NCBI RefSeq assembly: GCF_030531065.1
Contig: NZ_JAUNOQ010000004.1
Location: forward strand, 1 to 64,000
DNA: 64,000 nucleotides
Direction of reading: 5' to 3'
DNA from: Phascolarctobacterium sp.
GTDB lineage: Bacteria; Bacillota; Negativicutes; Acidaminococcales; Acidaminococcaceae
In this document: piece after piece, positions 1-64,000 of the stretch
Layout of the letters: each line of letters starts with the position of its first letter
Position numbering within the stretch: the stretch's first letter is position 1
Notes under the pieces: generated by a model
What the model saw: only the letters and a program-made list of their open reading frames with translations
Told to the model about the DNA's origin: nothing
The model's database searches: none
Translations under genes and position numbers: made by a program

Positions 1-98
1 TAAATTTATTATACAGTAATCTGGAAAACAGTGTCCATAAGTCGGGATTTTAAGTTAAATCCTGTGTCCTGTTTTTGGGGACGTACTTCTAAAACAGC
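1..98. other. Left-edge non-coding stretch, possible IS remnant
   Basis: No gene is visible here. The stretch and the first bases of the following ORF carry several copies of GTGTCC (around 31, 64 and 129) next to short G-runs, which could be the end of an insertion sequence whose body lies outside the window. This would explain why the following restriction gene has lost its 5' half. No transposase is visible, so this is only a suggestion. Confidence 0.2.
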
Positions 99-2162
99 GT
101 GTTCAGATTAAAGTTTTTTATGTTAGGAGTGTCCATTTTCTTGGGTACAGTTTACATCTTCCAACGAAAGAAAAAAGACGAAGAAACAAAAACCTTCGTA
201 CTGAAAACAGGCGATTCCCTTGCTATTGTCAGCGACGCCTTTGAGGGCATAACAATTACTGCGATTTCTGCCAACACCGTCGAATTCTCTAATGGTGTGA
301 GTAAGACCTCCGGCGAAGAAATGGATGTTGATGTGTATATGTCCTCCTACCAGGAGCAGATGCTCAAGCTGGCTCTAGAGCGGCATTTTGAAACCGAGCG
401 GGAGAATTTCTGTAATCGCTTATTCAAAATCAAGACGCTGGCATTGTTCTTCATTGATGACATTTCTTCCTATCGTCCGGATAAAGAAGGGAAGACTCCT
501 TATCTGCTTACCGCATTTGAGCGGCTTCTGAGAGAACGAATTGAACTCACCATTTCCACGCTTACAGAGCATGATATGGAGTATCGTGCTTATCTGGAAG
601 CTTCACTTGCGGATATTTCCGCTTGCCATGCGGGCTATTTCTCACAGGATAATAGTGATTCTGATGAGGGAATTGCCAAAGAGGTAGATGCGATTCTCAA
701 CGGCAAAAAGCAATTGTTATCTTTCCTCAATGCAGATGGCACATACAACACCTTGCGGTTCCTATTCTCTAAGTGGACTCTTAAAGAGGGATGGGACAAC
801 CCTAATGTGTTTACGATCGCTAAATTACGTTCCAGCGGAAGCGAGAACAGCAAGCTACAGGAAGTTGGTAGAGGTCTGCGCCTGCCTGTAGACGAAAATG
901 GCAACCGTATCTCCAATGAGGAGTTTCAGTTGAACTACATCGTTGATTTCACTGAAGCGGACTTTGCGCAGCACTTGGTAGATCAAATTAACGGCGAAAT
1001 ACCGCAGACATCTGTTATTACCGAGGAACGGTTGGCTCAAGTGGCTCAGAAGCTCGGAATGAGTGCCGATGATCTGTTTGATGAACTGTACGATAAGCGC
1101 TATATTGACCGGCACAACAACATCCGTCCGGAAACAAGAACACCGTTCTTTGAAGAATACCCTGCATTTGCGTCTGGCTTGTCCGAGGGCAAGGTCAAAG
1201 ACAGAAACAAGATCAAACCTAAGCCAATCAAGATCCGCAAGGCGGTTTACAACGAAATGCGGGAATTCTGGGAGCGAATCAATCAGCGTTATATGCTGTT
1301 TTATGATGCCGATTTGGATACAGATATGGCAGAAGTCGCACTTTCTTTGCTTGAAAAGCCAGGCGTTTTCACGGACGTTGTAATGACAAGTAGCCGTGAT
1401 ATCGTTCATAGCGCTGGTACGCAAATGAGCACAACAACGGGTACGGGTGTGCAGTATACGATTATGCGTCCCATTCCATACGGCACATTTTTGACTCGTA
1501 TTATGCGCGTAACCAGTATTCCAATTGAAGTCCTTCATAAGGCAATGGTTGCTTACAGTAAAAGGCATGGAATGGTTGATGCCAAGTACATCAACGATAG
1601 TTCTGTAAGCGCATTCTGTGCCGAGTTCCAGAATTGGAAAGTTACTGAGTTACAGGGGCGCTTCCGTTATGTCAAGAGTAATATACCACGCGGTGCTACT
1701 GCATTGACATATGCTGACGGTACCCCAAGAGAAGAGATTGCCCAAGGCCGTATCAGCACCAAAATTGTTCCCGGGACGCCCAGTGACAAATATCTGTATG
1801 ATGTTTTTGCATACGACTCGCCGCTGGAAAAGGATAATATTACAGCAGACATCGAAGAAGTTGTTGTGTACGGAAAAATCCCACGTAGTAGCATTGCCAT
1901 TCCAACGATTACCGGCAGTATGTATAGCCCTGACTTTATGTATGTGGTAAAGAAAGTCTCTGGTGAGAAAGAACTCAACATTGTAGTTGAAACAAAAGAT
2001 GTTGAAGGCAAGGATATACTGAGAGGGACTGAAGCGGCCAAAATTAAATGTGCCCGTATATTCTTCGAGATTCTATCCAAAGAAGGATATATTGTCCATT
2101 TCCGAGATCAAATCAACAATAAACAGATGGCGCAAATCATTAATGAGGTTCTGCAAATGTAA
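99..2162 (+). pseudogene. Type III restriction enzyme Res subunit, 5'-truncated
   Basis: This is the C-terminal part of a type III restriction-modification Res subunit (ATP-dependent helicase/endonuclease). Visible are the late helicase motifs around residues 225-270 (FSKWTLKEGWDNP, then QEVGRGLRLP) and a C-terminal PD-(D/E)xK nuclease motif (SPDF followed by VVETKD, about residues 610-635). The ORF is 687 aa, whereas Res proteins are usually about 900-1,000 aa. The N-terminal helicase part with Walker A and Walker B is missing, and an in-frame TAA lies just upstream of the GTG at 99. The first 14 or so residues look like read-in sequence rather than Res. No Mod methyltransferase gene is in the window. 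The gene ends 23 bp before the next defence-type gene in the same direction. It is probably inactive as a restriction enzyme. Confidence 0.75.
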
Positions 2163-2185
2163 AACTCAAAGATAGGGGCGATAGA

Positions 2186-5100
2186 ATGAACTGGACAAAA
2201 TTTCAAACATATGGTATGTCACCAGAAAAGGCATTTGAAGAGTTGTGCAATCAATTGTTTGCTAACTGGTGCAAAGAGGAATACAAGTCTGCTATCGCCT
2301 CCATTCGTACTGTAAACGGAGCTGGTGGTGACGGCGGCGTAGAATCTTATGCTGTTTTGAAAGATGGATCCATCATTGGCTTGCAGGCAAAGTGGTTTCC
2401 AACAAGCATGACCAGTGGCCAGATCGCTCAAATCAAAAAGTCTATCAAAACAGCAAGAAAGGTACGCCCGGAAATCAGTCGATATATCGTATGTGTCCCC
2501 AGAGATTTGGCATCTAAGACGGCTCAGAGCGAGAATTCTGAAGGTACTCGCTGGGACAACATGATTACAAGCGTGGTTGCGGATTATCCAGATTTAGCTG
2601 TGGAGTTATGGAGCGAGTCAAGACTTGTTACTGAACTGCAAAAACCATCCTCATTTGGTATTTTTAAGTTTTGGTTTGAGAATGCTGAAGTGTCAGATGA
2701 AAGTGTGCGGTATGCTTTCGAAAAGGCAAAAAGTAGCTGGCTGACCACAAAGTATGTTCCGGAACTGAATACTTATGGAAATATAGCGCAAACAGTCTCT
2801 CTGCTTTTGGGTGAAATCGACCAGCGAGAGAAGCAGGTGAAAGTTTTCCAAAAGGTTCATGAGTTGTGTGAGAAATGCCTCTCTGCGGCTGAAGCGTTTT
2901 TGGCTGTCTGTGGTGATCGTCCGGAACTTACAGAAATTCTCATTGAAACAGTAGATAGGTTGAGTGCAGTAGAAGGTGAGTGCTTAAAAATCACTTCCTG
3001 GTACAGCGACGAAACGCCTTGCGATGACGATATTGATATTTCCACATTCAGCGTGGACTTCGCTTCAATTGCAGGTAGCATTAATAAAAGCAGGGACTCC
3101 ACGCTTCACCACTTCCATGCCTCTGATGTTACAAAGGTCTTACGGAAACTGGGCGAGTTTGATTTCTATGCATTGATCAAGGACTTTGAGCGGAGCCATC
3201 ATAAGAAAAGCCTGCTGTTTTTGGGTACACCTGGAACGGGTAAAACGCACGGAATTAGTGCGCTGTCAGAGAAACTCCTATCTGATGGGTTGCATATTCC
3301 TCTCTTAATTCAAGCCAGATATATCCCGACATCTTCAACTTGGAAGAATATCATATGCGATTATTTAGGCCTCTCTTCAAATTGGAATGAAGATGAAATC
3401 TGGCAGGCACTAATCTCCTTAGCTGATCGGCACCGTTTCCAAAAACAGCAACTTTCCTCTGAAACAAAGATCTCTCCTAAAGTGATTATATTTATTGATG
3501 GCCTTGACGAATCCTCTACACACGAAAAATGGGTTGAAAGGATTCAGGAAACAAATGCCATTACAGCCAGATACCCACAAATCAGGTTTTGCTTCACTGC
3601 ACGGCCAACCGCTTTTAAAGGGCGGATCGACTATGCAAAAGTAGAACGATTGAGTAATGTGGGAGATGTTCCCACGCACATGCTGTTTGACAGCTATATG
3701 CATGCTTATAATATCAAAACGCAAAATAACGGATGGCTTAAATCCTCCCTGACAACTCCGCTGGCATTAAAGTTATTCTGTGAGCTTAATCAAAACCAAT
3801 CGGTCAACCTTTCGAGCCGCACGGAAGTTTCTATGACAGCTCTGTGGTGCAAAAAAATTAAAAAGATTGAAAGCGAATATTGTGAAAAGGTTGGCCGCCC
3901 TGAAAAAAGTCAATATGTTTTAAGAGCAGTCGTTTTTCTGTCGAAGCAGTTCATTGGCACTGAACGGTTAGAGCATTCTTCTCTAGTGAATGATCTTGCA
4001 GTCGAACTTAAAATAACCACAGAGTGTTCAGAAAGTTTGGTTAACTATCTCGAAGAATATGGCATTTTAAGTTGCTACTGCAAGCACGGAACAGGCTTGG
4101 CTCCAGATACATATTTTTATTATCCGGGTATACAAGGATACTTCGATTATGCTTCTGCGTTGCACATTGCCTCCCTATATAAGCATCCGAAGGATATCGA
4201 TTTCAACGATTGTAAAGCAATCCAAACGAATACGCTGAACAGCTTGACAATAATCTCAATCCAAAACTATGGGTATCTATTGACAAAAAATCCAACGATT
4301 GATGTTGTAATGAATGATTGGTCTAGACAAGAACTATATTTTTTAGCTCTTCTACATGCCGACTATGACACTGCCGCGCAATTTAAAGGGCTAACTGTAG
4401 AGATTATGTCAGAGTGTGCTGATAGTCTAATTACAATTGCAAATCAACTCGTTTTGCCCTTGTCGCAAGATTGTGATCATCCATTGGGTGTTATACTTCT
4501 TGATGAGTTCTTAAATGGATTTGAGAAACCAGCACAGAGGGATATCCTTTGGTCGGTTCCCGGTTATCTTAGAAACTCTGCGGGCAAACGTTGGTATCAA
4601 AGTAAAACCTTCGAACTTGAAGGTGTAAACTACTTATTAGATGCCGAAGATAAACACAACGGCTGTCCAACCATTTATGCATGGGCGTTATCTTCGGTTA
4701 ATAACTCGCTCCGAAAATTATACCGTAATCGGCTAATGGAATGGGCTCGCTTGGTACCAGAAGAATTCTACAAACTATTTCTAAAATTTTCTTATGTCAA
4801 TGATCCTCAGATCAAAAGTGACCTGTTTTCTATTTTGATGTGTCTGATGTATGACGGTGCTAATCAGGAGCTCATAAAGACAGTAAGTAATTGGATTCTC
4901 GAAAATATTTTGCATCCTGAAAGAATCGATGACAACAGAGATATATCAGTCCGGTACTATTCTATTGCTATTATAAAGAAAGCTGTAATGCTTGGCATTT
5001 TAGATGAAAAATCAATTGCGACGTATATGCCTCCATACTCCGTTACTGGCAATCGCATTGCGTTGAACAAGGATGCTCTTAGTGGAACACGCATGAATGG

Positions 5101-6463
5101 GTATAGTGCAATCGACTATGATTTGTCGCGCTATGTACTGGTAGATCACATTGAGTATTACTTCAACAATTATTCGCAGAAAAGTGCAAAGCAATTTGAA
5201 AAGCTCGTTGATGCTATTAGCGTTGAGCAAACAGATTATACTGGAATGACAGTCGAAAATTTTATTATCTCTGCAGCGTATGCGTATATCCTTGAGATGG
5301 GATGGAATGAACAAGAGTTTCACTACTTCAATAAAGACAAGTCTGGAGAAAGAATCATTGATGGAGTAGATTACTCTATCCAAGGAACGCATTATCCAGC
5401 TACGCATGGAAGTCAAAGTTCAGTCATGACAGTGTGCGAAAAATATGTTTGGCAAGCTCGAAATGCAATCAGCGGGTTCCTCTGTGACCGACTATTATTT
5501 GGTGATGAAAATGTTCCAGTTACTGACTATGGCTTACTCGATGATTTTGTTATTCCAGCTCAAGAAACACGAATCATAAATCCAGATACCATTCCGGACG
5601 ATAGACCATGGCATATTCCTGAACCAGAAAATGTTATTTTAGAAGGTGCTCCTTCCAGTGCAAAAGATGTGATAACAAATGTGTCAGAGGCACCCATTCT
5701 TGATTGGGAAAAATGGATTTTCTTCAAAAATATTGATGACGCATACAAAGTAGATTCAGAAGATCTTGTTGCATTGCATATGTATTCTTGTTTTTACGGA
5801 AGTGCAGGAGTGAAAACCTGTCTGCTCATGAATAGCATCTTAGTTGATCAAAGCGATGTTCCGGCATTCATAGAAGCCATTGCAGAAAAAAGCCAGGATG
5901 ATGACCACGTAACAAATCCCACTAATTGGTATGGCAGCATTCATTCTTCTTGTTATATTACGCCGAAAGAAGTTTGCTGGTTTCCTTGGAAAACACGCTA
6001 TGATGCCTATAACACAGAAGAATTTCCGCAATTCGAACTGAAATCAGCTGTAGATGAATGTTGCTGCAATTCTCCTGAATATGGAGATGTTTACTTTTAC
6101 CTTCCGTCAGCACCAGTTAGGGATATTCTAAACATTGTTGATTCAGATGGATATTTATTTTTTGATAACTTGAGAAGGGTAATTGCAGAACACAATATTG
6201 CTGGAGAAAAATGGAGAACATACCAGAACTATATAATCGTGGATAGAGCCGTCCTCTTCGAAAGACTGCAACGCGCTGAGAAAAATCTGATTTGGATAAT
6301 GCGAGAGCACCGTATTAGAACGGGAATTTCACAAGAGAAATTCGGAAAGTTTTGCGCAGATCGAGTCAAAAGCTACATCGGATATTTTGATAGAAATAAG
6401 TTCACAGTGAAAGAGATGCATTCGAAGATTTGGAGTTCTGAATCCAAAGAGAAATCCCTGTGA
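2186..6463 (+). CDS. Mrr-like nuclease / STAND NTPase protein (Avs-like defence protein)
   Basis: A 1,425-aa multidomain protein. The N-terminal domain (about 1-130) has a PD-(D/E)xK/Mrr-type signature: GGDGGVESY with Asp at about 49, then GLQAKW with Gln67 and Lys69. A P-loop NTPase follows, with Walker A GTPGTGKT at about 347-354 and Walker B VIIFIDGLDES at about 433-443, in STAND/NACHT style. The remaining ~900 residues have no motif I recognise and look largely helical, as expected for a sensor region. Nuclease plus STAND plus long C-terminal sensor is the architecture of Avs (AVAST) antiphage proteins, which sense phage proteins and then cut DNA. Membership is inferred from domain order only. 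It follows a truncated type III Res gene and precedes an ISL3 insertion, typical of a defence island. Start ATG at 2186 has only a weak ribosome-binding site (gataggggcgataga). Confidence 0.7.
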   Translation: MNWTKFQTYGMSPEKAFEELCNQLFANWCKEEYKSAIASIRTVNGAGGDGGVESYAVLKDGSIIGLQAKWFPTSMTSGQIAQIKKSIKTARKVRPEISRYIVCVPRDLASKTAQSENSEGTRWDNMITSVVADYPDLAVELWSESRLVTELQKPSSFGIFKFWFENAEVSDESVRYAFEKAKSSWLTTKYVPELNTYGNIAQTVSLLLGEIDQREKQVKVFQKVHELCEKCLSAAEAFLAVCGDRPELTEILIETVDRLSAVEGECLKITSWYSDETPCDDDIDISTFSVDFASIAGSINKSRDSTLHHFHASDVTKVLRKLGEFDFYALIKDFERSHHKKSLLFLGTPGTGKTHGISALSEKLLSDGLHIPLLIQARYIPTSSTWKNIICDYLGLSSNWNEDEIWQALISLADRHRFQKQQLSSETKISPKVIIFIDGLDESSTHEKWVERIQETNAITARYPQIRFCFTARPTAFKGRIDYAKVERLSNVGDVPTHMLFDSYMHAYNIKTQNNGWLKSSLTTPLALKLFCELNQNQSVNLSSRTEVSMTALWCKKIKKIESEYCEKVGRPEKSQYVLRAVVFLSKQFIGTERLEHSSLVNDLAVELKITTECSESLVNYLEEYGILSCYCKHGTGLAPDTYFYYPGIQGYFDYASALHIASLYKHPKDIDFNDCKAIQTNTLNSLTIISIQNYGYLLTKNPTIDVVMNDWSRQELYFLALLHADYDTAAQFKGLTVEIMSECADSLITIANQLVLPLSQDCDHPLGVILLDEFLNGFEKPAQRDILWSVPGYLRNSAGKRWYQSKTFELEGVNYLLDAEDKHNGCPTIYAWALSSVNNSLRKLYRNRLMEWARLVPEEFYKLFLKFSYVNDPQIKSDLFSILMCLMYDGANQELIKTVSNWILENILHPERIDDNRDISVRYYSIAIIKKAVMLGILDEKSIATYMPPYSVTGNRIALNKDALSGTRMNGYSAIDYDLSRYVLVDHIEYYFNNYSQKSAKQFEKLVDAISVEQTDYTGMTVENFIISAAYAYILEMGWNEQEFHYFNKDKSGERIIDGVDYSIQGTHYPATHGSQSSVMTVCEKYVWQARNAISGFLCDRLLFGDENVPVTDYGLLDDFVIPAQETRIINPDTIPDDRPWHIPEPENVILEGAPSSAKDVITNVSEAPILDWEKWIFFKNIDDAYKVDSEDLVALHMYSCFYGSAGVKTCLLMNSILVDQSDVPAFIEAIAEKSQDDDHVTNPTNWYGSIHSSCYITPKEVCWFPWKTRYDAYNTEEFPQFELKSAVDECCCNSPEYGDVYFYLPSAPVRDILNIVDSDGYLFFDNLRRVIAEHNIAGEKWRTYQNYIIVDRAVLFERLQRAEKNLIWIMREHRIRTGISQEKFGKFCADRVKSYIGYFDRNKFTVKEMHSKIWSSESKEKSL

Positions 6464-6501
6464 TGAACTGCTTCCCGCTAGGATGTTACTACGAATAAAA
6501 C

Positions 6502-6508
6502 AATTTTT
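6502..6508. repeat. Direct repeat (target duplication), left of ISL3 element
   Basis: AATTTTT stands directly before the left end of the insertion sequence and again directly after its right end (8119-8125). ISL3-family elements usually make 8-bp duplications; here 7 bp match. Confidence 0.6.
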
Positions 6509-6620
6509 GGGCCTTTGCCAAAAGCTGTGGTCGGCGCTCTAACGTTTGTGTGGTAGGCGCTTTTGCAATACTGTGGTTTTGCTTTGTCAGTTGTGTGGTT
6601 GCGCTTTTGCAAAGTCTGTG
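6509..6620. repeat. Subterminal TGTGGT repeat cluster of the ISL3 element
   Basis: Five copies of TGTGGT occur at roughly 20-30 bp spacing, most followed by GCGCTTTTGCAA or GCTTTGTCA. Three related copies lie in inverted orientation at the right end (8066-8100). Repeated subterminal motifs of this sort usually serve as transposase binding sites; that role is inferred. Confidence 0.5.
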
Positions 6621-6666
6621 GTCTATGCCAAAATCATCATTCGAGGAATTTGGCATAGACCATTTT
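6620..6666 (+). terminator. Hairpin terminator inside the ISL3 left end
   Basis: Perfect 13-bp arms GGTCTATGCCAAA / TTTGGCATAGACC (6620-6632 and 6649-6661) are followed on the plus strand by ATTTTTATTT. It would stop transcription coming from the upstream defence gene before it runs antisense into the transposase gene. Confidence 0.6.
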
Positions 6667-6669
6667 TAT

Positions 6670-7965
6670 TTATAAACTAAAAGTATCGTTTGGGTTTAGG
6701 CAGTACAGCAATCTGTTCCTTGTTCTCTTAAAATTTTTAAGGCCGTTAGCGTTAAAAATAATCTTTTCTATCAACCTGTTCTTAGATTCCATAAAGCTAT
6801 TATTTATTCGTCGCCCATTGATCACGGTAAAGGAATTTATAATCTCATCATGCCAATTTTTTAGTAAACTGTAAAATTCATCGAATTCCTCAATGCCGCT
6901 GTTTTCAAACATGGTTATAGCTTTATCAAGAGTTTGAGGAATAGTTTCCAAAGTTTCTTTAGTATTGAGATTTATATAATATTCTTTTAATTCATAAGCT
7001 GCTTTTAGGTCAGGAAAGTTTTCGAAAAGAATATCCCGAATATTTCTGTAATTTACATAGCGTCCAAGCTTCTTGTTATACCTGGGTTTATTGTCAAGAT
7101 ATTTATTGTGTTCAAACACATACTTGAATGTAGTCAACAGGTATTTATATGTTTCGCTTTCCGTGCTTCGGAGGCATCTCAGCCTGACTTTGCGGAAATC
7201 ATCAGTTAAGTGTTTCAATACATGAAAACTATCGGCACATACTTTAGCTTTAGGGAAAAATATATTGGCTACATCTCTGTAAATATCATACATATCGATC
7301 GATACGTATTCTACATTATCTAATTCAGAAATATTTTTATCTCTATCCATAGTTTTAATTTTAATTTCACTTAAATATTTAACTAGATAGGATTTCTTTC
7401 TGGACGGCAGTATATCTATCATTTCGCCGGTTAAAAAATCAAGGAAGAGACAGCAATATTTAGAACACTGGTCAGAGTTTGGTAGGTAATGTTCGTCAAT
7501 GGAAAGAACCTTGGGAAGAGTTTTTCTTTGAATATCTACATGCTTGTCAAACAAACGTAGGACCGTAGAGATAGATAAATTATAGCGCTTCGCAACTGAA
7601 GTATAGGTAGCTTCGCAATATTTCAGTTCTGTGAGGACGTTGAATTTTGTTTCAAAAGTCAACCGTTCGCTGGTATCAATAAAAGGGTTAGGCTCACAGA
7701 AAGATATTTCGCAATGTGGGCAGCGATATCTGCGTTGCTGGTAGTAGATTACACATGAACGGTTCGCAAGAGTAGAATGTGTGAGTTTTCTGGAATAATA
7801 ACCATGAACTTTTGTAGGAGATTTACAAGTAGGACACAGCATTAAAGTAGAGGTTAGTTTTACTTTGAGAATAATGGAGCCATCTTGTTGCACAGCAGAA
7901 GAAACACTTAATAAATCATTTGGCTTTACATTGAGAATTGTTGTGATAAAATCTTCGTAAGACAT
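6670..7965 (-). CDS. ISL3-family transposase
   Basis: 431 aa. The N-terminal zinc-finger region has two CxxC pairs (CPTCKS at about 44-49; CPHCE at about 82-86), followed by a helix-turn-helix-like stretch (TYTSVAKRYNLSISTVLRLF). The DDE catalytic core is recognisable: SIDEHY near 150, SIDMYD near 220 with CADSFHVLKHL shortly after, and FMESKNR near the C-terminus. Length and layout match full ISL3/Tnp transposases, and no frameshift is seen. It fills most of the element bounded by inverted repeats and reads leftward on the minus strand. Confidence 0.88.
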   Translation of the reverse strand: MSYEDFITTILNVKPNDLLSVSSAVQQDGSIILKVKLTSTLMLCPTCKSPTKVHGYYSRKLTHSTLANRSCVIYYQQRRYRCPHCEISFCEPNPFIDTSERLTFETKFNVLTELKYCEATYTSVAKRYNLSISTVLRLFDKHVDIQRKTLPKVLSIDEHYLPNSDQCSKYCCLFLDFLTGEMIDILPSRKKSYLVKYLSEIKIKTMDRDKNISELDNVEYVSIDMYDIYRDVANIFFPKAKVCADSFHVLKHLTDDFRKVRLRCLRSTESETYKYLLTTFKYVFEHNKYLDNKPRYNKKLGRYVNYRNIRDILFENFPDLKAAYELKEYYINLNTKETLETIPQTLDKAITMFENSGIEEFDEFYSLLKNWHDEIINSFTVINGRRINNSFMESKNRLIEKIIFNANGLKNFKRTRNRLLYCLNPNDTFSL

Positions 7966-8118
7966 TTTGTCTTAGCCTCCTTTTAAGTAGATAGTTATTT
8001 TGGGAACAATAACATTCTAAAGTATAGGAGGCTTTATTTATTTCGTAAATATTACATAAGTGCTAAACCACAGTAACTGACAAAGCGGAACCACACCACA
8101 GAAAATGGCAAAGTACCC

Positions 8119-8570
8119 AATTTTTAACAATCATGACCGCCCGTCAATCTGGCAGTTTGACACCAAGCTATAAATCCTTAATACTAGCCAGCACCTCAAG
8201 ACGCTGGCTTTTACTTTGTTCAAGCCAGACTGCGTTTTCCACTTTTACTGCCCCTGTCAGGGATGTTGGCAATCGACAAGTAAATGCATTAAAGCACAAT
8301 ATGAAAACAATAATAGATACAATAAAGGTCAAATGCCATGAAGAGTGACGTTCGCAAATCGAGAAATTATAAAATACTATAACGAAAAACAAATTAAGGA
8401 GAAACTAGGATGGCGCAGTCCTGTACAATACAAGCTTCACCTTTTAGCTGCAAAAAATATACGCAGTAACCTATTTATTGATTGCTGCGTATATTAAAAT
8501 CTAACTTGTGCAGTTACAGCACTGCTGATAGCCGTTTTACTTTTTACTTTTTGTGTTTTATGTTTTACTT
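8119..8570. other. Intergenic region right of the IS, no supported gene
   Basis: About 450 bp without a convincing gene. It begins with the right copy of the target duplication. Two hairpins stand out: a short one at 8188-8206 (CCAGC/GCTGG type) and a strong one at 8456-8495. Small open frames here lack ribosome-binding sites and are not reported. Confidence 0.4.
8456..8495. terminator. Bidirectional hairpin terminator
   Basis: Perfect 11-bp arms AATATACGCAG / CTGCGTATATT with an 18-base loop and an A-run (8452-8457) on the left side, giving U-runs for minus-strand transcripts. It lies downstream of the minus-strand gene at 8571-8876. Confidence 0.5.
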
Positions 8571-8876
8571 TTACAGCTTTTCCGCCATTCCCGGAGGCAT
8601 ACTCCATTCAACGCGCACGCCGGTTTTGCCCCACAGCCGCGTCAGGCTGGTTTTAAAGCTTTCCATGCTTTCCAAGGGCTGCAAGGTTTTGGTTACGAAA
8701 TCGCGGATGGTTTCTCCCTGCGGCAAGTCCAGGGTCAGCGGCGAGGCCAAAAATTTTTCCACCGCAGCCTTTGCTTCCGCTACCGGCAGGGTAACGGCCG
8801 CAGCCTTCGTCTCGTCGTTATATTCCACATAACCGTAATGACAGTTATAATTTAAAGTCACGCTAAATGTACTCAT
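8571..8876 (-). CDS. Hypothetical 101-aa protein
   Basis: I do not recognise this small acidic-to-neutral protein. It has no signal peptide or membrane segment. It starts MSTFSVTLNYN with alternating polar/apolar residues suggesting beta strands, then an Ala-rich helix-like middle (EAKAAVEKFLAS). Composition matches the neighbouring core genes, so it is likely native. A ribosome-binding site (AGGGGG about 7 bases upstream of the ATG) supports translation. It lies alone between the IS-bearing region and ppk1, on the same strand as ppk1. Confidence 0.55.
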   Translation of the reverse strand: MSTFSVTLNYNCHYGYVEYNDETKAAAVTLPVAEAKAAVEKFLASPLTLDLPQGETIRDFVTKTLQPLESMESFKTSLTRLWGKTGVRVEWSMPPGMAEKL

Positions 8877-8993
8877 ACTACAATCCCCCTCTGCTGCTAC
8901 CTATTATAGCAATTTGCAGAAGCAATAGCAATACGCTGGTTTAATCGGGTAATTAACGCGCCTGCTCGCGCCGACGCCGCTCCCGGGGCAGCC

Positions 8994-11096
8994 TTAACGT
9001 CTGCTGTACACAGGCTGCAGGCGTTGCTCCATAGGCAGCTTATCCGCAGTCACCGCCAGCTGCGCCATCTCGTACAAAGCGCTTTGGGCGCTGACCGGCT
9101 CCAGCTTATTATGCACTCTGCGGTACGCGCCGTTGGACTGCATCATATGCGCGCCCACGTTATCGCGCATATACAAATCCAAAAGCGCTTTTATGCGGCG
9201 GATATGCTCCTCCGTTTCTACGGGGAAGAACAGCTCCACGCGGTCGTTCAGATTGCGGGGCATCCAGTCGGCGCTGGACAAATACAGCTGCTCCTCGCCG
9301 CCGTTGGCGAACCAGAAGATGCGGCTGTGCTCCAGCTGGCGTCCTACGATGCTGCGCACGGTAATATTATCGCTGATGCCCTCGATACCGGTGCGCAGGC
9401 CGCAAATGCCGCGCACAATAAGGTCGATATGCACCCCGGCCGCCGAGGCCTCGTACAGCTTTTGAATTACCGGCTGGTCGATCAGCGAGTTCATCTTGGC
9501 GATAATATGCCCCTCCTTGCCCTGCCGCACCATTTCTATTTCATTATCGATCAACGCATAGATTTTTTCCCGCAGGCCCAAAGGCGCCATCACCAGCTTG
9601 TTCCACACGGGCGGCTCGCTGTAACCGCTGAGCAGATTGAAAAAGGCGGAAGCGTCGCTGCCAAATTCGTCGTTAGCCGTCATCAGGCCCAAATCCGTAT
9701 ATAATTTAGCGGTGCTGTCGTTATAATTGCCCGTGCCCAGATGCAGGTAACGCTTGATGCCGTTATCCTCCTTGCGCACGATTAAAATAATTTTGGCGTG
9801 GGTCTTGAGCCCTACCAGGCCGTAAATAACGTGACAGCCGGCCTTTTCCAAACGGCGGGCCCATAAAATATTATTTTCCTCGTCAAAGCGGGCCTTCAGC
9901 TCCACCAAAACCGTAACCTGCTTGCCGTTTTCGGCGGCGCGGGCCAAAGCCGCTACGATGGGGCTGTTGCCGCTGACGCGGTACAAAGTCTGCTTAATCG
10001 CCAGCACCTGAGGATCGTCCGCCGCGTCGCTCACCAGCTTAACCACGGGATCGAAGCTTTCGTAGGGGTGGTGCAGCAGGATATCGTTCTGGCGGATGGC
10101 GGCGAACAAATCGCTGTCGTCCGGCAAATCCAAAGGACGTTGGGGCACAAAGGGCTCGTACAGCCAGGGCCACATGCCCGGCAACCCGGTGAATTTAAAG
10201 AAGCAGGTGGCGTCCAGCGGGCCGTTGTTTTCGTACAGCTCCAAATCCGTCACGTCCAGATTTTCTTCCAGGAATTTTTTGATGCGGTTGTTATTGGTTT
10301 TGTACAGCTCCAGACGGACTGCCGCGCCGCGCTTACGCTTGCGCAGCGAAGCTTCAACCTCCTTCAGCAGGTCGACGCTGTCCTCTTCCTCCAAATCCAA
10401 ATCGCTGTCGCGAGTTACGCGGAAGGGCACCACGTCCAGAATCTGGCAGCCGTTAAAAAGGTCCTGGCAATGGCTGGCGATGATGTCCTCTAAAAATACG
10501 AAGGTGCGCTTTTGCTCCGGCACAACCTCGATAATGCGATCCAGCACCGAAGGCACCTGTACCAGACCCATGCTGTGCTCGCCGTCGCCCTTGACTAGTT
10601 CCACTGCTAAATTCTGCGTTTTATTTGCCAAAAACGGGAACGGGCGCGAAGCGTCCACAGCCATGGGCGTCAATACCGGATAAACAATCTCCCGGTAATA
10701 TTCCTCCAGCCAGTCCTTGCCCAAATCGCTCAATTCCTCCACGCGGCGGAAACGCAGGCCTACGGCGGCCATTTCCGCCAGCAGCGCCATCAGATATTTA
10801 TTTCTGGTGCGCGCCTGCTCGTGCGCCGCTTCGGAAATCGCTTCCAGCTGCTCCTTGACGGACATACCGGCAGCGTCTCTTTTATCGATGCCGTTGTCGT
10901 AGCTGTTCCACAGTCCGGCCACGCGCACCATAAAGAACTCGTCCAGATTGGAAGCGGAAATGGCGATAAATTTTAAGCGCTCCAGCAGCGGCGACTCCTT
11001 GACCATCGCTTCCTTCAACACGCGCAGATTAAATTTGAGCCAGCTCAGCTCGCGGTTATAAAAATATTCAGGCTTAGTGAGATCCAAATTTTTCAT
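8994..11096 (-). CDS. ppk1: Polyphosphate kinase 1
   Basis: Makes inorganic polyphosphate from ATP reversibly. 700 aa, the usual length of Ppk1. The N-terminal domain starts YFNRELSWLKFNLRVL-like (here YFYNRELSWLKFN, about residues 11-23); the catalytic C-terminal domains contain the histidine region around HAKIILIV and RYLHLGTGNYND (about 430-455), which includes the autophosphorylated His of the family. Its ATG overlaps the stop codon of the upstream Ppx-like gene (TAATG at 11094-11098), so the two are translationally coupled. A Pho-box-like repeat lies upstream of the two-gene operon, suggesting phosphate-starvation control. Confidence 0.95.
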   Translation of the reverse strand: MKNLDLTKPEYFYNRELSWLKFNLRVLKEAMVKESPLLERLKFIAISASNLDEFFMVRVAGLWNSYDNGIDKRDAAGMSVKEQLEAISEAAHEQARTRNKYLMALLAEMAAVGLRFRRVEELSDLGKDWLEEYYREIVYPVLTPMAVDASRPFPFLANKTQNLAVELVKGDGEHSMGLVQVPSVLDRIIEVVPEQKRTFVFLEDIIASHCQDLFNGCQILDVVPFRVTRDSDLDLEEEDSVDLLKEVEASLRKRKRGAAVRLELYKTNNNRIKKFLEENLDVTDLELYENNGPLDATCFFKFTGLPGMWPWLYEPFVPQRPLDLPDDSDLFAAIRQNDILLHHPYESFDPVVKLVSDAADDPQVLAIKQTLYRVSGNSPIVAALARAAENGKQVTVLVELKARFDEENNILWARRLEKAGCHVIYGLVGLKTHAKIILIVRKEDNGIKRYLHLGTGNYNDSTAKLYTDLGLMTANDEFGSDASAFFNLLSGYSEPPVWNKLVMAPLGLREKIYALIDNEIEMVRQGKEGHIIAKMNSLIDQPVIQKLYEASAAGVHIDLIVRGICGLRTGIEGISDNITVRSIVGRQLEHSRIFWFANGGEEQLYLSSADWMPRNLNDRVELFFPVETEEHIRRIKALLDLYMRDNVGAHMMQSNGAYRRVHNKLEPVSAQSALYEMAQLAVTADKLPMEQRLQPVYSRR

Positions 11097-12646
11097 TACT
11101 TATCCACCCGTTCTATCATCGGTTCGATACCGTATACTTCTTCAAAAAAGGCCGCCTTATCCTCAAAGGTCCAGATTTCCAGCGCCAAATCGGTTCTGCT
11201 GACGGCCTGCACCTTCAGCTTATTATCCTTCAGCGTCACCGTACAGCTGCGAATCTTTTGCAGATAGCTGCGGTCCAGCGCGTCGGCCAGGCGCACGATA
11301 GCCGCCAGCTTCGCCACCACGGCCACCATTTCCTTGGGTACTTCCGGCCGCGGGCGGTTGCTCTGCTCAAAGAGCTTATTAGCGTGATAATACGCCGCCA
11401 AAGCGATAATCTGCTTGTCCTTATCGCTGAAGCCCAGAATATCCGTGGAGCAAATCAGCTGATAGGTATATTGGGAATGACTGCGCATGCAGATATACTT
11501 GCCGATATCGTGCAGGATGCAGGTGCCGCGCAGCAGCAGGCGTTCATGCTCGCCCATGCCGCGCTCCTTCGCTACCTTTTCAAAAATCAACAGCGCCAAA
11601 CGCTCCACCTGCTGCGCATGATGCTTGTCGTATAAATAACGACGGCCGATGCAGTGGAACAGGCTAATCAGCTCCTGCTCCCACGCCTTGCGCAGCGCAG
11701 GGCTGGTCTTGCCGCCGATATGCAGCAGCCGCATGCCGTCGATAAAGCTGTCGCCGGTAATAATAATTTCCTTCGCCGGAATTAAATGCAGCAGCTGTTC
11801 GTACAGCAGCACCGTAGGCAGCGCCAGCTCCGCCATGCTTTCCGGAATTTTGTAAGCCGAAATCAGCTTGGGCAGATTCATCTGCCGCATCTTATCGAAG
11901 AAAGCGTGGAACTGCTCCGCCTTAATGCGATGTACCAGCTTGCCCTCGTCCAGCCCCAGAATCCGCAGCAGCAGCTCGGTTTCCGTACCCGAAAGCACCA
12001 GATATTCCACGCTGCTTTGCTGCAGCTCCTGCCGCACCGGGCCGATAGTGCTGCTCAAAAATTCCGTCAGCGCCTTATTAAAGTGCATGCTTTCGCGGCG
12101 GTTGCGGGCAAAGCTTTCCTTAATGCGGATAATGCCCACATGGAAATTTTCCTGATAGCGGATCTGCTCGTCCTGCACCAAGGTAACGCCCAAGCCGCCG
12201 GAGGAAATATCCATCATCAGCATACCGTCCCGCTCGCTGCTGATTTTTTCCTCTCGCAGCGTATTGCGGATCGCCACAAATTTAGTATAAATTTCCTGCG
12301 GCATATCCACCACGTCGACCATCAAACCGGTTCTGGTATAAATCTGGTCCAGCAAAAACACCTGGTTGCTGGCTTCGCGCACAGCGGTAGTGGCCTGCAG
12401 CTTATATTCCTCGACGCTGTATTCCTCCATCAGCCGCTTAAAGCCCTGCAAAACGTCGCAGATCTCGGACACCAGCTTAAAAGGAATAATTTTATTTTTA
12501 AATGTCGCTTCACCTAAGCGGATACGCCTGTTGACGCTCTCAATAATTTTGTAGCGATCAATGTTGCGGTATTCCACAATCTGCATACTTATCTTTTCCG
12601 AGCCCAGATGAATAGCGGCAAAAGTAGTATGGGTCTTACGCTTCAT
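11096..12646 (-). CDS. Ppx/GppA family protein with HD domain, degenerate phosphate-binding motifs
   Basis: 516 aa, with an N-terminal ASKHA-type Ppx/GppA fold (about 1-300) and a C-terminal HD-type domain (ILHDIGKY near 385). Normal Ppx/GppA proteins begin with an IDIGSNS-type loop and carry a second DLGGGS loop; here these read AIHLGSEK and MDISSGGLG, so the metal/phosphate-binding Asp of the first loop is a His. The divergent paralogue at 12831-14363 has canonical loops. This copy may therefore have low or altered exopolyphosphatase activity, or sense rather than cut. It is the first gene of a two-gene operon with ppk1 (TAATG overlap), which ties it to polyphosphate. Ribosome-binding site GGGAGG about 9 bases before the ATG. 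Confidence 0.85.
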   Translation of the reverse strand: MKRKTHTTFAAIHLGSEKISMQIVEYRNIDRYKIIESVNRRIRLGEATFKNKIIPFKLVSEICDVLQGFKRLMEEYSVEEYKLQATTAVREASNQVFLLDQIYTRTGLMVDVVDMPQEIYTKFVAIRNTLREEKISSERDGMLMMDISSGGLGVTLVQDEQIRYQENFHVGIIRIKESFARNRRESMHFNKALTEFLSSTIGPVRQELQQSSVEYLVLSGTETELLLRILGLDEGKLVHRIKAEQFHAFFDKMRQMNLPKLISAYKIPESMAELALPTVLLYEQLLHLIPAKEIIITGDSFIDGMRLLHIGGKTSPALRKAWEQELISLFHCIGRRYLYDKHHAQQVERLALLIFEKVAKERGMGEHERLLLRGTCILHDIGKYICMRSHSQYTYQLICSTDILGFSDKDKQIIALAAYYHANKLFEQSNRPRPEVPKEMVAVVAKLAAIVRLADALDRSYLQKIRSCTVTLKDNKLKVQAVSRTDLALEIWTFEDKAAFFEEVYGIEPMIERVDK

Positions 12647-12697
12647 AAACTTTGCCTCCCAAATACGTATATAATAATATATTCTTTTTAAGTACAG

Positions 12698-12765
12698 AAA
12701 AATCCTGCGTCCATACAGGAATTTAACATTTTTACACTAAATTTACAAAACAGCGCAGGATTTTT
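12698..12765. promoter_or_regulatory. Divergent promoter region with Pho-box-like repeat inside a 12-bp inverted repeat
   Basis: Between the two divergent polyphosphate genes, perfect arms AAAAATCCTGCG (12698-12709) and CGCAGGATTTTT (12754-12765) enclose 44 bp. Within it lie two TTTACA hexamers spaced 5 bp apart (12731-12736, 12742-12747), an 11-bp period like the direct repeats bound by PhoP/PhoB-type regulators. A -10-like TATACT is at 12781-12786 for the rightward gene. Binding by a Pho regulator is inferred from the motif and the phosphate-related neighbours. Confidence 0.45.
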
Positions 12766-12830
12766 GCCGCCCGTGGGTAATATACTAGATAGTAGATAAC
12801 GAGCGTTAATTACTAAGGAGAGAGAGAAGA

Positions 12831-14363
12831 ATGCAGAGAATTGCGATCATCGATATCGGCTCTAACTCGGCGCGTCTGGTTATCAGCCATATCTACAAAA
12901 ACGGCGCTTACAATATGGTCTATAATCAAAAGGAAGCGCTGCGTCTGAGCCAAAAGGTGGACGCCGACAATATGCTGACGGAAGAAGCCTTCAGCTCCAC
13001 CATCGAAACCCTCAAAAGCTTCGCCCATATGTGCAATATCTATCAGGTGGATAAAACCATCGGCGTAGCCACCGCCGCCATCCGCAACGCCGCCAACGGC
13101 GGCCAGCTGGTGGAGCGCGTCGCCGCCGAAACCGGCATTCAGCTGCACATCATCAGCGGCAGTACCGAAGCCTATATCAGCTATCTTGGCGTTATCAACA
13201 CCCTGGACGTCAAAAACGGCATCATCTTCGATCTGGGCGGCGGCAGCACGGAGCTGATACTTTTCAAGAACCGCCAGATTTTGGAAAGCGTTTCCCTGCC
13301 CATGGGCGCGGTCAATACCACGGGTATGTTCAATATCCGCAACGAAATGCCGCCCAATGTGTACAGCGACGTGAACGTTTTCATTATGAGCCGCCTGTCC
13401 CAATACCCCTGGCTCAAGCAGAACGGCCTGCCCTTGATCGGCGTCGGCGGCACCGCGCGTACCGTGGCCAAAATTATTCAGCGCGCGAAAAAATATCCGG
13501 CTACTAAAATCCACAATTACGCCTACTCCGTACAGACCTACCGCAATTTTTTCAATAAGCTGCGCAATACCAATCTGGAACAGCGCAAAAAAATATCCGG
13601 CCTCAGCGCCGAACGCAGCGATATTATTTTAGCTGGCAGCAGTATCATCAGCTGCCTTTTGGAAGCCACCGGCGCCAAAAAGCTCATCACCAGCGGCTGC
13701 GGCCTGCGCGAAGGATTGTTTTACGATTATTATTCCCAATCCAACAACGTCCCCCTGATTGCCAAAAATATTTTGGAGCGCAGCCGGGAAAACGTACTCA
13801 AGCTTTACGAAACGGATACGGCTCATGCGCGTCATATTACCCAGCTGGCGCTGGCCATGTTCGACGGCTGGCACGAGCTGCACAAGGTGCGCAAGGGCTA
13901 TCGCCGTCTGCTGGAAACGGCGGCGCTGCTGCACGATATTGGCATCATGATTAACTTTTACAGCCATGCGCGCCACAGCGCTTATATGATTCAAAACGCC
14001 AAGCTTTTCGGCCTGACCCACAAGGAGCAAATCATTACCTCGGCCATCGCCGGTTGGCATAACGGCGTATCGAAAAATTATTTCAAGGACCGCTTCTACA
14101 AGGAAATGCTGACGGACAGCAACTGGCGGCTTATCAATAAGCTGGCGCTGCTGCTGGCCCTGGCTGAAAGTCTGGATTATTCGGAAACAAAAATGATTCA
14201 CGCCATCGAGCCCGCTATCAGCAAAAAATGCGCGCTGCTGCGCATTCACGCCGATGTCGTCCCCGGCATCGAACTGCATCAGGTAGCGACGCATTTAGCG
14301 TGGTTCAAAAAAATCTTCGGCGTCGAGCTCAAGCTGGAGCTGGTTAAGGACGAAGAAGAATAA
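12831..14363 (+). CDS. Exopolyphosphatase / pppGpp phosphohydrolase (Ppx/GppA) with HD domain
   Basis: 510 aa. Family motifs are intact: IDIGSNSARLVI at about 5-16, TEAYISYLG near 112-120, FDLGGGSTELILF near 132-144 and GVGGTARTVAK near 204-214. The C-terminal third carries an HD-like motif (LLHDIGIMINFYSH at about 367-380) and resembles the nucleotide-binding HD domain of Ppx/GppA proteins. It would remove terminal phosphates from polyphosphate or pppGpp; which substrate cannot be told from sequence. It is divergent from ppx-ppk1, with a shared 184-bp control region. Ribosome-binding site AGGAGAGAGAG just before the ATG. Confidence 0.9.
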   Translation: MQRIAIIDIGSNSARLVISHIYKNGAYNMVYNQKEALRLSQKVDADNMLTEEAFSSTIETLKSFAHMCNIYQVDKTIGVATAAIRNAANGGQLVERVAAETGIQLHIISGSTEAYISYLGVINTLDVKNGIIFDLGGGSTELILFKNRQILESVSLPMGAVNTTGMFNIRNEMPPNVYSDVNVFIMSRLSQYPWLKQNGLPLIGVGGTARTVAKIIQRAKKYPATKIHNYAYSVQTYRNFFNKLRNTNLEQRKKISGLSAERSDIILAGSSIISCLLEATGAKKLITSGCGLREGLFYDYYSQSNNVPLIAKNILERSRENVLKLYETDTAHARHITQLALAMFDGWHELHKVRKGYRRLLETAALLHDIGIMINFYSHARHSAYMIQNAKLFGLTHKEQIITSAIAGWHNGVSKNYFKDRFYKEMLTDSNWRLINKLALLLALAESLDYSETKMIHAIEPAISKKCALLRIHADVVPGIELHQVATHLAWFKKIFGVELKLELVKDEEE

Positions 14364-14431
14364 AAGCGTTGCCCACTGTTTCCCCTACCGCAGCATTACC
14401 GGAAAGAGCGTCAGCTTTCAAAGCATACAAA

Positions 14432-14480
14432 AACGCTTCGACATTATTTTTGCAAATTCTGCCGAAGCGTTAATTTTTTT
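14432..14480. terminator. Terminator between convergent genes
   Basis: AACGCTTCG (14432-14440) pairs with CGAAGCGTT (14463-14471), followed by AATTTTTTT on the plus strand and preceded by an A-rich stretch, so it can serve the Ppx/GppA gene and the convergent peptidase gene. Confidence 0.65.
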
Positions 14481-14501
14481 ATGCGCTTATGTTTTTTCTT
14501 T

Positions 14502-15629
14502 TTATTTCTCCGCCGCAGCCCGCAGGATGCCGTACACCATCAAAGCGCTGTTGTACAAATCTTCTTCCTTAATATATTCGCCTACCGTATGCACATTGCT
14601 CATGCCCGTGCCCAAAATTACGCAGGGCACGCCGTAAGCGTTGATAAAGTTAGCGTCGCTGCCGCCGCCCGTCAAATCTACTACCGGCGTAAAGCCGTGA
14701 GCCTCGCAGGCCTTTTGCGCCAGCTCCACCGCCAGGCTGTCCTCAGCCACCAAAAAGGAGCTGTATTTGTGGTCCACCTGCGCTTCCGCCTTAGCGCCGT
14801 ATTTTTCTGCGCTGCTGACGATAGTGTTGACAATCTCGTCGCGGATAGCCAGCAGCTTATCGTTATTGCGGCTGCGGGCGTCGCCTTCTATCGTCACAAG
14901 GTCGGGCACTACGTTGGTCGCTACGCCGCCGCCAATAATGCCGATATTAGCGGTAGTTTCCTCGTCGATTCTGCCGTAACGCTTAACGTCAGCCAGCGCC
15001 TTAGCCGCTACCATAACGGCGTTGACGCCCTTTTCCGGCTCCAAGCCGCCATGGGCAGTCTTGCCGTGAATAGCAATTTTATATTTATACTGACCCGGCG
15101 CGCCGATAACAATTTCTCCGGGAGCGCCTTCGCCGTCCAAGGCATAGCCTACATCGGCGCGCAGCCTGCTCTTATCCATGCAGCGGGAGCCGTTGACGCC
15201 GCCCTCTTCGGCGATGGTGAATAGCACCTGAATATCGCCGCGCTCTGCTCCGGACTCCTGCAGCAGACGCAGGCCTTCCAGTATGCCCTCCACGCCGGAT
15301 TTATCGTCGCCGCCTAAAATAGTCGTGCCGTCGCTGTACAACATGCCGTCCTTCTGCACTACGGTCGTGCCGCCGCAGGGCTCCACGCCGTCCATATGCG
15401 CGGACAGCAACACTCTTACGGCTCCGGGTTTATTGCCGGGCAGAAAGCCCCACAAATTGCCGCAGTTACCGCCAAGCTTTTCGCCTGCGTCGTCCTCCTC
15501 CACAGTAAAGCCCAAGCCCTCCAGCTTAGCCTTGAGATAATCGAACACCGGGCGCTCCTGCAAGCTATGGCAGGGAATAGCCACGATCTCTTTAAATTCA
15601 GCCAGCATGCGTTCTTTATTTACTTGCAT
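14502..15629 (-). CDS. M20-family metallopeptidase, peptidase T-like
   Basis: A zinc-dependent cytoplasmic exopeptidase, about 375 aa. Metal-binding motifs of the M20 family are visible: LSAHMDGVEP near 75-85, GDDKSGVEGILEGL near 110-123 and TIAEEGGVNGSR near 140-151 (EE catalytic pair), plus DLTGGGSDANF near the end. The pattern fits the peptidase T-like tripeptidase subgroup. I chose ATG at 15629 because GAGGAGG lies 10 bases upstream; the TTG three codons earlier is too close to that site. It is convergent with the Ppx/GppA gene. Confidence 0.85.
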   Translation of the reverse strand: MQVNKERMLAEFKEIVAIPCHSLQERPVFDYLKAKLEGLGFTVEEDDAGEKLGGNCGNLWGFLPGNKPGAVRVLLSAHMDGVEPCGGTTVVQKDGMLYSDGTTILGGDDKSGVEGILEGLRLLQESGAERGDIQVLFTIAEEGGVNGSRCMDKSRLRADVGYALDGEGAPGEIVIGAPGQYKYKIAIHGKTAHGGLEPEKGVNAVMVAAKALADVKRYGRIDEETTANIGIIGGGVATNVVPDLVTIEGDARSRNNDKLLAIRDEIVNTIVSSAEKYGAKAEAQVDHKYSSFLVAEDSLAVELAQKACEAHGFTPVVDLTGGGSDANFINAYGVPCVILGTGMSNVHTVGEYIKEEDLYNSALMVYGILRAAAEK

Positions 15630-15672
15630 TGTACTCAATCCTCCTCATATAGCAAAATAATAATTTATTGCT

Positions 15673-16230
15673 TTACAGCAAACCTGTATGTTCCAGTACG
15701 ATTTTTACGCCGATACCAATCAGCACCAGCCCGCCTGTAATATTAGCGTTTTTACCGACTGCCGCGCCTAAGCGGAAGCCCGCTATGCCGCCGAAGGAAG
15801 CGATAGCGAAGGTTACGAAGCCGATCAGCGTGGAAGCCAGCCAAATATTAGTATTCAAAAAGGCCAGGCTGATGCCGACAGCCAAGGCGTCGATGCTGGT
15901 AGCCACGGCCAGCACAGCCATTTCCTTGGTCGTGTAGCTCTTTTTTATATCGCAGGCTTCCTTAGATTCACGAATCATATTCACGCCCAAATAGCCCAGC
16001 AGGATAAAGGCCAGCCAATGGTCGTAGGCCGTAATATAATCGATAAACGAAATCGCGCTGAAATATCCGATAACGGGCATTAAAAACTGAAACGCGCCAA
16101 ACCAAATACCAAAGCGCAGAGCCCCCGCCGTGCGGCTGTCCGGACTGAGCGCCATGCTGCCGCAGATAGAAACGGCGAAAGCGTCCATGGCCAGGCTCAC
16201 GGCCAAAAGCAATAATTCAACAAGCCCCAT
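15673..16230 (-). CDS. mntP: Manganese efflux pump MntP family
   Basis: 185 aa, six predicted membrane segments with the two MntP signature blocks: SLAMDAFAVSICGS (about 13-26) and ATSIDALAVGISLAF (about 110-124), each with the conserved Asp. It exports Mn2+ across the inner membrane. AGGAGA precedes the ATG closely. No room for a yybP-ykoY manganese riboswitch exists between it and the next gene (27 bp), unlike many mntP genes, so any such control would have to act further upstream. Confidence 0.85.
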   Translation of the reverse strand: MGLVELLLLAVSLAMDAFAVSICGSMALSPDSRTAGALRFGIWFGAFQFLMPVIGYFSAISFIDYITAYDHWLAFILLGYLGVNMIRESKEACDIKKSYTTKEMAVLAVATSIDALAVGISLAFLNTNIWLASTLIGFVTFAIASFGGIAGFRLGAAVGKNANITGGLVLIGIGVKIVLEHTGLL

Positions 16231-16257
16231 ATTTTCTCCTATTATAATAATATTAAA

Positions 16258-16740
16258 TTATCTTTTTTTCGGCAGCAGCCGCGACAAACGCCGCTGCTCC
16301 TTGCTCAGCTTCAGCACGCGGAAGAAGCTGGCCATAAACATCATTCCCAGGGCGATGGCCGCCGCGTCCATGCCGGCCCGCAGCAAGGTATTGACCCCCG
16401 CCTCGTAATTATTTTCGATCAGCTTGGCCATGCCGTTATACATACCCAGCCCGGGAACGATGGGAAAAATTCCCGGAATAACAAAGGTTGTCGCCGGATG
16501 CTTGAAAATACGCGCCGCCAATTCGCTGAGCAGCGATAAAACCACAGTCGCGCACAGATTGGCGTAAAAGGAATCGTATTCCAGATCCTTGCGCATATAA
16601 GAAAAGACTACCCAGCCCACAGCGCCGATAACGCCGCTGATAGCCAGCGTCCGCCGCGGCGCCTGAAACAATACGGCAAAAGCCGCCGTCGACAAAAAAG
16701 CAAAAATAAACGCTTCCACATAATTTATCGGCACAGGCAA
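16258..16740 (-). CDS. Threonine/serine exporter, small subunit (ThrE C-terminal domain, DUF3815-type)
   Basis: 160 aa hydrophobic protein with four or five membrane segments (VEAFIFAFLSTAAFAVLF, AISGVIGAVGWVVF, ATTFVIPGIFPIVPGLGMYNGM, MDAAAIALGMMFMASFF). The IPGIFPIVPG stretch is typical of the C-terminal half of ThrE-type exporters, which in many Firmicutes is split into two proteins. It lies 43 bp after the gene for the larger half. GTG start with AAAGGAGG 8 bases upstream. Confidence 0.8.
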   Translation of the reverse strand: MPVPINYVEAFIFAFLSTAAFAVLFQAPRRTLAISGVIGAVGWVVFSYMRKDLEYDSFYANLCATVVLSLLSELAARIFKHPATTFVIPGIFPIVPGLGMYNGMAKLIENNYEAGVNTLLRAGMDAAAIALGMMFMASFFRVLKLSKEQRRLSRLLPKKR

Positions 16741-16783
16741 CGCCTCCTTTGTTCAGTACTAAAAGCAAGCGCCGTCGCCAGCG

Positions 16784-17581
16784 TCAATCTCCGGGCCATA
16801 AATCCCACCCCCAATGATACCACACGAGCAGGCTGAAGGCCAGGCCGATAGCGATGGAAGTAGCGAACAGCAGCGCTTCGGCAATACGGCTGTTACCGCT
16901 GATGAGGTCGCCGGCCATGTAATCGCGCAGGCCGTTAGTAAAGGCCACGCCCGGCAAAAAAGGCATCAGCGCGCCTACGATAATATTAGTGCGCGTACAC
17001 TGCACGCTGACGGCACAGCATAAAATAGCCAGGAAGCCGATGGCCGCCCCCGCCAGCGTATTTTCCCAAAAGGCGCTGGGACGGTAGCCGCCCAGCTGCT
17101 TCAGCAGCACCATGGACAGGCCCCCGGTGACGAAGGCCGCGATAAAATCGTGGCTGTTGCCGCCCAGCATACTGGCAAAAGTAGCCGAGCAAACGGCAGA
17201 AGCCAAGCAAATCGCCCATTTGCCATAGGGCGGCGCGCTGTTAAGCAGCTTATCAAGATAGTCCATGCTGGACTCATAGCTCAAATGCCAGCGCTGAACA
17301 TTATAAGAAAATTCGTTGATAGCGCTAACATTACTTAAATTGGTGCTGCGCGAGCGAATGCGGCACATAATAGTAGAGCTGCCGGAATTTTCATCGCCAA
17401 TCAGAATAACTGTCGGCGTCACGAAAACATTAACGTCATGATAACCGTTATTATGGCAAAAACGTACTATGGTATCCTCCACGCGGGATGTTTCCGCGCC
17501 GCTGCGCAGCAGCACCTTGCCCATATTCAGCGCCACGTTCAGGGTTTGTTCCCGCGTCAGGCAGACCGCCGCTTTATCCAT
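16784..17581 (-). CDS. Threonine/serine exporter, large subunit (ThrE N-terminal domain, DUF1212-type)
   Basis: 265 aa from the preferred ATG at 17581 (GTG at 17596 is an alternative). The soluble N-terminal part has the DUF1212 signature (GAETSRVEDTIVRFC and SRSTNLSNVSAINEFS), followed by five membrane segments after residue 130, including FLPGVAFTNGLRDYMAGD. Together with the next gene it makes a two-part ThrE-type amino-acid exporter in the inner membrane. The start overlaps the end of the uracil-DNA glycosylase-like gene by 8 bp (ATGGATAA), suggesting translational coupling. Confidence 0.82.
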   Translation of the reverse strand: MDKAAVCLTREQTLNVALNMGKVLLRSGAETSRVEDTIVRFCHNNGYHDVNVFVTPTVILIGDENSGSSTIMCRIRSRSTNLSNVSAINEFSYNVQRWHLSYESSMDYLDKLLNSAPPYGKWAICLASAVCSATFASMLGGNSHDFIAAFVTGGLSMVLLKQLGGYRPSAFWENTLAGAAIGFLAILCCAVSVQCTRTNIIVGALMPFLPGVAFTNGLRDYMAGDLISGNSRIAEALLFATSIAIGLAFSLLVWYHWGWDLWPGD

Positions 17582-18272
17582 TGCCGCCACCGCCAAACAG
17601 CTGCGCTGCCGCCGCCTTAAAACGATTGGCCCCGCCCATGGAGGGATGGGGCGCCGTCATGCAAGCGATGCCATAACGCGCCAACGTAGTCGCCGCCTTC
17701 TGTCCGATGGCGACAATTTTCATATTGGGAACCAGCTCCAGCAGCATTTGAGCATATTCCACGCCTATATCCAGCTCAGCAGCGGATGGCGTGCGGTTGC
17801 TCAGCAGCTTGCCGGCCTTATAAGGATGAAAAGGAAAAATATTCCACAAAATAACGTCGAAGGCTGCCAGCCCGTGACGGCTCAAAGCGTTCCAAACCAC
17901 GGTATCCGTAGGCTCGTTAAAGCCCTTCTGTTTTTGCGAATTATTCAGCAACGGACTTGCAGGATTGCTGGTGCGCCGGTAATCCCATGCGCCCAACACG
18001 CTTTCCGGCGCAATATCCGCATGCTGCCCCAAAAGAATGCGCTCCGAAGTGATGGCCACGCCGCTGAAATGCCCGCCCTGATAGCCCAGGGCTTCGGCAA
18101 TAAACAAATAATGCGCCTGCGTCCGCAGCTCCAAATAGCGCCGCAGATTAGCGCGACGGATAGCAGGAGCCTGCGGGCCAATGTCGCAGCTGGCGTCGTA
18201 ATCCCGCCAGGGATTAAAAACCCGCTCGCCCTGATAGCTCTGCAATTTATCAATAAAAGTGTTGATATCCAT
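17574..18272 (-). CDS. Uracil-DNA glycosylase-like protein
   Basis: 232 aa. The overall pattern fits the UDG-like superfamily: FNPWRDYD near the N-terminus, VVWNALSRHGLAAFDVILWNIFPFHPY in the middle, an AIGQKAATTLA segment near the end and the C-terminal TAPHPSMGGANRF motif, which corresponds to the HPS motif of these enzymes. Expected role is removal of uracil from DNA; close relatives are annotated only as family members. ATG at 18272 is preceded by AGGAGG, and the GTG 15 bp upstream would include the ribosome-binding site in the coding region. First gene of a probable operon with the ThrE-type exporter and MntP. Confidence 0.75.
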   Translation of the reverse strand: MDINTFIDKLQSYQGERVFNPWRDYDASCDIGPQAPAIRRANLRRYLELRTQAHYLFIAEALGYQGGHFSGVAITSERILLGQHADIAPESVLGAWDYRRTSNPASPLLNNSQKQKGFNEPTDTVVWNALSRHGLAAFDVILWNIFPFHPYKAGKLLSNRTPSAAELDIGVEYAQMLLELVPNMKIVAIGQKAATTLARYGIACMTAPHPSMGGANRFKAAAAQLFGGGGNG

Positions 18273-18297
18273 AATTGCCTCCTGCACATATTATAAT

Positions 18298-18329
18298 ATA
18301 AAAGGCTGCCGAGCGTAAACCCGGCAGCC
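18298..18329 (-). terminator. Hairpin terminator upstream of the UDG-like gene
   Basis: GGCTGCCG / CGGCAGCC arms, followed on the minus strand by TTTTAT. It ends just 26 bp before the UDG-like start codon, and no protein gene precedes it on this strand, so it either ends a small RNA or is an attenuator. Confidence 0.6.
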
Positions 18330-18545
18330 CAAATATATCTAGCGCTTAAAATTGCTGTTAGCCAGAGCAGGGAGAAATTCCATTTGTTCTTGCGAAACGG
18401 CAGCAAGTTAAATTTTTTTGCCGGACTGCAAGACTTTCATGACAGGCTGTTTCAGCGCCTTTCCCACGACAGCGCTGTGAGCGCTCCGTGGTAAATATTG
18501 CAATAATTGCGCGCGGTCGGGCTTAGTCCGGCTGCGCTTTGCCTA
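18330..18545 (-). ncRNA. Possible structured small RNA or leader, unassigned
   Basis: This 215-bp interval has no convincing ORF, but on the minus strand it can form two strong hairpins: CCACGG...CGTGG with inner AGCGCT/AGCGCT (around 18466-18493), and CTTGC...GCAAG with inner CGGCA/TGCCG (around 18395-18440). It runs into the terminator at 18298-18329. It matches no riboswitch class I can recognise. It could be a 6S-like RNA, another trans-acting RNA, or the attenuator leader of the UDG-like operon. Confidence 0.3.
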
Positions 18546-18633
18546 TTTGTGGCTGTTACCGGATGGGCGGTGGCATGGAGGCGATAGTCGTGTTATAATA
18601 AAATTAAATATTATGCATTGCAAGGAGGAAAGT

Positions 18634-19146
18634 ATGATGAAGCAGCTTTTAGCCTTCTGCCTGTCGCTGCTGTTGACGGTCAGCGTCATTGCGGGCTGCG
18701 GCAGCACGCCTAAGTCCGACGCCGCCCCCGCCGTCAAGATAAGCGCGGAAGCAGCGCAGTCCGGGCAAACGGCGGCCAACAGTAAGGCCAACGCCAATAA
18801 AATTAAAATCAGCGAGGACGGAGCTTATACCGACAAGGAGCATGTGGCAGCCTATATCAACGAATTTGCCAGACTGCCCCATAATTATATTACGAAGAAC
18901 GAGGCGAAGAAGCTGGGCTGGCAGACCAAGGGAACGCTGGATAAGGTTGCTCCCGGCAAGTCCATCGGCGGCGATCGCTTCGGCAATTACGAGGGCAAGC
19001 TGCCCGCTAAAAACGGGCGCAGCTGGAAGGAATGCGACATCGATTATGTGAAGGGCGGCCGCAACGGCAAGCGCCTGGTCTTTTCCAACGACGGAATGAT
19101 TTATTACACGGGCGACCATTATAAAAGCTTTACGCGCTTATATTGA
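18634..19146 (+). CDS. Barnase-family guanyl-specific ribonuclease, lipoprotein-type signal
   Basis: 170 aa. The C-terminal ~100 residues align with barnase: SIGGDRFGNYEGKLP, WKECDIDYVKGGRNGKRLVF and GDHYKSFTRLY, retaining the catalytic Glu (in WKECDI), Arg (in GKRLVF) and His (in GDHYKSF). The N-terminus is a signal peptide ending in a lipobox (SVIAGC, Cys at about 22), so it is probably lipid-anchored outside the inner membrane after secretion, unlike the freely secreted Bacillus enzyme. A low-complexity linker of about 50 residues follows the Cys. The barstar gene is directly downstream. ATG at 18634 follows AAGGAGG; a second ATG is the next codon. Confidence 0.88.
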   Translation: MMKQLLAFCLSLLLTVSVIAGCGSTPKSDAAPAVKISAEAAQSGQTAANSKANANKIKISEDGAYTDKEHVAAYINEFARLPHNYITKNEAKKLGWQTKGTLDKVAPGKSIGGDRFGNYEGKLPAKNGRSWKECDIDYVKGGRNGKRLVFSNDGMIYYTGDHYKSFTRLY

Positions 19147-19160
19147 GGGAGGTTGGCGCT

Positions 19161-19433
19161 ATGCGGAAAATAGTTTTAGATACGGAAGAAATGCGCAGTC
19201 AGCCTCAGCTGCATCAATATTTGCGGGAGGTTTTGCAGCTGCCTGCATATTACGGCGCTAATCTGGACGCTTTGTACGATTGCCTGACGGAGCTGAGCGA
19301 GCCGACGGAGCTGACCATACGGGGCAAGGTGGCGGACGAGGCTTATTTGGGCCGCTACGGCGCAATGCTGCTGCGGGTTTTGCAGGACGCGGCGGCGGTC
19401 AACCATAATTTGCAGGTAACAGTGCAGCCATAA
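19161..19433 (+). CDS. Barstar-family ribonuclease inhibitor
   Basis: About 90 aa, cytoplasmic. It carries the barstar pattern around LPAYYGANLDALYDCLTE (residues 28-45), whose Tyr-Gly-x-Asn-x-Asp-Ala loop plugs the barnase active site. It protects the cell from its own ribonuclease before secretion. I chose ATG at 19161, which has GAGGGAGG about 9 bases upstream; the upstream ATG at 19143 overlaps the barnase stop. It is followed 13 bp later by an ABC transporter permease gene, so the toxin pair and transporter may share a transcript. Confidence 0.9.
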   Translation: MRKIVLDTEEMRSQPQLHQYLREVLQLPAYYGANLDALYDCLTELSEPTELTIRGKVADEAYLGRYGAMLLRVLQDAAAVNHNLQVTVQP

Positions 19434-19446
19434 GGAGGACGAAAAA

Positions 19447-20205
19447 GTGCCGAAGAAAATTTTGCGGGGGCTGCTGCTGCCCTGCCTGCTTTTGGCTGGC
19501 TGGCAGCTGGCGGTGACGCGGCAAATATTCAGCCCTTATCTACTGCCTGCGCCGTCCACGGTGTGGCAGTCCTTAGGCGAGCTGTGCGCCAGCGGTGTGC
19601 TGCTGAAGCATTTGACGGTCAGCCTGCGGCGTGTAGCTCTGGGCTTTACCATAAGCTGCTGTCTGGCGGTGCCCTTGGGAATTTTGTGCGGCCAGAGCAA
19701 ACGCTTTGAAAACTACTGTTGGCTGCTGCTGGAATTTCTGCGCCATGTGCCGCCCCTGGCCGCCGTGCCGCTGATTATTTTGTGGGCGGGCATCGGCGAG
19801 GCCTCCAAGCTGACGATTATCGTGCTGGCTTCGTTCTTCCCGCTGTTTTTAAATACCTACAGCGGTATTCACGGCTGCGACAAGCGGCTGCTGGAGGTGG
19901 GGCAAAGTCTGAGCTTTACCGCTAAGGAGCAGATTTTGCAGATTCGCATTCCGGCGGCGCTGACATCCATTGTGGTAGGCATGCAGCTGGCCTTGGGCTA
20001 CAGCTGGCGCGCGCTTATCGGCGCGGAGCTGATCGCCGCTACTGCGGGCATTGGCTATCTGATTTTGGACGCGGAAGAAATGTCGCGCCCCGACGTGGTA
20101 ATTGTGGGCATGCTGGCCATTGGGCTGATAGGCACGCTGATAGATTATTTATTTTTGCTGGCGATTCAGCGGCTGTTTCCCTGGCACGAAGGCTTGCAGA
20201 AGTGA
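19447..20205 (+). CDS. ABC transporter permease, SsuC/TauC-like
   Basis: 252 aa, six membrane segments. The binding-protein-dependent permease signature (EAA loop) is at about 155-195 (SLSFTAKEQILQIRIPAALTSI on the cytoplasmic side). It belongs to the family that takes up aliphatic sulfonates, taurine, nitrate or related small anions; the substrate cannot be fixed from sequence. GTG start with AAGGAGG 8 bases upstream. First gene of the permease-ATPase-binding-protein set. Confidence 0.85.
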   Translation: MPKKILRGLLLPCLLLAGWQLAVTRQIFSPYLLPAPSTVWQSLGELCASGVLLKHLTVSLRRVALGFTISCCLAVPLGILCGQSKRFENYCWLLLEFLRHVPPLAAVPLIILWAGIGEASKLTIIVLASFFPLFLNTYSGIHGCDKRLLEVGQSLSFTAKEQILQIRIPAALTSIVVGMQLALGYSWRALIGAELIAATAGIGYLILDAEEMSRPDVVIVGMLAIGLIGTLIDYLFLLAIQRLFPWHEGLQK

Positions 20206-20218
20206 CGGAGGTGAAGCG

Positions 20219-20920
20219 GTGAACGGTTGGGAATTAAGAGTGCAGGACATCTGCAAAAGCTACGGCTTCAAGCAGGCGCTTGCGCCGACAACGGAAAGCT
20301 TTGCCGAGCACAGCTTTACCTGTATCGTCGGGCGCAGCGGCTGCGGCAAAACTACGCTGCTGCGCTTGCTGTGCGGCTTGGAAAAAAGCGACGCCGGGAC
20401 GATTTTGCTGCCGGAGGGCAAGCGCATCGCACCGGTTTTTCAGGAGCCGCGGCTGATGCCCTGGCTGAATGTGGCCGACAATATTACGCTGGCGGCGCGG
20501 CACGACCCGTCGCTGGATACGGGACGCTTGCCGGAGCTGCTGCGGCTTTTGGAGCTGACGGGAACGGAACGGCTGTACCCTAATCAGCTGTCCGGCGGCA
20601 TGGCTCAGCGGGTATCTTTGGGACGCACGCTGTTTTACGACCCTGATATTATTTTGATGGACGAGCCTTTCAGCGCTCTCGATTATTTTACGCGGCAGGG
20701 CTTGCAGCAAACGCTGCTGCGTTTATATGCGGAAGCGCGCAAAACGATTATTTTTGTGACCCATGATGTGGAGGAAGCCTTGCTTTTAGGCGACCGTATC
20801 CTTATAATGAATAGTGGCAGGGTGCAGAAATCCCTGCCCGTACAGCTGCCCCGGCCGCGTCGGGCAGCTGCTGCGGATTTTCAGGGACTGCGGCAGGAGA
20901 TATTGCAAGCGCTGTCATGA
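20219..20920 (+). CDS. ABC transporter ATP-binding protein, SsuB/TauB-like
   Basis: 233 aa. Walker A GRSGCGKTTLL (about 39-49), Q-loop VFQEPRLMPW (about 77-86), signature LSGGMAQRVSLGR (about 123-135), Walker B IILMDEPFSALD (about 143-154) and the H-loop FVTHDVEEAL are all present. It energises the adjacent permease. GTG start, 13 bp after the permease gene, with GGAGG upstream. Confidence 0.9.
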   Translation: MNGWELRVQDICKSYGFKQALAPTTESFAEHSFTCIVGRSGCGKTTLLRLLCGLEKSDAGTILLPEGKRIAPVFQEPRLMPWLNVADNITLAARHDPSLDTGRLPELLRLLELTGTERLYPNQLSGGMAQRVSLGRTLFYDPDIILMDEPFSALDYFTRQGLQQTLLRLYAEARKTIIFVTHDVEEALLLGDRILIMNSGRVQKSLPVQLPRPRRAAAADFQGLRQEILQALS

Positions 20921-20958
20921 ACAGCTGCGGCTGCAGGTTAAGAAAGGAGTTCATATTT

Positions 20959-21924
20959 ATGAACAAAAAACTTATCGCCTTAGGCTTAAGTGTGTTAACG
21001 GCTTTCACGCTGCTTACGGGCTGCGGAAGCGAAAAAAAAGAGGCGGCAGCGCCGCCGCTGAAGGAATTGAAGGTGACCTATGTTAAGTCGCCGCTGAACA
21101 TTCCCAGCATTGTGGATAAAAACAATCAGACCTTGGTTAAGGAATTCGGCAAGGACAAGATTACCGTAACCTTCCCGGAGATAAATTCCGGCGCTAAGCA
21201 GACGGAGGCGCTGTCCAGCGGCAGCCTGGACGTGTGCAGCGCTTTAGGCGGTACCAGCGCCATTCTGGCAGCCTCTAACGGAGCTGACGTTAAGGTAGTG
21301 GGCATTTACAGCCGCGCTCCCAAGGCCTTCAATATTATGGTAACTGACCCGGCGATAAAAACTGCCGCCGATTTGGCGGGCAAAAAGGTGGCAGGCCCTA
21401 AGGGAACTATTCTGCACCAGATTTTAGTAGCGGCGCTGGATAAGGCGCAGCTGAAGCCGGACGCTGTAGATTTTGTTTCGCTGGGCATTCCGGCCAGCGT
21501 GAACGCGCTGATGAGCGGCGAAGTGGACGCGGCGCTGGTAGCGGGCTCCGACGTGCTGCGGGCGAAGAAGGCAGGCGCGCGCGCGCTGTGTAACGGCGAA
21601 GGTCTGGTAGACGCTACCATCGTCATCGGCGTCAGCGGCAAGCTGCTCAAGGAGCATCCTGAGGTTGTAAAAAAATATCTGGCCGTGCATCAGCAGAATA
21701 TCGACTTCATGAACAAGGAACAGGATAAGGCCTTTGCATTTACGGCTAAGGAAACAGGCTTGAGCATGGATGAGGTTAAGGCCATGGCTCCCTGGTACGA
21801 TTTTTCGACGAAGGTAACCGAGGCCGACATTAAGGATTTGGAAGCAACCCAGGACTTCCTGCTCAGGATGGGTATGCAGAAGAATAAAATTGAAATTAAA
21901 AGCTTACTTGCAGACGTAAAATAA
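20959..21924 (+). CDS. ABC transporter substrate-binding lipoprotein, SsuA/TauA-like
   Basis: 321 aa. The signal peptide ends in a lipobox (FTLLTGC, Cys about 22). The periplasmic-binding-protein type II fold of the NMT1/SsuA family is indicated by ELKVTYVKSPLNIPS at the start, ALSSGSLDVCSALGGTSAILAAS near 85 and DLAGKKVAGPKGTILHQILV near 140. It delivers the ligand to the transporter encoded just upstream. Start ATG at 20959 follows AAAGGAG and fits the signal peptide; the in-frame upstream ATG does not. Confidence 0.87.
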   Translation: MNKKLIALGLSVLTAFTLLTGCGSEKKEAAAPPLKELKVTYVKSPLNIPSIVDKNNQTLVKEFGKDKITVTFPEINSGAKQTEALSSGSLDVCSALGGTSAILAASNGADVKVVGIYSRAPKAFNIMVTDPAIKTAADLAGKKVAGPKGTILHQILVAALDKAQLKPDAVDFVSLGIPASVNALMSGEVDAALVAGSDVLRAKKAGARALCNGEGLVDATIVIGVSGKLLKEHPEVVKKYLAVHQQNIDFMNKEQDKAFAFTAKETGLSMDEVKAMAPWYDFSTKVTEADIKDLEATQDFLLRMGMQKNKIEIKSLLADVK

Positions 21925-21938
21925 GCTTGCAGCGATAG

Positions 21939-21966
21939 GCCCGCACTTTTTGCGGGCTTATTTTTT
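21939..21966 (+). terminator. Terminator of the ABC transporter operon
   Basis: GCCCGCA / TGCGGGC hairpin, then TTATTTTTT. Confidence 0.75.
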
Positions 21967-22107
21967 AGTACAGATATTAAACATACAAATTTACGGGCAC
22001 CGTTTTTAGCCCTTTCGTAAAAAGGCATGATAGTGTATAATAGCCTGAGTATCCTTTAATTTGTATATTTAATTAACGCGCCGCTGGCGGCGGCAAGGAG
22101 TAATAAA

Positions 22108-24009
22108 ATGATTTTAAGCGCAGAAAATTTGTCCCACAGCTATGGCGACAGAGTTTTGTTTGAAAACATAAGCTTCAATATAGAGGAAGGCGATAAATAC
22201 GGCGTTATCGGCGTCAACGGCACGGGCAAAAGCACGCTGCTGCGCATGCTTGCCAACAGGGAGCAGGGCGGCGGCAGGCTGACTATTCCCGGCGGCGTGG
22301 TTATGGAATATCTGCCCCAGGACCCGCCTTTTGAGCCGGAGGCGACAGTGCTGGAACAGATTTTTAAGGGCGATTCGCCGTTGATGGCCTTGCTGCGGGA
22401 TTACGAAACGGCGGTGGAGGCGGCGGCCGATAAGCCGGAGGACGGCAGACTGCAAAGACGGCTTTTGGATTTGCAGCAGCAAATGGACGCGCAGTACGCC
22501 TGGCAGCTGGAAAGCGAGGCTAAGGCGGCGCTGACCCAGCTGGGTATTACCCGTTTGCAGCAGAAGATGGGCGAGCTGAGCGGCGGCCAGCGCAAGCGCG
22601 TGGCCTTGGCCGGCGTTTTGGTGCGGCCCTCCGACCTGTTGATTTTGGACGAGCCGACCAACCATATGGATAACGCGACGGTGGGCTGGCTGGAACAGCA
22701 ACTGCTGAAGCGCAAGGGCGCTCTGCTGATGGTGACTCACGACCGCTATTTCTTCGACCGGGTGGTAAACAGAACGCTGGAAATCGACGGCGGCAAGGGC
22801 TATGTTTATGTGGGCAATTACAGCCTTTTTTTGCAGAAACGCGAGGAGCGGCGCATTGCCGAGGCCGGCGCCGCGCAGAAGCTGCGCAATATTTACCGCC
22901 GCGAGCTGGCGTGGATCAGCCGCGGAGCGGAGGCGCGCCGTACTAAGAAGAAGGACAGAGTGGAGCGCTTTGCCCAAATCGAAGCCGAGGTTAAGAACGT
23001 GCGCACGGAAGCGGCGCTGGAAATGTCGTCGGTCAGCAGCCGTTTGGGCAAAACAATTATCGAGCTGGATAATATTTCCATGAAATACGACGGCGTGGAT
23101 TATATCAAGGATTTCAGCTACATTCTGCTACGTCAGGACAGAGTGGGCATTGTGGGACCCAACGGCGCGGGCAAGTCCACGCTGATGGATATTATCGCCG
23201 GGCGCTGTGCGCCTACGGGCGGCACGCTGACGGTGGGACAGACTGTTAAGGTCGGGTATTTTGCTCAGCACAGCGAATTTCCCGACAGCAGTATGCGGGT
23301 GCTGGAATATATTAAAGAAGCCAATAATTATATCGAAACGGCGGACGGCCAGCGCATCAGCGCCGCGCAGATGCTGGAACGCTTTTTATTCCCGCCGGAG
23401 CTGCAGTGGGTGCCGGTCAATAAATTAAGCGGCGGCGAGCAGCGCCGTTTGTATTTACTGCGGGTGCTAATGACAGCGCCTAACGTGCTGCTGCTGGACG
23501 AGCCTACCAACGATTTGGATATTCCGACGCTGTCGGTACTGGAGGATTACCTGGACAGCTTTGCCGGAGCCGTTATCGCCGTGTCCCACGACCGTTATTT
23601 CTTAGACCGCTTTGCGCAGAAAATTTTCGCTTTGGAGCCGGGCGGCCGCGTGCAGCCCTATATTGGCGGCTACAGCGATTACCTGGCGGCTGTGCAGGCC
23701 GGGGACGCGAATGATAAACATAAGAAGGAACCGGCGCGGGATGTGGAGCCTAAGGTTAAGGCGGCAGCGGCGCCTGAGCCGCAGGCAAAGAAAAAGCTGA
23801 CCTACGGCGAGCGGCTGGAGCTGCAAAAGTTGGAGCAGGAAATAGCGCGCAGCGAAGCCGAGCTGAAAATGTTGGCGGTGGAAATGAGCCGCTGCGGCAG
23901 TAATTATGGCAGGCTGGCGGAGCTGACGCGGCAGCAGGAGCAGGCGCAGCAGAAACTAGCGGAGATGGAGGAGCGTTGGCTGTACCTTTCGGAGCTTGCA
24001 GAAGGCTGA
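22108..24009 (+). CDS. ABC-F family ATPase
   Basis: 633 aa with two ABC domains in one chain and no membrane segments, typical of ABC-F ribosome-associated ATPases (Uup/YkpA/antibiotic-target-protection groups). Domain 1: GVNGTGKSTLLRM, LSGGQRKRVALAG, LILDEPTNHMD. Interdomain linker at about 245-310, rich in Arg/Lys. Domain 2: GPNGAGKSTLMDIIAG, LSGGEQRRLYLLR, LLLDEPTNDLD. A C-terminal coiled-coil region (about 560-633) with many Glu/Gln/Leu, preceded by an Ala/Pro/Lys linker, points to the Uup-like subgroup. AAGGAG lies 8 bases before the ATG. Confidence 0.9.
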   Translation: MILSAENLSHSYGDRVLFENISFNIEEGDKYGVIGVNGTGKSTLLRMLANREQGGGRLTIPGGVVMEYLPQDPPFEPEATVLEQIFKGDSPLMALLRDYETAVEAAADKPEDGRLQRRLLDLQQQMDAQYAWQLESEAKAALTQLGITRLQQKMGELSGGQRKRVALAGVLVRPSDLLILDEPTNHMDNATVGWLEQQLLKRKGALLMVTHDRYFFDRVVNRTLEIDGGKGYVYVGNYSLFLQKREERRIAEAGAAQKLRNIYRRELAWISRGAEARRTKKKDRVERFAQIEAEVKNVRTEAALEMSSVSSRLGKTIIELDNISMKYDGVDYIKDFSYILLRQDRVGIVGPNGAGKSTLMDIIAGRCAPTGGTLTVGQTVKVGYFAQHSEFPDSSMRVLEYIKEANNYIETADGQRISAAQMLERFLFPPELQWVPVNKLSGGEQRRLYLLRVLMTAPNVLLLDEPTNDLDIPTLSVLEDYLDSFAGAVIAVSHDRYFLDRFAQKIFALEPGGRVQPYIGGYSDYLAAVQAGDANDKHKKEPARDVEPKVKAAAAPEPQAKKKLTYGERLELQKLEQEIARSEAELKMLAVEMSRCGSNYGRLAELTRQQEQAQQKLAEMEERWLYLSELAEG

Positions 24010-24059
24010 CGTCGGCTGGAAATATATTGGGATAAGAGTATGTGGGATAGAGAAGAAAA

Positions 24060-25412
24060 ATGATCAAGGTATTTAACGCGGCGTATCGCGATAAGCTGCG
24101 GCGGCTGCTAAGCGTAATGCTGCCCATTATCGGTACGCAGATAGCGATTATGGGCATGAACTTTTTCGACGCCAGTATGTCGGGGCAGGCCGGCGACGCC
24201 GACCTGGCAGGAGCGGCCATTGGCGGCAATATCTGGATGCCTGTGCAGACCGGCGTCAGCGGCGTGCTGATGGCGGCTATGCCCTTGGTGGCTAATTTTT
24301 TAGGGGCCGGGGAGCGGCAGAAGATTACAGTGGTAGTGCGCCACGGCTTGTTTTTGGCCGTGGGCTTTGCTCTGCTGGTGCTGGCAGGCGGCGCGGCCTT
24401 TCTGCCCCACTTTTTGCAGAACATGGGACTGGCGCCGGAGGTGTACCATGTGGCTTTGTGGTATTTGGCCGGTCTGGGGCTGGGGACGATTCCCTTCTTT
24501 ATGATTACGCCTCTGCGCAGTCTGGTGGACACCTTGGGCTACACTAAGCTGACGATGAAAATTTATTTGCTGGCGCTGCCCATTAACGCCTGCCTGAATT
24601 ATGTGCTGATTTTCGGCAAGTTGGGCCTGCCGCGGTTGGGCGGCATCGGCGCGGGCGTGGCTTCCGGCCTTACCTATTGGCTGCTGCTGGGAATTTTCGC
24701 TTTCATCGTACTGCGGCTGGAACCCTTCCGCAGCTATCGGGTAGTGGGCTTTGTAAGCCCTTGCCGGGCGTGGCTCAAGGAATATTTGCGGCTGGGCATT
24801 CCCATGGGCGTATCTATTTTTATGGAAACGAGCATTTTCGGCGTAGTAGCGCTGTTTGTCGCCAAGTTCGGCACGGAGGTTATTGCGGCTCATCAGGCGG
24901 CGCTGAATTTTTCCTCGTTGATATACATGCTGCCGTTAAGCTTTTCGCTGGCGCTAACCATTGTGGTAGGCGTGGAATACGGCGCGAGAAATTTCCAGGG
25001 AGCGCGGGATTACGTGCATATCGGTCTGCAGGCCAGCTTCGGCATCGCCGGTTTTTATATGCTGGCGGAATATTTTCTGCGCGGACAGATTGCGCTGATT
25101 TATACCAATAATCCTGAGGTAGTCGCGCTAGTTAAAGCCTTTTTGCTTTACGCCATCGGCTGGCAGACAGGCGACGCCGTGGCGGCCCCCATTCAGGGTA
25201 TTCTGCGCGGCTATAAGGACGTTAACGCTACCTTTTGGGCCGGGATGCTGGCCTACTGGGGTATTTGCCTGCCCTTAGGCTTGTTTTTGGATTATAAAAT
25301 GCAGCACGGGGCCTTCGCTTACTGGCAGAGCCTGGATTTCGGCGTACTCAGCAGCGCAATTCTGCTGAGTATACGGCTTATCTGGCTGCAAAGAAAAATT
25401 AGTAGTAGGTAA
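24060..25412 (+). CDS. MATE-family multidrug efflux transporter
   Basis: 450 aa, about 12 membrane segments in two similar halves. The first helices (MLPIIGTQIAIMGMNFFDASMSGQAGDADLAGAAIGG around residues 20-58) hold the PxxxxQ and MSG-type signature of MATE proteins. It exports drugs or cations using Na+ or H+ gradients; substrate unknown. 50 bp downstream of the ABC-F gene, likely co-transcribed. The upstream ribosome-binding site is weak (AGAGAAGAAAAA). Confidence 0.88.
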   Translation: MIKVFNAAYRDKLRRLLSVMLPIIGTQIAIMGMNFFDASMSGQAGDADLAGAAIGGNIWMPVQTGVSGVLMAAMPLVANFLGAGERQKITVVVRHGLFLAVGFALLVLAGGAAFLPHFLQNMGLAPEVYHVALWYLAGLGLGTIPFFMITPLRSLVDTLGYTKLTMKIYLLALPINACLNYVLIFGKLGLPRLGGIGAGVASGLTYWLLLGIFAFIVLRLEPFRSYRVVGFVSPCRAWLKEYLRLGIPMGVSIFMETSIFGVVALFVAKFGTEVIAAHQAALNFSSLIYMLPLSFSLALTIVVGVEYGARNFQGARDYVHIGLQASFGIAGFYMLAEYFLRGQIALIYTNNPEVVALVKAFLLYAIGWQTGDAVAAPIQGILRGYKDVNATFWAGMLAYWGICLPLGLFLDYKMQHGAFAYWQSLDFGVLSSAILLSIRLIWLQRKISSR

Positions 25413-25427
25413 ATAGAAACATAAAAA

Positions 25428-25501
25428 TAAGCGCAGCAGCCTAAAAAACTGCTGTGCTTAAAAGACAGATTTTTGAGGACGCTTTAGCGCGTCCTTTTTT
25501 T
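25428..25501 (+). terminator. Two successive terminators after the MATE gene
   Basis: A first hairpin (AGCGCAGCAG / CTGCTGTGCT, 25429-25458) and a second (AGGACGC / GCGTCCT at 25476-25495), the latter followed by TTTTTTT. They separate the plus-strand MATE gene from the convergent phosphatase gene. Confidence 0.75.
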
Positions 25502-25525
25502 GTTTGTTCTCAAGACAGTAAAATT

Positions 25526-26167
25526 TTACAGCCCCGCCTGCTCGATGCCGCTGAACAAAAATCCCAGATGGTTGGTGGAGTTGAGCAGCACCACACGCCA
25601 TATTCCGTCGTTATATTCCAGCACGTTGATGCAGGTGTTATCCTGTTTTATCTGCCAAAAATGCTCCATTCCCAGGCCCAACAGGTCGCAGATAATGGCT
25701 TTGTTGACCGCGTCATGGGCGGCGACCAGCACGGTTTTGTCGGCGTAACGCAGAGCGTAATCGTCAAAGGCGGCGCGCACGCGGCGGCGCACGTCCTCCA
25801 GACTTTCACCGCCGCCGGGCATTTGCACCTTATGGGGCTCCGTGTGCCATTGGGCAAATTCCTTAGGATATTGCTTTTGAATGTCTCCCGCCAGCACGCC
25901 CTCCCAGGCGCCGTGATTGATTTCCAGCAAGCGTTCGTCGGTTGCGACGGTGAGTCCGTGGAGCTCGGCGCAGAATTGGCAGGTCTGGCGGGAGCGCTGC
26001 AAAGGGCTGGAGACGGCGGCGTCCAGCGGAATGTGGCGCAGCCCTTCGGCCAGCAGATGGCCTTGCCTGAGCCCGCGCTCGCTGAGAGGAGTGTCCTCCT
26101 GCCCCTGGTAGCGGCCTTCAATATTCCAGGTGGTTTCGCCGTGGCGAACTAAAATTATTCTCGTCAT
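25526..26167 (-). CDS. Histidine phosphatase family protein, candidate phosphoserine phosphatase
   Basis: 213 aa. N-terminal catalytic LVRHGETTWN (about 6-15) with the phosphorylated His, the NIEGRYQGQEDTPLSERG block, and a second His in VAAHDAVNKAI (about 152-162). The family includes phosphoglycerate mutases, CobC-type phosphatases and the metal-independent phosphoserine phosphatases. It lies 51 bp downstream of serA in the order serC-serA-phosphatase, so dephosphorylation of phosphoserine, the last step of serine synthesis, is a reasonable inference. No HAD-type SerB is in the window. Confidence 0.8.
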   Translation of the reverse strand: MTRIILVRHGETTWNIEGRYQGQEDTPLSERGLRQGHLLAEGLRHIPLDAAVSSPLQRSRQTCQFCAELHGLTVATDERLLEINHGAWEGVLAGDIQKQYPKEFAQWHTEPHKVQMPGGGESLEDVRRRVRAAFDDYALRYADKTVLVAAHDAVNKAIICDLLGLGMEHFWQIKQDNTCINVLEYNDGIWRVVLLNSTNHLGFLFSGIEQAGL

Positions 26168-26218
26168 TTTTCTTTTCGGCAGGGCGCCTGGCCCCGCCGC
26201 CTTTCTGTGTGATGTAAA

Positions 26219-27805
26219 TCAGCCTTCGCAGTTGATGAGCTTAACGTCTAAAATGCCGTCGATGCCGCGCAGCTGCAGCATGATATCGTTGGGTATATCG
26301 TCGCCGACGGCGATAGCCATGATGTTGGTGTCGGATTTTGGCGTGCTACCCACCTGCATGCTGTTGATATTGATGCCCGCCTTGCCTAAAATGGTGGCCA
26401 TCTGGCCGATCATATTGGGCTTGTTGATGTGGGGCGCCAGCAGCAGATAGCCTTCGGGTTTAAAGTCGATATAATATTTATCAATCTGCACAATCTTTGG
26501 CGTTTTGCCGTCGAACAGCGTGCCTTCAATTTTATGCGAGCCCTTGGTAGTGGTAATGCGGGCGTTGATGGCGGTGGAGAAGTAGCCGGCTTTATTGGCC
26601 TTGACCTCTTTGACCTCGATATTGCGCTTTTTGGCGATGCCGGGAGCGTTGACGAAGTTGACGCTTTCCTGCAGAATGGGATTCAGCAGCCCTTTGAGGA
26701 AGGCGGTTGTCAGAGCGGAGGTTTCCGTTTCGGCGAGGACGCCGGTGTACTCCACTTCTATGCTTTTAATGGGACCGTCGGCCAGATAAATACCTACGGT
26801 GCCCATGCGCTCGGCCAGACTGAAATATGGTTGAATAACGCGAGCCACGCTCTTGGGAATGGGCGCCATATTAACGGCGGTCATAACGGGGCGTCCCTCC
26901 AGCGCGTCGATAACGCCGTAGGCTACGTCCACGGCGACGCCGATTTGCGCTTCGATGGTGGAAGCGCCCAGGTGCGGCGTTTGCACTACATTGAACAGCC
27001 CCAGGAAAGGATTATTTTCTTTAGTCAAGGGTTCGGTGGGATATACGTCGATGGCCGCGCCGGCAATTTTGCCGGACTTGAGTCCTGCGGCGATAGCTTC
27101 GGGATCCATGCAGCCGCCGCGGGCGCAGTTGACAATGCGCACGCCGTCCTTCATCTTGGCGATAGCTTCGGCGTTCAGCATTTTTTCCGTTTCTTTCGTC
27201 AGCGGCGTGTGGATAGTAATGTAGTCGGATTTAGCCAGCAGCGTATCGAAATCCACCAGCTCCACGCCCACCTGATGCGCGCGTTCTTCCGTAATATACG
27301 GGTCGTAGCCAATGGTGGTCATTTCCATGGCCTGCATACGTTTGGCGACGCGGCTGCCGATGCGCCCCACGCCGATGATACCCAGGGTTTTGCCCTGCAC
27401 CTGAATGCCGTCGAAGGACTTGCGGTCCCATTTGCCCTCCTGGATGGATTGGTGCGCCTGGGGAATGTGGCGCGTCATGGCCATCATCATGGCGACGGTG
27501 TGCTCGGTGGCGGCCATGGTATTGCCCTCCGGCGTGTTGAGCACGACAATGCCTTTGGCTGTGGCGGCGGGGATATCGATATTGTCTACGCCGACGCCGG
27601 CGCGGCCGATAACCTTCAGGCGGGTAGAGGCTTCGATAACCTCTTTCGTTACCTTGGTCATGGAGCGGGTAACGAGGCCGTCGTAATCGTTAATTACCTT
27701 GATGAGTTCTTCCGGTTTCATATTGGGCATAACGTCCACGTCAAAATGTTCGCGCAGCAGAGCCACGCCTTTTTCACTGATATCGTTGCTGACAAAAATT
27801 TTCAT
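26219..27805 (-). CDS. serA: D-3-phosphoglycerate dehydrogenase
   Basis: 528 aa, the long form of SerA. It oxidises 3-phosphoglycerate to 3-phosphohydroxypyruvate with NAD+. The NAD-binding motif GIIGVGRIGSRVA is at about 147-159, catalytic Arg in NCARGGCMDPEA near 235, and the Glu/His pair in the region ending TPHLGASTIEAQ near 285. After about 315 there is the intervening ASB domain, and the C-terminal ACT domain (NMIGQMATILGKAGININSMQVG) gives serine feedback. AGGAGG precedes the ATG. It lies 54 bp after serC under the same T-box control. Confidence 0.95.
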   Translation of the reverse strand: MKIFVSNDISEKGVALLREHFDVDVMPNMKPEELIKVINDYDGLVTRSMTKVTKEVIEASTRLKVIGRAGVGVDNIDIPAATAKGIVVLNTPEGNTMAATEHTVAMMMAMTRHIPQAHQSIQEGKWDRKSFDGIQVQGKTLGIIGVGRIGSRVAKRMQAMEMTTIGYDPYITEERAHQVGVELVDFDTLLAKSDYITIHTPLTKETEKMLNAEAIAKMKDGVRIVNCARGGCMDPEAIAAGLKSGKIAGAAIDVYPTEPLTKENNPFLGLFNVVQTPHLGASTIEAQIGVAVDVAYGVIDALEGRPVMTAVNMAPIPKSVARVIQPYFSLAERMGTVGIYLADGPIKSIEVEYTGVLAETETSALTTAFLKGLLNPILQESVNFVNAPGIAKKRNIEVKEVKANKAGYFSTAINARITTTKGSHKIEGTLFDGKTPKIVQIDKYYIDFKPEGYLLLAPHINKPNMIGQMATILGKAGININSMQVGSTPKSDTNIMAIAVGDDIPNDIMLQLRGIDGILDVKLINCEG

Positions 27806-27859
27806 TGGTATTTTCCTCCTGCTTCGTTATTTAGTAAATTTAATTTGCTTTTGTAGATT

Positions 27860-28933
27860 TTATTCGTGTTCGCGCTGATATTTTTTCATGAAGTCCGCCA
27901 GCGCGGCGCAAGCCTCCAGCGGTACGGCGTTGTAGGCCGAAGCGCGGCAGCCGCCGACCAACCGGTGCCCGCCGATGCCTACGAAGCCTGCGGCCTTGCC
28001 CTGGGCTACGAAATCCTTTTCCAGCTCCGGCGTCGCCAGGTTAAAGGTGATATTCATCAGGCTGCGCGCTTCCTTAACGGCATGGCCTTTGTAGAAGCCG
28101 CCGCTGCCGTCGATTACGTCGTAAATCAATTTTGCTTTTGCCGCGTTGTTTTGCGCTATGGCGTCCACGCCGCCTTGCTCTTTAATCCAGTGCAGCGTTT
28201 TATTGACCATGTAAATGGCGAAAACCGGCGGCGTATTATAAAGCGAATCGTTGGCGGCGAAGGTGGCATATTTCAGCATGGTGGGCAGCTCTTGCCGCGC
28301 TGTGGCTAAAAATGCTTTTTTGGCGATGACGATTACTACGCCCGCCGGGCCTAAGTTCTTCTGCGCTCCGGCGTAAATCAGGTCGAAGTTTTTGACATCG
28401 ACTTTGCGGGAAAGGATATCGCTGGACATATCGCAGATTACCGGTACGTCGAATTTGGGAAAGCTTTTGTACTCCGTGCCGTAAATCGTATTGTTAGCCG
28501 TCAGATGGACGTAAGAAGTGCCGTCCTTAATGTTGAAGCTGTCGGGAATATAGCTGTGATTCTTGTCGGCGCTGCTGGCAGCTTCGTAAACCTCGCCGAA
28601 AAATTTGCCTTCGGCCATAGCTTTTTTGGCCCACACGCCGGTGTTGACATAGGCGGCGTATTTTTGAGTGTGGAAATTGGCGGCGGTCATTAAAAACTGC
28701 GTGCTGCCGCCTCCCTGGATAAACATAATCTCATAATCGTCGGGAATTTGCATCAGCTCGCGCAAAAGCGCTTTTGTTTCCGCGTGCAGCGCGGCGTATT
28801 CGGCGCTACGGTGACTCATTTCGATAACGCTCATGCCGGTTCCGGCATAATTGAGAAATTCAGCCTGAGCTTCCTGCAATACTTCTAAAGGCATGGCGGA
28901 AGGACCGGCGTTGAAATTGTAAGCTCTTTGCAT
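27860..28933 (-). CDS. serC: Phosphoserine aminotransferase
   Basis: 357 aa. Converts 3-phosphohydroxypyruvate and glutamate to phosphoserine. Class V aminotransferase motifs: YNFNAGPSAMPLEVL at the start, GGGSTQF near 75, and the PLP-binding Lys in YAGAQKNLGPAGV near 196. Conserved C-terminal GHRLVGGCRASAYNAV is present. First gene of serC-serA-phosphatase, immediately behind a T-box leader. AAGGAG lies 8 bases before the ATG. Confidence 0.95.
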   Translation of the reverse strand: MQRAYNFNAGPSAMPLEVLQEAQAEFLNYAGTGMSVIEMSHRSAEYAALHAETKALLRELMQIPDDYEIMFIQGGGSTQFLMTAANFHTQKYAAYVNTGVWAKKAMAEGKFFGEVYEAASSADKNHSYIPDSFNIKDGTSYVHLTANNTIYGTEYKSFPKFDVPVICDMSSDILSRKVDVKNFDLIYAGAQKNLGPAGVVIVIAKKAFLATARQELPTMLKYATFAANDSLYNTPPVFAIYMVNKTLHWIKEQGGVDAIAQNNAAKAKLIYDVIDGSGGFYKGHAVKEARSLMNITFNLATPELEKDFVAQGKAAGFVGIGGHRLVGGCRASAYNAVPLEACAALADFMKKYQREHE

Positions 28934-28939
28934 TTTTAT

Positions 28940-29275
28940 TGCTCCTTAAAATAAAATAAGAGAAGCGTCCTCCTTGGGACGAGCTTCTCTTTTCTCGCGG
29001 TGCCACCCAATTTGCCTCGGCTGCCTGGAGCGCCTAAAAAAATAAGCCCTCAATCCCACATGGGACGAGAACTTCTCGCGGTGCCACCCAATTTGCCTAC
29101 GGCCAACTTTTATTCGCTGTATCGGGCGAACCCGTCGGATTCATCATTCGCCGCTCCTGAGCGGAACAGGTATGCCTTGCTGCTGTCTTGCATCCACCGG
29201 CAGCTTTCTGAAAGCGCGGCACGCTGCTTCTCTTTCATTGCGTTGCGGTATTCATATTAAGTTGAATTATAGCAC
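28940..29275 (-). promoter_or_regulatory. T-box riboswitch, probably serine, with duplicated antiterminator/terminator
   Basis: Upstream of serC on the minus strand. The T-box core (GGGTGGCACCGCGAG) occurs twice, at 28994-29012 and 29075-29093, 81 bp apart, each inside a longer identical stretch that starts GCAAATTG and ends CGAGAA. Each copy is followed by its own terminator: CTCGTCCCA / TGTGGGATTGAG then TTATTTTTTT (about 29040-29072), and AGAGAAGC / GCTTCTCT then TATTTTATTTT (about 28955-28992). The UGGC of the T-box pairs with an NCCA end having discriminator G, as in tRNA-Ser. Only one stem I region (about 29100-29275) fits, and I could not place the specifier triplet with certainty. Confidence 0.85.
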
Positions 29276-29379
29276 TTCTTTTTCAGTAGTCAAGCAAAAT
29301 TTTCCCGGCAGGCCGATGTATGCAAGCTTTGTGCCGCTTTTGTATTAAAGTTTACAAAGCAAATGTTTTCAGATTTTTC

Positions 29380-29408
29380 TTGCGCAAAGCAGAATTTAGT
29401 GCTAAAGT
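29380..29408 (+). promoter_or_regulatory. Likely thiC promoter
   Basis: TTGCGC (29380-29385), 17-bp spacer, TAAAGT (29403-29408), ending 18 bp before the TPP aptamer. Confidence 0.4.
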
Positions 29409-29426
29409 ATAAATAATTAAAGAAGA

Positions 29427-29514
29427 ATCGCTAGGGGCGCAGCTGAAGCTGCTGAGAGGACGACCGTCCGACCCTTTGAACCTGATCCGGTCAATACCGG
29501 CGTAGGAAAGCGAG
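29427..29514 (+). promoter_or_regulatory. TPP riboswitch (THI box)
   Basis: The conserved THI-box elements appear in order: GGGGCGC, CTGAGAGGA, CCCTTTGAACCTGATC, then a GTAGGAAAG-type end. It binds thiamine pyrophosphate and controls thiC, whose start lies 80 bp downstream. A terminator sits between aptamer and gene, so control is probably by premature termination. Confidence 0.93.
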
Positions 29515-29536
29515 CCTCTGCCGTTTTCGCAGCTGT

Positions 29537-29570
29537 ACCGCTTTTCCTTCGGGAGAGCGGTTTTTTATTT
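29537..29570 (+). terminator. Expression-platform terminator of the TPP riboswitch
   Basis: CCGCTTTTC / GAGAGCGG hairpin with a CTTCGG-type loop, followed by TTTTTTATTT. Confidence 0.8.
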
Positions 29571-29593
29571 GCCGTAAGTAAAGGAGGAAGATT

Positions 29594-30898
29594 ATGGCAA
29601 CACAAATGCAGTTGGCAAGACAGGGAACTATTACAGAGGCTATGAAGCTGGTAGCGGAGCAGGAGGGCGTAGCTGCGGAATTTATTCGCGAGAGCGTAGC
29701 CAAGGGAACGATTGCCATTCCCTGCAATATCAATCATAAAAATTTAATTCCGCGAGGCGTGGGACAGGGATTGAGCGTGAAGGTCAACGCCAATATCGGC
29801 ACCTCCAGCAGCTATCCCGACCCTGCGCCGGAGCTGGAAAAGCTGGCTGCGGCCATCAGCGCCGGAGCCGATTCGGTAATGGATCTGTCCACGGGCGATA
29901 ATATCAGCGCTTCGCGGCAGGCGATCATCGGCGCGTCCACAGTTATGGTCGGCACCGTGCCCATGTATCAGGTAACGGTGGAAACGATTTTAAAACGCGG
30001 CGCTGTAGTCGCCATGACCAAAGAAGATATTTTCGACGTTATCCGCCAGCAGGCCAGGGACGGCGCAGATTTTATGACGCTGCATTGCGGCATCAATAAA
30101 AATGTACTCAAGGCTTTGACGGACGAGGGCCGCGTGATGGACGTGGTCAGCCGCGGCGGCTCGTTTATTACCGGCTGGATGCTGCACAACGAAAAAGAAA
30201 ACCCTCTGTACGAATATTACGATGAAATTTTAGATATTTGCGCAGAGTATGATGTGACTATCAGCCTGGGCGACGGCCTGCGTCCCGGCTGCATTGCCGA
30301 CGCGACGGACAGAGCGCAGATTCAGGAGCTGCTGAATTTGGGCGAGCTGACCCAGCGGGCATGGGAGCGCGGTGTGCAGGTGATGGTAGAGGGGCCGGGG
30401 CATGTGCCCTATAATCAGATTGCCGCCAATATGCAGCTGCAAAAGCGTTTGTGCCACGGCGCGCCCTTTTACGTTTTAGGGCCGTTGGTTACGGACGTAG
30501 CGCCGGGCTACGACCATATTACCAGCGCTATCGGCGGGACTTTGGCCGCCGTCAGCGGCGCGGACTTTTTGTGCTATGTAACGCCGGCCGAGCATCTGGG
30601 ACTGCCGGATTTACAGGATGTGCGCGAGGGCGTCATTGCGGCCCGCATAGCCGCCCATGCCGCCGACCTCGCTAAGGGCAATAAAAAAGCCTGGGAGTGG
30701 GATTTGGCTATGGCCAAAGCGCGTAAGAATTTGGATTGGCCGGAACAGCTGCGCCTGGCGCTCGACCCGATAAAGGCGACGGCGTACCGCCGCGGCAAAA
30801 ATAAATCTGACGACGAGGCCTGCTCCATGTGCGGCGATTACTGCGCCGTGAAGATTGTGGGCCGGTATTTGGAGGAACACAAGCGTAAAAATAAATAA
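29594..30898 (+). CDS. thiC: Phosphomethylpyrimidine synthase ThiC
   Basis: 434 aa, the shorter ThiC form common in anaerobes. It makes the thiamine pyrimidine (HMP-P) from aminoimidazole ribotide by radical SAM chemistry. Recognisable blocks are IPCNINHKNLIPRGVG near 40, VNANIGTSS near 60, EGPGHVPYNQI near 260 and the C-terminal 4Fe-4S motif CSMCGDYC (CxxCxxxxC, about 413-420). AAGGAGG precedes the ATG. It stands alone behind a TPP riboswitch. Confidence 0.96.
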   Translation: MATQMQLARQGTITEAMKLVAEQEGVAAEFIRESVAKGTIAIPCNINHKNLIPRGVGQGLSVKVNANIGTSSSYPDPAPELEKLAAAISAGADSVMDLSTGDNISASRQAIIGASTVMVGTVPMYQVTVETILKRGAVVAMTKEDIFDVIRQQARDGADFMTLHCGINKNVLKALTDEGRVMDVVSRGGSFITGWMLHNEKENPLYEYYDEILDICAEYDVTISLGDGLRPGCIADATDRAQIQELLNLGELTQRAWERGVQVMVEGPGHVPYNQIAANMQLQKRLCHGAPFYVLGPLVTDVAPGYDHITSAIGGTLAAVSGADFLCYVTPAEHLGLPDLQDVREGVIAARIAAHAADLAKGNKKAWEWDLAMAKARKNLDWPEQLRLALDPIKATAYRRGKNKSDDEACSMCGDYCAVKIVGRYLEEHKRKNK

Positions 30899-30920
30899 TA
30901 ATTTGCGTACTATCAAAGCA

Positions 30921-30966
30921 AACGCTCCGGTATACTAACCAAACAGTATACCGGAGCGTTAATTTT
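30921..30966. terminator. Bidirectional terminator between thiC and dcuC
   Basis: Perfect 16-bp arms AACGCTCCGGTATACT / AGTATACCGGAGCGTT separated by 8 bases, with AATTTT on the right. It serves two convergent genes. Confidence 0.85.
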
Positions 30967-30990
30967 CATTTATAAGGATAGAGCTGTTTT

Positions 30991-32250
30991 TTAGAAAAGC
31001 AGCAGCACCATGCCTGCGACGAGCGCGCCCACAATACCCAGCGCATTGCGTTTGCAAACCTCCATGGGGTCCACACCGGCAATGCCTGCGCAAATAATGG
31101 TAGCGCCGGCGATAGGAGAAATAGTACGGCCTAGAGTACCGCCCAGAGCAGCGATGGAGCCCATATTCATGGTAGAAATGCCAAACTCTACAGCGTGCGG
31201 CGTTACGGCTTCGTTAAAGGCTACGGTAGCGGCGTCGCCGGAGCCGGAAATCAGCGCCAGCAGGAAGGGGCCGAAGGTTGCGGCAAGCTTCACGATGCCG
31301 GTGGAATTCAGCATCCAGGCAATCAAAGCCTTGATGAGTCCCAAAGCGTTCAAACCGGCTACGAACACGCCTACGGAAATAATGATACCGATAATGTTGG
31401 CATAAGCGTCGCCCATGCCATTGAAGAAGTTTTTCGTCAGCTCAACGGGGTTCTTACGGGTAACTGCCAGGGACAGAATAGCGCCGATAACCATTGCGTG
31501 GGGCACGCCCATTTTTAATACCGGCACGGTATTGGTGCTGCCCAGCAGCAAAATGATAACGGGCACTAGGGGCATCAAAGCGTACAGCGGATTGATGGCA
31601 AAGCCATCGTCGTCAATCACAGAGCCTTCAGCCGGAACATAGCCTTTGTTCTCCTTCAAAACAACGGCGATAACTGTCAGTACAGCGGCGGCAATAATTA
31701 CTCCGACCACGGTAGCCATCATATGATTGCCGATAACTTCGGTAATCTGCACGCCCGCCAGCTTGGCGATAACGCCGTTATGCACCAGACCGGGGTTCAG
31801 CATGCTGCCATAGGTGCCGGACTTAACGGCGGCGGCAGCCATAGCCGGATGAATACCGGCAGCCATCATAATAGGAATAAAGATAACGCCTACGGCAGCG
31901 CTGCATCCTGCGGCGCTGGGAATAGCGATATTAACCACAAAGGTAGCCAGCGTAGCGCCGGGAATCAGCAAAAAGCCCAGCTTTTTCAGCACCTTGCCGA
32001 TAGCTATAACCAAATGCTTGTCGCAGCCCGTGTACTTCATGCACCAGGCAAAGCCCATGCAGGAGCAAACGGAGGTGATCAAGCCGGCGTTCGTCATGCT
32101 TTTAGCAAAAGCGTCCAGGGAAGCCATGGGCTTACCGGCAATAACGCACATTAAAATACCTGCCGCAATTAAAACCATGCGGGATTCATGGCGCTTCAGC
32201 AGCAGCCAGATAACGCCCAAAACGACAAGCGCACCAATAATCAAAAACAT
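30991..32250 (-). CDS. DcuC-family C4-dicarboxylate transporter
   Basis: About 419 aa, very hydrophobic, 11-13 membrane segments. Pattern of the anaerobic C4-dicarboxylate carrier DcuC: an AIPSAAGCSAAVGVIFIPIMMAAGIHP-type stretch near 105-130, SGTYGSMLNPGLVHN near 140 and SGSGDAATVAFNEAVTPHA near 340. It probably exchanges or exports succinate/fumarate, but the wider family also carries other anions. I prefer ATG at 32250 since GGAGGGG lies 7 bases upstream; an ATG 15 bp earlier overlaps that site. Confidence 0.82.
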   Translation of the reverse strand: MFLIIGALVVLGVIWLLLKRHESRMVLIAAGILMCVIAGKPMASLDAFAKSMTNAGLITSVCSCMGFAWCMKYTGCDKHLVIAIGKVLKKLGFLLIPGATLATFVVNIAIPSAAGCSAAVGVIFIPIMMAAGIHPAMAAAAVKSGTYGSMLNPGLVHNGVIAKLAGVQITEVIGNHMMATVVGVIIAAAVLTVIAVVLKENKGYVPAEGSVIDDDGFAINPLYALMPLVPVIILLLGSTNTVPVLKMGVPHAMVIGAILSLAVTRKNPVELTKNFFNGMGDAYANIIGIIISVGVFVAGLNALGLIKALIAWMLNSTGIVKLAATFGPFLLALISGSGDAATVAFNEAVTPHAVEFGISTMNMGSIAALGGTLGRTISPIAGATIICAGIAGVDPMEVCKRNALGIVGALVAGMVLLLF

Positions 32251-32298
32251 AAGTAACCCCTCCATTAATAAATAATATAATTCTTATTATAAAGCAAA

Positions 32299-32326
32299 CG
32301 CCGCCGGAATCATAGTTCCAGCGGCG
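32299..32326 (-). terminator. Hairpin downstream of the sulfatase-type gene
   Basis: CGCCGC-CGGAA / TTCCA-GCGGCG arms; weak U-run (GTTTGCTTTAT on the minus strand). It could end the GtrA-kinase-sulfatase operon. Confidence 0.5.
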
Positions 32327-32368
32327 CTGTATACAAGTATACTTTTATTGCGGCAACCGCGCGGCGCG

Positions 32369-34402
32369 TTATTGATGCCATAAGCCGTAATAATGAATGA
32401 TGTAATTGCTTAAGGCGTTCTCATATTCGCTGTCCGGCACCGGCTTATCCATCTGGTCGACGAAATGGCGCTCGCCCGACCAATAGAAGGCTTTGCCGCC
32501 GAAATAGCCCAAGGCGTAAGGCAGCTCAGCGGGCTGCAGCAAATTGCGGCCCATAAATTTTTCCGGCACGGGAATCCCCAAAAGGTACAGCAACGTCGGC
32601 GCTAAATCAATTTGCGAAGCATACTCGCTGTTGCGCAAAGCGTCCAGAGGCTTGAGATTTTTACTTATGAAAATCAAGGGAATGGGCGCAATGCTCTGCT
32701 TATCGCCTGCGTTCGTCACCAGCTTGGTATACTCGCCGCCGCTGTGCGGATTATGGTCGCTGGTAATGATAAACAGCGTCCTGTCGTCCATCAACCCACG
32801 CTTTTCCGCCTCGCTGAAGAAATGCTCCAGCGTTTTATCCACCCAGTAAACGCCGCGCACGGTCACAAAGGGATTATCGCGCACGCCTTCGGGCATTTCA
32901 CTCCAGCTGTAGCCCGTGTAAGGATAGGGCTGGTGCATATCCAGCGTTTTCGTCACCAGCAGCAGGCGCTCGTTTTTCCGGCGCTCCAGCATGCGCAGGG
33001 TTTCCTCGTACATCACGTCGTTATGATAGCCCCAGCCGCTGGCTCCCGTATATCCCTGCTTTTCCAAATATTCCTTGGCGTAATATTCCTGCATGCCGAA
33101 CTGCTCCGGATATTCCCGCAGCTCGTTGGCATAATACTGGCTGGAGGCGTTCATAAAAATGCCGTGCATCCCATGCTCCTGCACACAGCGGAACAAGGAC
33201 GGCGTACCCTTGCCCGGCACGTCCTTATCCATAATCAGATGAGAACGGAAGGTGGCGTTCAGCCCCTGGGTCGTCGGCACCGCCGAAGAATAATATTTGT
33301 TAAGATGAGGATAACGGATAATTAAACTGTTTAAAAAAGGCGTGGCCTTTTCGGGAATATTGTCGTTGTAATAATTGATATAATCACGGTGCATGGATTC
33401 CAAAATCAGCAGCACTACCCGGTCGTACTGAGCAGGTATCTGCGACACCTGCGCCTTGGGCACGGGAATCCCCAGCTCCGCCAGATACGCCTTATCCTTA
33501 TCCGTCAGCTCGCGCATTTCCACATGCTGGGCTCCGGCGATTTTATCCGTATCAAAAAGCGCCTTGCCGATAAAATTGACGTTGATGGGCACCGACAGCA
33601 TATTGCGGTAGCTCATGCGCGTTTTTTCGTTTTCTATTTCCACATACATGCCGATAACCGTTTCCACGCCGTACATGCCCGCCGCGCCCAGCAAGCGGTC
33701 GGTGAGATTGAGTACGATGGAAAACATGGCCACGCACAGCAGCGACCAAGCGAAATTAGGCTTACGCCTGCCCGGCGGCGACACGCGGAACAATAGCAGG
33801 ATCAGCGTTACCACGCCGATAATAGCGGCTATCAGCGTATTGCTCATGGTCGCCAGCACGCCCTGGGCCGCATAAATATTGAGATTCTGAAAGAGCACGC
33901 TTTCCACATGCATGGAGGTCTGCCAAAAGTAAAAAGCGTCGAAAACAATAGCCAGAGCCGAAAACAAATACACGGCGAAGTAAACTATTTTCATCAGCAG
34001 ATTAGGCCATTTATGGTAGCACATAGCCGTTACCAGCAGCACCAGCACATTATTGTTCAACCCTGCCAAAACGCTCAGCGTCGTTTGCAGGCCCGTGTCC
34101 AGACTGAGCTGCCGCACCATAAAAAACGCTGCGCCCAAATACAAAAGCCCTACGACAATTACCGGGAAATAACGCCTGATGCGATCTGGCACGCGCCCCC
34201 GGCGGTAGTACAGCAGCCACACAATAGCCGCCAGCAGGCTGTCCCGCAGCAGATGATCAAAAATCTGAAAATAAAATTCGTTATAGGGGAACGGGTCGGC
34301 TCCGATAAAATTTCCGTACGCCAAATAACCCTCGACAGCGCCTGCCGCCGCCACAAACAGCAGCACAGCGCCTTTAACTCCCAAGCTTCCCATTTCCTTC
34401 AC
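32369..34402 (-). CDS. LTA synthase-like sulfatase-family membrane phosphotransferase
   Basis: 677 aa. The N-terminal half (about 1-225) has about six membrane segments; the extracytoplasmic C-terminal half is an alkaline phosphatase/sulfatase-type domain (VVLLILESMHRDY near 310 with metal-binding Glu, the catalytic Thr region SAVPTTQGLNATF near 350, and FIITSDHNPHSGGEYTKL near 535). The family includes lipoteichoic acid synthase LtaS and phosphoethanolamine/phosphoglycerol transferases. The diacylglycerol kinase directly upstream would recycle the diacylglycerol by-product of such enzymes, which favours a phosphoglycerol transfer role. The substrate is not fixed by sequence. Confidence 0.78.
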   Translation of the reverse strand: MKEMGSLGVKGAVLLFVAAAGAVEGYLAYGNFIGADPFPYNEFYFQIFDHLLRDSLLAAIVWLLYYRRGRVPDRIRRYFPVIVVGLLYLGAAFFMVRQLSLDTGLQTTLSVLAGLNNNVLVLLVTAMCYHKWPNLLMKIVYFAVYLFSALAIVFDAFYFWQTSMHVESVLFQNLNIYAAQGVLATMSNTLIAAIIGVVTLILLLFRVSPPGRRKPNFAWSLLCVAMFSIVLNLTDRLLGAAGMYGVETVIGMYVEIENEKTRMSYRNMLSVPINVNFIGKALFDTDKIAGAQHVEMRELTDKDKAYLAELGIPVPKAQVSQIPAQYDRVVLLILESMHRDYINYYNDNIPEKATPFLNSLIIRYPHLNKYYSSAVPTTQGLNATFRSHLIMDKDVPGKGTPSLFRCVQEHGMHGIFMNASSQYYANELREYPEQFGMQEYYAKEYLEKQGYTGASGWGYHNDVMYEETLRMLERRKNERLLLVTKTLDMHQPYPYTGYSWSEMPEGVRDNPFVTVRGVYWVDKTLEHFFSEAEKRGLMDDRTLFIITSDHNPHSGGEYTKLVTNAGDKQSIAPIPLIFISKNLKPLDALRNSEYASQIDLAPTLLYLLGIPVPEKFMGRNLLQPAELPYALGYFGGKAFYWSGERHFVDQMDKPVPDSEYENALSNYIIHYYGLWHQ

Positions 34403-34414
34403 CTTACAGTCCGG

Positions 34415-35356
34415 CTAGGCCAAAAATTTAATTGGCGTATCCTCCATCACAATGCTCAGCGGCGCGCAGGTCACAGCGTCGCCGTCCAGCTCCGCTGCAA
34501 AATTGTCCGCGTTGCAGCGAATTTCCAGCTTGCGCGCTTTGCGGATAATAATATCGCTGTCCAAGCTCAGCGCTTCCATAGCGATGCACGCGGCATAACG
34601 CATAAAATCGCCGCGCTTGCAGCCCGTGAATAAGGCCACGTGCAGCAGAGGCGAAGAAAGCGACGCTCCGTTAAACAAATTATAGCGGCCGGCATAATAA
34701 CGGCTCTTGCCAACTATAACCGACGAAGCCTCGTGCCATTCCGCTTCGTCGTCAAACCGTACCTCGAAGCGGTAACGCCAGTTATTGAAAAGCAGCTCCT
34801 TGCGCATCAGCTCCGTGCCCTGCCATACATAAGCCAGCTTATTCAGCAGCTTCTTTTCCGTTTCTGAAACGCTGTCCACAACTAGAGAATCGAAGCCTAT
34901 GCCCGTAACCGTTAAAAAAACATGCCCGTTAGCGCGCCCCAGATAAACCGGCACCTCGATACCCTTAGCTACACGCTTCATCCATTTGCGGGGCTCGCCG
35001 CTGACCAGCAGCTCTTTCGCCACCAAGTTCACCGTACCTGCCGGGAACACGCTGATATAGGGCGTATAACTGCGGTTGCCCAACTGCTCGATTAACGCGC
35101 GGATAGTGCCGTCGCCACCGGCAATAATTACCCAATCGGCCTGCGCGTCGACAATTTTCTGCGCAATTTCCGGCAGCTGGTCGAAATACTTAATCTCGCA
35201 CATTTCTGCATTTTTAAAGCCCACCAGCTCCTTGAGCAGCTTGAATACCTCGTTCACCTTGGCCATCATACTGGCAAAAAGCTGCTTGCCGGAATTACGG
35301 TTATAGACCAGCACGACCTTTTTAAATTTTGTAACGTCAGTATAGGTTATCGACAT
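34415..35356 (-). CDS. Diacylglycerol/lipid kinase family protein
   Basis: 313 aa, soluble. The catalytic domain has VLVYNRNSGKQLF near 15 and the glycine-rich nucleotide loop AGGDGTIRALIEQLG near 80, hallmarks of the DagK/YegS/sphingosine-kinase fold. Further matches are VFPAGTVNLVAKEL near 103 and GIGFDSLVV near 155. It likely phosphorylates diacylglycerol to phosphatidic acid. Middle gene of a tight operon: 2 bp after the GtrA gene and 12 bp before the sulfatase-type gene. Confidence 0.85.
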   Translation of the reverse strand: MSITYTDVTKFKKVVLVYNRNSGKQLFASMMAKVNEVFKLLKELVGFKNAEMCEIKYFDQLPEIAQKIVDAQADWVIIAGGDGTIRALIEQLGNRSYTPYISVFPAGTVNLVAKELLVSGEPRKWMKRVAKGIEVPVYLGRANGHVFLTVTGIGFDSLVVDSVSETEKKLLNKLAYVWQGTELMRKELLFNNWRYRFEVRFDDEAEWHEASSVIVGKSRYYAGRYNLFNGASLSSPLLHVALFTGCKRGDFMRYAACIAMEALSLDSDIIIRKARKLEIRCNADNFAAELDGDAVTCAPLSIVMEDTPIKFLA

Positions 35357-35358
35357 GT

Positions 35359-35802
35359 TCAGCTCCTAAAAATCCACTTTTTACGCGAAAGATAGTTCCA
35401 CACAACTACTATGCAGCTGGTGAGCACCTTGGAAAGCATGGGCTCCCACCCCAGCCAGCTGACGAAAATATACATCAGCAGCAGATTAAAGCCTAAGCCC
35501 ATAACGCTTACGAGAAAGACCAGGCTTAATTCCTTGCCGCGGTTATAGCGGCTGCCGCTGTCAAAGACTAATACATTCCCTAAAAAATAATGGTATAAGG
35601 TGGACAGACAAAACGCCATAGCCGTGGACGTCATAGTCAGCGCCGTCAGGCTCAGCCCTAATCCGTTCAGCAGATAATGCAACAGCAGATAAAAGAGAGC
35701 CCACTCTACCAAGGCCGCCGTTCCGCCAACAAAAAGATACAACCCTAGCTTAATAAATTCGCTGTCCGTATAATCGAAGCCAAACAAAACTTTTCTGCGC
35801 AT
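35359..35802 (-). CDS. GtrA-family membrane protein
   Basis: 147 aa with four membrane segments (FIKLGLYLFVGGTAALVEWALFYLLL at the start; LSLVFLVSVMGLGFNLLLMY and VLTSCIVVVWNYLSRKKWIF near the end). The N-terminal Gly-rich helix and the C-terminal NYLSRKKWIF are typical of GtrA, which is thought to flip lipid-linked sugars. First gene of the lipid operon. Confidence 0.85.
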   Translation of the reverse strand: MRRKVLFGFDYTDSEFIKLGLYLFVGGTAALVEWALFYLLLHYLLNGLGLSLTALTMTSTAMAFCLSTLYHYFLGNVLVFDSGSRYNRGKELSLVFLVSVMGLGFNLLLMYIFVSWLGWEPMLSKVLTSCIVVVWNYLSRKKWIFRS

Positions 35803-36007
35803 AGAAAAACTCCACCTAAAGCATGATGATTTATTATATCACACTTTACGTAGAGTTTACAAAGGAAATAATGTGACGGAGTTACCTTCGCTGCAGTTCG
35901 TCTATAAATTGTTGACAAAGAGAGAACTTCTAAGTTAAGAATTCACTTTAATGTTGATTCCACCAGAAACCACAAACAAGCTTAGGCTGTTATCAATCAC
36001 GCCGAAT
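35803..36007. other. Intergenic, trailer side of the CRISPR array
   Basis: AT-rich 205 bp between the GtrA operon start and the distal end of the array. A TTGACA at 35913-35918 has no good -10 partner. No gene is supported. Confidence 0.4.
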
Positions 36008-36175
36008 GTTTGAGTACCATCAGAAATTACATCACTCTCAAACGCAAGAAATCAAATATGAAAAGGCTGGCGTGTTTGAGTACCATCAGAAATTACATCA
36101 CTCTCAAACTAATTCAAGCTTTCTTTCCCAGCGTTGCCCGTTTGAGTACCATCAGAAATTACATCACTCTCAAAC
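36008..36175 (-). CRISPR. Type II-A CRISPR array, 3 repeats and 2 spacers
   Basis: Three identical 36-bp repeats at 36008-36043, 36074-36109 and 36140-36175, beginning GTTTGAGTACCATC and ending ATCACTCTCAAAC on the plus strand; two 30-bp spacers at 36044-36073 and 36110-36139. Orientation is minus: the anti-repeat in the tracrRNA at about 48772 equals the plus-strand repeat over its first 28 bases with one change, so the crRNA must be the minus strand, beginning GUUUGAGAGUGAUG. The newest spacer is thus 36110-36139, next to csn2. Such a short array suggests little recent acquisition. Confidence 0.97.
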
Positions 36176-36252
36176 CTCAAATCAGTCATCACAGAATGAA
36201 AATACCATCACTGTATCGTAAATCCAATGATACTCACTATCTTAATTAGATT
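36176..36252 (-). promoter_or_regulatory. CRISPR leader with ATTTGAG anchoring motif and promoter
   Basis: On the minus strand the 77 bp between csn2 and the first repeat end exactly in ATTTGAG, the leader-anchoring sequence described for type II-A spacer integration in Streptococcus and Enterococcus. A possible promoter is TTGGAT (36222-36227), 17-bp gap, TATTTT (36199-36204), which would begin transcripts just before the first repeat. Confidence 0.65.
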
Positions 36253-36927
36253 TTAACACTTAACTACACATAAGTCATTATCTATAACCATAATTTTTTC
36301 ATTTGTCATTCTAGGAGTTTCCCTGTTTTCAACGAGAAGTATGTGAATTTTCTTATATAACATATCTTTATAAAACTCTCCTAACTCTTCATCAGAAAAA
36401 TAGGTCTTCAAATTCACAAAAACAATCAGTCTACACCTCTTAAAACGAGTACACAAATAAGCGTAACTAACTATTTTCTCCAATAGCTCTCCTTCATAAG
36501 GTTCAAAACGTACACCGGCCAGTTTAAACAAATTTAATATGGATATTTCATTTGCCTCTAAAAGCGGATAATCTACCTCATGCATTACACTGTTCACATA
36601 TGTTAGTAGATTGTTTCTTATTTTAGAAGTTTCCATACAATGGCTTTCATCTACCGCAATAGTACCCATTTCATTATACAACCCATCTAGAAGCTTTCGC
36701 TCATTCAAATCAATATTTAAAGGGTCGGCTATTATAACGGCCGATTTATTTAGACTAATTGCTTTACTAGCCTCAGATAAAATCCACTTGCTATCTAACC
36801 CTAATAGTGCTTGCATAAACTGTTGAAGCATTTCTCTAAAAAGCTTCTTGTTTTCAATAACCAATACATTAATCATATTTTCATCTAATTGAATAGGCGT
36901 TAATAAATCTAGATATGCTATATTCAT
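36253..36927 (-). CDS. csn2: Csn2 family, type II-A adaptation protein
   Basis: 224 aa. Csn2 forms a ring that slides on DNA ends during spacer acquisition. Identification rests on position after cas2 in a cas9-cas1-cas2-csn2 order, on length, and on family-like stretches (YGELLEKI-like YEGELLEKIVSYAYLC near 145, KRCRLIVFVNLKTYFSDEELGEFYKDMLYKKIHILLVE near 165-200). Its ATG overlaps the cas2 stop (ATGA). AT-rich like the other cas genes. Confidence 0.88.
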   Translation of the reverse strand: MNIAYLDLLTPIQLDENMINVLVIENKKLFREMLQQFMQALLGLDSKWILSEASKAISLNKSAVIIADPLNIDLNERKLLDGLYNEMGTIAVDESHCMETSKIRNNLLTYVNSVMHEVDYPLLEANEISILNLFKLAGVRFEPYEGELLEKIVSYAYLCTRFKRCRLIVFVNLKTYFSDEELGEFYKDMLYKKIHILLVENRETPRMTNEKIMVIDNDLCVVKC

Positions 36928-37244
36928 AAAAACACTAGCCTTTCATCACTATTAAGCACTTCATTATGTGCTTCACCTATTAGAATCTCCATTCTAGAAA
37001 ATTGTCTTTCTGTTACAGTAAGCAGCTCTACTAAACCCTCCTTAGGAATATTTAATTTGACATTACTTATTACTGCTCCTGCAGCTACCGCATTTAGAGC
37101 AAGCTTGCAATATACAGATTCCTGCAGCATCATAAAGCCATTCTGAATCAAAAATTTTCTAAATTTGCTATATGCTTTTCTATTCTCTAATGTCGTAATT
37201 GGCAAATCAAAAAACACTAATATTCTCATAAATCTATAGCTCAT
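36924..37244 (-). CDS. cas2: CRISPR-associated endonuclease Cas2
   Basis: 106 aa. N-terminal RILVFFDLPITTLENRKAYSKFRKFL is the Cas2 ferredoxin-like fold signature with the conserved Asp at about 13. It bridges two Cas1 dimers in the integration complex. Starts 9 bp after cas1 and overlaps csn2 by 4 bp. Confidence 0.95.
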   Translation of the reverse strand: MSYRFMRILVFFDLPITTLENRKAYSKFRKFLIQNGFMMLQESVYCKLALNAVAAGAVISNVKLNIPKEGLVELLTVTERQFSRMEILIGEAHNEVLNSDERLVFL

Positions 37245-37253
37245 AATAATTAA

Positions 37254-38135
37254 TCAAATAAACTTACACCATTTTACTAAGCTTACATCATTGCCATTAA
37301 TAGCATCAAAAACGCTCTTACAATAAAGCTTAACAGCATAATTCAACACATATTTTTTCTCATCAACTTGAACATCCATATTCAGGAATGACAATAACTC
37401 ATGCTTTTGCTCCGTGGCAAATTTCTCCATCCCCTTTTCTACAAACATTCTGTACACAACTAAATCAACAAACGGTCTTAAAGGTTCCATAATGTCAGAA
37501 CCCAAATTAAAGCTGTTAAAAATATTATCATGAATCAGGCCTATTTGTGTTAGGTATCCATTCGCAACTATCTCCCTATTACAGGCTGATAGGAGTATGC
37601 TGTAGCCATAATTTAAAGCTGAATTGATAAATGTATCTTCCGCTCTAGTAAAGCTTTCTCCAAAGATACTATTAAAATATACCTTTGCGGCATGCCCTTC
37701 TCTATTAGTAGCATCACGATATTCTAATTGATGGGCATAAACATCTAGTATCTCTGCATTAGCTAATCCTAACTTCTTCAACAAACAAGATTGCATGATT
37801 ATTTTATTAAATATAATTGCAGTTCCTATCTCCCCTTTAATTTTATCAGTCCACGCAATCTGCTGCTTTATTTTAGCACTTACGTCATGCGACCCATAAT
37901 AAGGAAGAAGCTCAGAACAAGGATTACGCTTAACATCACAAAATATAACTTTAATTTTATTAGCAACCAACTCTGCTAATAATGCGCAAGTTAAAGAAAC
38001 CTCTGTTGACTCTATTATAAGTGTAGATATTTCACTTATATGTATTTTGGTGGTTCGTTCGCCACGAACCACCATATATCCTAATTGTAGGTCAAGCTTA
38101 GCTCTTGTTCCAATTACAACAGTGCGCCAACTCAT
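37254..38135 (-). CDS. cas1: CRISPR-associated integrase Cas1, type II
   Basis: 293 aa. Subtype II Cas1 pattern: MSWRTVVIGTRAKLDLQ at the start, TEVSLTCALLAELVANKIKVIFCD near 50 (so ALLAEL), NREGHAAKVYFNSIFG near 148 with the metal Glu, and LLSACNREIVANGYLTQIGLIH with the catalytic His near 205. It inserts new spacers at the leader end. Its ATG overlaps the stop of the displaced cas9 3' fragment (ATGA), with no strong ribosome-binding site close to it, so it was coupled to cas9 translation before the element inserted. Confidence 0.95.
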   Translation of the reverse strand: MSWRTVVIGTRAKLDLQLGYMVVRGERTTKIHISEISTLIIESTEVSLTCALLAELVANKIKVIFCDVKRNPCSELLPYYGSHDVSAKIKQQIAWTDKIKGEIGTAIIFNKIIMQSCLLKKLGLANAEILDVYAHQLEYRDATNREGHAAKVYFNSIFGESFTRAEDTFINSALNYGYSILLSACNREIVANGYLTQIGLIHDNIFNSFNLGSDIMEPLRPFVDLVVYRMFVEKGMEKFATEQKHELLSFLNMDVQVDEKKYVLNYAVKLYCKSVFDAINGNDVSLVKWCKFI

Positions 38136-38320
38136 ACCTTTAACAAGTCTACCTTCCTTTCAAAAATGCCTGTGACTGATTGATTTATTATTAATATAGT
38201 ATTCTTGTCCTTCGTGTTATTATTTATTTTCATAATACCACAAGACGCTCCCTTACCCAACAGTTTAAAGTTTGCCACTGCACTACCACATTTAAACAGA
38301 TTGAGGATTTGGCGCAAAAC
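38132..38320 (-). pseudogene. cas9: Displaced C-terminal 62 codons of cas9
   Basis: The 62 codons match the Cas9 C-terminus: LRQILNLFKC, then SAVANFKLLGKGASCGI, and the typical ending LIINQSVTGIFERKVDLL (compare LIHQSITGLYETRIDL in S. pyogenes Cas9). It ends in ATGA overlapping cas1, as an intact cas9 would. On the other side it stops at the core of the inserted element. It has no start codon with a ribosome-binding site (only a TTG), so it is probably not made as a separate protein. Its other part is at 44785-48732. Confidence 0.92.
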
Positions 38321-38322
38321 TT

Positions 38323-38346
38323 AGGTCAGTTTACAAGGAACTACAC
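38323..38346 (+). repeat. Left terminal inverted repeat of the element (attL, inner arm)
   Basis: Sequence AGGTCAGTTTACAAGGAACT followed by ACAC, directly inside the TT core. It matches the right arm in 21 of 24 positions in inverted orientation, as expected for the two P arms of a serine-integrase attachment site. Confidence 0.85.
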
Positions 38347-38369
38347 GCAGACCACGAAACGGGGCTGCT

Positions 38370-38434
38370 GACAACAAAACAGGCTGAGTATCAAGCACCG
38401 GGGAAGTGCGAGATATTCAGCCTGTTTTGTTGTC
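38370..38434. repeat. Long inverted repeat near the left end of the element
   Basis: Perfect 18-bp arms (38370-38387 and 38417-38434; inner core AACAGGCTGA / TCAGCCTGTT) with a 29-base loop. No real U-run follows on either strand. It could be part of an oriT, a replication origin or a transcription insulator. Confidence 0.6.
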
Positions 38435-38875
38435 CGGGGTTTCCAAAGGGGCACCCTTTGGCACACGACTTTGCTTGCAAAGTGTAGTGTGTTATACGCT
38501 CTGTCGGCGTTGCTGCGAAAATGCGGTTGCCGCTGGGGAGAGCAAGGGCATTTGAAGCAGCAGGAAAACAGGGCTGTGATTGCGTGGCGTGGAGCCGCAA
38601 ACGCAGGGCTGGTTTCATCAGCAGATAGGGCGTATATGAAAGCCCCCGTCCCTCGTACAACGCCGAACTTCGGGACAAAGTGTCCCGAACTTGTGGATAC
38701 ATTCCCGTAAAATTGAAATGGGCGGGAAGCCATTTTAGGGCTTTCCCGCCTTGATTACCCTTTAGCAAAGACAGGCAGGACTGTCAACGGCGGCGCATGA
38801 AATGCGCCGTTCATCTTGACCGTTGACTGGCTCGACTGGATTTGCTATCTCCCCGATAAATGGGAAGTTGGCAAT
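38435..38875. other. Non-coding left part of the element, possible oriT/replication region
   Basis: About 440 bp with no supported gene, GC-rich, containing a perfect 9-bp palindrome TTCGGGACA-AAG-TGTCCCGAA (38669-38689) followed about 40 bp later by GGGCGGGAAGCC. The same arrangement recurs at 40740-40760, where GGGGCAGGAAGCC follows. Repeated palindromes of this kind could be sites for the relaxase, RepA or the XRE regulator. Confidence 0.4.
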
Positions 38876-39262
38876 TTAAGTTTCGTCCCAATATATTTCC
38901 ACTTTGATATATTCTTTATTTTTTGCATAGGCAAAAACTTCTGATTTTCTAATATAGTCAAATATATTTTCGCTTAAATCTTCGTTCCATGTTGCTTCAC
39001 TAAATATTTTATTTTCACTGGTAGGCTTATATAAAATGTCTACATGGATTTGGAAAAATTCTTCATCATCATTTGGAAATTGCCTAACTAATGAAATTTC
39101 AAACACTGGTTCGGGTGCAAAAGTAGTAAATGTTCCAGTTTCAAATAAAATCATATCTTCTTCGAGCGGTATACTGCACATTTGCTCAAATACATTTACA
39201 ATTTCTTCCAGTGGCATTTTATCAGTAATTTTATCCTTCAAGAATTTAATTAAACTGTCCAT
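38876..39262 (-). CDS. Hypothetical cargo protein, 128 aa
   Basis: I do not recognise this acidic, soluble protein. It starts MDSLIKFLKDKITDKMP and has a predicted alpha start followed by beta strands (FEISLVRQF, FFQIHVDILYKP, IKVEIYWDET). Size, acidity and beta-rich pattern resemble small immunity proteins, but I cannot name a family. AT-rich compared with the neighbouring mobilization genes, so possibly separate cargo. GAGGAGG 7 bases upstream of the ATG supports translation. Confidence 0.65.
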   Translation of the reverse strand: MDSLIKFLKDKITDKMPLEEIVNVFEQMCSIPLEEDMILFETGTFTTFAPEPVFEISLVRQFPNDDEEFFQIHVDILYKPTSENKIFSEATWNEDLSENIFDYIRKSEVFAYAKNKEYIKVEIYWDET

Positions 39263-39298
39263 TGATTTTCCTCCTCTAAATCCCGATTTGTCGCTCTT

Positions 39299-40099
39299 TT
39301 ACTTCCTCCCCCGCTGTGGGTTTGGATTTTTCAGCAAGTCCGACTTCTGTGCAATCTTTTTCAACCACTTCCTTTCTTCCTCGGACAGCTTCTTGTAATT
39401 CAGCCGGAGCCGTTTGCAGATAAACGCCAGCGACGCTTGCTCCGGGTCGCTGTCCTCGCTGGCAGCTTCATCGACGGCCTGCAATAATCCTTTCAGCGGG
39501 TTGTCCTCCGGGACGCTGAAAAAATCATCTCTGTGGGCTTCCCGCAGGTCAAGGGCTATTCCATTTATGTCCTGCTGTATCACATAGCGGCAAAAGCTGT
39601 CGTCGTCAATATGGGCGGCGACAAGCTGTCTTAACTGCGGGTCGGTCAAGCCGGGATTGTACTGCTTCATAATCGTTGCGCTCATGGTGTCCACGATGGC
39701 GTTTACGGTCTGCACCTGCTTCACCGCCACGCCGTTCACATAGATTTCAAGGTCAGCCATGAGCCGGGGGAAATCCGGGTGCGCCGCCAGCTCACACAAG
39801 AGGGAATTGTCCACCCGCCCGCTTTTCAGCAGTTCAATCATATCGTCACTCAAACGCAGGTCTGCAAGATCGGCGTTTGGGTGATTTTTTGTCTCCGACA
39901 GCCCCAGCAGATAGTCGGCGGTCACACCGTAAAACTTCGCCAGCTTGATAAGGGCATAGTGGCTGATGTCCTTAAAATCCTCCGCTTCATAGCTGCCCAG
40001 CGCAGATTTGGAGAGGTGGGTCTGCTCCGCAAGCTGTTCCAGCGTCAGCCCACGCTCCACACGCAGGTCTTTCAATCGTTCTTGTATGGATAGTTCCAT
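39299..40099 (-). CDS. XRE-family transcriptional regulator
   Basis: 266 aa. N-terminal helix-turn-helix (about 7-65): RLKDLRVERGLTLEQLAEQ, then LSKSALGSYEAEDFKDISHYALIKLAKFYGVTADYLLGL. The remaining 200 residues are of unknown function, with a basic C-terminal end. It probably controls element genes or excision. GGAGGG precedes the ATG. Lies between the two hypothetical cargo genes on the minus strand. Confidence 0.85.
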   Translation of the reverse strand: MELSIQERLKDLRVERGLTLEQLAEQTHLSKSALGSYEAEDFKDISHYALIKLAKFYGVTADYLLGLSETKNHPNADLADLRLSDDMIELLKSGRVDNSLLCELAAHPDFPRLMADLEIYVNGVAVKQVQTVNAIVDTMSATIMKQYNPGLTDPQLRQLVAAHIDDDSFCRYVIQQDINGIALDLREAHRDDFFSVPEDNPLKGLLQAVDEAASEDSDPEQASLAFICKRLRLNYKKLSEEERKWLKKIAQKSDLLKNPNPQRGRK

Positions 40100-40138
40100 G
40101 CTCTCCCTCCTTGTCTGCTTGATACATGAGGAGTTGTA

Positions 40139-40504
40139 CTACTGGACAAACAGCATTTCGACATCGCCATCAACAAATCCGATACCCAAACCTTGATATT
40201 TCTTTAAGATGCCAGCATGTTTCCCTTGCTCCAAATATCTTTTCAAAATTTGAATCATTTCATCAAGAATTTCATTCCACGCTTTTTCTTCTTTCCAAGT
40301 CAACGGAGTTTCTCTTGTTCCAAAATCAAAAATTTCGTCGCAACACCAGTCCTCATCTTCTAAATCAAAACTTTCCGTTCCAACTAATTCGACTGACCAA
40401 TTGTTGCCACCATCTTCGTATAAATTAAAATTAAGAGCAACAACCTCTGTGGGTATTGACTGTTCCAAAATGCTATCTAACCAATTTTCAACAAGTGTAT
40501 ACAT
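40139..40504 (-). CDS. Hypothetical cargo protein, 121 aa
   Basis: Unrecognised acidic, Trp-rich soluble protein: MYTLVENWLDSILEQSIP at the start, then beta-like VVALNFNLYEDGGNNWSVELVGTES and a helical middle (KAWNEILDEMIQILKRYLEQGK). The pattern resembles immunity-type small proteins but no family is assigned. ATG at 40504 follows GGAGGAGG; an upstream TTG would be inside that site. AT-rich, like the other cargo gene. Confidence 0.65.
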   Translation of the reverse strand: MYTLVENWLDSILEQSIPTEVVALNFNLYEDGGNNWSVELVGTESFDLEDEDWCCDEIFDFGTRETPLTWKEEKAWNEILDEMIQILKRYLEQGKHAGILKKYQGLGIGFVDGDVEMLFVQ

Positions 40505-40739
40505 ATTTAGTTCCTCCTCCAAAATCTCGATTTGTCACTTTGTATTTATCATTCTACCACAATTCCGAGAGCGTGGAAATAGCGTTTTTTCCGAACTTAT
40601 TTCCGACTTTATGGATATACGGGGCGGGCGGTCATTTAGGTGTAGACTTAGATTAGTTCATCGGTGAACAGCACCTTGAAAACAGAATGACCGTCCGAAA
40701 AGGAATACCCCGGCAGGGGAAGTACCGCAACGAGCCAGC

Positions 40740-40760
40740 TTCGGGACAAAATGTCCCGAA
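40740..40760. repeat. Palindrome, second copy
   Basis: TTCGGGACA-AAA-TGTCCCGAA, one base different from the copy at 38669-38689, lying about 90 bp before the Cys-rich VLP gene. Confidence 0.55.
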
Positions 40761-40851
40761 GTCCGGGGAGCGTGCCAACGCCGGAACACGCCGCAGGAAT
40801 GGGGCAGGAAGCCTTTTCGGGGAGAACGGCAACATAGAAACGGAGGAACGC

Positions 40852-41265
40852 ATGGAAGAAAATTTATACAAGCGATTGCCGCCCTTGGAGCGCAGGCCGG
40901 ACGGTTCCCTCTACCGCATGACACCGGCGCAGAGGAAACAGGCAAACAGCCTGATCCGCCGGGAGTGCTGCAACTGCGAGGGCGGGGACTGTATCGCCCT
41001 TGACGACGGGGACAGCCATACCTGCCCGCAGATGATTTCTTTCTCCGTCTGCTGTAAGTGGTTCCGCTGGTCGGTCTTGCCGCAGGACAGGACGCTGGAA
41101 GCAGAGATTTTCCGGGGAAAGGACTTGAAACGCTGTGCGGTCTGCGGCGGCGTGTTCGTCCCAAAATCCAACCGGGCAAAATACTGCCCGGACTGTGCCG
41201 CCAGAGTTCACAGGCGGCAGAAAGCGGAAAGTGAACGGAAAAGGAGGTCGAGCGTGGACAATTAG
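40852..41265 (+). CDS. Cysteine-rich VLP domain protein
   Basis: 137 aa, with paired cysteines in an order seen in the Cys-rich VLP family common on Clostridia mobile elements: CCNCEGGDC near 39-47, CPQ and CCKW near 57-68, then CAVCGGVF and YCPDCAARVHRRQKAES near 98-125, a likely zinc ribbon. Function unknown; always near mobilization genes. ATG at 40852 follows GGAGG; the open frame extends upstream but without a ribosome-binding site. Confidence 0.78.
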   Translation: MEENLYKRLPPLERRPDGSLYRMTPAQRKQANSLIRRECCNCEGGDCIALDDGDSHTCPQMISFSVCCKWFRWSVLPQDRTLEAEIFRGKDLKRCAVCGGVFVPKSNRAKYCPDCAARVHRRQKAESERKRRSSVDN

Positions 41266-41376
41266 GCGGGGAAAAGTCCTTGATTTATAAGGCTTCCAGA
41301 GGGCAGAACCGGGGCAGGTCATATAAAATATCGTCTGCCCCCGGAAATGCCGTTCTAACTGTCCACAAAGCACACT

Positions 41377-41772
41377 ATGACAAACACAATTTATATTCAT
41401 CAGCCGGAGAAATCGGTCAGCTTCACCCGGCTCCCGAATTTTCTCTTTGAAGCCCCTACATTTACGCCCCTGTCCAATGAAGCGAAGATACTGTACGCCT
41501 TTATCCTGCGCCGGACGGAGTTGTCCCGCAAGAACGGCTGGGCGGACGAGTACGGGCGCATTTACCTGTATTATCCAATCTGCGAGGTGGTCGCCCTGCT
41601 CCACTGTGGGCGGCAGAAAGCGGTCAACACCCTGCGGGAGTTGCAGTATGCGGGGCTTGTGGAGATACAGAAACAGGGCTGTGGAAAACCCAATCGTATC
41701 TACCCAAAATCCTATGAAGCGGTTCCAAACACCGACTTCAAGAAATCCGGTTCCGGTACGCCGGAGGGCTGA
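41377..41772 (+). CDS. RepA_N-type replication initiator, short
   Basis: 131 aa. Matches the N-terminal domain of RepA_N initiators: FTRLPNFLFEAPTFTPLSNEAKILYAFILRRTELSRKNGW at about 16-55, then a winged-helix-like GRQKAVNTLRELQYAGLVEI. Full plasmid RepA_N proteins are about twice as long; the short form is common on mobilizable elements of Clostridia, where it may support replication of the excised circle. The relaxase gene follows. Confidence 0.8.
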   Translation: MTNTIYIHQPEKSVSFTRLPNFLFEAPTFTPLSNEAKILYAFILRRTELSRKNGWADEYGRIYLYYPICEVVALLHCGRQKAVNTLRELQYAGLVEIQKQGCGKPNRIYPKSYEAVPNTDFKKSGSGTPEG

Positions 41773-41955
41773 AAACCGCACTCGTGGAGTACGATAATCA
41801 ATCCTCTTGAAGTACGAAAACCGGACGGAAGATAGAAATACAGAGATTAAAACGATTTATTTATATCTTATCCATTCCAATCCTATCAGAGATAATTCCG
41901 GCGGGATTTTCCTGTGGAAAAGTCCCGGATAGGAAAGGAATGGGGAAAGGAGTTT

Positions 41956-42897
41956 ATGGCACAGCACGCAATTTTGCGATTTGAGAAGCACAAGGGCAAT
42001 CCGGCAAGACCGCTGGAAGCCCACCACGAAAGACAGAAAGACCAGTACGCCAGCAATCCTGACATTGACACCAGCCGGAGCAAGTACAATTTTCACATCG
42101 TCAAGCCAGAGGGCAGATACTACCATTTCATTCAGAGCCGCATTGAACAGGCGGGGTGCAGGACACGCAAGGACAGCACCCGGTTTGTCGATACGCTCAT
42201 CACCGCCAGCTCGGAGTTTTTCAAAGGCAAGTCCCCAAAGGAGATACAAGCCTTTTTCCAGAGGGCGGCAGACTTTCTCATTGACCGGGTGGGCCGGGAG
42301 AATATCGTGTCGGCGGTGGTACACATGGACGAGAAAACGCCCCACCTGCATTTAACTTTCGTTCCGCTGACAAAGGACAACCGCCTGTGCGCCAAGGAAA
42401 TCATAGGCAACCGTGCGAATTTGACGAAGTGGCAGGACGATTTTCACGCCTACATGGTGGAGAAATATCCAGACTTGGAGCGTGGGGAGAGCGCCAGCAA
42501 GACAGGCCGGAAGCATATCCCCACCCGGCTTTTCAAACAGGCGGTTTCCCTCTCCAAACAGGCGAGGGCGATTGAAGCCACGCTGGACAGTATCTCCCCG
42601 CTGAACGCCGGGAAGAAGAAAGAGGAAGCCCTTGCCATGCTGAAAAAGTGGTTTCCGCAAATGGAGAACTTCTCCGGGCAGTTAAAGAAATACAAGGTCA
42701 CGATCAATGACCTGCTGGAAGAAAATCAAAAGCTGGAAGCGAGAGCCAGAGCCAGCGAAAGCGGCAAAATGAAAGACCGCATGGAACGGGCGAAGCTGGA
42801 AAGCGAATTGCAGAACATTCAAAGGCTGGTTGACCGTATCCCGCCGGACGTACTGGCGGAAGTAAAGCGGCAACAGCGATACACAAAGGAAAGGTGA
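41956..42897 (+). CDS. MobV-family relaxase (plasmid recombination/mobilization protein)
   Basis: 313 aa. MobV motifs: ILRFEKHKG near 5, NPDIDTSRSKYNFHI near 37 (the conserved Asn/Arg/Ser/Asn motif) and the metal-binding HMDEKTPHLHLTFVPL near 122. A C-terminal coiled-coil (about 250-313) follows. It would nick the element at its oriT and lead it into a recipient using a helper conjugation system. ATG at 41956 follows GAAAGGAG. Shorter than many MobV relaxases (about 400 aa), but the catalytic half is complete. Confidence 0.9.
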   Translation: MAQHAILRFEKHKGNPARPLEAHHERQKDQYASNPDIDTSRSKYNFHIVKPEGRYYHFIQSRIEQAGCRTRKDSTRFVDTLITASSEFFKGKSPKEIQAFFQRAADFLIDRVGRENIVSAVVHMDEKTPHLHLTFVPLTKDNRLCAKEIIGNRANLTKWQDDFHAYMVEKYPDLERGESASKTGRKHIPTRLFKQAVSLSKQARAIEATLDSISPLNAGKKKEEALAMLKKWFPQMENFSGQLKKYKVTINDLLEENQKLEARARASESGKMKDRMERAKLESELQNIQRLVDRIPPDVLAEVKRQQRYTKER

Positions 42898-42968
42898 TTG
42901 AATATAAGCAGAATTTCACGCCGCCCCTGTGCGGCATTGTACCTTGAAAATTGAATATGGGAGGTTCT

Positions 42969-43160
42969 ATGGAGCATATCAGATACAAGAAAGAAACAGA
43001 GGTCGTAACTTTTCAGGGAAAGGAAATTACGTTGGAAAATCTCTCCCCGGTGTTCACGCCGGAGCAGGAAGCGGCGAAACGCCGGGAACTGGAGCAACAG
43101 CTCTATGAGGTGTTCCGCAAATACGCCGATAAACGGCAGAATGAGAACGCCGGGGCGTAA
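42969..43160 (+). CDS. Small element protein, 63 aa
   Basis: Unrecognised, charged: MEHIRYKKETEVVTFQGKE then a helical, Glu/Arg-rich end (EQEAAKRRELEQQLYEVFRK). ATG at 42969 is preceded by GGGAGG. Lies between relaxase and recombinase on the same strand; small proteins here can be directionality or accessory factors, but nothing in the sequence shows this. Confidence 0.6.
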   Translation: MEHIRYKKETEVVTFQGKEITLENLSPVFTPEQEAAKRRELEQQLYEVFRKYADKRQNENAGA

Positions 43161-43254
43161 GGTTTTCCAAAGCCACCGTTGATTTGCGGGGCTGCTGGCG
43201 GTATAATAATAGTGTCAGCAGCTCCGTTTCTTTTTTAAGAAAAGGAGCGACAAT

Positions 43255-44766
43255 ATGAACAACAGAATAGACGCAATCTATGCAAGACAATCGGTGGACA
43301 AAAAGGATAGCATTTCCATTGAGAGCCAGATTGAATTTTGCAAATATGAATTGAAAGGCGGTAACTGCAAGGAATACACAGACAAAGGGTACAGCGGCAA
43401 GAACACAGACCGTCCGAAGTTTCAAGAACTGGTGCGGGATATTAAGCGGGGCTTGATTGCAAAGGTCATTGTTTACAAACTTGACCGTATCAGCCGTTCC
43501 ATTCTGGACTTTGCAAACATGATGGAACTGTTCCAGCAGTACAATGTGGAGTTTGTGTCCTCTACGGAAAAGTTTGATACCTCCACTCCGATGGGGCGGG
43601 CTATGCTGAATATCTGTATCGTGTTCGCCCAGCTTGAACGGGAAACGATACAGAAGCGGGTGACGGACGCTTATTACTCCCGCAGTCAGCGGGGCTTCAA
43701 AATGGGCGGCAAGGCTCCCTATGGCTTCCATACCGAGCCAATTAAAATGGACGGTATCAACACAAAGAAGCTGGTGGTAAACCCGGAGGAAGCGGCAAAT
43801 ATCCGGCTCATGTTCGAGATGTACGCCCAGCCCACAACCTCCTACGGGGACATTACCCGGTACTTTGCCGAACAGGGGATTTTATTCAATGGCAAAGAAC
43901 TGATACGTCCCACGCTGGCGCAGATGTTACGCAATCCTGTCTATGTGCAGGCAGACCTTGATGTGTACGAGTTTTTCAAAAGTCAAGGGACAGTCATTGT
44001 CAATGACGCCACCGATTTTACTGGCATGAACGGATGCTATCTGTATCAAGGGCGAGATGTGAAGCCCAGCAAAAAGAACGACTTGAAAGACCAAATGCTG
44101 GTACTGGCTCCCCATGAGAGCATTGTCCCCTCCGACATCTGGCTGACCTGCCGCAAGAAGCTGATGAACAACATGAAAATCCAGTCTGCCCGAAAAGCCA
44201 CCCACACATGGCTGGCGGGAAAAATCAAGTGCGGAAACTGCGGGTATGCCCTTATGAGCATTAACAATCCTGTGGGAAAGCAATATCTCCGCTGCACAAA
44301 ACGGCTGGATAACAAGAGCTGTGCCGGGTGCGGGAAAATCATCACTTCGGAACTGGAAGCGGTTGTTTATCAGCAGATGGTAAAGAAACTGGCAGGCTAC
44401 AAGACGCTGACAGGCAGAAAGAAAGCGGCAAAGGCAAACCCGAAAATCGCCGCCCTGCAAGTGGAACTTGCTCATGTGGACGGCGAGATTGAAAAGCTGG
44501 TGGACAGTCTGACGGGCGCAAACAATGTCCTTCTCTCCTATGTGAATGTGAAGATAGCAGAACTGGACGGGCGCAAGCAGGAACTTCTGGCGAGGATAGC
44601 GGAGCTGACGGTGGAAGCCATCAGCCCGGAACAGGTCAGCCAGATTTCCGGCTACCTCGACACTTGGGAGAATGTATCCTTTGACGACAAGCGGCGGGTG
44701 GTGGATTTGATGATTACCACCATAGCCGCCACAAGCGACAGCTTGAATATCACATGGAAAATCTGA
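43255..44766 (+). CDS. Large serine recombinase (site-specific integrase/excisionase)
   Basis: 503 aa. N-terminal resolvase domain: YARQSVDKKDSISIESQI with the catalytic Ser at about 13, then VIVYKLDRISRSILDF with the conserved Arg. Recombinase domain near 140-230 (GGKAPYGFHT). Zinc ribbon near 322-360 (KCGNCGYAL, RCTKRLDNKSCAGCGK), followed by a coiled-coil (about 400-450). It integrates and excises the element at the AA/TT core. It lies 57 bp inside the right end, reading outward. AAAGGAG precedes the ATG. Confidence 0.95.
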   Translation: MNNRIDAIYARQSVDKKDSISIESQIEFCKYELKGGNCKEYTDKGYSGKNTDRPKFQELVRDIKRGLIAKVIVYKLDRISRSILDFANMMELFQQYNVEFVSSTEKFDTSTPMGRAMLNICIVFAQLERETIQKRVTDAYYSRSQRGFKMGGKAPYGFHTEPIKMDGINTKKLVVNPEEAANIRLMFEMYAQPTTSYGDITRYFAEQGILFNGKELIRPTLAQMLRNPVYVQADLDVYEFFKSQGTVIVNDATDFTGMNGCYLYQGRDVKPSKKNDLKDQMLVLAPHESIVPSDIWLTCRKKLMNNMKIQSARKATHTWLAGKIKCGNCGYALMSINNPVGKQYLRCTKRLDNKSCAGCGKIITSELEAVVYQQMVKKLAGYKTLTGRKKAAKANPKIAALQVELAHVDGEIEKLVDSLTGANNVLLSYVNVKIAELDGRKQELLARIAELTVEAISPEQVSQISGYLDTWENVSFDDKRRVVDLMITTIAATSDSLNITWKI

Positions 44767-44784
44767 CGGGCGGAACACCTCCCG

Positions 44785-47700
44785 TCAGATACCTACTCTG
44801 TGTAGTCCCTTGTAAACTGTACTTTGAATCTGTTCAAACAACTTTAACTCAGCGAATTGTTCAAAATTCTCTTGTAATGTTTTCGCTTGTGATGCAGGTC
44901 TATTGGCAAAAAATTTATTAGAGCATTTATTCAACAAAATATTATATATATAAACATTCTTAGATTTATTGATTTCCCATTTTTCCTCATAATATTTTAA
45001 TCTACTAACTGCCCTTTCTACATCAACCTTATCACTATTTTTATTAGCTATAATATTTTCATTAATTTCTATCTTGTCTACATTAGCAATGGCTTTCTTT
45101 AAATATACCACAGCATCGTTGGGTAATACTAATTGTGCAGCACAATAGAAGATTAACTGCTTGCCAGTAGTACCAGAAATATGCATAGGAAAACCATTAA
45201 CATAAAACAAAGAGTACTTCTTAATTTTAGGCAGAATAATTTTAGGCTCTATCATTTGGCAATAACAACTATAATACTCCATCAACTCTTCTCTAGAGTT
45301 ATCTGCTAAAATAATAGGAACTGCCTCAATAGTGCGTTGCAGCCTGCCTTTCTTATCTTTAGATTCCACTAATGCAAAATATGACGTAGCCAACGTATTA
45401 TACCCACCATATTTTTCCGTAGGTAAGTTTTGTTTTAATGGCCACTTATTAGCCGCTGCAGGAACAGGATTCTGATCAAAGTATTGTCCCTTGGCTTCAA
45501 TAGGCATCCGCGTAAATAAAATGTTATTTTTATTCATAAAATGCGTTACAGTAGCAATAGTACCTTGCTCCCCAGGAATCCACGCGCACTCTCCATCCCG
45601 CTCAATCGGCCAATTGTAGAACTTATCAGGATTAAGCGTATATTTAAAAGATGGGTTTTTAATATACAATAAAGGATTACGTGTAAACTTCAAATAATAT
45701 GCATTTCCTACCACAATATTTAGATAAGCATCCTTGGCATGGTGTAAATCATTTACATCACGGCATTTAATAAAATTATACCTCTGTCTAAAATCAGATA
45801 CATTACCTGCCTTACTAAATATTACCTTATCCTGACCAAAATATTTTTGTAAAATGCCAGCTACAGCCTTTGTAGACTGCCGAGTTTCCACCAATTGCCT
45901 ATTTATGAAACCTGCAAGCTCCTCATCCGTTAAAGGGCTTACACGAATAAGGCGCTCATACTTCTTTTGATTAATGAGACCTTTCTCATAAAGCTTTCCC
46001 CAAAAGCTATGCATCTTAGAACGAATGTCTTCTTTCAATGGATAATTATCGCTTTTGGCGCCATTAATATCTTTGCGTACCAAAACACGATTATCTATAC
46101 TATCATCCTTTGTCTTGGATTGTGGAAATATATGATCAATATCATATATATTGTTATTATAGAGTTCACTAATCTCAATCCGTTCACCAGTATACATGCA
46201 TTTGCCCAACTGAGTGTAGTATAGATACAATCTATCGCTGCGCAACTCTTCATCAGATTTTATTTCCAAGCTCTGCCTTAAATCAATATCATCTACTCTG
46301 GTTTGTTTATACAATTCTTTTAATCGATTTAAACGGCTTACTGTACGCTTGCTTTCTTGTTTTTCCTTAGCCATCTCAAGAAAGACCCGTTTAGGAGCAT
46401 ACCCAATTATTTTCTGTATTTCTTTAACAATAGATAGAGTTTGCCAGGTACTACGCTTCACAGCCGGAGAAACATATAAACTATCAATATCACTATAAAA
46501 TATATTGCTTGGTTCTCCTGTATACTGCTTATTGAATTCAATAATTCGCTCGTTAAACCCATAAATACAACTACTACTTAACAGTTCCATAAAGTTTTTA
46601 TTGGTATGCCTCATCGCACTTATAATAGTAATAACTTCTCCAGTACTATCGTCAACAAAAGATACTTTATCACTGTTAAGCAATGTAGCTGATAACCTTC
46701 CCCAATCTTTGTATTTCAATTTCTTAATTTCTCTTAATTCGTTCTGAGAAATGTCGGGGTATTCCTTTTGAATTTTTTTAACCAACATTGGCGTTTCATC
46801 ACAGAAAAGCGTTATCCAACGAATAATATTTTCAATCTGCTCACGATGAAGTTCAACATATTTCACGCCAAAAATCCTACAAAAATCTTTGTATGGCTTC
46901 AAATTTGAATGAATGAAATCATCAATACCACCTATATCATTACAACGAATTCCCAGAGTAAGTAAAAAATCTTTTATCTTCTTCTTTGTAATCTTAGCAT
47001 TGCCTTTCGATACTGCTATATAATCATATAGTTTATTGATAAACTCACTAGGCAATCGTTCACCATCAACAGAAAGATTATTCAATTCATTTCGTAGCAT
47101 AAATTCAGTATATAATAAAGAATTCTTAGGCAACACATCTTCGCCAATAAGATAAGTACATTTGGCAGTCATATTGGTAATAAATTTTTCCGCACTCGCT
47201 TCTAAATCTACAACCTTTGTAAAATTCCAAGGGTAAATCTTCTCCTTATCTCTTACAACCCAGCAACGACCTAATTTTTTAGATTTTTCAGTTCCCGCCA
47301 ACGGTCCAACATAGTATGGAACTCTGAACTTAAAAATACTTTTAATTTTATCACTAATACTATATCCTTCATCATCTATTTTATTCAAGAACGGTAAATA
47401 CTTAGAAGCATGCTCTAATATCACCTCTAATTCTGCCATATTAACTTGGTAAGGAATAATACTATTCTCTTTAGTTGTCTGTTTAGGAAAAGCCAGTCCA
47501 TTATTAACTCTAAACAACAGCTTATCCTCAGCACTCTGAGCTTGCTCAATACTGGCTAACTTTTGCATTCGGCTCTTATAAGTTGGTTTAAATTCAAGAG
47601 TTTTTTTAACAATCTTGCAAAATTCTTCGTTTGTTTGCGATTTAGCTCCAGAAATATAATGTGCATATGTTCCCTCGCCATCTTTTCTGAAGATTTGATT

Positions 47701-48732
47701 ATACTGGTCCGTACCTTTCAACATAGCCTTTAAAGTCGCCAAATCTTCAGCATGCTGATTATATATGGCAACCTTACTGCTTGAAATTAAGCCAAATTCT
47801 TTCTCTTGATTAAGATTACCACCTAAAATTTTGGCTAATACACTCCAATCATACACTGATTTAAGTAATAAAACAGCTTCAAACCTTTCTCCTAATGCAG
47901 TTTCTATAATAGAGCTTATTGCGTCAAAATCATCTTCCTTAAAGCTAAAGCTATTTTTTTCACATTCATTTAGCTCATCTCCAAATAGGTCGCTGAGCTT
48001 ACCTTTACCGCCACTTAGAAAAGTAATAATCGCTTTCTGTTTTTTATTATCACTCGGCAATAATCTTTCCATGGCTTTCTTCTTGGCAGTAATGGACAAT
48101 GTATTATCACTCAAAATATCTTTCAAATCATCCTCGCTCTGAGTAGTCCAATCAGCAATTTCTAACTCATCCTGAATATAGGCTTCTAATAAATCAAAAA
48201 CACTTCTAAAATCAGAAATTTTCTTGGCATCCAGCCCAGAAAACAAGAAATGCCCTCTATGCTTAATAATATGCTGAACCGCAAGGTATACCAATCTTAC
48301 GTCAAATGGACCTTCTTGTGTAGCTAACGCATTGCGCAAATGATACATAGTTGGATAATCTTTATGAAAATCAACGTCAGTATATTTACTATCGGCAAAA
48401 AGACTGTATTTTACATTTGTTTCTTTGTCACATAATTGTAATCTGCTTTCCCTAATACGCATAAAAAAGCCTAGATCAATCTTAGAGATTTCAGGAGAAA
48501 AGAGTTCTTGAAGCATATTAACGCGCCATTTAACTCGTTCCAAACGACGGCGTTGTGTCCTGAATGATCTTGTTTGCTCTGCAGTCTTAGCCTCTTCAAA
48601 CAGCCTTATACCCCACATAGCTTTGCCGTTAAATTTTAGCACATTATAATTAGTATCCGTTACTGCCCAGCCAACAGAACTTGTACCCATATCAAGTCCC
48701 AAAAACCATTCTCCAAAATTTGTTTTTCCCAT
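44785..48732 (-). CDS. cas9: Cas9 nuclease, type II-A, C-terminally truncated by the element
   Basis: 1,315 aa as encoded now: residues 1-1303 are Cas9, the last 12 come from the element. RuvC-I FLGLDMGTSSVGWAV (about 10-24), Arg-rich bridge helix RTQRRRLERVKWRVNMLQELF (about 58-78), RuvC-II RVFLEMAKEKQ (Glu near 786), HNH YDIDHIFPQS ... DDSIDNRVLV (His near 864) and RuvC-III HHAKDAYLN (near 997) are intact, so both nuclease sites remain. The lost 62 residues (38132-38320) are the end of the PAM-interacting domain, where S. pyogenes Cas9 has Arg1333/Arg1335. Without them PAM recognition and folding are likely impaired. AAGGAGG 8 bases before the ATG. AT-rich. Confidence 0.95.
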   Translation of the reverse strand: MGKTNFGEWFLGLDMGTSSVGWAVTDTNYNVLKFNGKAMWGIRLFEEAKTAEQTRSFRTQRRRLERVKWRVNMLQELFSPEISKIDLGFFMRIRESRLQLCDKETNVKYSLFADSKYTDVDFHKDYPTMYHLRNALATQEGPFDVRLVYLAVQHIIKHRGHFLFSGLDAKKISDFRSVFDLLEAYIQDELEIADWTTQSEDDLKDILSDNTLSITAKKKAMERLLPSDNKKQKAIITFLSGGKGKLSDLFGDELNECEKNSFSFKEDDFDAISSIIETALGERFEAVLLLKSVYDWSVLAKILGGNLNQEKEFGLISSSKVAIYNQHAEDLATLKAMLKGTDQYNQIFRKDGEGTYAHYISGAKSQTNEEFCKIVKKTLEFKPTYKSRMQKLASIEQAQSAEDKLLFRVNNGLAFPKQTTKENSIIPYQVNMAELEVILEHASKYLPFLNKIDDEGYSISDKIKSIFKFRVPYYVGPLAGTEKSKKLGRCWVVRDKEKIYPWNFTKVVDLEASAEKFITNMTAKCTYLIGEDVLPKNSLLYTEFMLRNELNNLSVDGERLPSEFINKLYDYIAVSKGNAKITKKKIKDFLLTLGIRCNDIGGIDDFIHSNLKPYKDFCRIFGVKYVELHREQIENIIRWITLFCDETPMLVKKIQKEYPDISQNELREIKKLKYKDWGRLSATLLNSDKVSFVDDSTGEVITIISAMRHTNKNFMELLSSSCIYGFNERIIEFNKQYTGEPSNIFYSDIDSLYVSPAVKRSTWQTLSIVKEIQKIIGYAPKRVFLEMAKEKQESKRTVSRLNRLKELYKQTRVDDIDLRQSLEIKSDEELRSDRLYLYYTQLGKCMYTGERIEISELYNNNIYDIDHIFPQSKTKDDSIDNRVLVRKDINGAKSDNYPLKEDIRSKMHSFWGKLYEKGLINQKKYERLIRVSPLTDEELAGFINRQLVETRQSTKAVAGILQKYFGQDKVIFSKAGNVSDFRQRYNFIKCRDVNDLHHAKDAYLNIVVGNAYYLKFTRNPLLYIKNPSFKYTLNPDKFYNWPIERDGECAWIPGEQGTIATVTHFMNKNNILFTRMPIEAKGQYFDQNPVPAAANKWPLKQNLPTEKYGGYNTLATSYFALVESKDKKGRLQRTIEAVPIILADNSREELMEYYSCYCQMIEPKIILPKIKKYSLFYVNGFPMHISGTTGKQLIFYCAAQLVLPNDAVVYLKKAIANVDKIEINENIIANKNSDKVDVERAVSRLKYYEEKWEINKSKNVYIYNILLNKCSNKFFANRPASQAKTLQENFEQFAELKLFEQIQSTVYKGLHRVGI
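44800..44823 (-). repeat. Right terminal inverted repeat of the element (attR, inner arm)
   Basis: Reads (minus strand) AGTACAGTTTACAAGGGACT followed by ACAC, the partner of 38323-38346. On this strand it is translated as the foreign tail of the truncated Cas9. Confidence 0.85.
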
Positions 48733-48733
48733 C

Positions 48734-48762
48734 TTGACAAACCTCCTTATGTGACATAAAAT
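48734..48762 (+). promoter_or_regulatory. tracrRNA promoter
   Basis: TTGACA (48734-48739), exact 17-bp spacer, TAAAAT (48757-48762). The -35 box lies directly next to the cas9 start codon and the spacer contains the complement of the cas9 ribosome-binding site. Confidence 0.8.
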
Positions 48763-48768
48763 AGAGAT

Positions 48769-48888
48769 GGCTTTTGAGTACCATCAGAAGTTACATCACG
48801 AGTTCAAAAATCATGATTTATTCAAATCGTCTTCTTTAGAAGACCCCACAGTGTGTGGACTTTAAAACTTGCTTCGGCAAGTTTTTTT
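48769..48888 (+). ncRNA. tracrRNA
   Basis: Divergent from cas9. The anti-repeat (48772-48809) starts TTTTGAGTACCATCAGAAG and is nearly identical to the array repeat on the plus strand, so it pairs with minus-strand crRNA, leaving the usual bulge between UUUGA and GUGAUGUAA. It is followed by short stem-loops GTCTTC/GAAGAC (about 48828-48843) and CCACA/TGTGG (48845-48858), and a terminator hairpin ACTTGC-TTCG-GCAAGT with seven T (48867-48888). Length about 120 nt. Confidence 0.88.
48867..48888 (+). terminator. tracrRNA terminator
   Basis: ACTTGC / GCAAGT with a TTCG tetraloop, then TTTTTTT. Confidence 0.85.
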
Positions 48889-48976
48889 GTTTTTACGAGC
48901 GCATCATATCACATTCATCCTATAACGCACTTATCAGCAATAAACAATAAATTTTCATCTTAATATATTTTTGCTT

Positions 48977-50047
48977 CTATTCCAGCAGCCAATCAATCAA
49001 GTATAACGATTTAATCCCATCATAGGAATTTATATAACTTCGATCCATAGATAATATTATTTTTTCGTAGTTATCCGAAATCATACGTAAAGGTCTTAGC
49101 TCTCGTTCACGAGTTTCCGGCAACTGCATACTTTCTGTAACCTGTATATAGAGCTTATCATTTGGCTTTTCTGCCACAAAGTCAATTTCCGTTTCGCCAA
49201 CTTTACCGATATAGACATTATATTCCCTGCGTGCAAGCTCCAAGTATACTATGTTTTCAAGAATATGCCCACGGTCTGCATCGCGATAGCCAAGCAGCAT
49301 ATTACGAAAGCCCATATCTATAACATAGTTTTTGCCCAAGGTTTTCAGCAGCTGCTTCCCCTTCACATCATACCTGCCAATAGAAGCTATGATAAATGCG
49401 TTACGTAACATTTCTATATATTTTTCAACGGTTTTGCCTGCAACATTTTTTCCTTTTCCAGCTTTAATATCACCTTCGTTAGATAAAATAGTCCCTATGT
49501 TATTAGGAGAGGTTATACTACCAATATTAGAGCACACGAAAAGCATGATTTTTTGCAGCGTCGATTGGTCTGATTGCGGCTTACGCTGAAGAATATCACG
49601 CAGTACTACAGTGGAATATATTCCTTCTAAAGCCTGATTGCTTCTCGCTTCATTAAAATGATACTCTCGTAATATTGGCATGCCGCCAAACTGTAAATAT
49701 TTTTGGAATTTCTCTTCTATTGTAACAGAAGGCGAAAATTTATAGAAGGTTAAGAACTCTTTAAAGGATAAAGGCAGCATACGTATTTCTACATATCTGC
49801 CGGACAGCAGCGTGGAAAATTCCGTGGAAAGCAAATAAGCGTTAGAGCCGGTGATATAGATATCTACATCAAAGTCAAGCCTGAAGGATTCGACTGCTTT
49901 TTCCCAATGCTCCACAGCCTGTGGTTCATCAAATATCAGGTAAGTCTTTCCTTCTTTAGCAATCCGTTCACTAACATAATCATAGAAAGCCAGATAATCG
50001 GTAAGACTCCTGCTATTATATCCTAAAATCGCGAAACTGCAATAGTT
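48977..50047 (-). pseudogene. AAA ATPase with DUF4143-type C-terminus, 5'-truncated
   Basis: The open frame runs from a stop at 50048-50050 to 48977 and encodes about 356 residues. Walker B (TYLIFDEPQ), the ITGSNAYLLS sensor, LLSGRYVEIRMLPLSFKEF and the DUF4143-like C-terminal nuclease region (GHILENIVYLELARREYNVYIGKVGETEIDFVAEK) are present. The N-terminal P-loop segment (normally a GIRRCGKS-like motif within the first 40-50 residues) is missing. The break falls beside a cluster of palindromes at 50033-50109. Probably inactive. Confidence 0.75.
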
Positions 50048-50109
50048 TCAGACTTTTAGGTTTGAAACTTTACAAATTCTTGAAGTTTCCGACTTATAAG
50101 TCTGAAATT
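50033..50109. repeat. Cluster of imperfect palindromes
   Basis: Three neighbouring inverted repeats built on GTTTCAGACTT-like sequence: GAAACT/AGTTTC (50033-50050), GTTTCAGAC...GTTTGAAAC (50045-50068) and AGTTTCCGACTT/AAGTCTGAAATT (50084-50109). They lie at the breakpoint of the truncated ATPase gene and may be a miniature repeat element. Confidence 0.45.
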
Positions 50110-50238
50110 TTCATAGTTATTAGCTACGCCAAAGCCTCTTCGCAAAATTTTACGCTTGCATCCAGCTGCTACCTGAATCTTAATTATATTGATGCATGCA
50201 GCGAACGCCATCAGAAGTTTTTATTAAATAACACATAC

Positions 50239-50290
50239 AAAAGCTTCGGCTAAACGCAATTCCTGCGCTCAACCGAAGCTTTTATTTTTA
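50239..50290. terminator. Terminator downstream of rlmH
   Basis: AAAAGCTTCGG (50239-50249) pairs with CCGAAGCTTTT (50273-50283); A-run and T-run on both sides make it bidirectional. Confidence 0.75.
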
Positions 50291-50308
50291 TTATTCATAT
50301 CATTTTGC

Positions 50309-50788
50309 TCACCAATGATACTTTTCCCCGCGGCTGATTTTAAAGGCCCGATAAATCTGCTCCAGCAAAAGCAGTCTTATCATTTGATGCGTAAAGGTCA
50401 TTTTGGAAAAGCTCAGCGCCATATCTGCGCGCTGCCGCAAAGCGTCCGTATAGCCAAAGGCTCCGCCAATGACAAAGGTAAGATGGCTGTGCCCCGCCAG
50501 CGCCAGACTATCAAGCTTCGCCGCCAGCTCCGGAGAGGAAAGCTGCTTGCCCACTACGTCCAGCAAAATCACATAGGAATTTTGCGGAACGACGGCCAGC
50601 AGCCGCTGCGTTTCCCGCTCCAGCACCTGCCGCTTTTCCGCAGGCGCCGGGTCGTCTGGCATACGCTCCTCATTTATGGCAATCGTTTCCAGCTTACAAA
50701 ACGGCGTCAGCCTTTTAGTAAATTCCTCGATACCGGCGGTAAGATACTTTTCTTTAATCTTGCCTACGCAGGCAACGGTTATCTTCAA
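50309..50788 (-). CDS. rlmH: 23S rRNA (pseudouridine-1915-N3)-methyltransferase RlmH
   Basis: 159 aa, standard length. SPOUT-family motifs are present: VILLDVVGKQLSSPELA near 73, LTFVIGGAFGYTDAL near 101 with the SAM-binding Gly pair, and the C-terminal LLLEQIYRAFKISRGEKYHW. It methylates helix 69 of 23S rRNA. TTG start overlaps the htrA stop (TTGA), with GGAGGAG upstream inside htrA. Last gene of the operon before the accessory island. Confidence 0.95.
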   Translation of the reverse strand: MKITVACVGKIKEKYLTAGIEEFTKRLTPFCKLETIAINEERMPDDPAPAEKRQVLERETQRLLAVVPQNSYVILLDVVGKQLSSPELAAKLDSLALAGHSHLTFVIGGAFGYTDALRQRADMALSFSKMTFTHQMIRLLLLEQIYRAFKISRGEKYHW

Positions 50789-51882
50789 TTAGCGTACTCC
50801 TCCGGCACTTCCTCCAATACCACGGTCTTGGTCTGAGTATCGCCGTTGCGCATAATCAAAACGTCCACGCTCTGGCCGACCTTGCATTCGGACAGCTTGC
50901 TGCGCAGCTCTACGGCCGTAGATACCTTGCTGCCGTTAAAGTTCAAAATAATATCCCCGGCGCGGATATCGGCCTTAGCCGCAGGGCTGTTCGGCACAAC
51001 CTTAACCAGGAAGATGCCGCCGTGCAGATCGATTTCAAAGCCGTAGCGGGCTGCAATATCCTTATCCATTAAAGAAGCGCCCAGGTACGGTCTGGCAACG
51101 CGGCCGCGGTCTGCCAGCTCCTGCAAAATCGGCTTGGCCGTGTTCACCGGAATGGCAAAGCCAATGCCTTCTACGCCGCTGACGGCAATCTTAGCGCTGT
51201 TGATGCCTACTACCTCGCCGTCGGCGTTCACCAGCGCGCCGCCGCTATTGCCGGGGTTGATAGCCGCATCCGTCTGAATCAGATTAAATTTGCGCTCGCC
51301 AATTTCAATGCTGCGGTTCAAAGCGCTGATAACGCCCGCAGTAACGCTGCCGCGGAACTCCAGCCCCAGCGGATTACCGATAGCGATGGCAGGCTCGCCT
51401 ACCTGCAGGGTATCGCTGTCGCCAAATTCAGCGACGGTCAGGTTATCGGCGTTAATCTTAACTACGGCTAAATCGGTCACAGCGTCGGCGCCCAAAACCT
51501 TGCCCTTAACGGTACGTCCGTCGGACAGGCTGACGATAATTTCCGAAGCGCCCTCCACTACGTGATTATTGGTAGCAATATAACCGGCCTTATCGTAAAT
51601 AACGCCGCTGCCCGTGCCGCGCTCCGTCAGCTTCACCCTATTGAAGAAATCGCGCACATAGGCCTTATTAGTAATGCCTACAACCGCCGGCCCCACCTTT
51701 TTGGCAGCCGTCACAATGGGCGTATTGCGGGCGGCGCTCAGCTGCTGCTCCTGCTTAGTTTCCGGCTTGCTGCCTGCAGCGGCGGAGGTTTTATTATCGC
51801 CGCAGCCAGCCACCAAAACGGCTGCGCCCAACAGACCGCAAACCAAAATATTAGCGGTCTTTTTCCATAAACTCTTTTGCAT
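50785..51882 (-). CDS. HtrA/DegP-like serine protease, lipoprotein-type N-terminus
   Basis: 365 aa. The N-terminus is a signal peptide with a lipobox-like AVLVAGC (Cys near 27). Trypsin-like domain with the triad: His in TNNHVVEGA, Asp in VTDLAVVKI, Ser in NPGNSGGAL. A single PDZ domain closes the protein (PYLGASLMDKDIA, SPAAKADIRAGDIILNFNG). It degrades damaged proteins outside the inner membrane. ATG at 51882 follows GAGGAG; the upstream GTG is less likely. Confidence 0.92.
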   Translation of the reverse strand: MQKSLWKKTANILVCGLLGAAVLVAGCGDNKTSAAAGSKPETKQEQQLSAARNTPIVTAAKKVGPAVVGITNKAYVRDFFNRVKLTERGTGSGVIYDKAGYIATNNHVVEGASEIIVSLSDGRTVKGKVLGADAVTDLAVVKINADNLTVAEFGDSDTLQVGEPAIAIGNPLGLEFRGSVTAGVISALNRSIEIGERKFNLIQTDAAINPGNSGGALVNADGEVVGINSAKIAVSGVEGIGFAIPVNTAKPILQELADRGRVARPYLGASLMDKDIAARYGFEIDLHGGIFLVKVVPNSPAAKADIRAGDIILNFNGSKVSTAVELRSKLSECKVGQSVDVLIMRNGDTQTKTVVLEEVPEEYAN

Positions 51883-51925
51883 ATTACTCACTCCTCAAAT
51901 CATATTCTCGTATATTTCGGCGGAC

Positions 51926-52735
51926 CTAAAAGATGCAGAGCTGCTGCAAGGGAAAGTCCGATACAATGCTGTTCTGCGCGGCTACGAAAAGCTGCGTTTC
52001 CGGCAGCCGCTTTTTACTGTCTAAAATATTCTGTACGGTCGCAAGCGCCAGCTGGGGGCGGTTATTCTGCTCGCTTAAATGCGCCAGAATGACATGCCTG
52101 GGCAGCTGCGGCAAATGCAAAAGCAACTGTGCCGCCGTCACATTAGCCAAATGGCCCCGCATACCCAGGATACGCTGCTTAAGATCATAGGGATAGCTGC
52201 CATTTTTGAGCATCTCCACATCATGATTAGCCTCCAGGATCAGCACGTCGCTGCCGCAAACTGCCTCGCGCACTGTCGGCGTAATATAGCCGGTATCGGT
52301 AACATAGGTACATTTACAGCCACTACTGCGCCAGGTAAAGCTGTAGCCCTGAGGCTCCGCTGCATCGTGAGGAATGGCAAAGCTATCCACCCGCACGTCG
52401 CCGCACAGCATACTGTCGCCGGTAAGGCGGCAATTATCACGCGCCAGAGCCGGATATTTCTGCCAAAGGGCGCGCCAGGTGCCTTCGCTGGCATAAAGCG
52501 GCACCCGATAATTTTTAGCGAAGGTCGCCAGCCCCTTAACATGGTCGATATGCTCATGAGTCAAAAATACCCCGTCCAGCTGCTCAGGCTCGGCTCCCGC
52601 TTCCCGCATACGCTTAACCAGCTCGCGGCAGCTGACGCCCACGTCTACCAAAAAGCGCTGGCTATCCGTGCTGATGAGCGCAGCGTTGCCCTTGCTGCCG
52701 CTGGCCAGCATTACTACTTGAAAATCCTTAGACAA
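51926..52735 (-). CDS. MBL-fold metallohydrolase, WalJ/YycJ-like
   Basis: 269 aa. Metallo-beta-lactamase motif LTHEHIDHVKGL (about 58-69), SGSKGNAALIS near the start and DTGYITPTVRE near 150, which together match YycJ/WalJ nuclease-like proteins that accompany htrA and rlmH in many Firmicutes. Here the order walJ-like, htrA, rlmH is the same. TTG start with TAGGAG upstream. Confidence 0.85.
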   Translation of the reverse strand: MSKDFQVVMLASGSKGNAALISTDSQRFLVDVGVSCRELVKRMREAGAEPEQLDGVFLTHEHIDHVKGLATFAKNYRVPLYASEGTWRALWQKYPALARDNCRLTGDSMLCGDVRVDSFAIPHDAAEPQGYSFTWRSSGCKCTYVTDTGYITPTVREAVCGSDVLILEANHDVEMLKNGSYPYDLKQRILGMRGHLANVTAAQLLLHLPQLPRHVILAHLSEQNNRPQLALATVQNILDSKKRLPETQLFVAAQNSIVSDFPLQQLCIF

Positions 52736-52828
52736 TCCGGTGCACTCCTATCGCTATAACGCCTATATTATAACAAAAATTTACAACATTATTGTGGCGT
52801 TTTGGTAAAAATCATGCTACGAAAAGAA

Positions 52829-52864
52829 AAAGTGTACTGAAAGCCCCGTGTGGTCAGTACACTT
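52829..52864 (-). terminator. Terminator of the fur/perR-type gene
   Basis: AGTGTACTGA / TCAGTACACT arms, followed on the minus strand by TTTTTCTTTTC. Confidence 0.75.
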
Positions 52865-52880
52865 GCACAAAATATATTCA

Positions 52881-53312
52881 TCAATGCACCTTACGGCATT
52901 CAGGGCACAGGCCGTAGAAGAAAAACTGCCGCGTATTTATTGCATAACCGCTGCTTGCTTCTACCAGCTGCGTCAAATTATCCGCTGCCGCACCGTCAGG
53001 CATAGCGTCCTCCACTCTGCCGCACTGCTGGCAATGCAGATGGCAATGCTCCGTAATATTAGCGTCGTAACGGTAGCTGTCCTCGCCAATATTCAGCACT
53101 CTGATAACATTGATAGCATGCAAAATTTCAATCGACTTATATACCGTGGCAAAGCTCATGGCCGGAAATTTAGGCTGTAATTTTTTATACAACATTTCGG
53201 CGTTAGGATGCCAGATTTCGTTTGCCAGCGCCTCGTACACAGCCAAACGCTGAGGCGTTACCTTATAGCCGTGCTCGCGCAGCATATTCGTCAATTCCTG
53301 ACTAGTAAGCAT
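52881..53312 (-). CDS. Fur/PerR-family metal-dependent repressor
   Basis: 143 aa. Winged helix with KVTPQRLAVYEAL near 17-29 and FATVYKSIEIL near 55; metal-binding HCHLHCQQCGRVED near 90-103 (CxxC) and the second CxxC, LCPECRK, at the end. PerR and Fur cannot be told apart reliably from this alone. It starts 6 bp after fakA, so it may be co-transcribed with the fatty-acid kinase genes. ATG preceded by GGAGTG. Confidence 0.9.
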   Translation of the reverse strand: MLTSQELTNMLREHGYKVTPQRLAVYEALANEIWHPNAEMLYKKLQPKFPAMSFATVYKSIEILHAINVIRVLNIGEDSYRYDANITEHCHLHCQQCGRVEDAMPDGAAADNLTQLVEASSGYAINTRQFFFYGLCPECRKVH

Positions 53313-53318
53313 TTTACA

Positions 53319-54941
53319 TCACTCCATTGCTAAAAGCAGGGGGTATAAAGGCTGTCCCCCGTAAAATGTTTCCACTTCCCAGTCCTCATTCATCTCTTTA
53401 ATCTTATCCGCTAATTGCCCGGCTTCCGCCGCGCTTAAATCTGCGCCGTAATACATGCTGACCAGCTCATAATCCCCCTCGCTCAGCATTTTTTCCAGCA
53501 CTGCTTCGATGCTGGCGCCCGTGCAGACAAGCTTATCGTTTAAAATGCCAAGATATTCGCCCTCATGCACCTCAAGACCGTTAACTACGCTGTCGCGCAC
53601 GGCTACAGTCACGCTGCCGCTGGCAGCCTCCTTAGCCTCCTTGGTCATAATGACTGTGTTTTCATCCAGGCTGCGGGTAGAATCAAAATGCAACAGCGCC
53701 GCCAAGCCCTGCGCCACATTAGTGCTGGGCACAAAGGAAACCTTGGACGCTCCCATAAGCTTGCGCACCTGCTCGGCAGCCAGGATGATATTTTTATTGT
53801 TCGGAAGAATAATATATTGCTCGCAAACGCCGTTTTCAATAGCCTGTACAAAGTCCTCCACCGGCGGGTTCATGCTCTGGCCGCCGCTGATGATTTCAGC
53901 CGCGCCCATTTCATGCATAATCTTAGCCAAGCCGTCGCCGGGCGCTACGGTCAGCACGCCTACGCCATGCTTAACCGGCTTAATATCTTCCGCAGTAAAC
54001 AAGCGGTTCTCGTGCTGGTCGCGCATATTTTCGATTTTAATATCGTGCAGCGTGCCCCATGCTTGAGCGGTATTCAAAGCGTCTCCGGGATGCTTGGTGT
54101 GGATATGCACCTTAACTATATCCTCTACAACGGCCACAATCATAGAATTGCCGAAGCCCTGTAAAGCGTCGCTGACCGTTTTTTTATCCACGCTCGCACC
54201 CTTGACGATAAATTCCGTACAGTACGGATATTCCAAATCCAAAGGCTCAACTTTAATAGTTACGGCAGCCGCAGCCTTAGGCGTAATTGGCAGCACCTCG
54301 CAGTCATGTCCGCGCAAACCGGCCAGGCAGCCCTCGAAGAAAACTATCAAGCCCTGGCCGCCGGCGTCCACTACTCCGGCCGCCTTTAAGGCAGGCAGCA
54401 TCTCCGGCGTTTTCGCCAGCTCCTCCTTACCTGTGCGAATGGCTTCCAGCAGCACATCCTCCAGACTGACGTTTTCCCCGCGAACCGCATGGTACGCGCC
54501 CTTTGCCATCCCGCGGGCCACCGTCAAGATGGTTCCCTCCACCGGCTTGGATACGCTACGATAGGCGTACAAAATACCAAACTGGAAAGCTTTGCCGATT
54601 TCCGTATTATTGAGCGTTTTTTTACCAGCCACACCTTTGCCGATGCCGCGCAGCAGCTGGGATAAAATAACTCCTGAATTGCCGCGCGCGCCCATAATAG
54701 CGCTGCGGGCGGCAGCCGCGCCAATCTCCCCGGCCTCCGCCGTATCGCTCATAGCGCTGATAGCCTTCGCCACAGAAGCCATGGTATGCATCATATTAGT
54801 ACCCGTATCGCCGTCCGGCACCGGGAAAACATTCAAATCATTGATTGCTTCAAAATTTTTTTCAAAGCTGTGATAGGCTCCCAGCAGCATATCCTTAATC
54901 TGCTTGCCGGTGATGACCTTCATTTCCTCCATTCTTTCCAC
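53319..54941 (-). CDS. fakA: Fatty acid kinase catalytic subunit FakA (DAK2 domain)
   Basis: 540 aa. N-terminal DAK2/DhaL-type nucleotide domain: NVFPVPDGDTGTNM (about 38-51) binds Mg-ATP, and MGARGNSGVILSQLLRG near 85-101. The middle and C-terminal part matches FakA, including the VPSTNVAQGLAAL and PNNKNIILAAEQ blocks. With a DegV (FakB) partner it phosphorylates fatty acids for incorporation into phospholipid. The DegV gene lies 9 bp upstream. The start is uncertain among GTG 54941, ATG 54932 and ATG 54923. Confidence 0.92.
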   Translation of the reverse strand: MERMEEMKVITGKQIKDMLLGAYHSFEKNFEAINDLNVFPVPDGDTGTNMMHTMASVAKAISAMSDTAEAGEIGAAAARSAIMGARGNSGVILSQLLRGIGKGVAGKKTLNNTEIGKAFQFGILYAYRSVSKPVEGTILTVARGMAKGAYHAVRGENVSLEDVLLEAIRTGKEELAKTPEMLPALKAAGVVDAGGQGLIVFFEGCLAGLRGHDCEVLPITPKAAAAVTIKVEPLDLEYPYCTEFIVKGASVDKKTVSDALQGFGNSMIVAVVEDIVKVHIHTKHPGDALNTAQAWGTLHDIKIENMRDQHENRLFTAEDIKPVKHGVGVLTVAPGDGLAKIMHEMGAAEIISGGQSMNPPVEDFVQAIENGVCEQYIILPNNKNIILAAEQVRKLMGASKVSFVPSTNVAQGLAALLHFDSTRSLDENTVIMTKEAKEAASGSVTVAVRDSVVNGLEVHEGEYLGILNDKLVCTGASIEAVLEKMLSEGDYELVSMYYGADLSAAEAGQLADKIKEMNEDWEVETFYGGQPLYPLLLAME

Positions 54942-54950
54942 ACCTTTCCT

Positions 54951-55808
54951 TTAAGCCCTGCGGCGAACGAAAAGTCCGATAACGCCGGGGCCGAGATGAG
55001 CGGCCAAAACCGTACCGATGCCTGTCAGCAAAACAGGCAGTTCCGGGAATAGCTCCTGCATCTGCTGTTTTAAATAAACCGCGTCTTCCTCAGCCTCCGC
55101 ATGAGCCACAAAAACAGCCTCCAGCGGCGCTTGGGAAGCGGCCAATTCTATCATACGCTTCAGCACCTTTTTACGGGTGCGGCATTTATCGGCGACCTCC
55201 AGCCGCCCTTCCTTATCCAAATGCACAATAGGGCGAATGCCCAAAATGCTGCCAATCAAAGCGCCTACAGCGCCAATGCGTCCGCCCTTCTGCAAATAGT
55301 CCAAAGTATTGACGCTGAAATACGTTTCCGTGCGTTCTACCATGGAGCGAGCCATCGCTTCCAGCTCGTCAATGCCAGCTCCTTTGTCGGCGTGAGCCAG
55401 TATCTCCATAGCAATACCGCTTATGGGACAGGCCGCGGTCTTGCTGTCGATAATGCGAATATCCGCGCCTTTAATTTCGTCCATCACCTGCTTAGCGGCT
55501 ACGCAGGCGGTTTGATAGGTTCCGCTTAAAACGCTGTCCACCGTCAGCATGATAATCTTTTTACCGGAGCGGCACAATTCGGTAAACATTTCCAAAATAG
55601 TACCGATGGGCGGCTGCGAAGTTCCCGGCAGTTTACCGGTTTTTTCCACCATCGCGAACATTTCTGCCAAAGAGCGGTCGCCGTCCAGCCACTCCAAATC
55701 CCCATGGCGGGCAATGAGCCGCAGTACGTGGCAGCGAGGGTCGTCCTTCAGCGGCGTTTCTCCCGCAATCGCTATACTGTCCACTATAACATGTATTTCA
55801 TCGTGCAT
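54951..55808 (-). CDS. DegV-family fatty-acid-binding protein (FakB-like)
   Basis: 285 aa. The DegV pattern is clear: N-terminal DSIAIAGETPL, TSQPPIGTILEMFTEL near 90 (ligand-binding Thr-Ser-Gln-Pro), SVLSGTYQTACVAA near 120 and DYLQKGGRIGAVGALIGSILGIRPIVHLDKEGRLE near 185-215. It presents a bound fatty acid to FakA. ATG at 55808 has AGGAGG 6 bases upstream. First gene of the degV-fakA-fur set. Confidence 0.9.
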   Translation of the reverse strand: MHDEIHVIVDSIAIAGETPLKDDPRCHVLRLIARHGDLEWLDGDRSLAEMFAMVEKTGKLPGTSQPPIGTILEMFTELCRSGKKIIMLTVDSVLSGTYQTACVAAKQVMDEIKGADIRIIDSKTAACPISGIAMEILAHADKGAGIDELEAMARSMVERTETYFSVNTLDYLQKGGRIGAVGALIGSILGIRPIVHLDKEGRLEVADKCRTRKKVLKRMIELAASQAPLEAVFVAHAEAEEDAVYLKQQMQELFPELPVLLTGIGTVLAAHLGPGVIGLFVRRRA

Positions 55809-55823
55809 AATAGCCTCCTGCAA

Positions 55824-56158
55824 AATATATTAGTCTTCGATTCTGTAATTTATCCGCACTTAATCCATATTATATTATATTGTACCATAATCTGGATATT
55901 ATTACCACATTTTATCGCTACTCATCCGCTCATCTTTTATTATATAAAAAGGTTCGCGGGAAAAATAGCAAAAAAAAAAAGCCCTTACGAAGAAGGGCCA
56001 AATGAGGGGCTGTTTTGATGCTCTTAGTATAGCAAATTTGTATACAAAATGCAAGCACTTTTTTGTAATTTTTCTAACATGTTCTTGTCCATATAACAAG
56101 AACAAACGGTGCGCTGCAAGGCATTTTATCATTTTTACATTTACAACGCGCCGTAAAA
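55824..56158. other. Intergenic region between LCP gene and degV operon
   Basis: 335 bp. It holds a terminator at 55970-55998 and AT-rich promoter-like DNA for the degV operon near 55850-55890. No gene is supported. Confidence 0.4.
55970..55998 (-). terminator. Terminator of the LCP gene
   Basis: GCCCTT / AAGGGC hairpin (55981-55998) followed on the minus strand by a run of eleven T. Confidence 0.85.
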
Positions 56159-57541
56159 TTATTTATAATCAGCGCCCAGCATAACCACACCGTCGCAATC
56201 GGCGGCTCCGTCACGGCTGATGCGCAGCCTGTGCTTGAATGGTACATTGGACAGACGCCCTACTACGGCACCGTTATTGGTGGTAGAAATTACGGTGGTT
56301 TCAGCCAAAAGCTCGCCGCTGCCGCCATTGATAACCGTGAATCCGGCGTCACGCAGCCGCGCCAGGGCCTCTGCTCCGGCAGTTTTACTGCCGCTGCAGT
56401 TTACCAGCCGCACTACGGTGCTGCCGCTCTTAGTCTCTGTCTGACCCTTATCGGCCTTCTTACCTTTTGCAGTCTTAGCGGCTTGCTTTTTATCCGCGCC
56501 ATTCTCAGCCTGTTTAAGCTTCTTTTTGTTCTTCTCCTCCTGCAGGCGTTCCTTTTCTTCTTTTACAGCCTCTTTATTTTCTCCGCTGTCGTCGCCGCCT
56601 TCAGCCTTAGCCACAGCCTCCTGATACTGCTTTTCCATAAGCTCGGCTGCGGAGCGATACCTTTCGGTCATTTCCGCGCCCTGCATCTTTACCATCTGTT
56701 CGCGCAAATCCGTAATATCCGGCAGCCAGTAGCTGATGCCGTCAATATATTTAGGCGTTCCCGGAACAGTCGCCATCGCCAGGCCCTGGCTTTTAACCAT
56801 TGCGTGCAGCGCCCTGCCCAAATCCACCATATCGCTCAAGGGCAAATCCGTCTTAACCATGCTGGTAAGCTGCTGCGCCAAGCCGGGAATATGCAGCAGC
56901 ATATTGGCGGAGGTTATTTTATCATATACGGCCAAAAGGAAATGCTGCTGACGGCGAATACGGCCGATATCTCCCTCCTCGTCGCGATAGCGCACATATT
57001 GGATAGCGGTTTTGCCGTCCAAATGCTGCCGTCCCTTTTTCAGGTCGATTTTGAAACCGTCCCAATCGTCATAATAATACATATCGGTTTCTACATCTAT
57101 GTCCACGCCGCCGATAGCGTCCACCAGGCCCTGGAAGCCATTGAAATCGACCATCACATAATTATTGATTTTCAGGCCCAAAAGCTCCTCCACCGTTTTC
57201 TGTGTCAGCTCGCGGCCGCCGTAAGCGTAGGCATGGTTAATTTTATCCCAGCCGTGTCCCTGAATAGGCACGCGGGTATCACGGGGAATGGACAGCAGCG
57301 AAGCGGCCTTTTTATTAGTATCGAACATCACCACAAACAAGGTATCGCTGCGGCCCACGTCATGTTCTTCAGCCCGCTCGTCCACGCCTAAAACAACGAT
57401 ATTCTTTTTCATATTCAGCCGTTCCTCAGGCTCTAAATTATCCAGGCCCTTTTCCGGGTTCAAATAACCGAACACTAAATAGGCCAGGGCGCACGCCACG
57501 GCCACCAGGCCCAAAATTTTAACAGAAAACAATCTTCTCAT
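56159..57541 (-). CDS. LytR-CpsA-Psr (LCP) family cell-wall ligase with LytR_C domain
   Basis: 460 aa. An N-terminal membrane anchor (VKILGLVAVACALAYLVFGYL) is followed by the LCP catalytic domain: NIVVLGVDER near 48, GRSDTLFVVM near 63, LLSIPRDTRVPI near 81, then KINHAYAYGG and YVRYRDEEGDIGRIRRQ with the arginines that bind the lipid pyrophosphate. A Lys/Glu-rich linker (about 305-370) leads to a LytR_C domain (VVRLVNCSGSKTAGAEAL). It attaches polymers to peptidoglycan. It lies 13 bp after the nudix gene. Confidence 0.92.
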   Translation of the reverse strand: MRRLFSVKILGLVAVACALAYLVFGYLNPEKGLDNLEPEERLNMKKNIVVLGVDERAEEHDVGRSDTLFVVMFDTNKKAASLLSIPRDTRVPIQGHGWDKINHAYAYGGRELTQKTVEELLGLKINNYVMVDFNGFQGLVDAIGGVDIDVETDMYYYDDWDGFKIDLKKGRQHLDGKTAIQYVRYRDEEGDIGRIRRQQHFLLAVYDKITSANMLLHIPGLAQQLTSMVKTDLPLSDMVDLGRALHAMVKSQGLAMATVPGTPKYIDGISYWLPDITDLREQMVKMQGAEMTERYRSAAELMEKQYQEAVAKAEGGDDSGENKEAVKEEKERLQEEKNKKKLKQAENGADKKQAAKTAKGKKADKGQTETKSGSTVVRLVNCSGSKTAGAEALARLRDAGFTVINGGSGELLAETTVISTTNNGAVVGRLSNVPFKHRLRISRDGAADCDGVVMLGADYK

Positions 57542-57554
57542 ACAAGCCTATCCC

Positions 57555-58220
57555 TCATCTTTCTTCGCCGCTCACAAAGGCCGCCAGCTCCTTACCGCTG
57601 CGCCGCAGAAAAGCGTACAATATCCGCGCCGTCAGTCCCCAGATTACGCGGCCTTCATATTCATAAAAATACACGTAATATTCCTTACTTCTGCGCCAGC
57701 CCCGCATCCTGTTGGGCACTAAATCAAAAGGAAAATCCTCGCCGGGATGATCCGCCAGCTCCATAGAGCAGCGCTTCGGCGTTATAGCCAACAGCTCCTT
57801 TACAGGCACGGTAAAAATACATTCTACCTCGCTGGCGCTGTAGGTGATTTTAGAAATATCGTCCAGCACTCCCACAAAGGGATGAATGATGGGCCCGGTA
57901 TGCGTAACCAGCGAATCCAGCTCGCCGCACAGGGTAATATCTTCCGGACGCAGGCCAAGCTCCTCGCAGGTTTCGCGGACTGCCGCCGCCGCAAAATTAG
58001 CGTCGCTGCATTCCACCTTGCCGCCGGGAAAGCAAATTTCTCCCGGCTGCCGCCGCAGGCTGTGCGCCCGTTCCTCAAAAAGCACGGCTATACCATTATC
58101 CGTCTGCACTAAGGGCAGCAGTACCGCCGCTTCCCACAGCCTGTCCAGCTTATCTATACCTGCCGGACGGCGATGCAGGCGCTCATATAGCATGCGCTGT
58201 AATTTATCCATCTTGTCCAT
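57555..58220 (-). CDS. NUDIX hydrolase, CoA pyrophosphatase-like
   Basis: 221 aa. The Nudix box is complete: CFPGGKVECSDANFAAAAVRE then TCEELGL (about 63-92). The preceding RRQPGEICFPGG and following THTGPIIHPFVGVL are typical of the CoA/ADP-ribose subfamily (NudL/YeaB). It likely splits CoA or related dinucleotides. Start uncertain between two ATGs (58220, 58211). Confidence 0.85.
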   Translation of the reverse strand: MDKMDKLQRMLYERLHRRPAGIDKLDRLWEAAVLLPLVQTDNGIAVLFEERAHSLRRQPGEICFPGGKVECSDANFAAAAVRETCEELGLRPEDITLCGELDSLVTHTGPIIHPFVGVLDDISKITYSASEVECIFTVPVKELLAITPKRCSMELADHPGEDFPFDLVPNRMRGWRRSKEYYVYFYEYEGRVIWGLTARILYAFLRRSGKELAAFVSGEER

Positions 58221-58365
58221 AGTAACACCTTATTATATCGCGTTCATAGCAAAAATAAAATACAATATTTTATTTCTCCGCCGTGAAATTATACTCCTGC
58301 CGGAAAATATGACAAACTTGCAAAGAATAGCGAAAAAATTTTATATAAGCGCGTTAAAAGTAAAA

Positions 58366-58393
58366 GGCTGCCGCCCGCAGGCAGCAGCTTCAT
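58366..58393 (-). terminator. Terminator of the Hpt gene
   Basis: GCTGCC / GGCAGC hairpin at 58367-58385; CCTTTTAC follows on the minus strand. Confidence 0.55.
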
Positions 58394-58753
58394 TTAATCC
58401 AGCGCCTCGATACAACGCAGCGTTTTTTCCCATTCCGGCACAATAGCAGCCAACCGGCATTGCACCTGCTGCGGCTGAAAGCCTTCGCCGCGCAACAGCT
58501 GTACCAGCCCGGCAAAAGCCGCGCTCAAATCCGTCAGGCCCAGATTAGCGCAGACCCCTTTTAAATTATGCGCCCGACGCAGAGCCTCCTGCCAATCGCC
58601 AGCCGCAGCCAGTTCCTGCAAAGCGGCAAAATCAGTACTGGTCAGCAGCTTACGCAAAAAGCGCACATACAGCGCTTCGCTCCCCATAAAGCGATCCTCC
58701 AGGCTTCCTGCTACATCAATACTTATATATTGAGGCAATTCCTGCAAATTCAT
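58394..58753 (-). CDS. Hpt-domain phosphotransfer protein
   Basis: 119 aa, a single histidine phosphotransfer domain. The phosphorylated His is in RRAHNLKGVCANLG (about 59-72), with helical flanks typical of Hpt. It starts 11 bp downstream of the hybrid histidine kinase and is the expected next carrier in its phosphorelay, accepting phosphate from the receiver domain of that kinase or passing it on to a regulator not seen in the window. Confidence 0.85.
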   Translation of the reverse strand: MNLQELPQYISIDVAGSLEDRFMGSEALYVRFLRKLLTSTDFAALQELAAAGDWQEALRRAHNLKGVCANLGLTDLSAAFAGLVQLLRGEGFQPQQVQCRLAAIVPEWEKTLRCIEALD

Positions 58754-58764
58754 TTTATCAGCTC

Positions 58765-61254
58765 CTATTTATGAATATATTCCTCCATCATTTGCGCCAA
58801 AAGCTTCATCTGTACTGGCTTAACCATGTAATTATTCATACCGGCCTGCATAGCGGCCTCCACGTCGGCGCTGCTGCTGCTGCCGGTCAGCGCCAGAATC
58901 GGCACGCTGTCCGCATCGGCCCGCGGCAAACGACGAATAGTCCGCGCTGCCTCGCAGCCGCCCATTTCCGGCATCTGCATATCCAGCAGCACCATACTGA
59001 TGCTGCCCTCCGGTGCGGCGGCAAATTTTTCCACCGCCTCCTTGCCGTTGGCGGCAGCGATAACCTCCAGCCCGTTCATGGACAGCAGCTCGCTGATAAT
59101 TTCCATATTAATATCGTTATCATCGGCTACTAAAACGCGGCAGCCAGCAAAGTCCGCCAGCTTAGGCGCCTGCTTAACGTCCTGCTTCTGCTTGACCAGC
59201 AAAAAGGGCAGCGAAACCACTACGCAGGTGCCCTCGTCAACATGACTGGTAATATGAATAGCGCCGTCCAGCCGTTCCACCAGGCTTTTAACGATGGTCA
59301 TGCCCAGACCGGTACCCACTACCTTAGGCACACCGAAACGGCTGTCGCGTTCAAAGGGATTATAGATTTTTTCCAAAAATTTTTCCGACATACCGCAGCC
59401 AGTATCCTTCACGATAAAGGTATACATAGCCCGATTACGCTTTTCGCCCGTCTCCCGGCGTACCAAAAAGCTGATTTTGCCATTAGCCTTAGTATACTTG
59501 ACGGCGTTGGACAAAATATTATTGAGAATCTGACGCAGGCCCTGCAAATCGCCGCTTACCATTTCCTGCTCCAACAGCACCTGCTGTTCAAAATATTTTT
59601 GTTCCAGCTCGGACTGGGCTGCAAAGATATCGCCAATTTCCTTAACCGTCGCCGCCAAATCAAAGGTTTCCTGCAAATGCTCCACCTTACCGGCATCCAG
59701 CCGCGCCATTTCCAAAATATCGTTAATCAAGGTCAAAAGCTGCTTGCCGGACGATTTTATCTTGCTCACATAATCGCTGACCAGTGTCCCGTCGTCCTTG
59801 TGCAGCTCCGCCAGCTCAGCCATACCGATAATGCCGTTTAAAGGCGCGCGCATATCGTGCGACATAGCGGAAAAGAACATATTGCGCGATTTAGTATTTT
59901 CCCGCGCCACTTTCAACGCCCGCTCCGTCACCTTCATATGCTCCAGCTCGCGCAGCTTTTCGGCGTCCACCTCGCGGAAGAAGAAGATAGCCTCGTCCTT
60001 ACCCAGCATATCGTCGCGCAGCAGGCGCACATTAACCCACTTAAATTCCTTACCGAAGCGCTGGCGAAATTCGCCGCCGAATTCGCAAATGCGATGCTCC
60101 ACCAGATTTTTAATATTCTTCAGCGCAAAGGTATCGGCAAATTCTGCGGCAGCCTCCGGCTCCACATAAGTAACTATCTGCTTCAGCAAGTCCTCATAAT
60201 TGCCTTCGGAAGCCAACGCAAAACCCATATCGGCCTTCAGCATGGTATACTGCCCCGTCCGGAAATTAACGCGGAAAACCGCTAGGAAAGATTTACTCAT
60301 AACCTGAACGACCTCGTTAATACTCTGCATCTGCCTGCTGAGCAAATATTCGCGCAGGGACAGCATAACTACCATTACAAAGAAAATGCCCAAAGTCAGC
60401 AGGAACCATTGCAGCAAATTCTGATAGTCTCCCATCAGATAATCATAGGGAATCGTTACAATGGAAATCCAGCCGCGGTCCGATACAGTGTAATAGACGC
60501 CGCGCTTATTGCCCTCCAAGTCGATAATATAGCTGTCGCTACCCTTGCGCAGCTCGCCGAAAATATGGTCCACATAAGGCTGCTGCGCCTCGATAGTCAT
60601 ATTGCGGTCGTTAATGGCAAACATAATATTGCCGTTGGGGTCGCACAAATAATAATAGCTTTGCCGCGGTAGCCTGTTTTCTGCCAGCAGCGAATTAAGC
60701 TGCTCCGGATAAAGGTTCATCGCCAGGACGTCTTCGCCATCTCCCAAGCGCACAGCCATTGTCAGCACATATTCGTTGCTGCGGCCAAAGCGATAAAGAT
60801 TAGTATAGGCCACGTTACCATCGTTAGACAGAGCCGCCTTATACCATTTCAGCTGATTAACGTCAATATCGGGCTCGTCCAGACGGCTGCCAATCAAACG
60901 CCCATCGATAACTGCGCACATATCAAAGCTGGTAACGTCTGTATTGCTTTTCATATAATCAGTCAACCGGCGCAGCGCCTGCTCTATTTCCTCGTCCGTC
61001 CAGCTTTGCTTGAGCGGCAGCGTATTGCTCATGCTTTGCGCAACGCTGCGCAATAAAAGCTCCTGCGCCTTAATCTTGGAGGTTTCACGGCTGGCGAAGC
61101 GCGCCGCTACCTCCTGTCCCATAATGTGCGAGTTTTCCAGAATTTTTTCACGCACAATATGCAGGCTGACGGAAGATACCAGAAGAAAGAAGGCAAAAAC
61201 AATAACGCTGAACCAGGATACCTTATACGTTCTGTTAAATATATTCAGCTCCAC
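58765..61254 (-). CDS. Hybrid sensor histidine kinase with receiver domain
   Basis: 829 aa. First membrane segment at about 14-35; an extracytoplasmic Cache-like sensing domain follows (about 40-280) with YYLCDPNGNIMFAIND; second membrane segment at about 288-306. A cytoplasmic PAS-like region precedes HisKA (FSAMSHDMRAPLNGIIGMAEL, His near 475), the HATPase domain (ILSNAVKYTKANG, DTGCGMSEKF, GTGLGMTIVKSL) and a C-terminal receiver (VLVADDNDINME with the acidic pair, phospho-Asp in VLLDMQMPEMGG). It acts with the Hpt protein encoded next. Confidence 0.92.
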   Translation of the reverse strand: MELNIFNRTYKVSWFSVIVFAFFLLVSSVSLHIVREKILENSHIMGQEVAARFASRETSKIKAQELLLRSVAQSMSNTLPLKQSWTDEEIEQALRRLTDYMKSNTDVTSFDMCAVIDGRLIGSRLDEPDIDVNQLKWYKAALSNDGNVAYTNLYRFGRSNEYVLTMAVRLGDGEDVLAMNLYPEQLNSLLAENRLPRQSYYYLCDPNGNIMFAINDRNMTIEAQQPYVDHIFGELRKGSDSYIIDLEGNKRGVYYTVSDRGWISIVTIPYDYLMGDYQNLLQWFLLTLGIFFVMVVMLSLREYLLSRQMQSINEVVQVMSKSFLAVFRVNFRTGQYTMLKADMGFALASEGNYEDLLKQIVTYVEPEAAAEFADTFALKNIKNLVEHRICEFGGEFRQRFGKEFKWVNVRLLRDDMLGKDEAIFFFREVDAEKLRELEHMKVTERALKVARENTKSRNMFFSAMSHDMRAPLNGIIGMAELAELHKDDGTLVSDYVSKIKSSGKQLLTLINDILEMARLDAGKVEHLQETFDLAATVKEIGDIFAAQSELEQKYFEQQVLLEQEMVSGDLQGLRQILNNILSNAVKYTKANGKISFLVRRETGEKRNRAMYTFIVKDTGCGMSEKFLEKIYNPFERDSRFGVPKVVGTGLGMTIVKSLVERLDGAIHITSHVDEGTCVVVSLPFLLVKQKQDVKQAPKLADFAGCRVLVADDNDINMEIISELLSMNGLEVIAAANGKEAVEKFAAAPEGSISMVLLDMQMPEMGGCEAARTIRRLPRADADSVPILALTGSSSSADVEAAMQAGMNNYMVKPVQMKLLAQMMEEYIHK

Positions 61255-61329
61255 AGTTTAACGCCCCCTTACCGCAATTTAATTCCTACAATAATTATAG
61301 TTTACTACAATTTTGCGCGCAAGTCAAAA

Positions 61330-61358
61330 AGACTGCCGCAATAGCGGCAGTCTGGCAG
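61330..61358 (-). terminator. Terminator of pckA
   Basis: Perfect AGACTGCCGC / GCGGCAGTCT hairpin, followed on the minus strand by TTTTTGACTT. Confidence 0.8.
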
Positions 61359-61434
61359 CACATTGTGCATTTGTAACTTCAACGTAAATACGCAGGTACA
61401 ATATCGCGTCCTAAATTTACCAGCATCAGTAAGT

Positions 61435-63000
61435 TTAAGCCTTAGGCCCTGCCGAAAGAATGTAGTCAGTAATCAGCCCATGAAACTTAGCTACATTTTT
61501 GCCGAACAGCGCCGCCAATCTGTGCAGCTGCTCGTCGTAAGCCTCTTTATCCTCCCAAGTGTTGCGCGGATTCAGGATATCTGCCGGGACATCCGGACAA
61601 GAGGTTGGTATTTGAAAACCGAAGACAGGAAAGCTTTCCCACTTTACCTTGTCCAGCTCTCCGTCCAAAACGGCATTGACCAGACGGCGGGTATATTGCA
61701 AGCGTATGCGATGCCCCTTACCATAAGGCCCTGCGCTCCAGCCCGTATTAACCAGATAAACGGACGCGCCGTATTTGTTAATCCGCTCGCCCAGCATTTT
61801 GGCGTAGGTCAGCGGCGGCAGCGGCAGGAAAGGCTCGCCGAAGCCAATGGAAAAGGTAGCCTGCGGCTCCACAATTCCGTCCTCCGTTCCCGCAACCTTG
61901 CTGGTATAGCCGGAAAGATAATGGTACATGGCCTGCTCCGTCGACAGCTTAGCCACCGGCGGCAGCACGCCGAAGGCGTCGGCCGTAAGGAAAACGATGG
62001 TCTTAGGATGAGCCGCCACGCTGGGCAGCAAAGCGTTATCGATATAATACAGAGGATAGGCCGCACGGGTATTTTCCGTCAAAGCGATATCGTCATAATC
62101 CGGCTGGCCTTCCTCGTCCAAAATCACATTTTCCAGCACAGTATTTTCCTTAATCGCCCGGAAAATCTGCGGCTCCGTATATTCGCTTAAATGAATGCAC
62201 TTGGCGTAGCAGCCGCCTTCGATATTAAAAATACCGTCCCTGCCCCAGCCATGCTCGTCGTCGCCTACCAAAGCGCGGGTTCCATCGGCAGAAAGCGTAG
62301 TCTTACCCGTACCGCTAAGTCCGAAAAACAGCGCCGTGTCGCCCTTCTCGCCTACGTTGGCCGAGCAGTGCATGGAAAAAACGTCCTGCTTAGGCAACAG
62401 GTAATTCATAACCGTAAAAATACCCTTCTTCATTTCGCCGGCATACTGGCCGCCGCCAATGAGCACAACCTTTTCCTTCAGATTGATGATAACGAACATC
62501 TCCGAGTGTACGCCGTCCTGCTCAGCATCGGCGTACACTCCGGGCATACACATCACCGTAAAGCCCTCGGCGTCCATGGGCACGGTTTCGTCGCTGATAA
62601 ACAGATTGCGAATGAACAGCTGGTGCCAGGCCAGCTCGTTGACAAAATGCACCGGCAGGCGATAGCGCGCGTCAGCTCCCGCATAAACGTCGGTAACATA
62701 CATTTTATGGCTGGCGGCATAAGCCAGCATTTTGCGGTACAAACGCTCAAAGGTTTCCGGAGTGCAGGGCTGATTGTTTTCCCAGCACAGCTCTTCATGC
62801 GTGGTTGCATCATCCACAAAAAATTTATCCTTGGGAGATCGGCCCGTGCGTTTGCCCGTGGCTACGCGCAAAGCGCCGTTAGCGGCCAGAATGCCTTCGC
62901 CGTTACGCAAAGCCTCCTGCACCAGTTCCTCGCGGGACAAATCGAAAACCGGACGCTGCACCGCCGCATCAATTTCCTGTCTTAATTTCGTCAAAGCCAT
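61435..63000 (-). CDS. pckA: Phosphoenolpyruvate carboxykinase (ATP)
   Basis: 521 aa from the preferred ATG at 63000. Catalyses oxaloacetate + ATP to PEP + CO2 + ADP; in anaerobes often run in the CO2-fixing direction towards succinate. The kinase-1a loop [13 protein letters not shown] is at about 237-249, kinase-2 GDDEHGWG at about 257-264, and [12 protein letters not shown] near 54. TGGAGAG lies 6 bases upstream of the chosen ATG; an upstream start would add seven residues unlike the family. Own terminator at 61330. Confidence 0.95.
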
Positions 63001-63025
63001 AAAAATCTCTCCAGTACTCAAATTG

Positions 63026-63949
63026 TTATTTGCTTTCCTTTAATACATAAAACGGGTCGACGTTCTGCCCGTCTGCCAAAACCTCGTAATGCAGATGCGG
63101 CCCCGTGCTGTAGCCCGTACTGCCAACAAAGCCGATGATCTCGCCCTTGATGACCTGCTGACCGGCGCTCACCGCCAGGCCGCTCATATGCCCGTAAATA
63201 GTTTCGTAACCGTTGCCATGATTTAAGCGGATGCACCGGCCATAGCCGCCGTTCCACCCGGCCTGCTCCACCGTACCTGCCGCAGTCGCGTATACCGGCG
63301 CGCCAAACTCCACAGCGATATCCACGCCCGTATGCCATTCATAGCCCGCGTCGATAGGATCCGTGCGCCCGCCGTAACCGCTGCTGATAACGCCGCCGTC
63401 CGTCGGCCAGCGGTCCGGGAACGCTGCCAGCGTACCGCTACGCCCCTCCAGCTCGCCCAGCAAATTGCTTACAGAGCGTTTCGTCGCGTCCAGACCGCGG
63501 CGGATATTAACATTCTGCGCCTGCAAAATAGCCATCGTACTTGCCGCGTCCATGCTTTTTGCACCGCCCTGCCCTGTATAAGATCCGGCGGCGGCAGGCG
63601 TATTCGTCAAGGCTCCGGCGTTCAGCTTGCTGCTGTCCACATCGCGAATGATGGCCCGGCGCAGCTTCTTCTCCAAATTAGAGATTTCGGCCATATCGCG
63701 CAGCATTTTTTCATGATCGTTTAAAAGCTGCTGCAGCTTGGTCTGCTGCTCCTCCTTATGCTCCTTATACGCGGCAAATTCCGCCGCCTCGCTACGGTAA
63801 TCCGCCAGCTGATAATACAAATAACCGACCGTTCCTACCGCTGCGGTCAGGAGCACCGCCACAGCTGCCAGCCCGGCTTTAAGCCTGCTGTACGCAAAAC
63901 GCGCCGTTCTACCGTCCGGCAGACGCAGCTCGCATTTTTTGTCCTGCAT
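63026..63949 (-). CDS. M23-family peptidoglycan endopeptidase with coiled coil
   Basis: 307 aa. An N-terminal cytoplasmic/basic start and one membrane segment ([23 protein letters not shown], about 28-50) are followed by a coiled coil (about 55-100). The C-terminal LytM domain has the metal ligands: [21 protein letters not shown] near 214-234 and the HLHYEV motif near 290. It cleaves peptide cross-links in the wall, or acts as a regulator of an amidase. Ends 26 bp before pckA. Confidence 0.9.
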
Positions 63950-64000
63950 TGATTATTACCTCACTTAAAAAGGCCAAAGCGCTGGCCCACCGTCAGTAAT

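Follow-up and report, generated by a model that had tools for sequence, protein, structure and literature searches.

A putative Avs2-type immune receptor of a divergent branch, encoded beside a truncated type III restriction gene in Phascolarctobacterium

Results

The res-avs locus and its surroundings

The analysed window spans the initial 64 kb of contig C2 in a Phascolarctobacterium genome (2.37 Mb in 27 contigs), and its base 1 is the end of that contig. The following features were identified at the locus:

1-158, strand not given: remnants of insertion sequences (IS) at the contig end (nucleotide matches elsewhere in the assembly)
159-2162, plus strand: 5'-truncated type III restriction enzyme, Res (profile matches; comparison with an intact Res)
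2186-6463, plus strand: Avs2-type Mrr-STAND protein of 1,425 residues (open reading frame; PADLOC; profile comparisons; AF2 model)
2186-2770, plus strand: Mrr/PD-(D/E)xK-type nuclease region, residues 1-195 (motifs; Avs4 profile match)
3188-3784, plus strand: STAND NTPase core, about residues 335-533 (motifs; Pfam; AF2 model)
3785-6463, plus strand: helical middle and C-terminal Avs2-type sensor, residues 534-1425 (hhalign; AF2 model)
6572-8095, unstranded: ISL3-family insertion sequence (transposase and terminal inverted repeats)

The open reading frame at 99-2162 (plus strand, 687 residues) is homologous to type III Res, covering the profile from position ~305 through its last position (NF012027, E=6.4e-237; PADLOC REase_III, E=1.3e-162). 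Its first ~20 codons are non-Res, and Res homology begins at about window position 159. Compared with the intact Res of Thomasclavelia (989 residues, 70% identical), the remnant has no counterpart of residues 1-319, a stretch that includes the DEPH helicase motif at position 223, and carries an IS end in their place, which bears out the truncation reported in the preliminary description. The endonuclease domain (PF19778) is retained, but the set of helicase motifs required of a functional type III restriction enzyme is incomplete.

The truncation is real, IS-linked and present in the sequence rather than a mere effect of the contig edge, because the IS end at 101-157 recurs, 96-98% identical, on two other contigs (at the end of C23 and the start of C14) and Res homology starts directly after it. 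Positions 25-87 are similar to C4:177392-177454. A search of the whole assembly found no further pieces of the truncated Res, and since the other half of the gene is thus absent from the assembly, insertion plus deletion is favoured over insertion alone, on a contig whose end lies 158 bases before the junction. The same contig end curtails the view of the Mod partner; mod-like genes elsewhere in the genome are no more than 53% identical to the Mod of Thomasclavelia. Several such genes occur (on contigs C10, C4, C9 and C1 of G000), with Res-like helicase reading frames close by. The upstream part of the probable res-avs transcription unit was lost to the IS.

On the 3' side of the Avs2-type gene lies the ISL3-family element, with its transposase on the minus strand (6670-7965) and terminal inverted repeats at 6572-6592 and 8075-8095, then a gene of 101 codons (8571-8876, minus strand), and then ppk. 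In a sister species (G036) the 101-codon gene and ppk are direct, convergent neighbours and the island is absent, so the res-avs block was probably inserted at a variable site. Part of the 101-codon gene, its 3' part, is duplicated near the end of contig C21 (G000:C21:235668-235781; 92% identical over 38 residues); this copy and the convergent arrangement in the sister species suggest that a rearrangement may have accompanied the arrival of the island. A possible IS3-type transposase remnant was noticed by eye at ~8310-8440, on the far side of the block, which would then be flanked by IS sequences there as it is at 1-157. A promoter scan of the region returned 27 candidates against 22.6 expected, which is chance level, and we therefore claim no promoter for the Avs2-type gene.

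Domain organization of the 1,425-residue protein

The reading frame at 2186-6463 starts with ATG and runs through 1,425 codons without an internal stop, as had been described, so that an intact STAND gene stands beside a broken restriction gene. It places an effector, a STAND NTPase and a C-terminal sensor within one polypeptide. A scan of GTDB species yielded 28 loci, from which we aligned the query with 20 full-length relatives (21 sequences). The N-terminal region carries the nuclease motifs E18, GGD49GGVE53 and Q67xK69, and E18, D49, E53, Q67 and K69 are invariant in all 21 sequences; Asp49 and Lys69 had already been singled out in the preliminary description. Pfam Mrr_cat did not reach the E 0.01 threshold at the N terminus, so the nuclease call rests on these motifs and on a profile match to the N terminus of EcAvs4 (PDB 8dgf, E=0.0023).

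The STAND core contains a Walker A motif (G347xxGxGKT354), a Walker B motif (IDGLDE, with D438, D441 and E442) and R473. The Walker residues are invariant in the alignment except D438, which is found in 20 of the 21 sequences. Pfam NPHP3_N scores above its cut-off in this region, and the NTPase is NACHT-like. The sensor closes with a mixed alpha/beta part that begins near residue 1193, and its conserved residues include H1074, G1075, S1078, E1085-K1086-Y1087 and W1089.

Classification within the Avs2 group

Motifs, PADLOC and hhalign agree with the earlier reading of an Mrr nuclease joined to a STAND P-loop and an Avs-like sensor, and they name Avs2 as the specific relative. The PADLOC Avs2 model matched residues 1-954 (E=1.8e-64), five Avs2 models matched in total, and none of the PADLOC models for Avs1, 3, 4 or 5 matched at E<=1; Avs2 models also matched all 21 aligned full-length sequences. 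Among solved structures, the best match in an alignment-profile search was the Avs2 structure 9o4e (E=4.1e-37 over residues 186-994). In hhalign, the protein was colinear with Avs2 proteins over residues 2-1388 (probability 100, E=9.8e-85). The comparison set held six Avs2-like proteins from the phylum, and four of the six (L040, L041, L043 and L045) scored above the cut-off of the NCBI Avs2 model; the Avs2 proteins from the phylum search carry an equivalent D...E...QAK pattern. The sensor, in which the preliminary description recognised no motif, aligns with Avs2 sensors even when the C-terminal 446 residues are compared alone (probability 97.5, E=5.7e-12).

In the sensor, the protein shares about 19-20% identity with Avs2 proteins. 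The NCBIfam equivalog NF041813 gave 60.1 bits against the database threshold of 1000 bits, and on this score the protein is filed as a divergent sister branch and not as Avs2 in the sense of NCBI. A fair statement is that it belongs to the Avs2 group as a divergent branch and is no new kind of system.

The AF2 model (pLDDT 86.5, pTM 0.79) covers residues 231-1425, with the N-terminal nuclease fold lying outside it; a sensor model that AF2 built from the single sequence (pLDDT 35.6) was discarded. The best PDB match of the model in Foldseek was Avs3 bound to terminase (SeAvs3, 8dgc; E=2e-7; VIA Z 14.0), so that the comparison with Avs proteins called for earlier places Avs2 first by sequence and Avs3 first by fold. 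The Avs2 structure 9o4e was not among the VIA and Foldseek matches; it may be absent from that library, and we draw no conclusion from its absence among the matches.

With Avs2, as represented by NF041813, the PADLOC models and 9o4e, the Phascolarctobacterium protein shares the single-gene plan, the D...E...QxK nuclease, the STAND module, the helical middle and the C-terminal sensor, but at about 20% identity and from a separate clade. The likeness to Avs3 concerns residues 231-1425; the target chain is longer (about 2,000 residues), and the Avs3 models of PADLOC and NCBIfam gave no match. Avs4 has the Mrr-type N terminus in common and a comparable STAND module (VIA Z 9.9), whereas the STAND-sensor body did not match the Avs4 models of PADLOC or NCBIfam at E<=1. 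Next after Avs3 in VIA came the animal receptors NLRP3 and NOD2 (Z about 13-14 over model residues ~100-590), which share the NACHT-type NTPase architecture and differ in effector and sensor, a relationship of fold only.

Relatives and distribution

The 20 full-length relatives are 23-52% identical to the query and come from Clostridia, Veillonella, Thomasclavelia, Paenibacillus, Collinsella, Flavobacterium, Nostoc and others. Near the host, close homologues are rare and sporadic: of 63 genomes in the order 1 has one, and of 341 in the class 5 do, the nearest within the class being from Veillonella (47%). In the tree, the query clade, mostly Bacillota, is split from the Avs2 proteins of the comparison with 100/100 support, and the neighbour of the query is Thomasclavelia, not Veillonella; Nostoc and Flavobacterium form long branches whose own placement is unsure. 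Together with the GC content of the gene (40.5%, against about 50% for most of the window), this neighbour fits horizontal transfer.

No relative was found in phage records. The sole match among viral_contigs (L074) has the same reading-frame layout and query match as the Lachnospiraceae locus L057; it is thus no independent evidence of phage carriage, and we rejected it as such.

Several relatives are broken: Veillonella ratti L053:6001-10278, with an in-frame TAG, as well as L061, L072, L073 and L038:4873-6885. The damage takes the form of an in-frame TAG, splits, an internal deletion or a C-terminal sensor part standing alone. This breakage suggests that the gene is frequently lost.

Proposed function and ligand

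The domain anatomy, the invariant catalytic and P-loop residues, the full-length Avs2 homology, the defence neighbourhoods and the sporadic distribution lead us to regard 2186-6463 as very probably a single-gene Avs2-type anti-phage receptor that would act by sensor-triggered DNA cleavage. In an uninfected cell the receptor would be held off. On infection, its C-terminal sensor is expected to bind a conserved tailed-phage protein, with the terminase large subunit as the likeliest candidate, whereupon the ATP-bound STAND module would oligomerise (a tetramer in Avs-family structures) and bring the N-terminal Mrr-type nuclease domains together; these would then cleave DNA without specificity, which would halt phage growth and kill the cell. 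Ligand class, oligomerisation, cleavage and abortive outcome are proposed here by analogy with the family.

According to PMC12931631 and PMC12724215, which summarise the field, Avs1-3 sense terminase and Avs4 senses portal, and by this analogy terminase would be the likeliest ligand. It cannot be assumed, given the low identity of the sensor to those of Avs2. A tentative alternative, which we hold to be possible though rather unlikely, is that the Bacillota-centred clade has shifted its sensor to the portal or another early phage protein while keeping the same nuclease output. Divergence is greatest in the C-terminal part (about 19% identity), and the tree sets the branch well apart (100/100); a protein of Alcaligenes faecalis called Avs2 is reported to be triggered by the lambda portal (PMC13141931), and Klebsiella Avs2 additionally senses Ksap1 (PMC12724215). 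Against such a shift, the sensor is still colinear with Avs2 sensors, and Avs1-3 are terminase sensors (PMC12724215).

We consider it improbable that the Avs2-type gene is decaying beside a broken restriction system and has lost its expression or function. The neighbouring Res is truncated, IS elements or remnants lie on both sides, and several relatives are broken; nevertheless, the reading frame is full length and every catalytic residue is retained, a ribosome-binding-like sequence precedes its ATG, and a dN of 0.42 with saturated dS against the three relatives tested points to long-term purifying selection.

The neighbours of the relatives comprise type III mod-res, type IV REase, type II R-M, type IIG, Nhi/SIR2-type, PLD-helicase and PDC-S46 genes. 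A regulatory or accessory role for the STAND protein within a type III R-M system, with no defence of its own, is highly implausible: Thomasclavelia (L049) has the same res-avs order, with an intact mod-res pair, but other relatives adjoin entirely different defence genes or none, and Avs2 acts as a single gene in the published systems of the AVAST literature.

The receptor reading favoured here does not extend to the suggestion that the STAND system is likely the active defence of the locus, which goes too far, intactness not being activity. Cas9, the product of a type II CRISPR-Cas gene, is likewise encoded in the window (44785-48732, minus strand; 1,315 residues; TIGR01865, E=1.5e-265), and the genome has several mod-like and Res-like genes besides; with Cas9 38 kb away, the Avs2-type gene cannot be called the active defence and is one of several.

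Implications

These results extend the Avs2-type immune receptors to Negativicutes and related anaerobes of the gut, and delineate a branch, missed by the NCBI Avs2 model, that comprises about 20 full-length relatives. They leave the current understanding of the Avs mechanism unchanged. The conserved sensor residues make ligand-binding tests straightforward, and if the sensor has indeed shifted away from terminase, this would constitute a new ligand specificity within the Avs2-like receptors of anaerobic gut bacteria.
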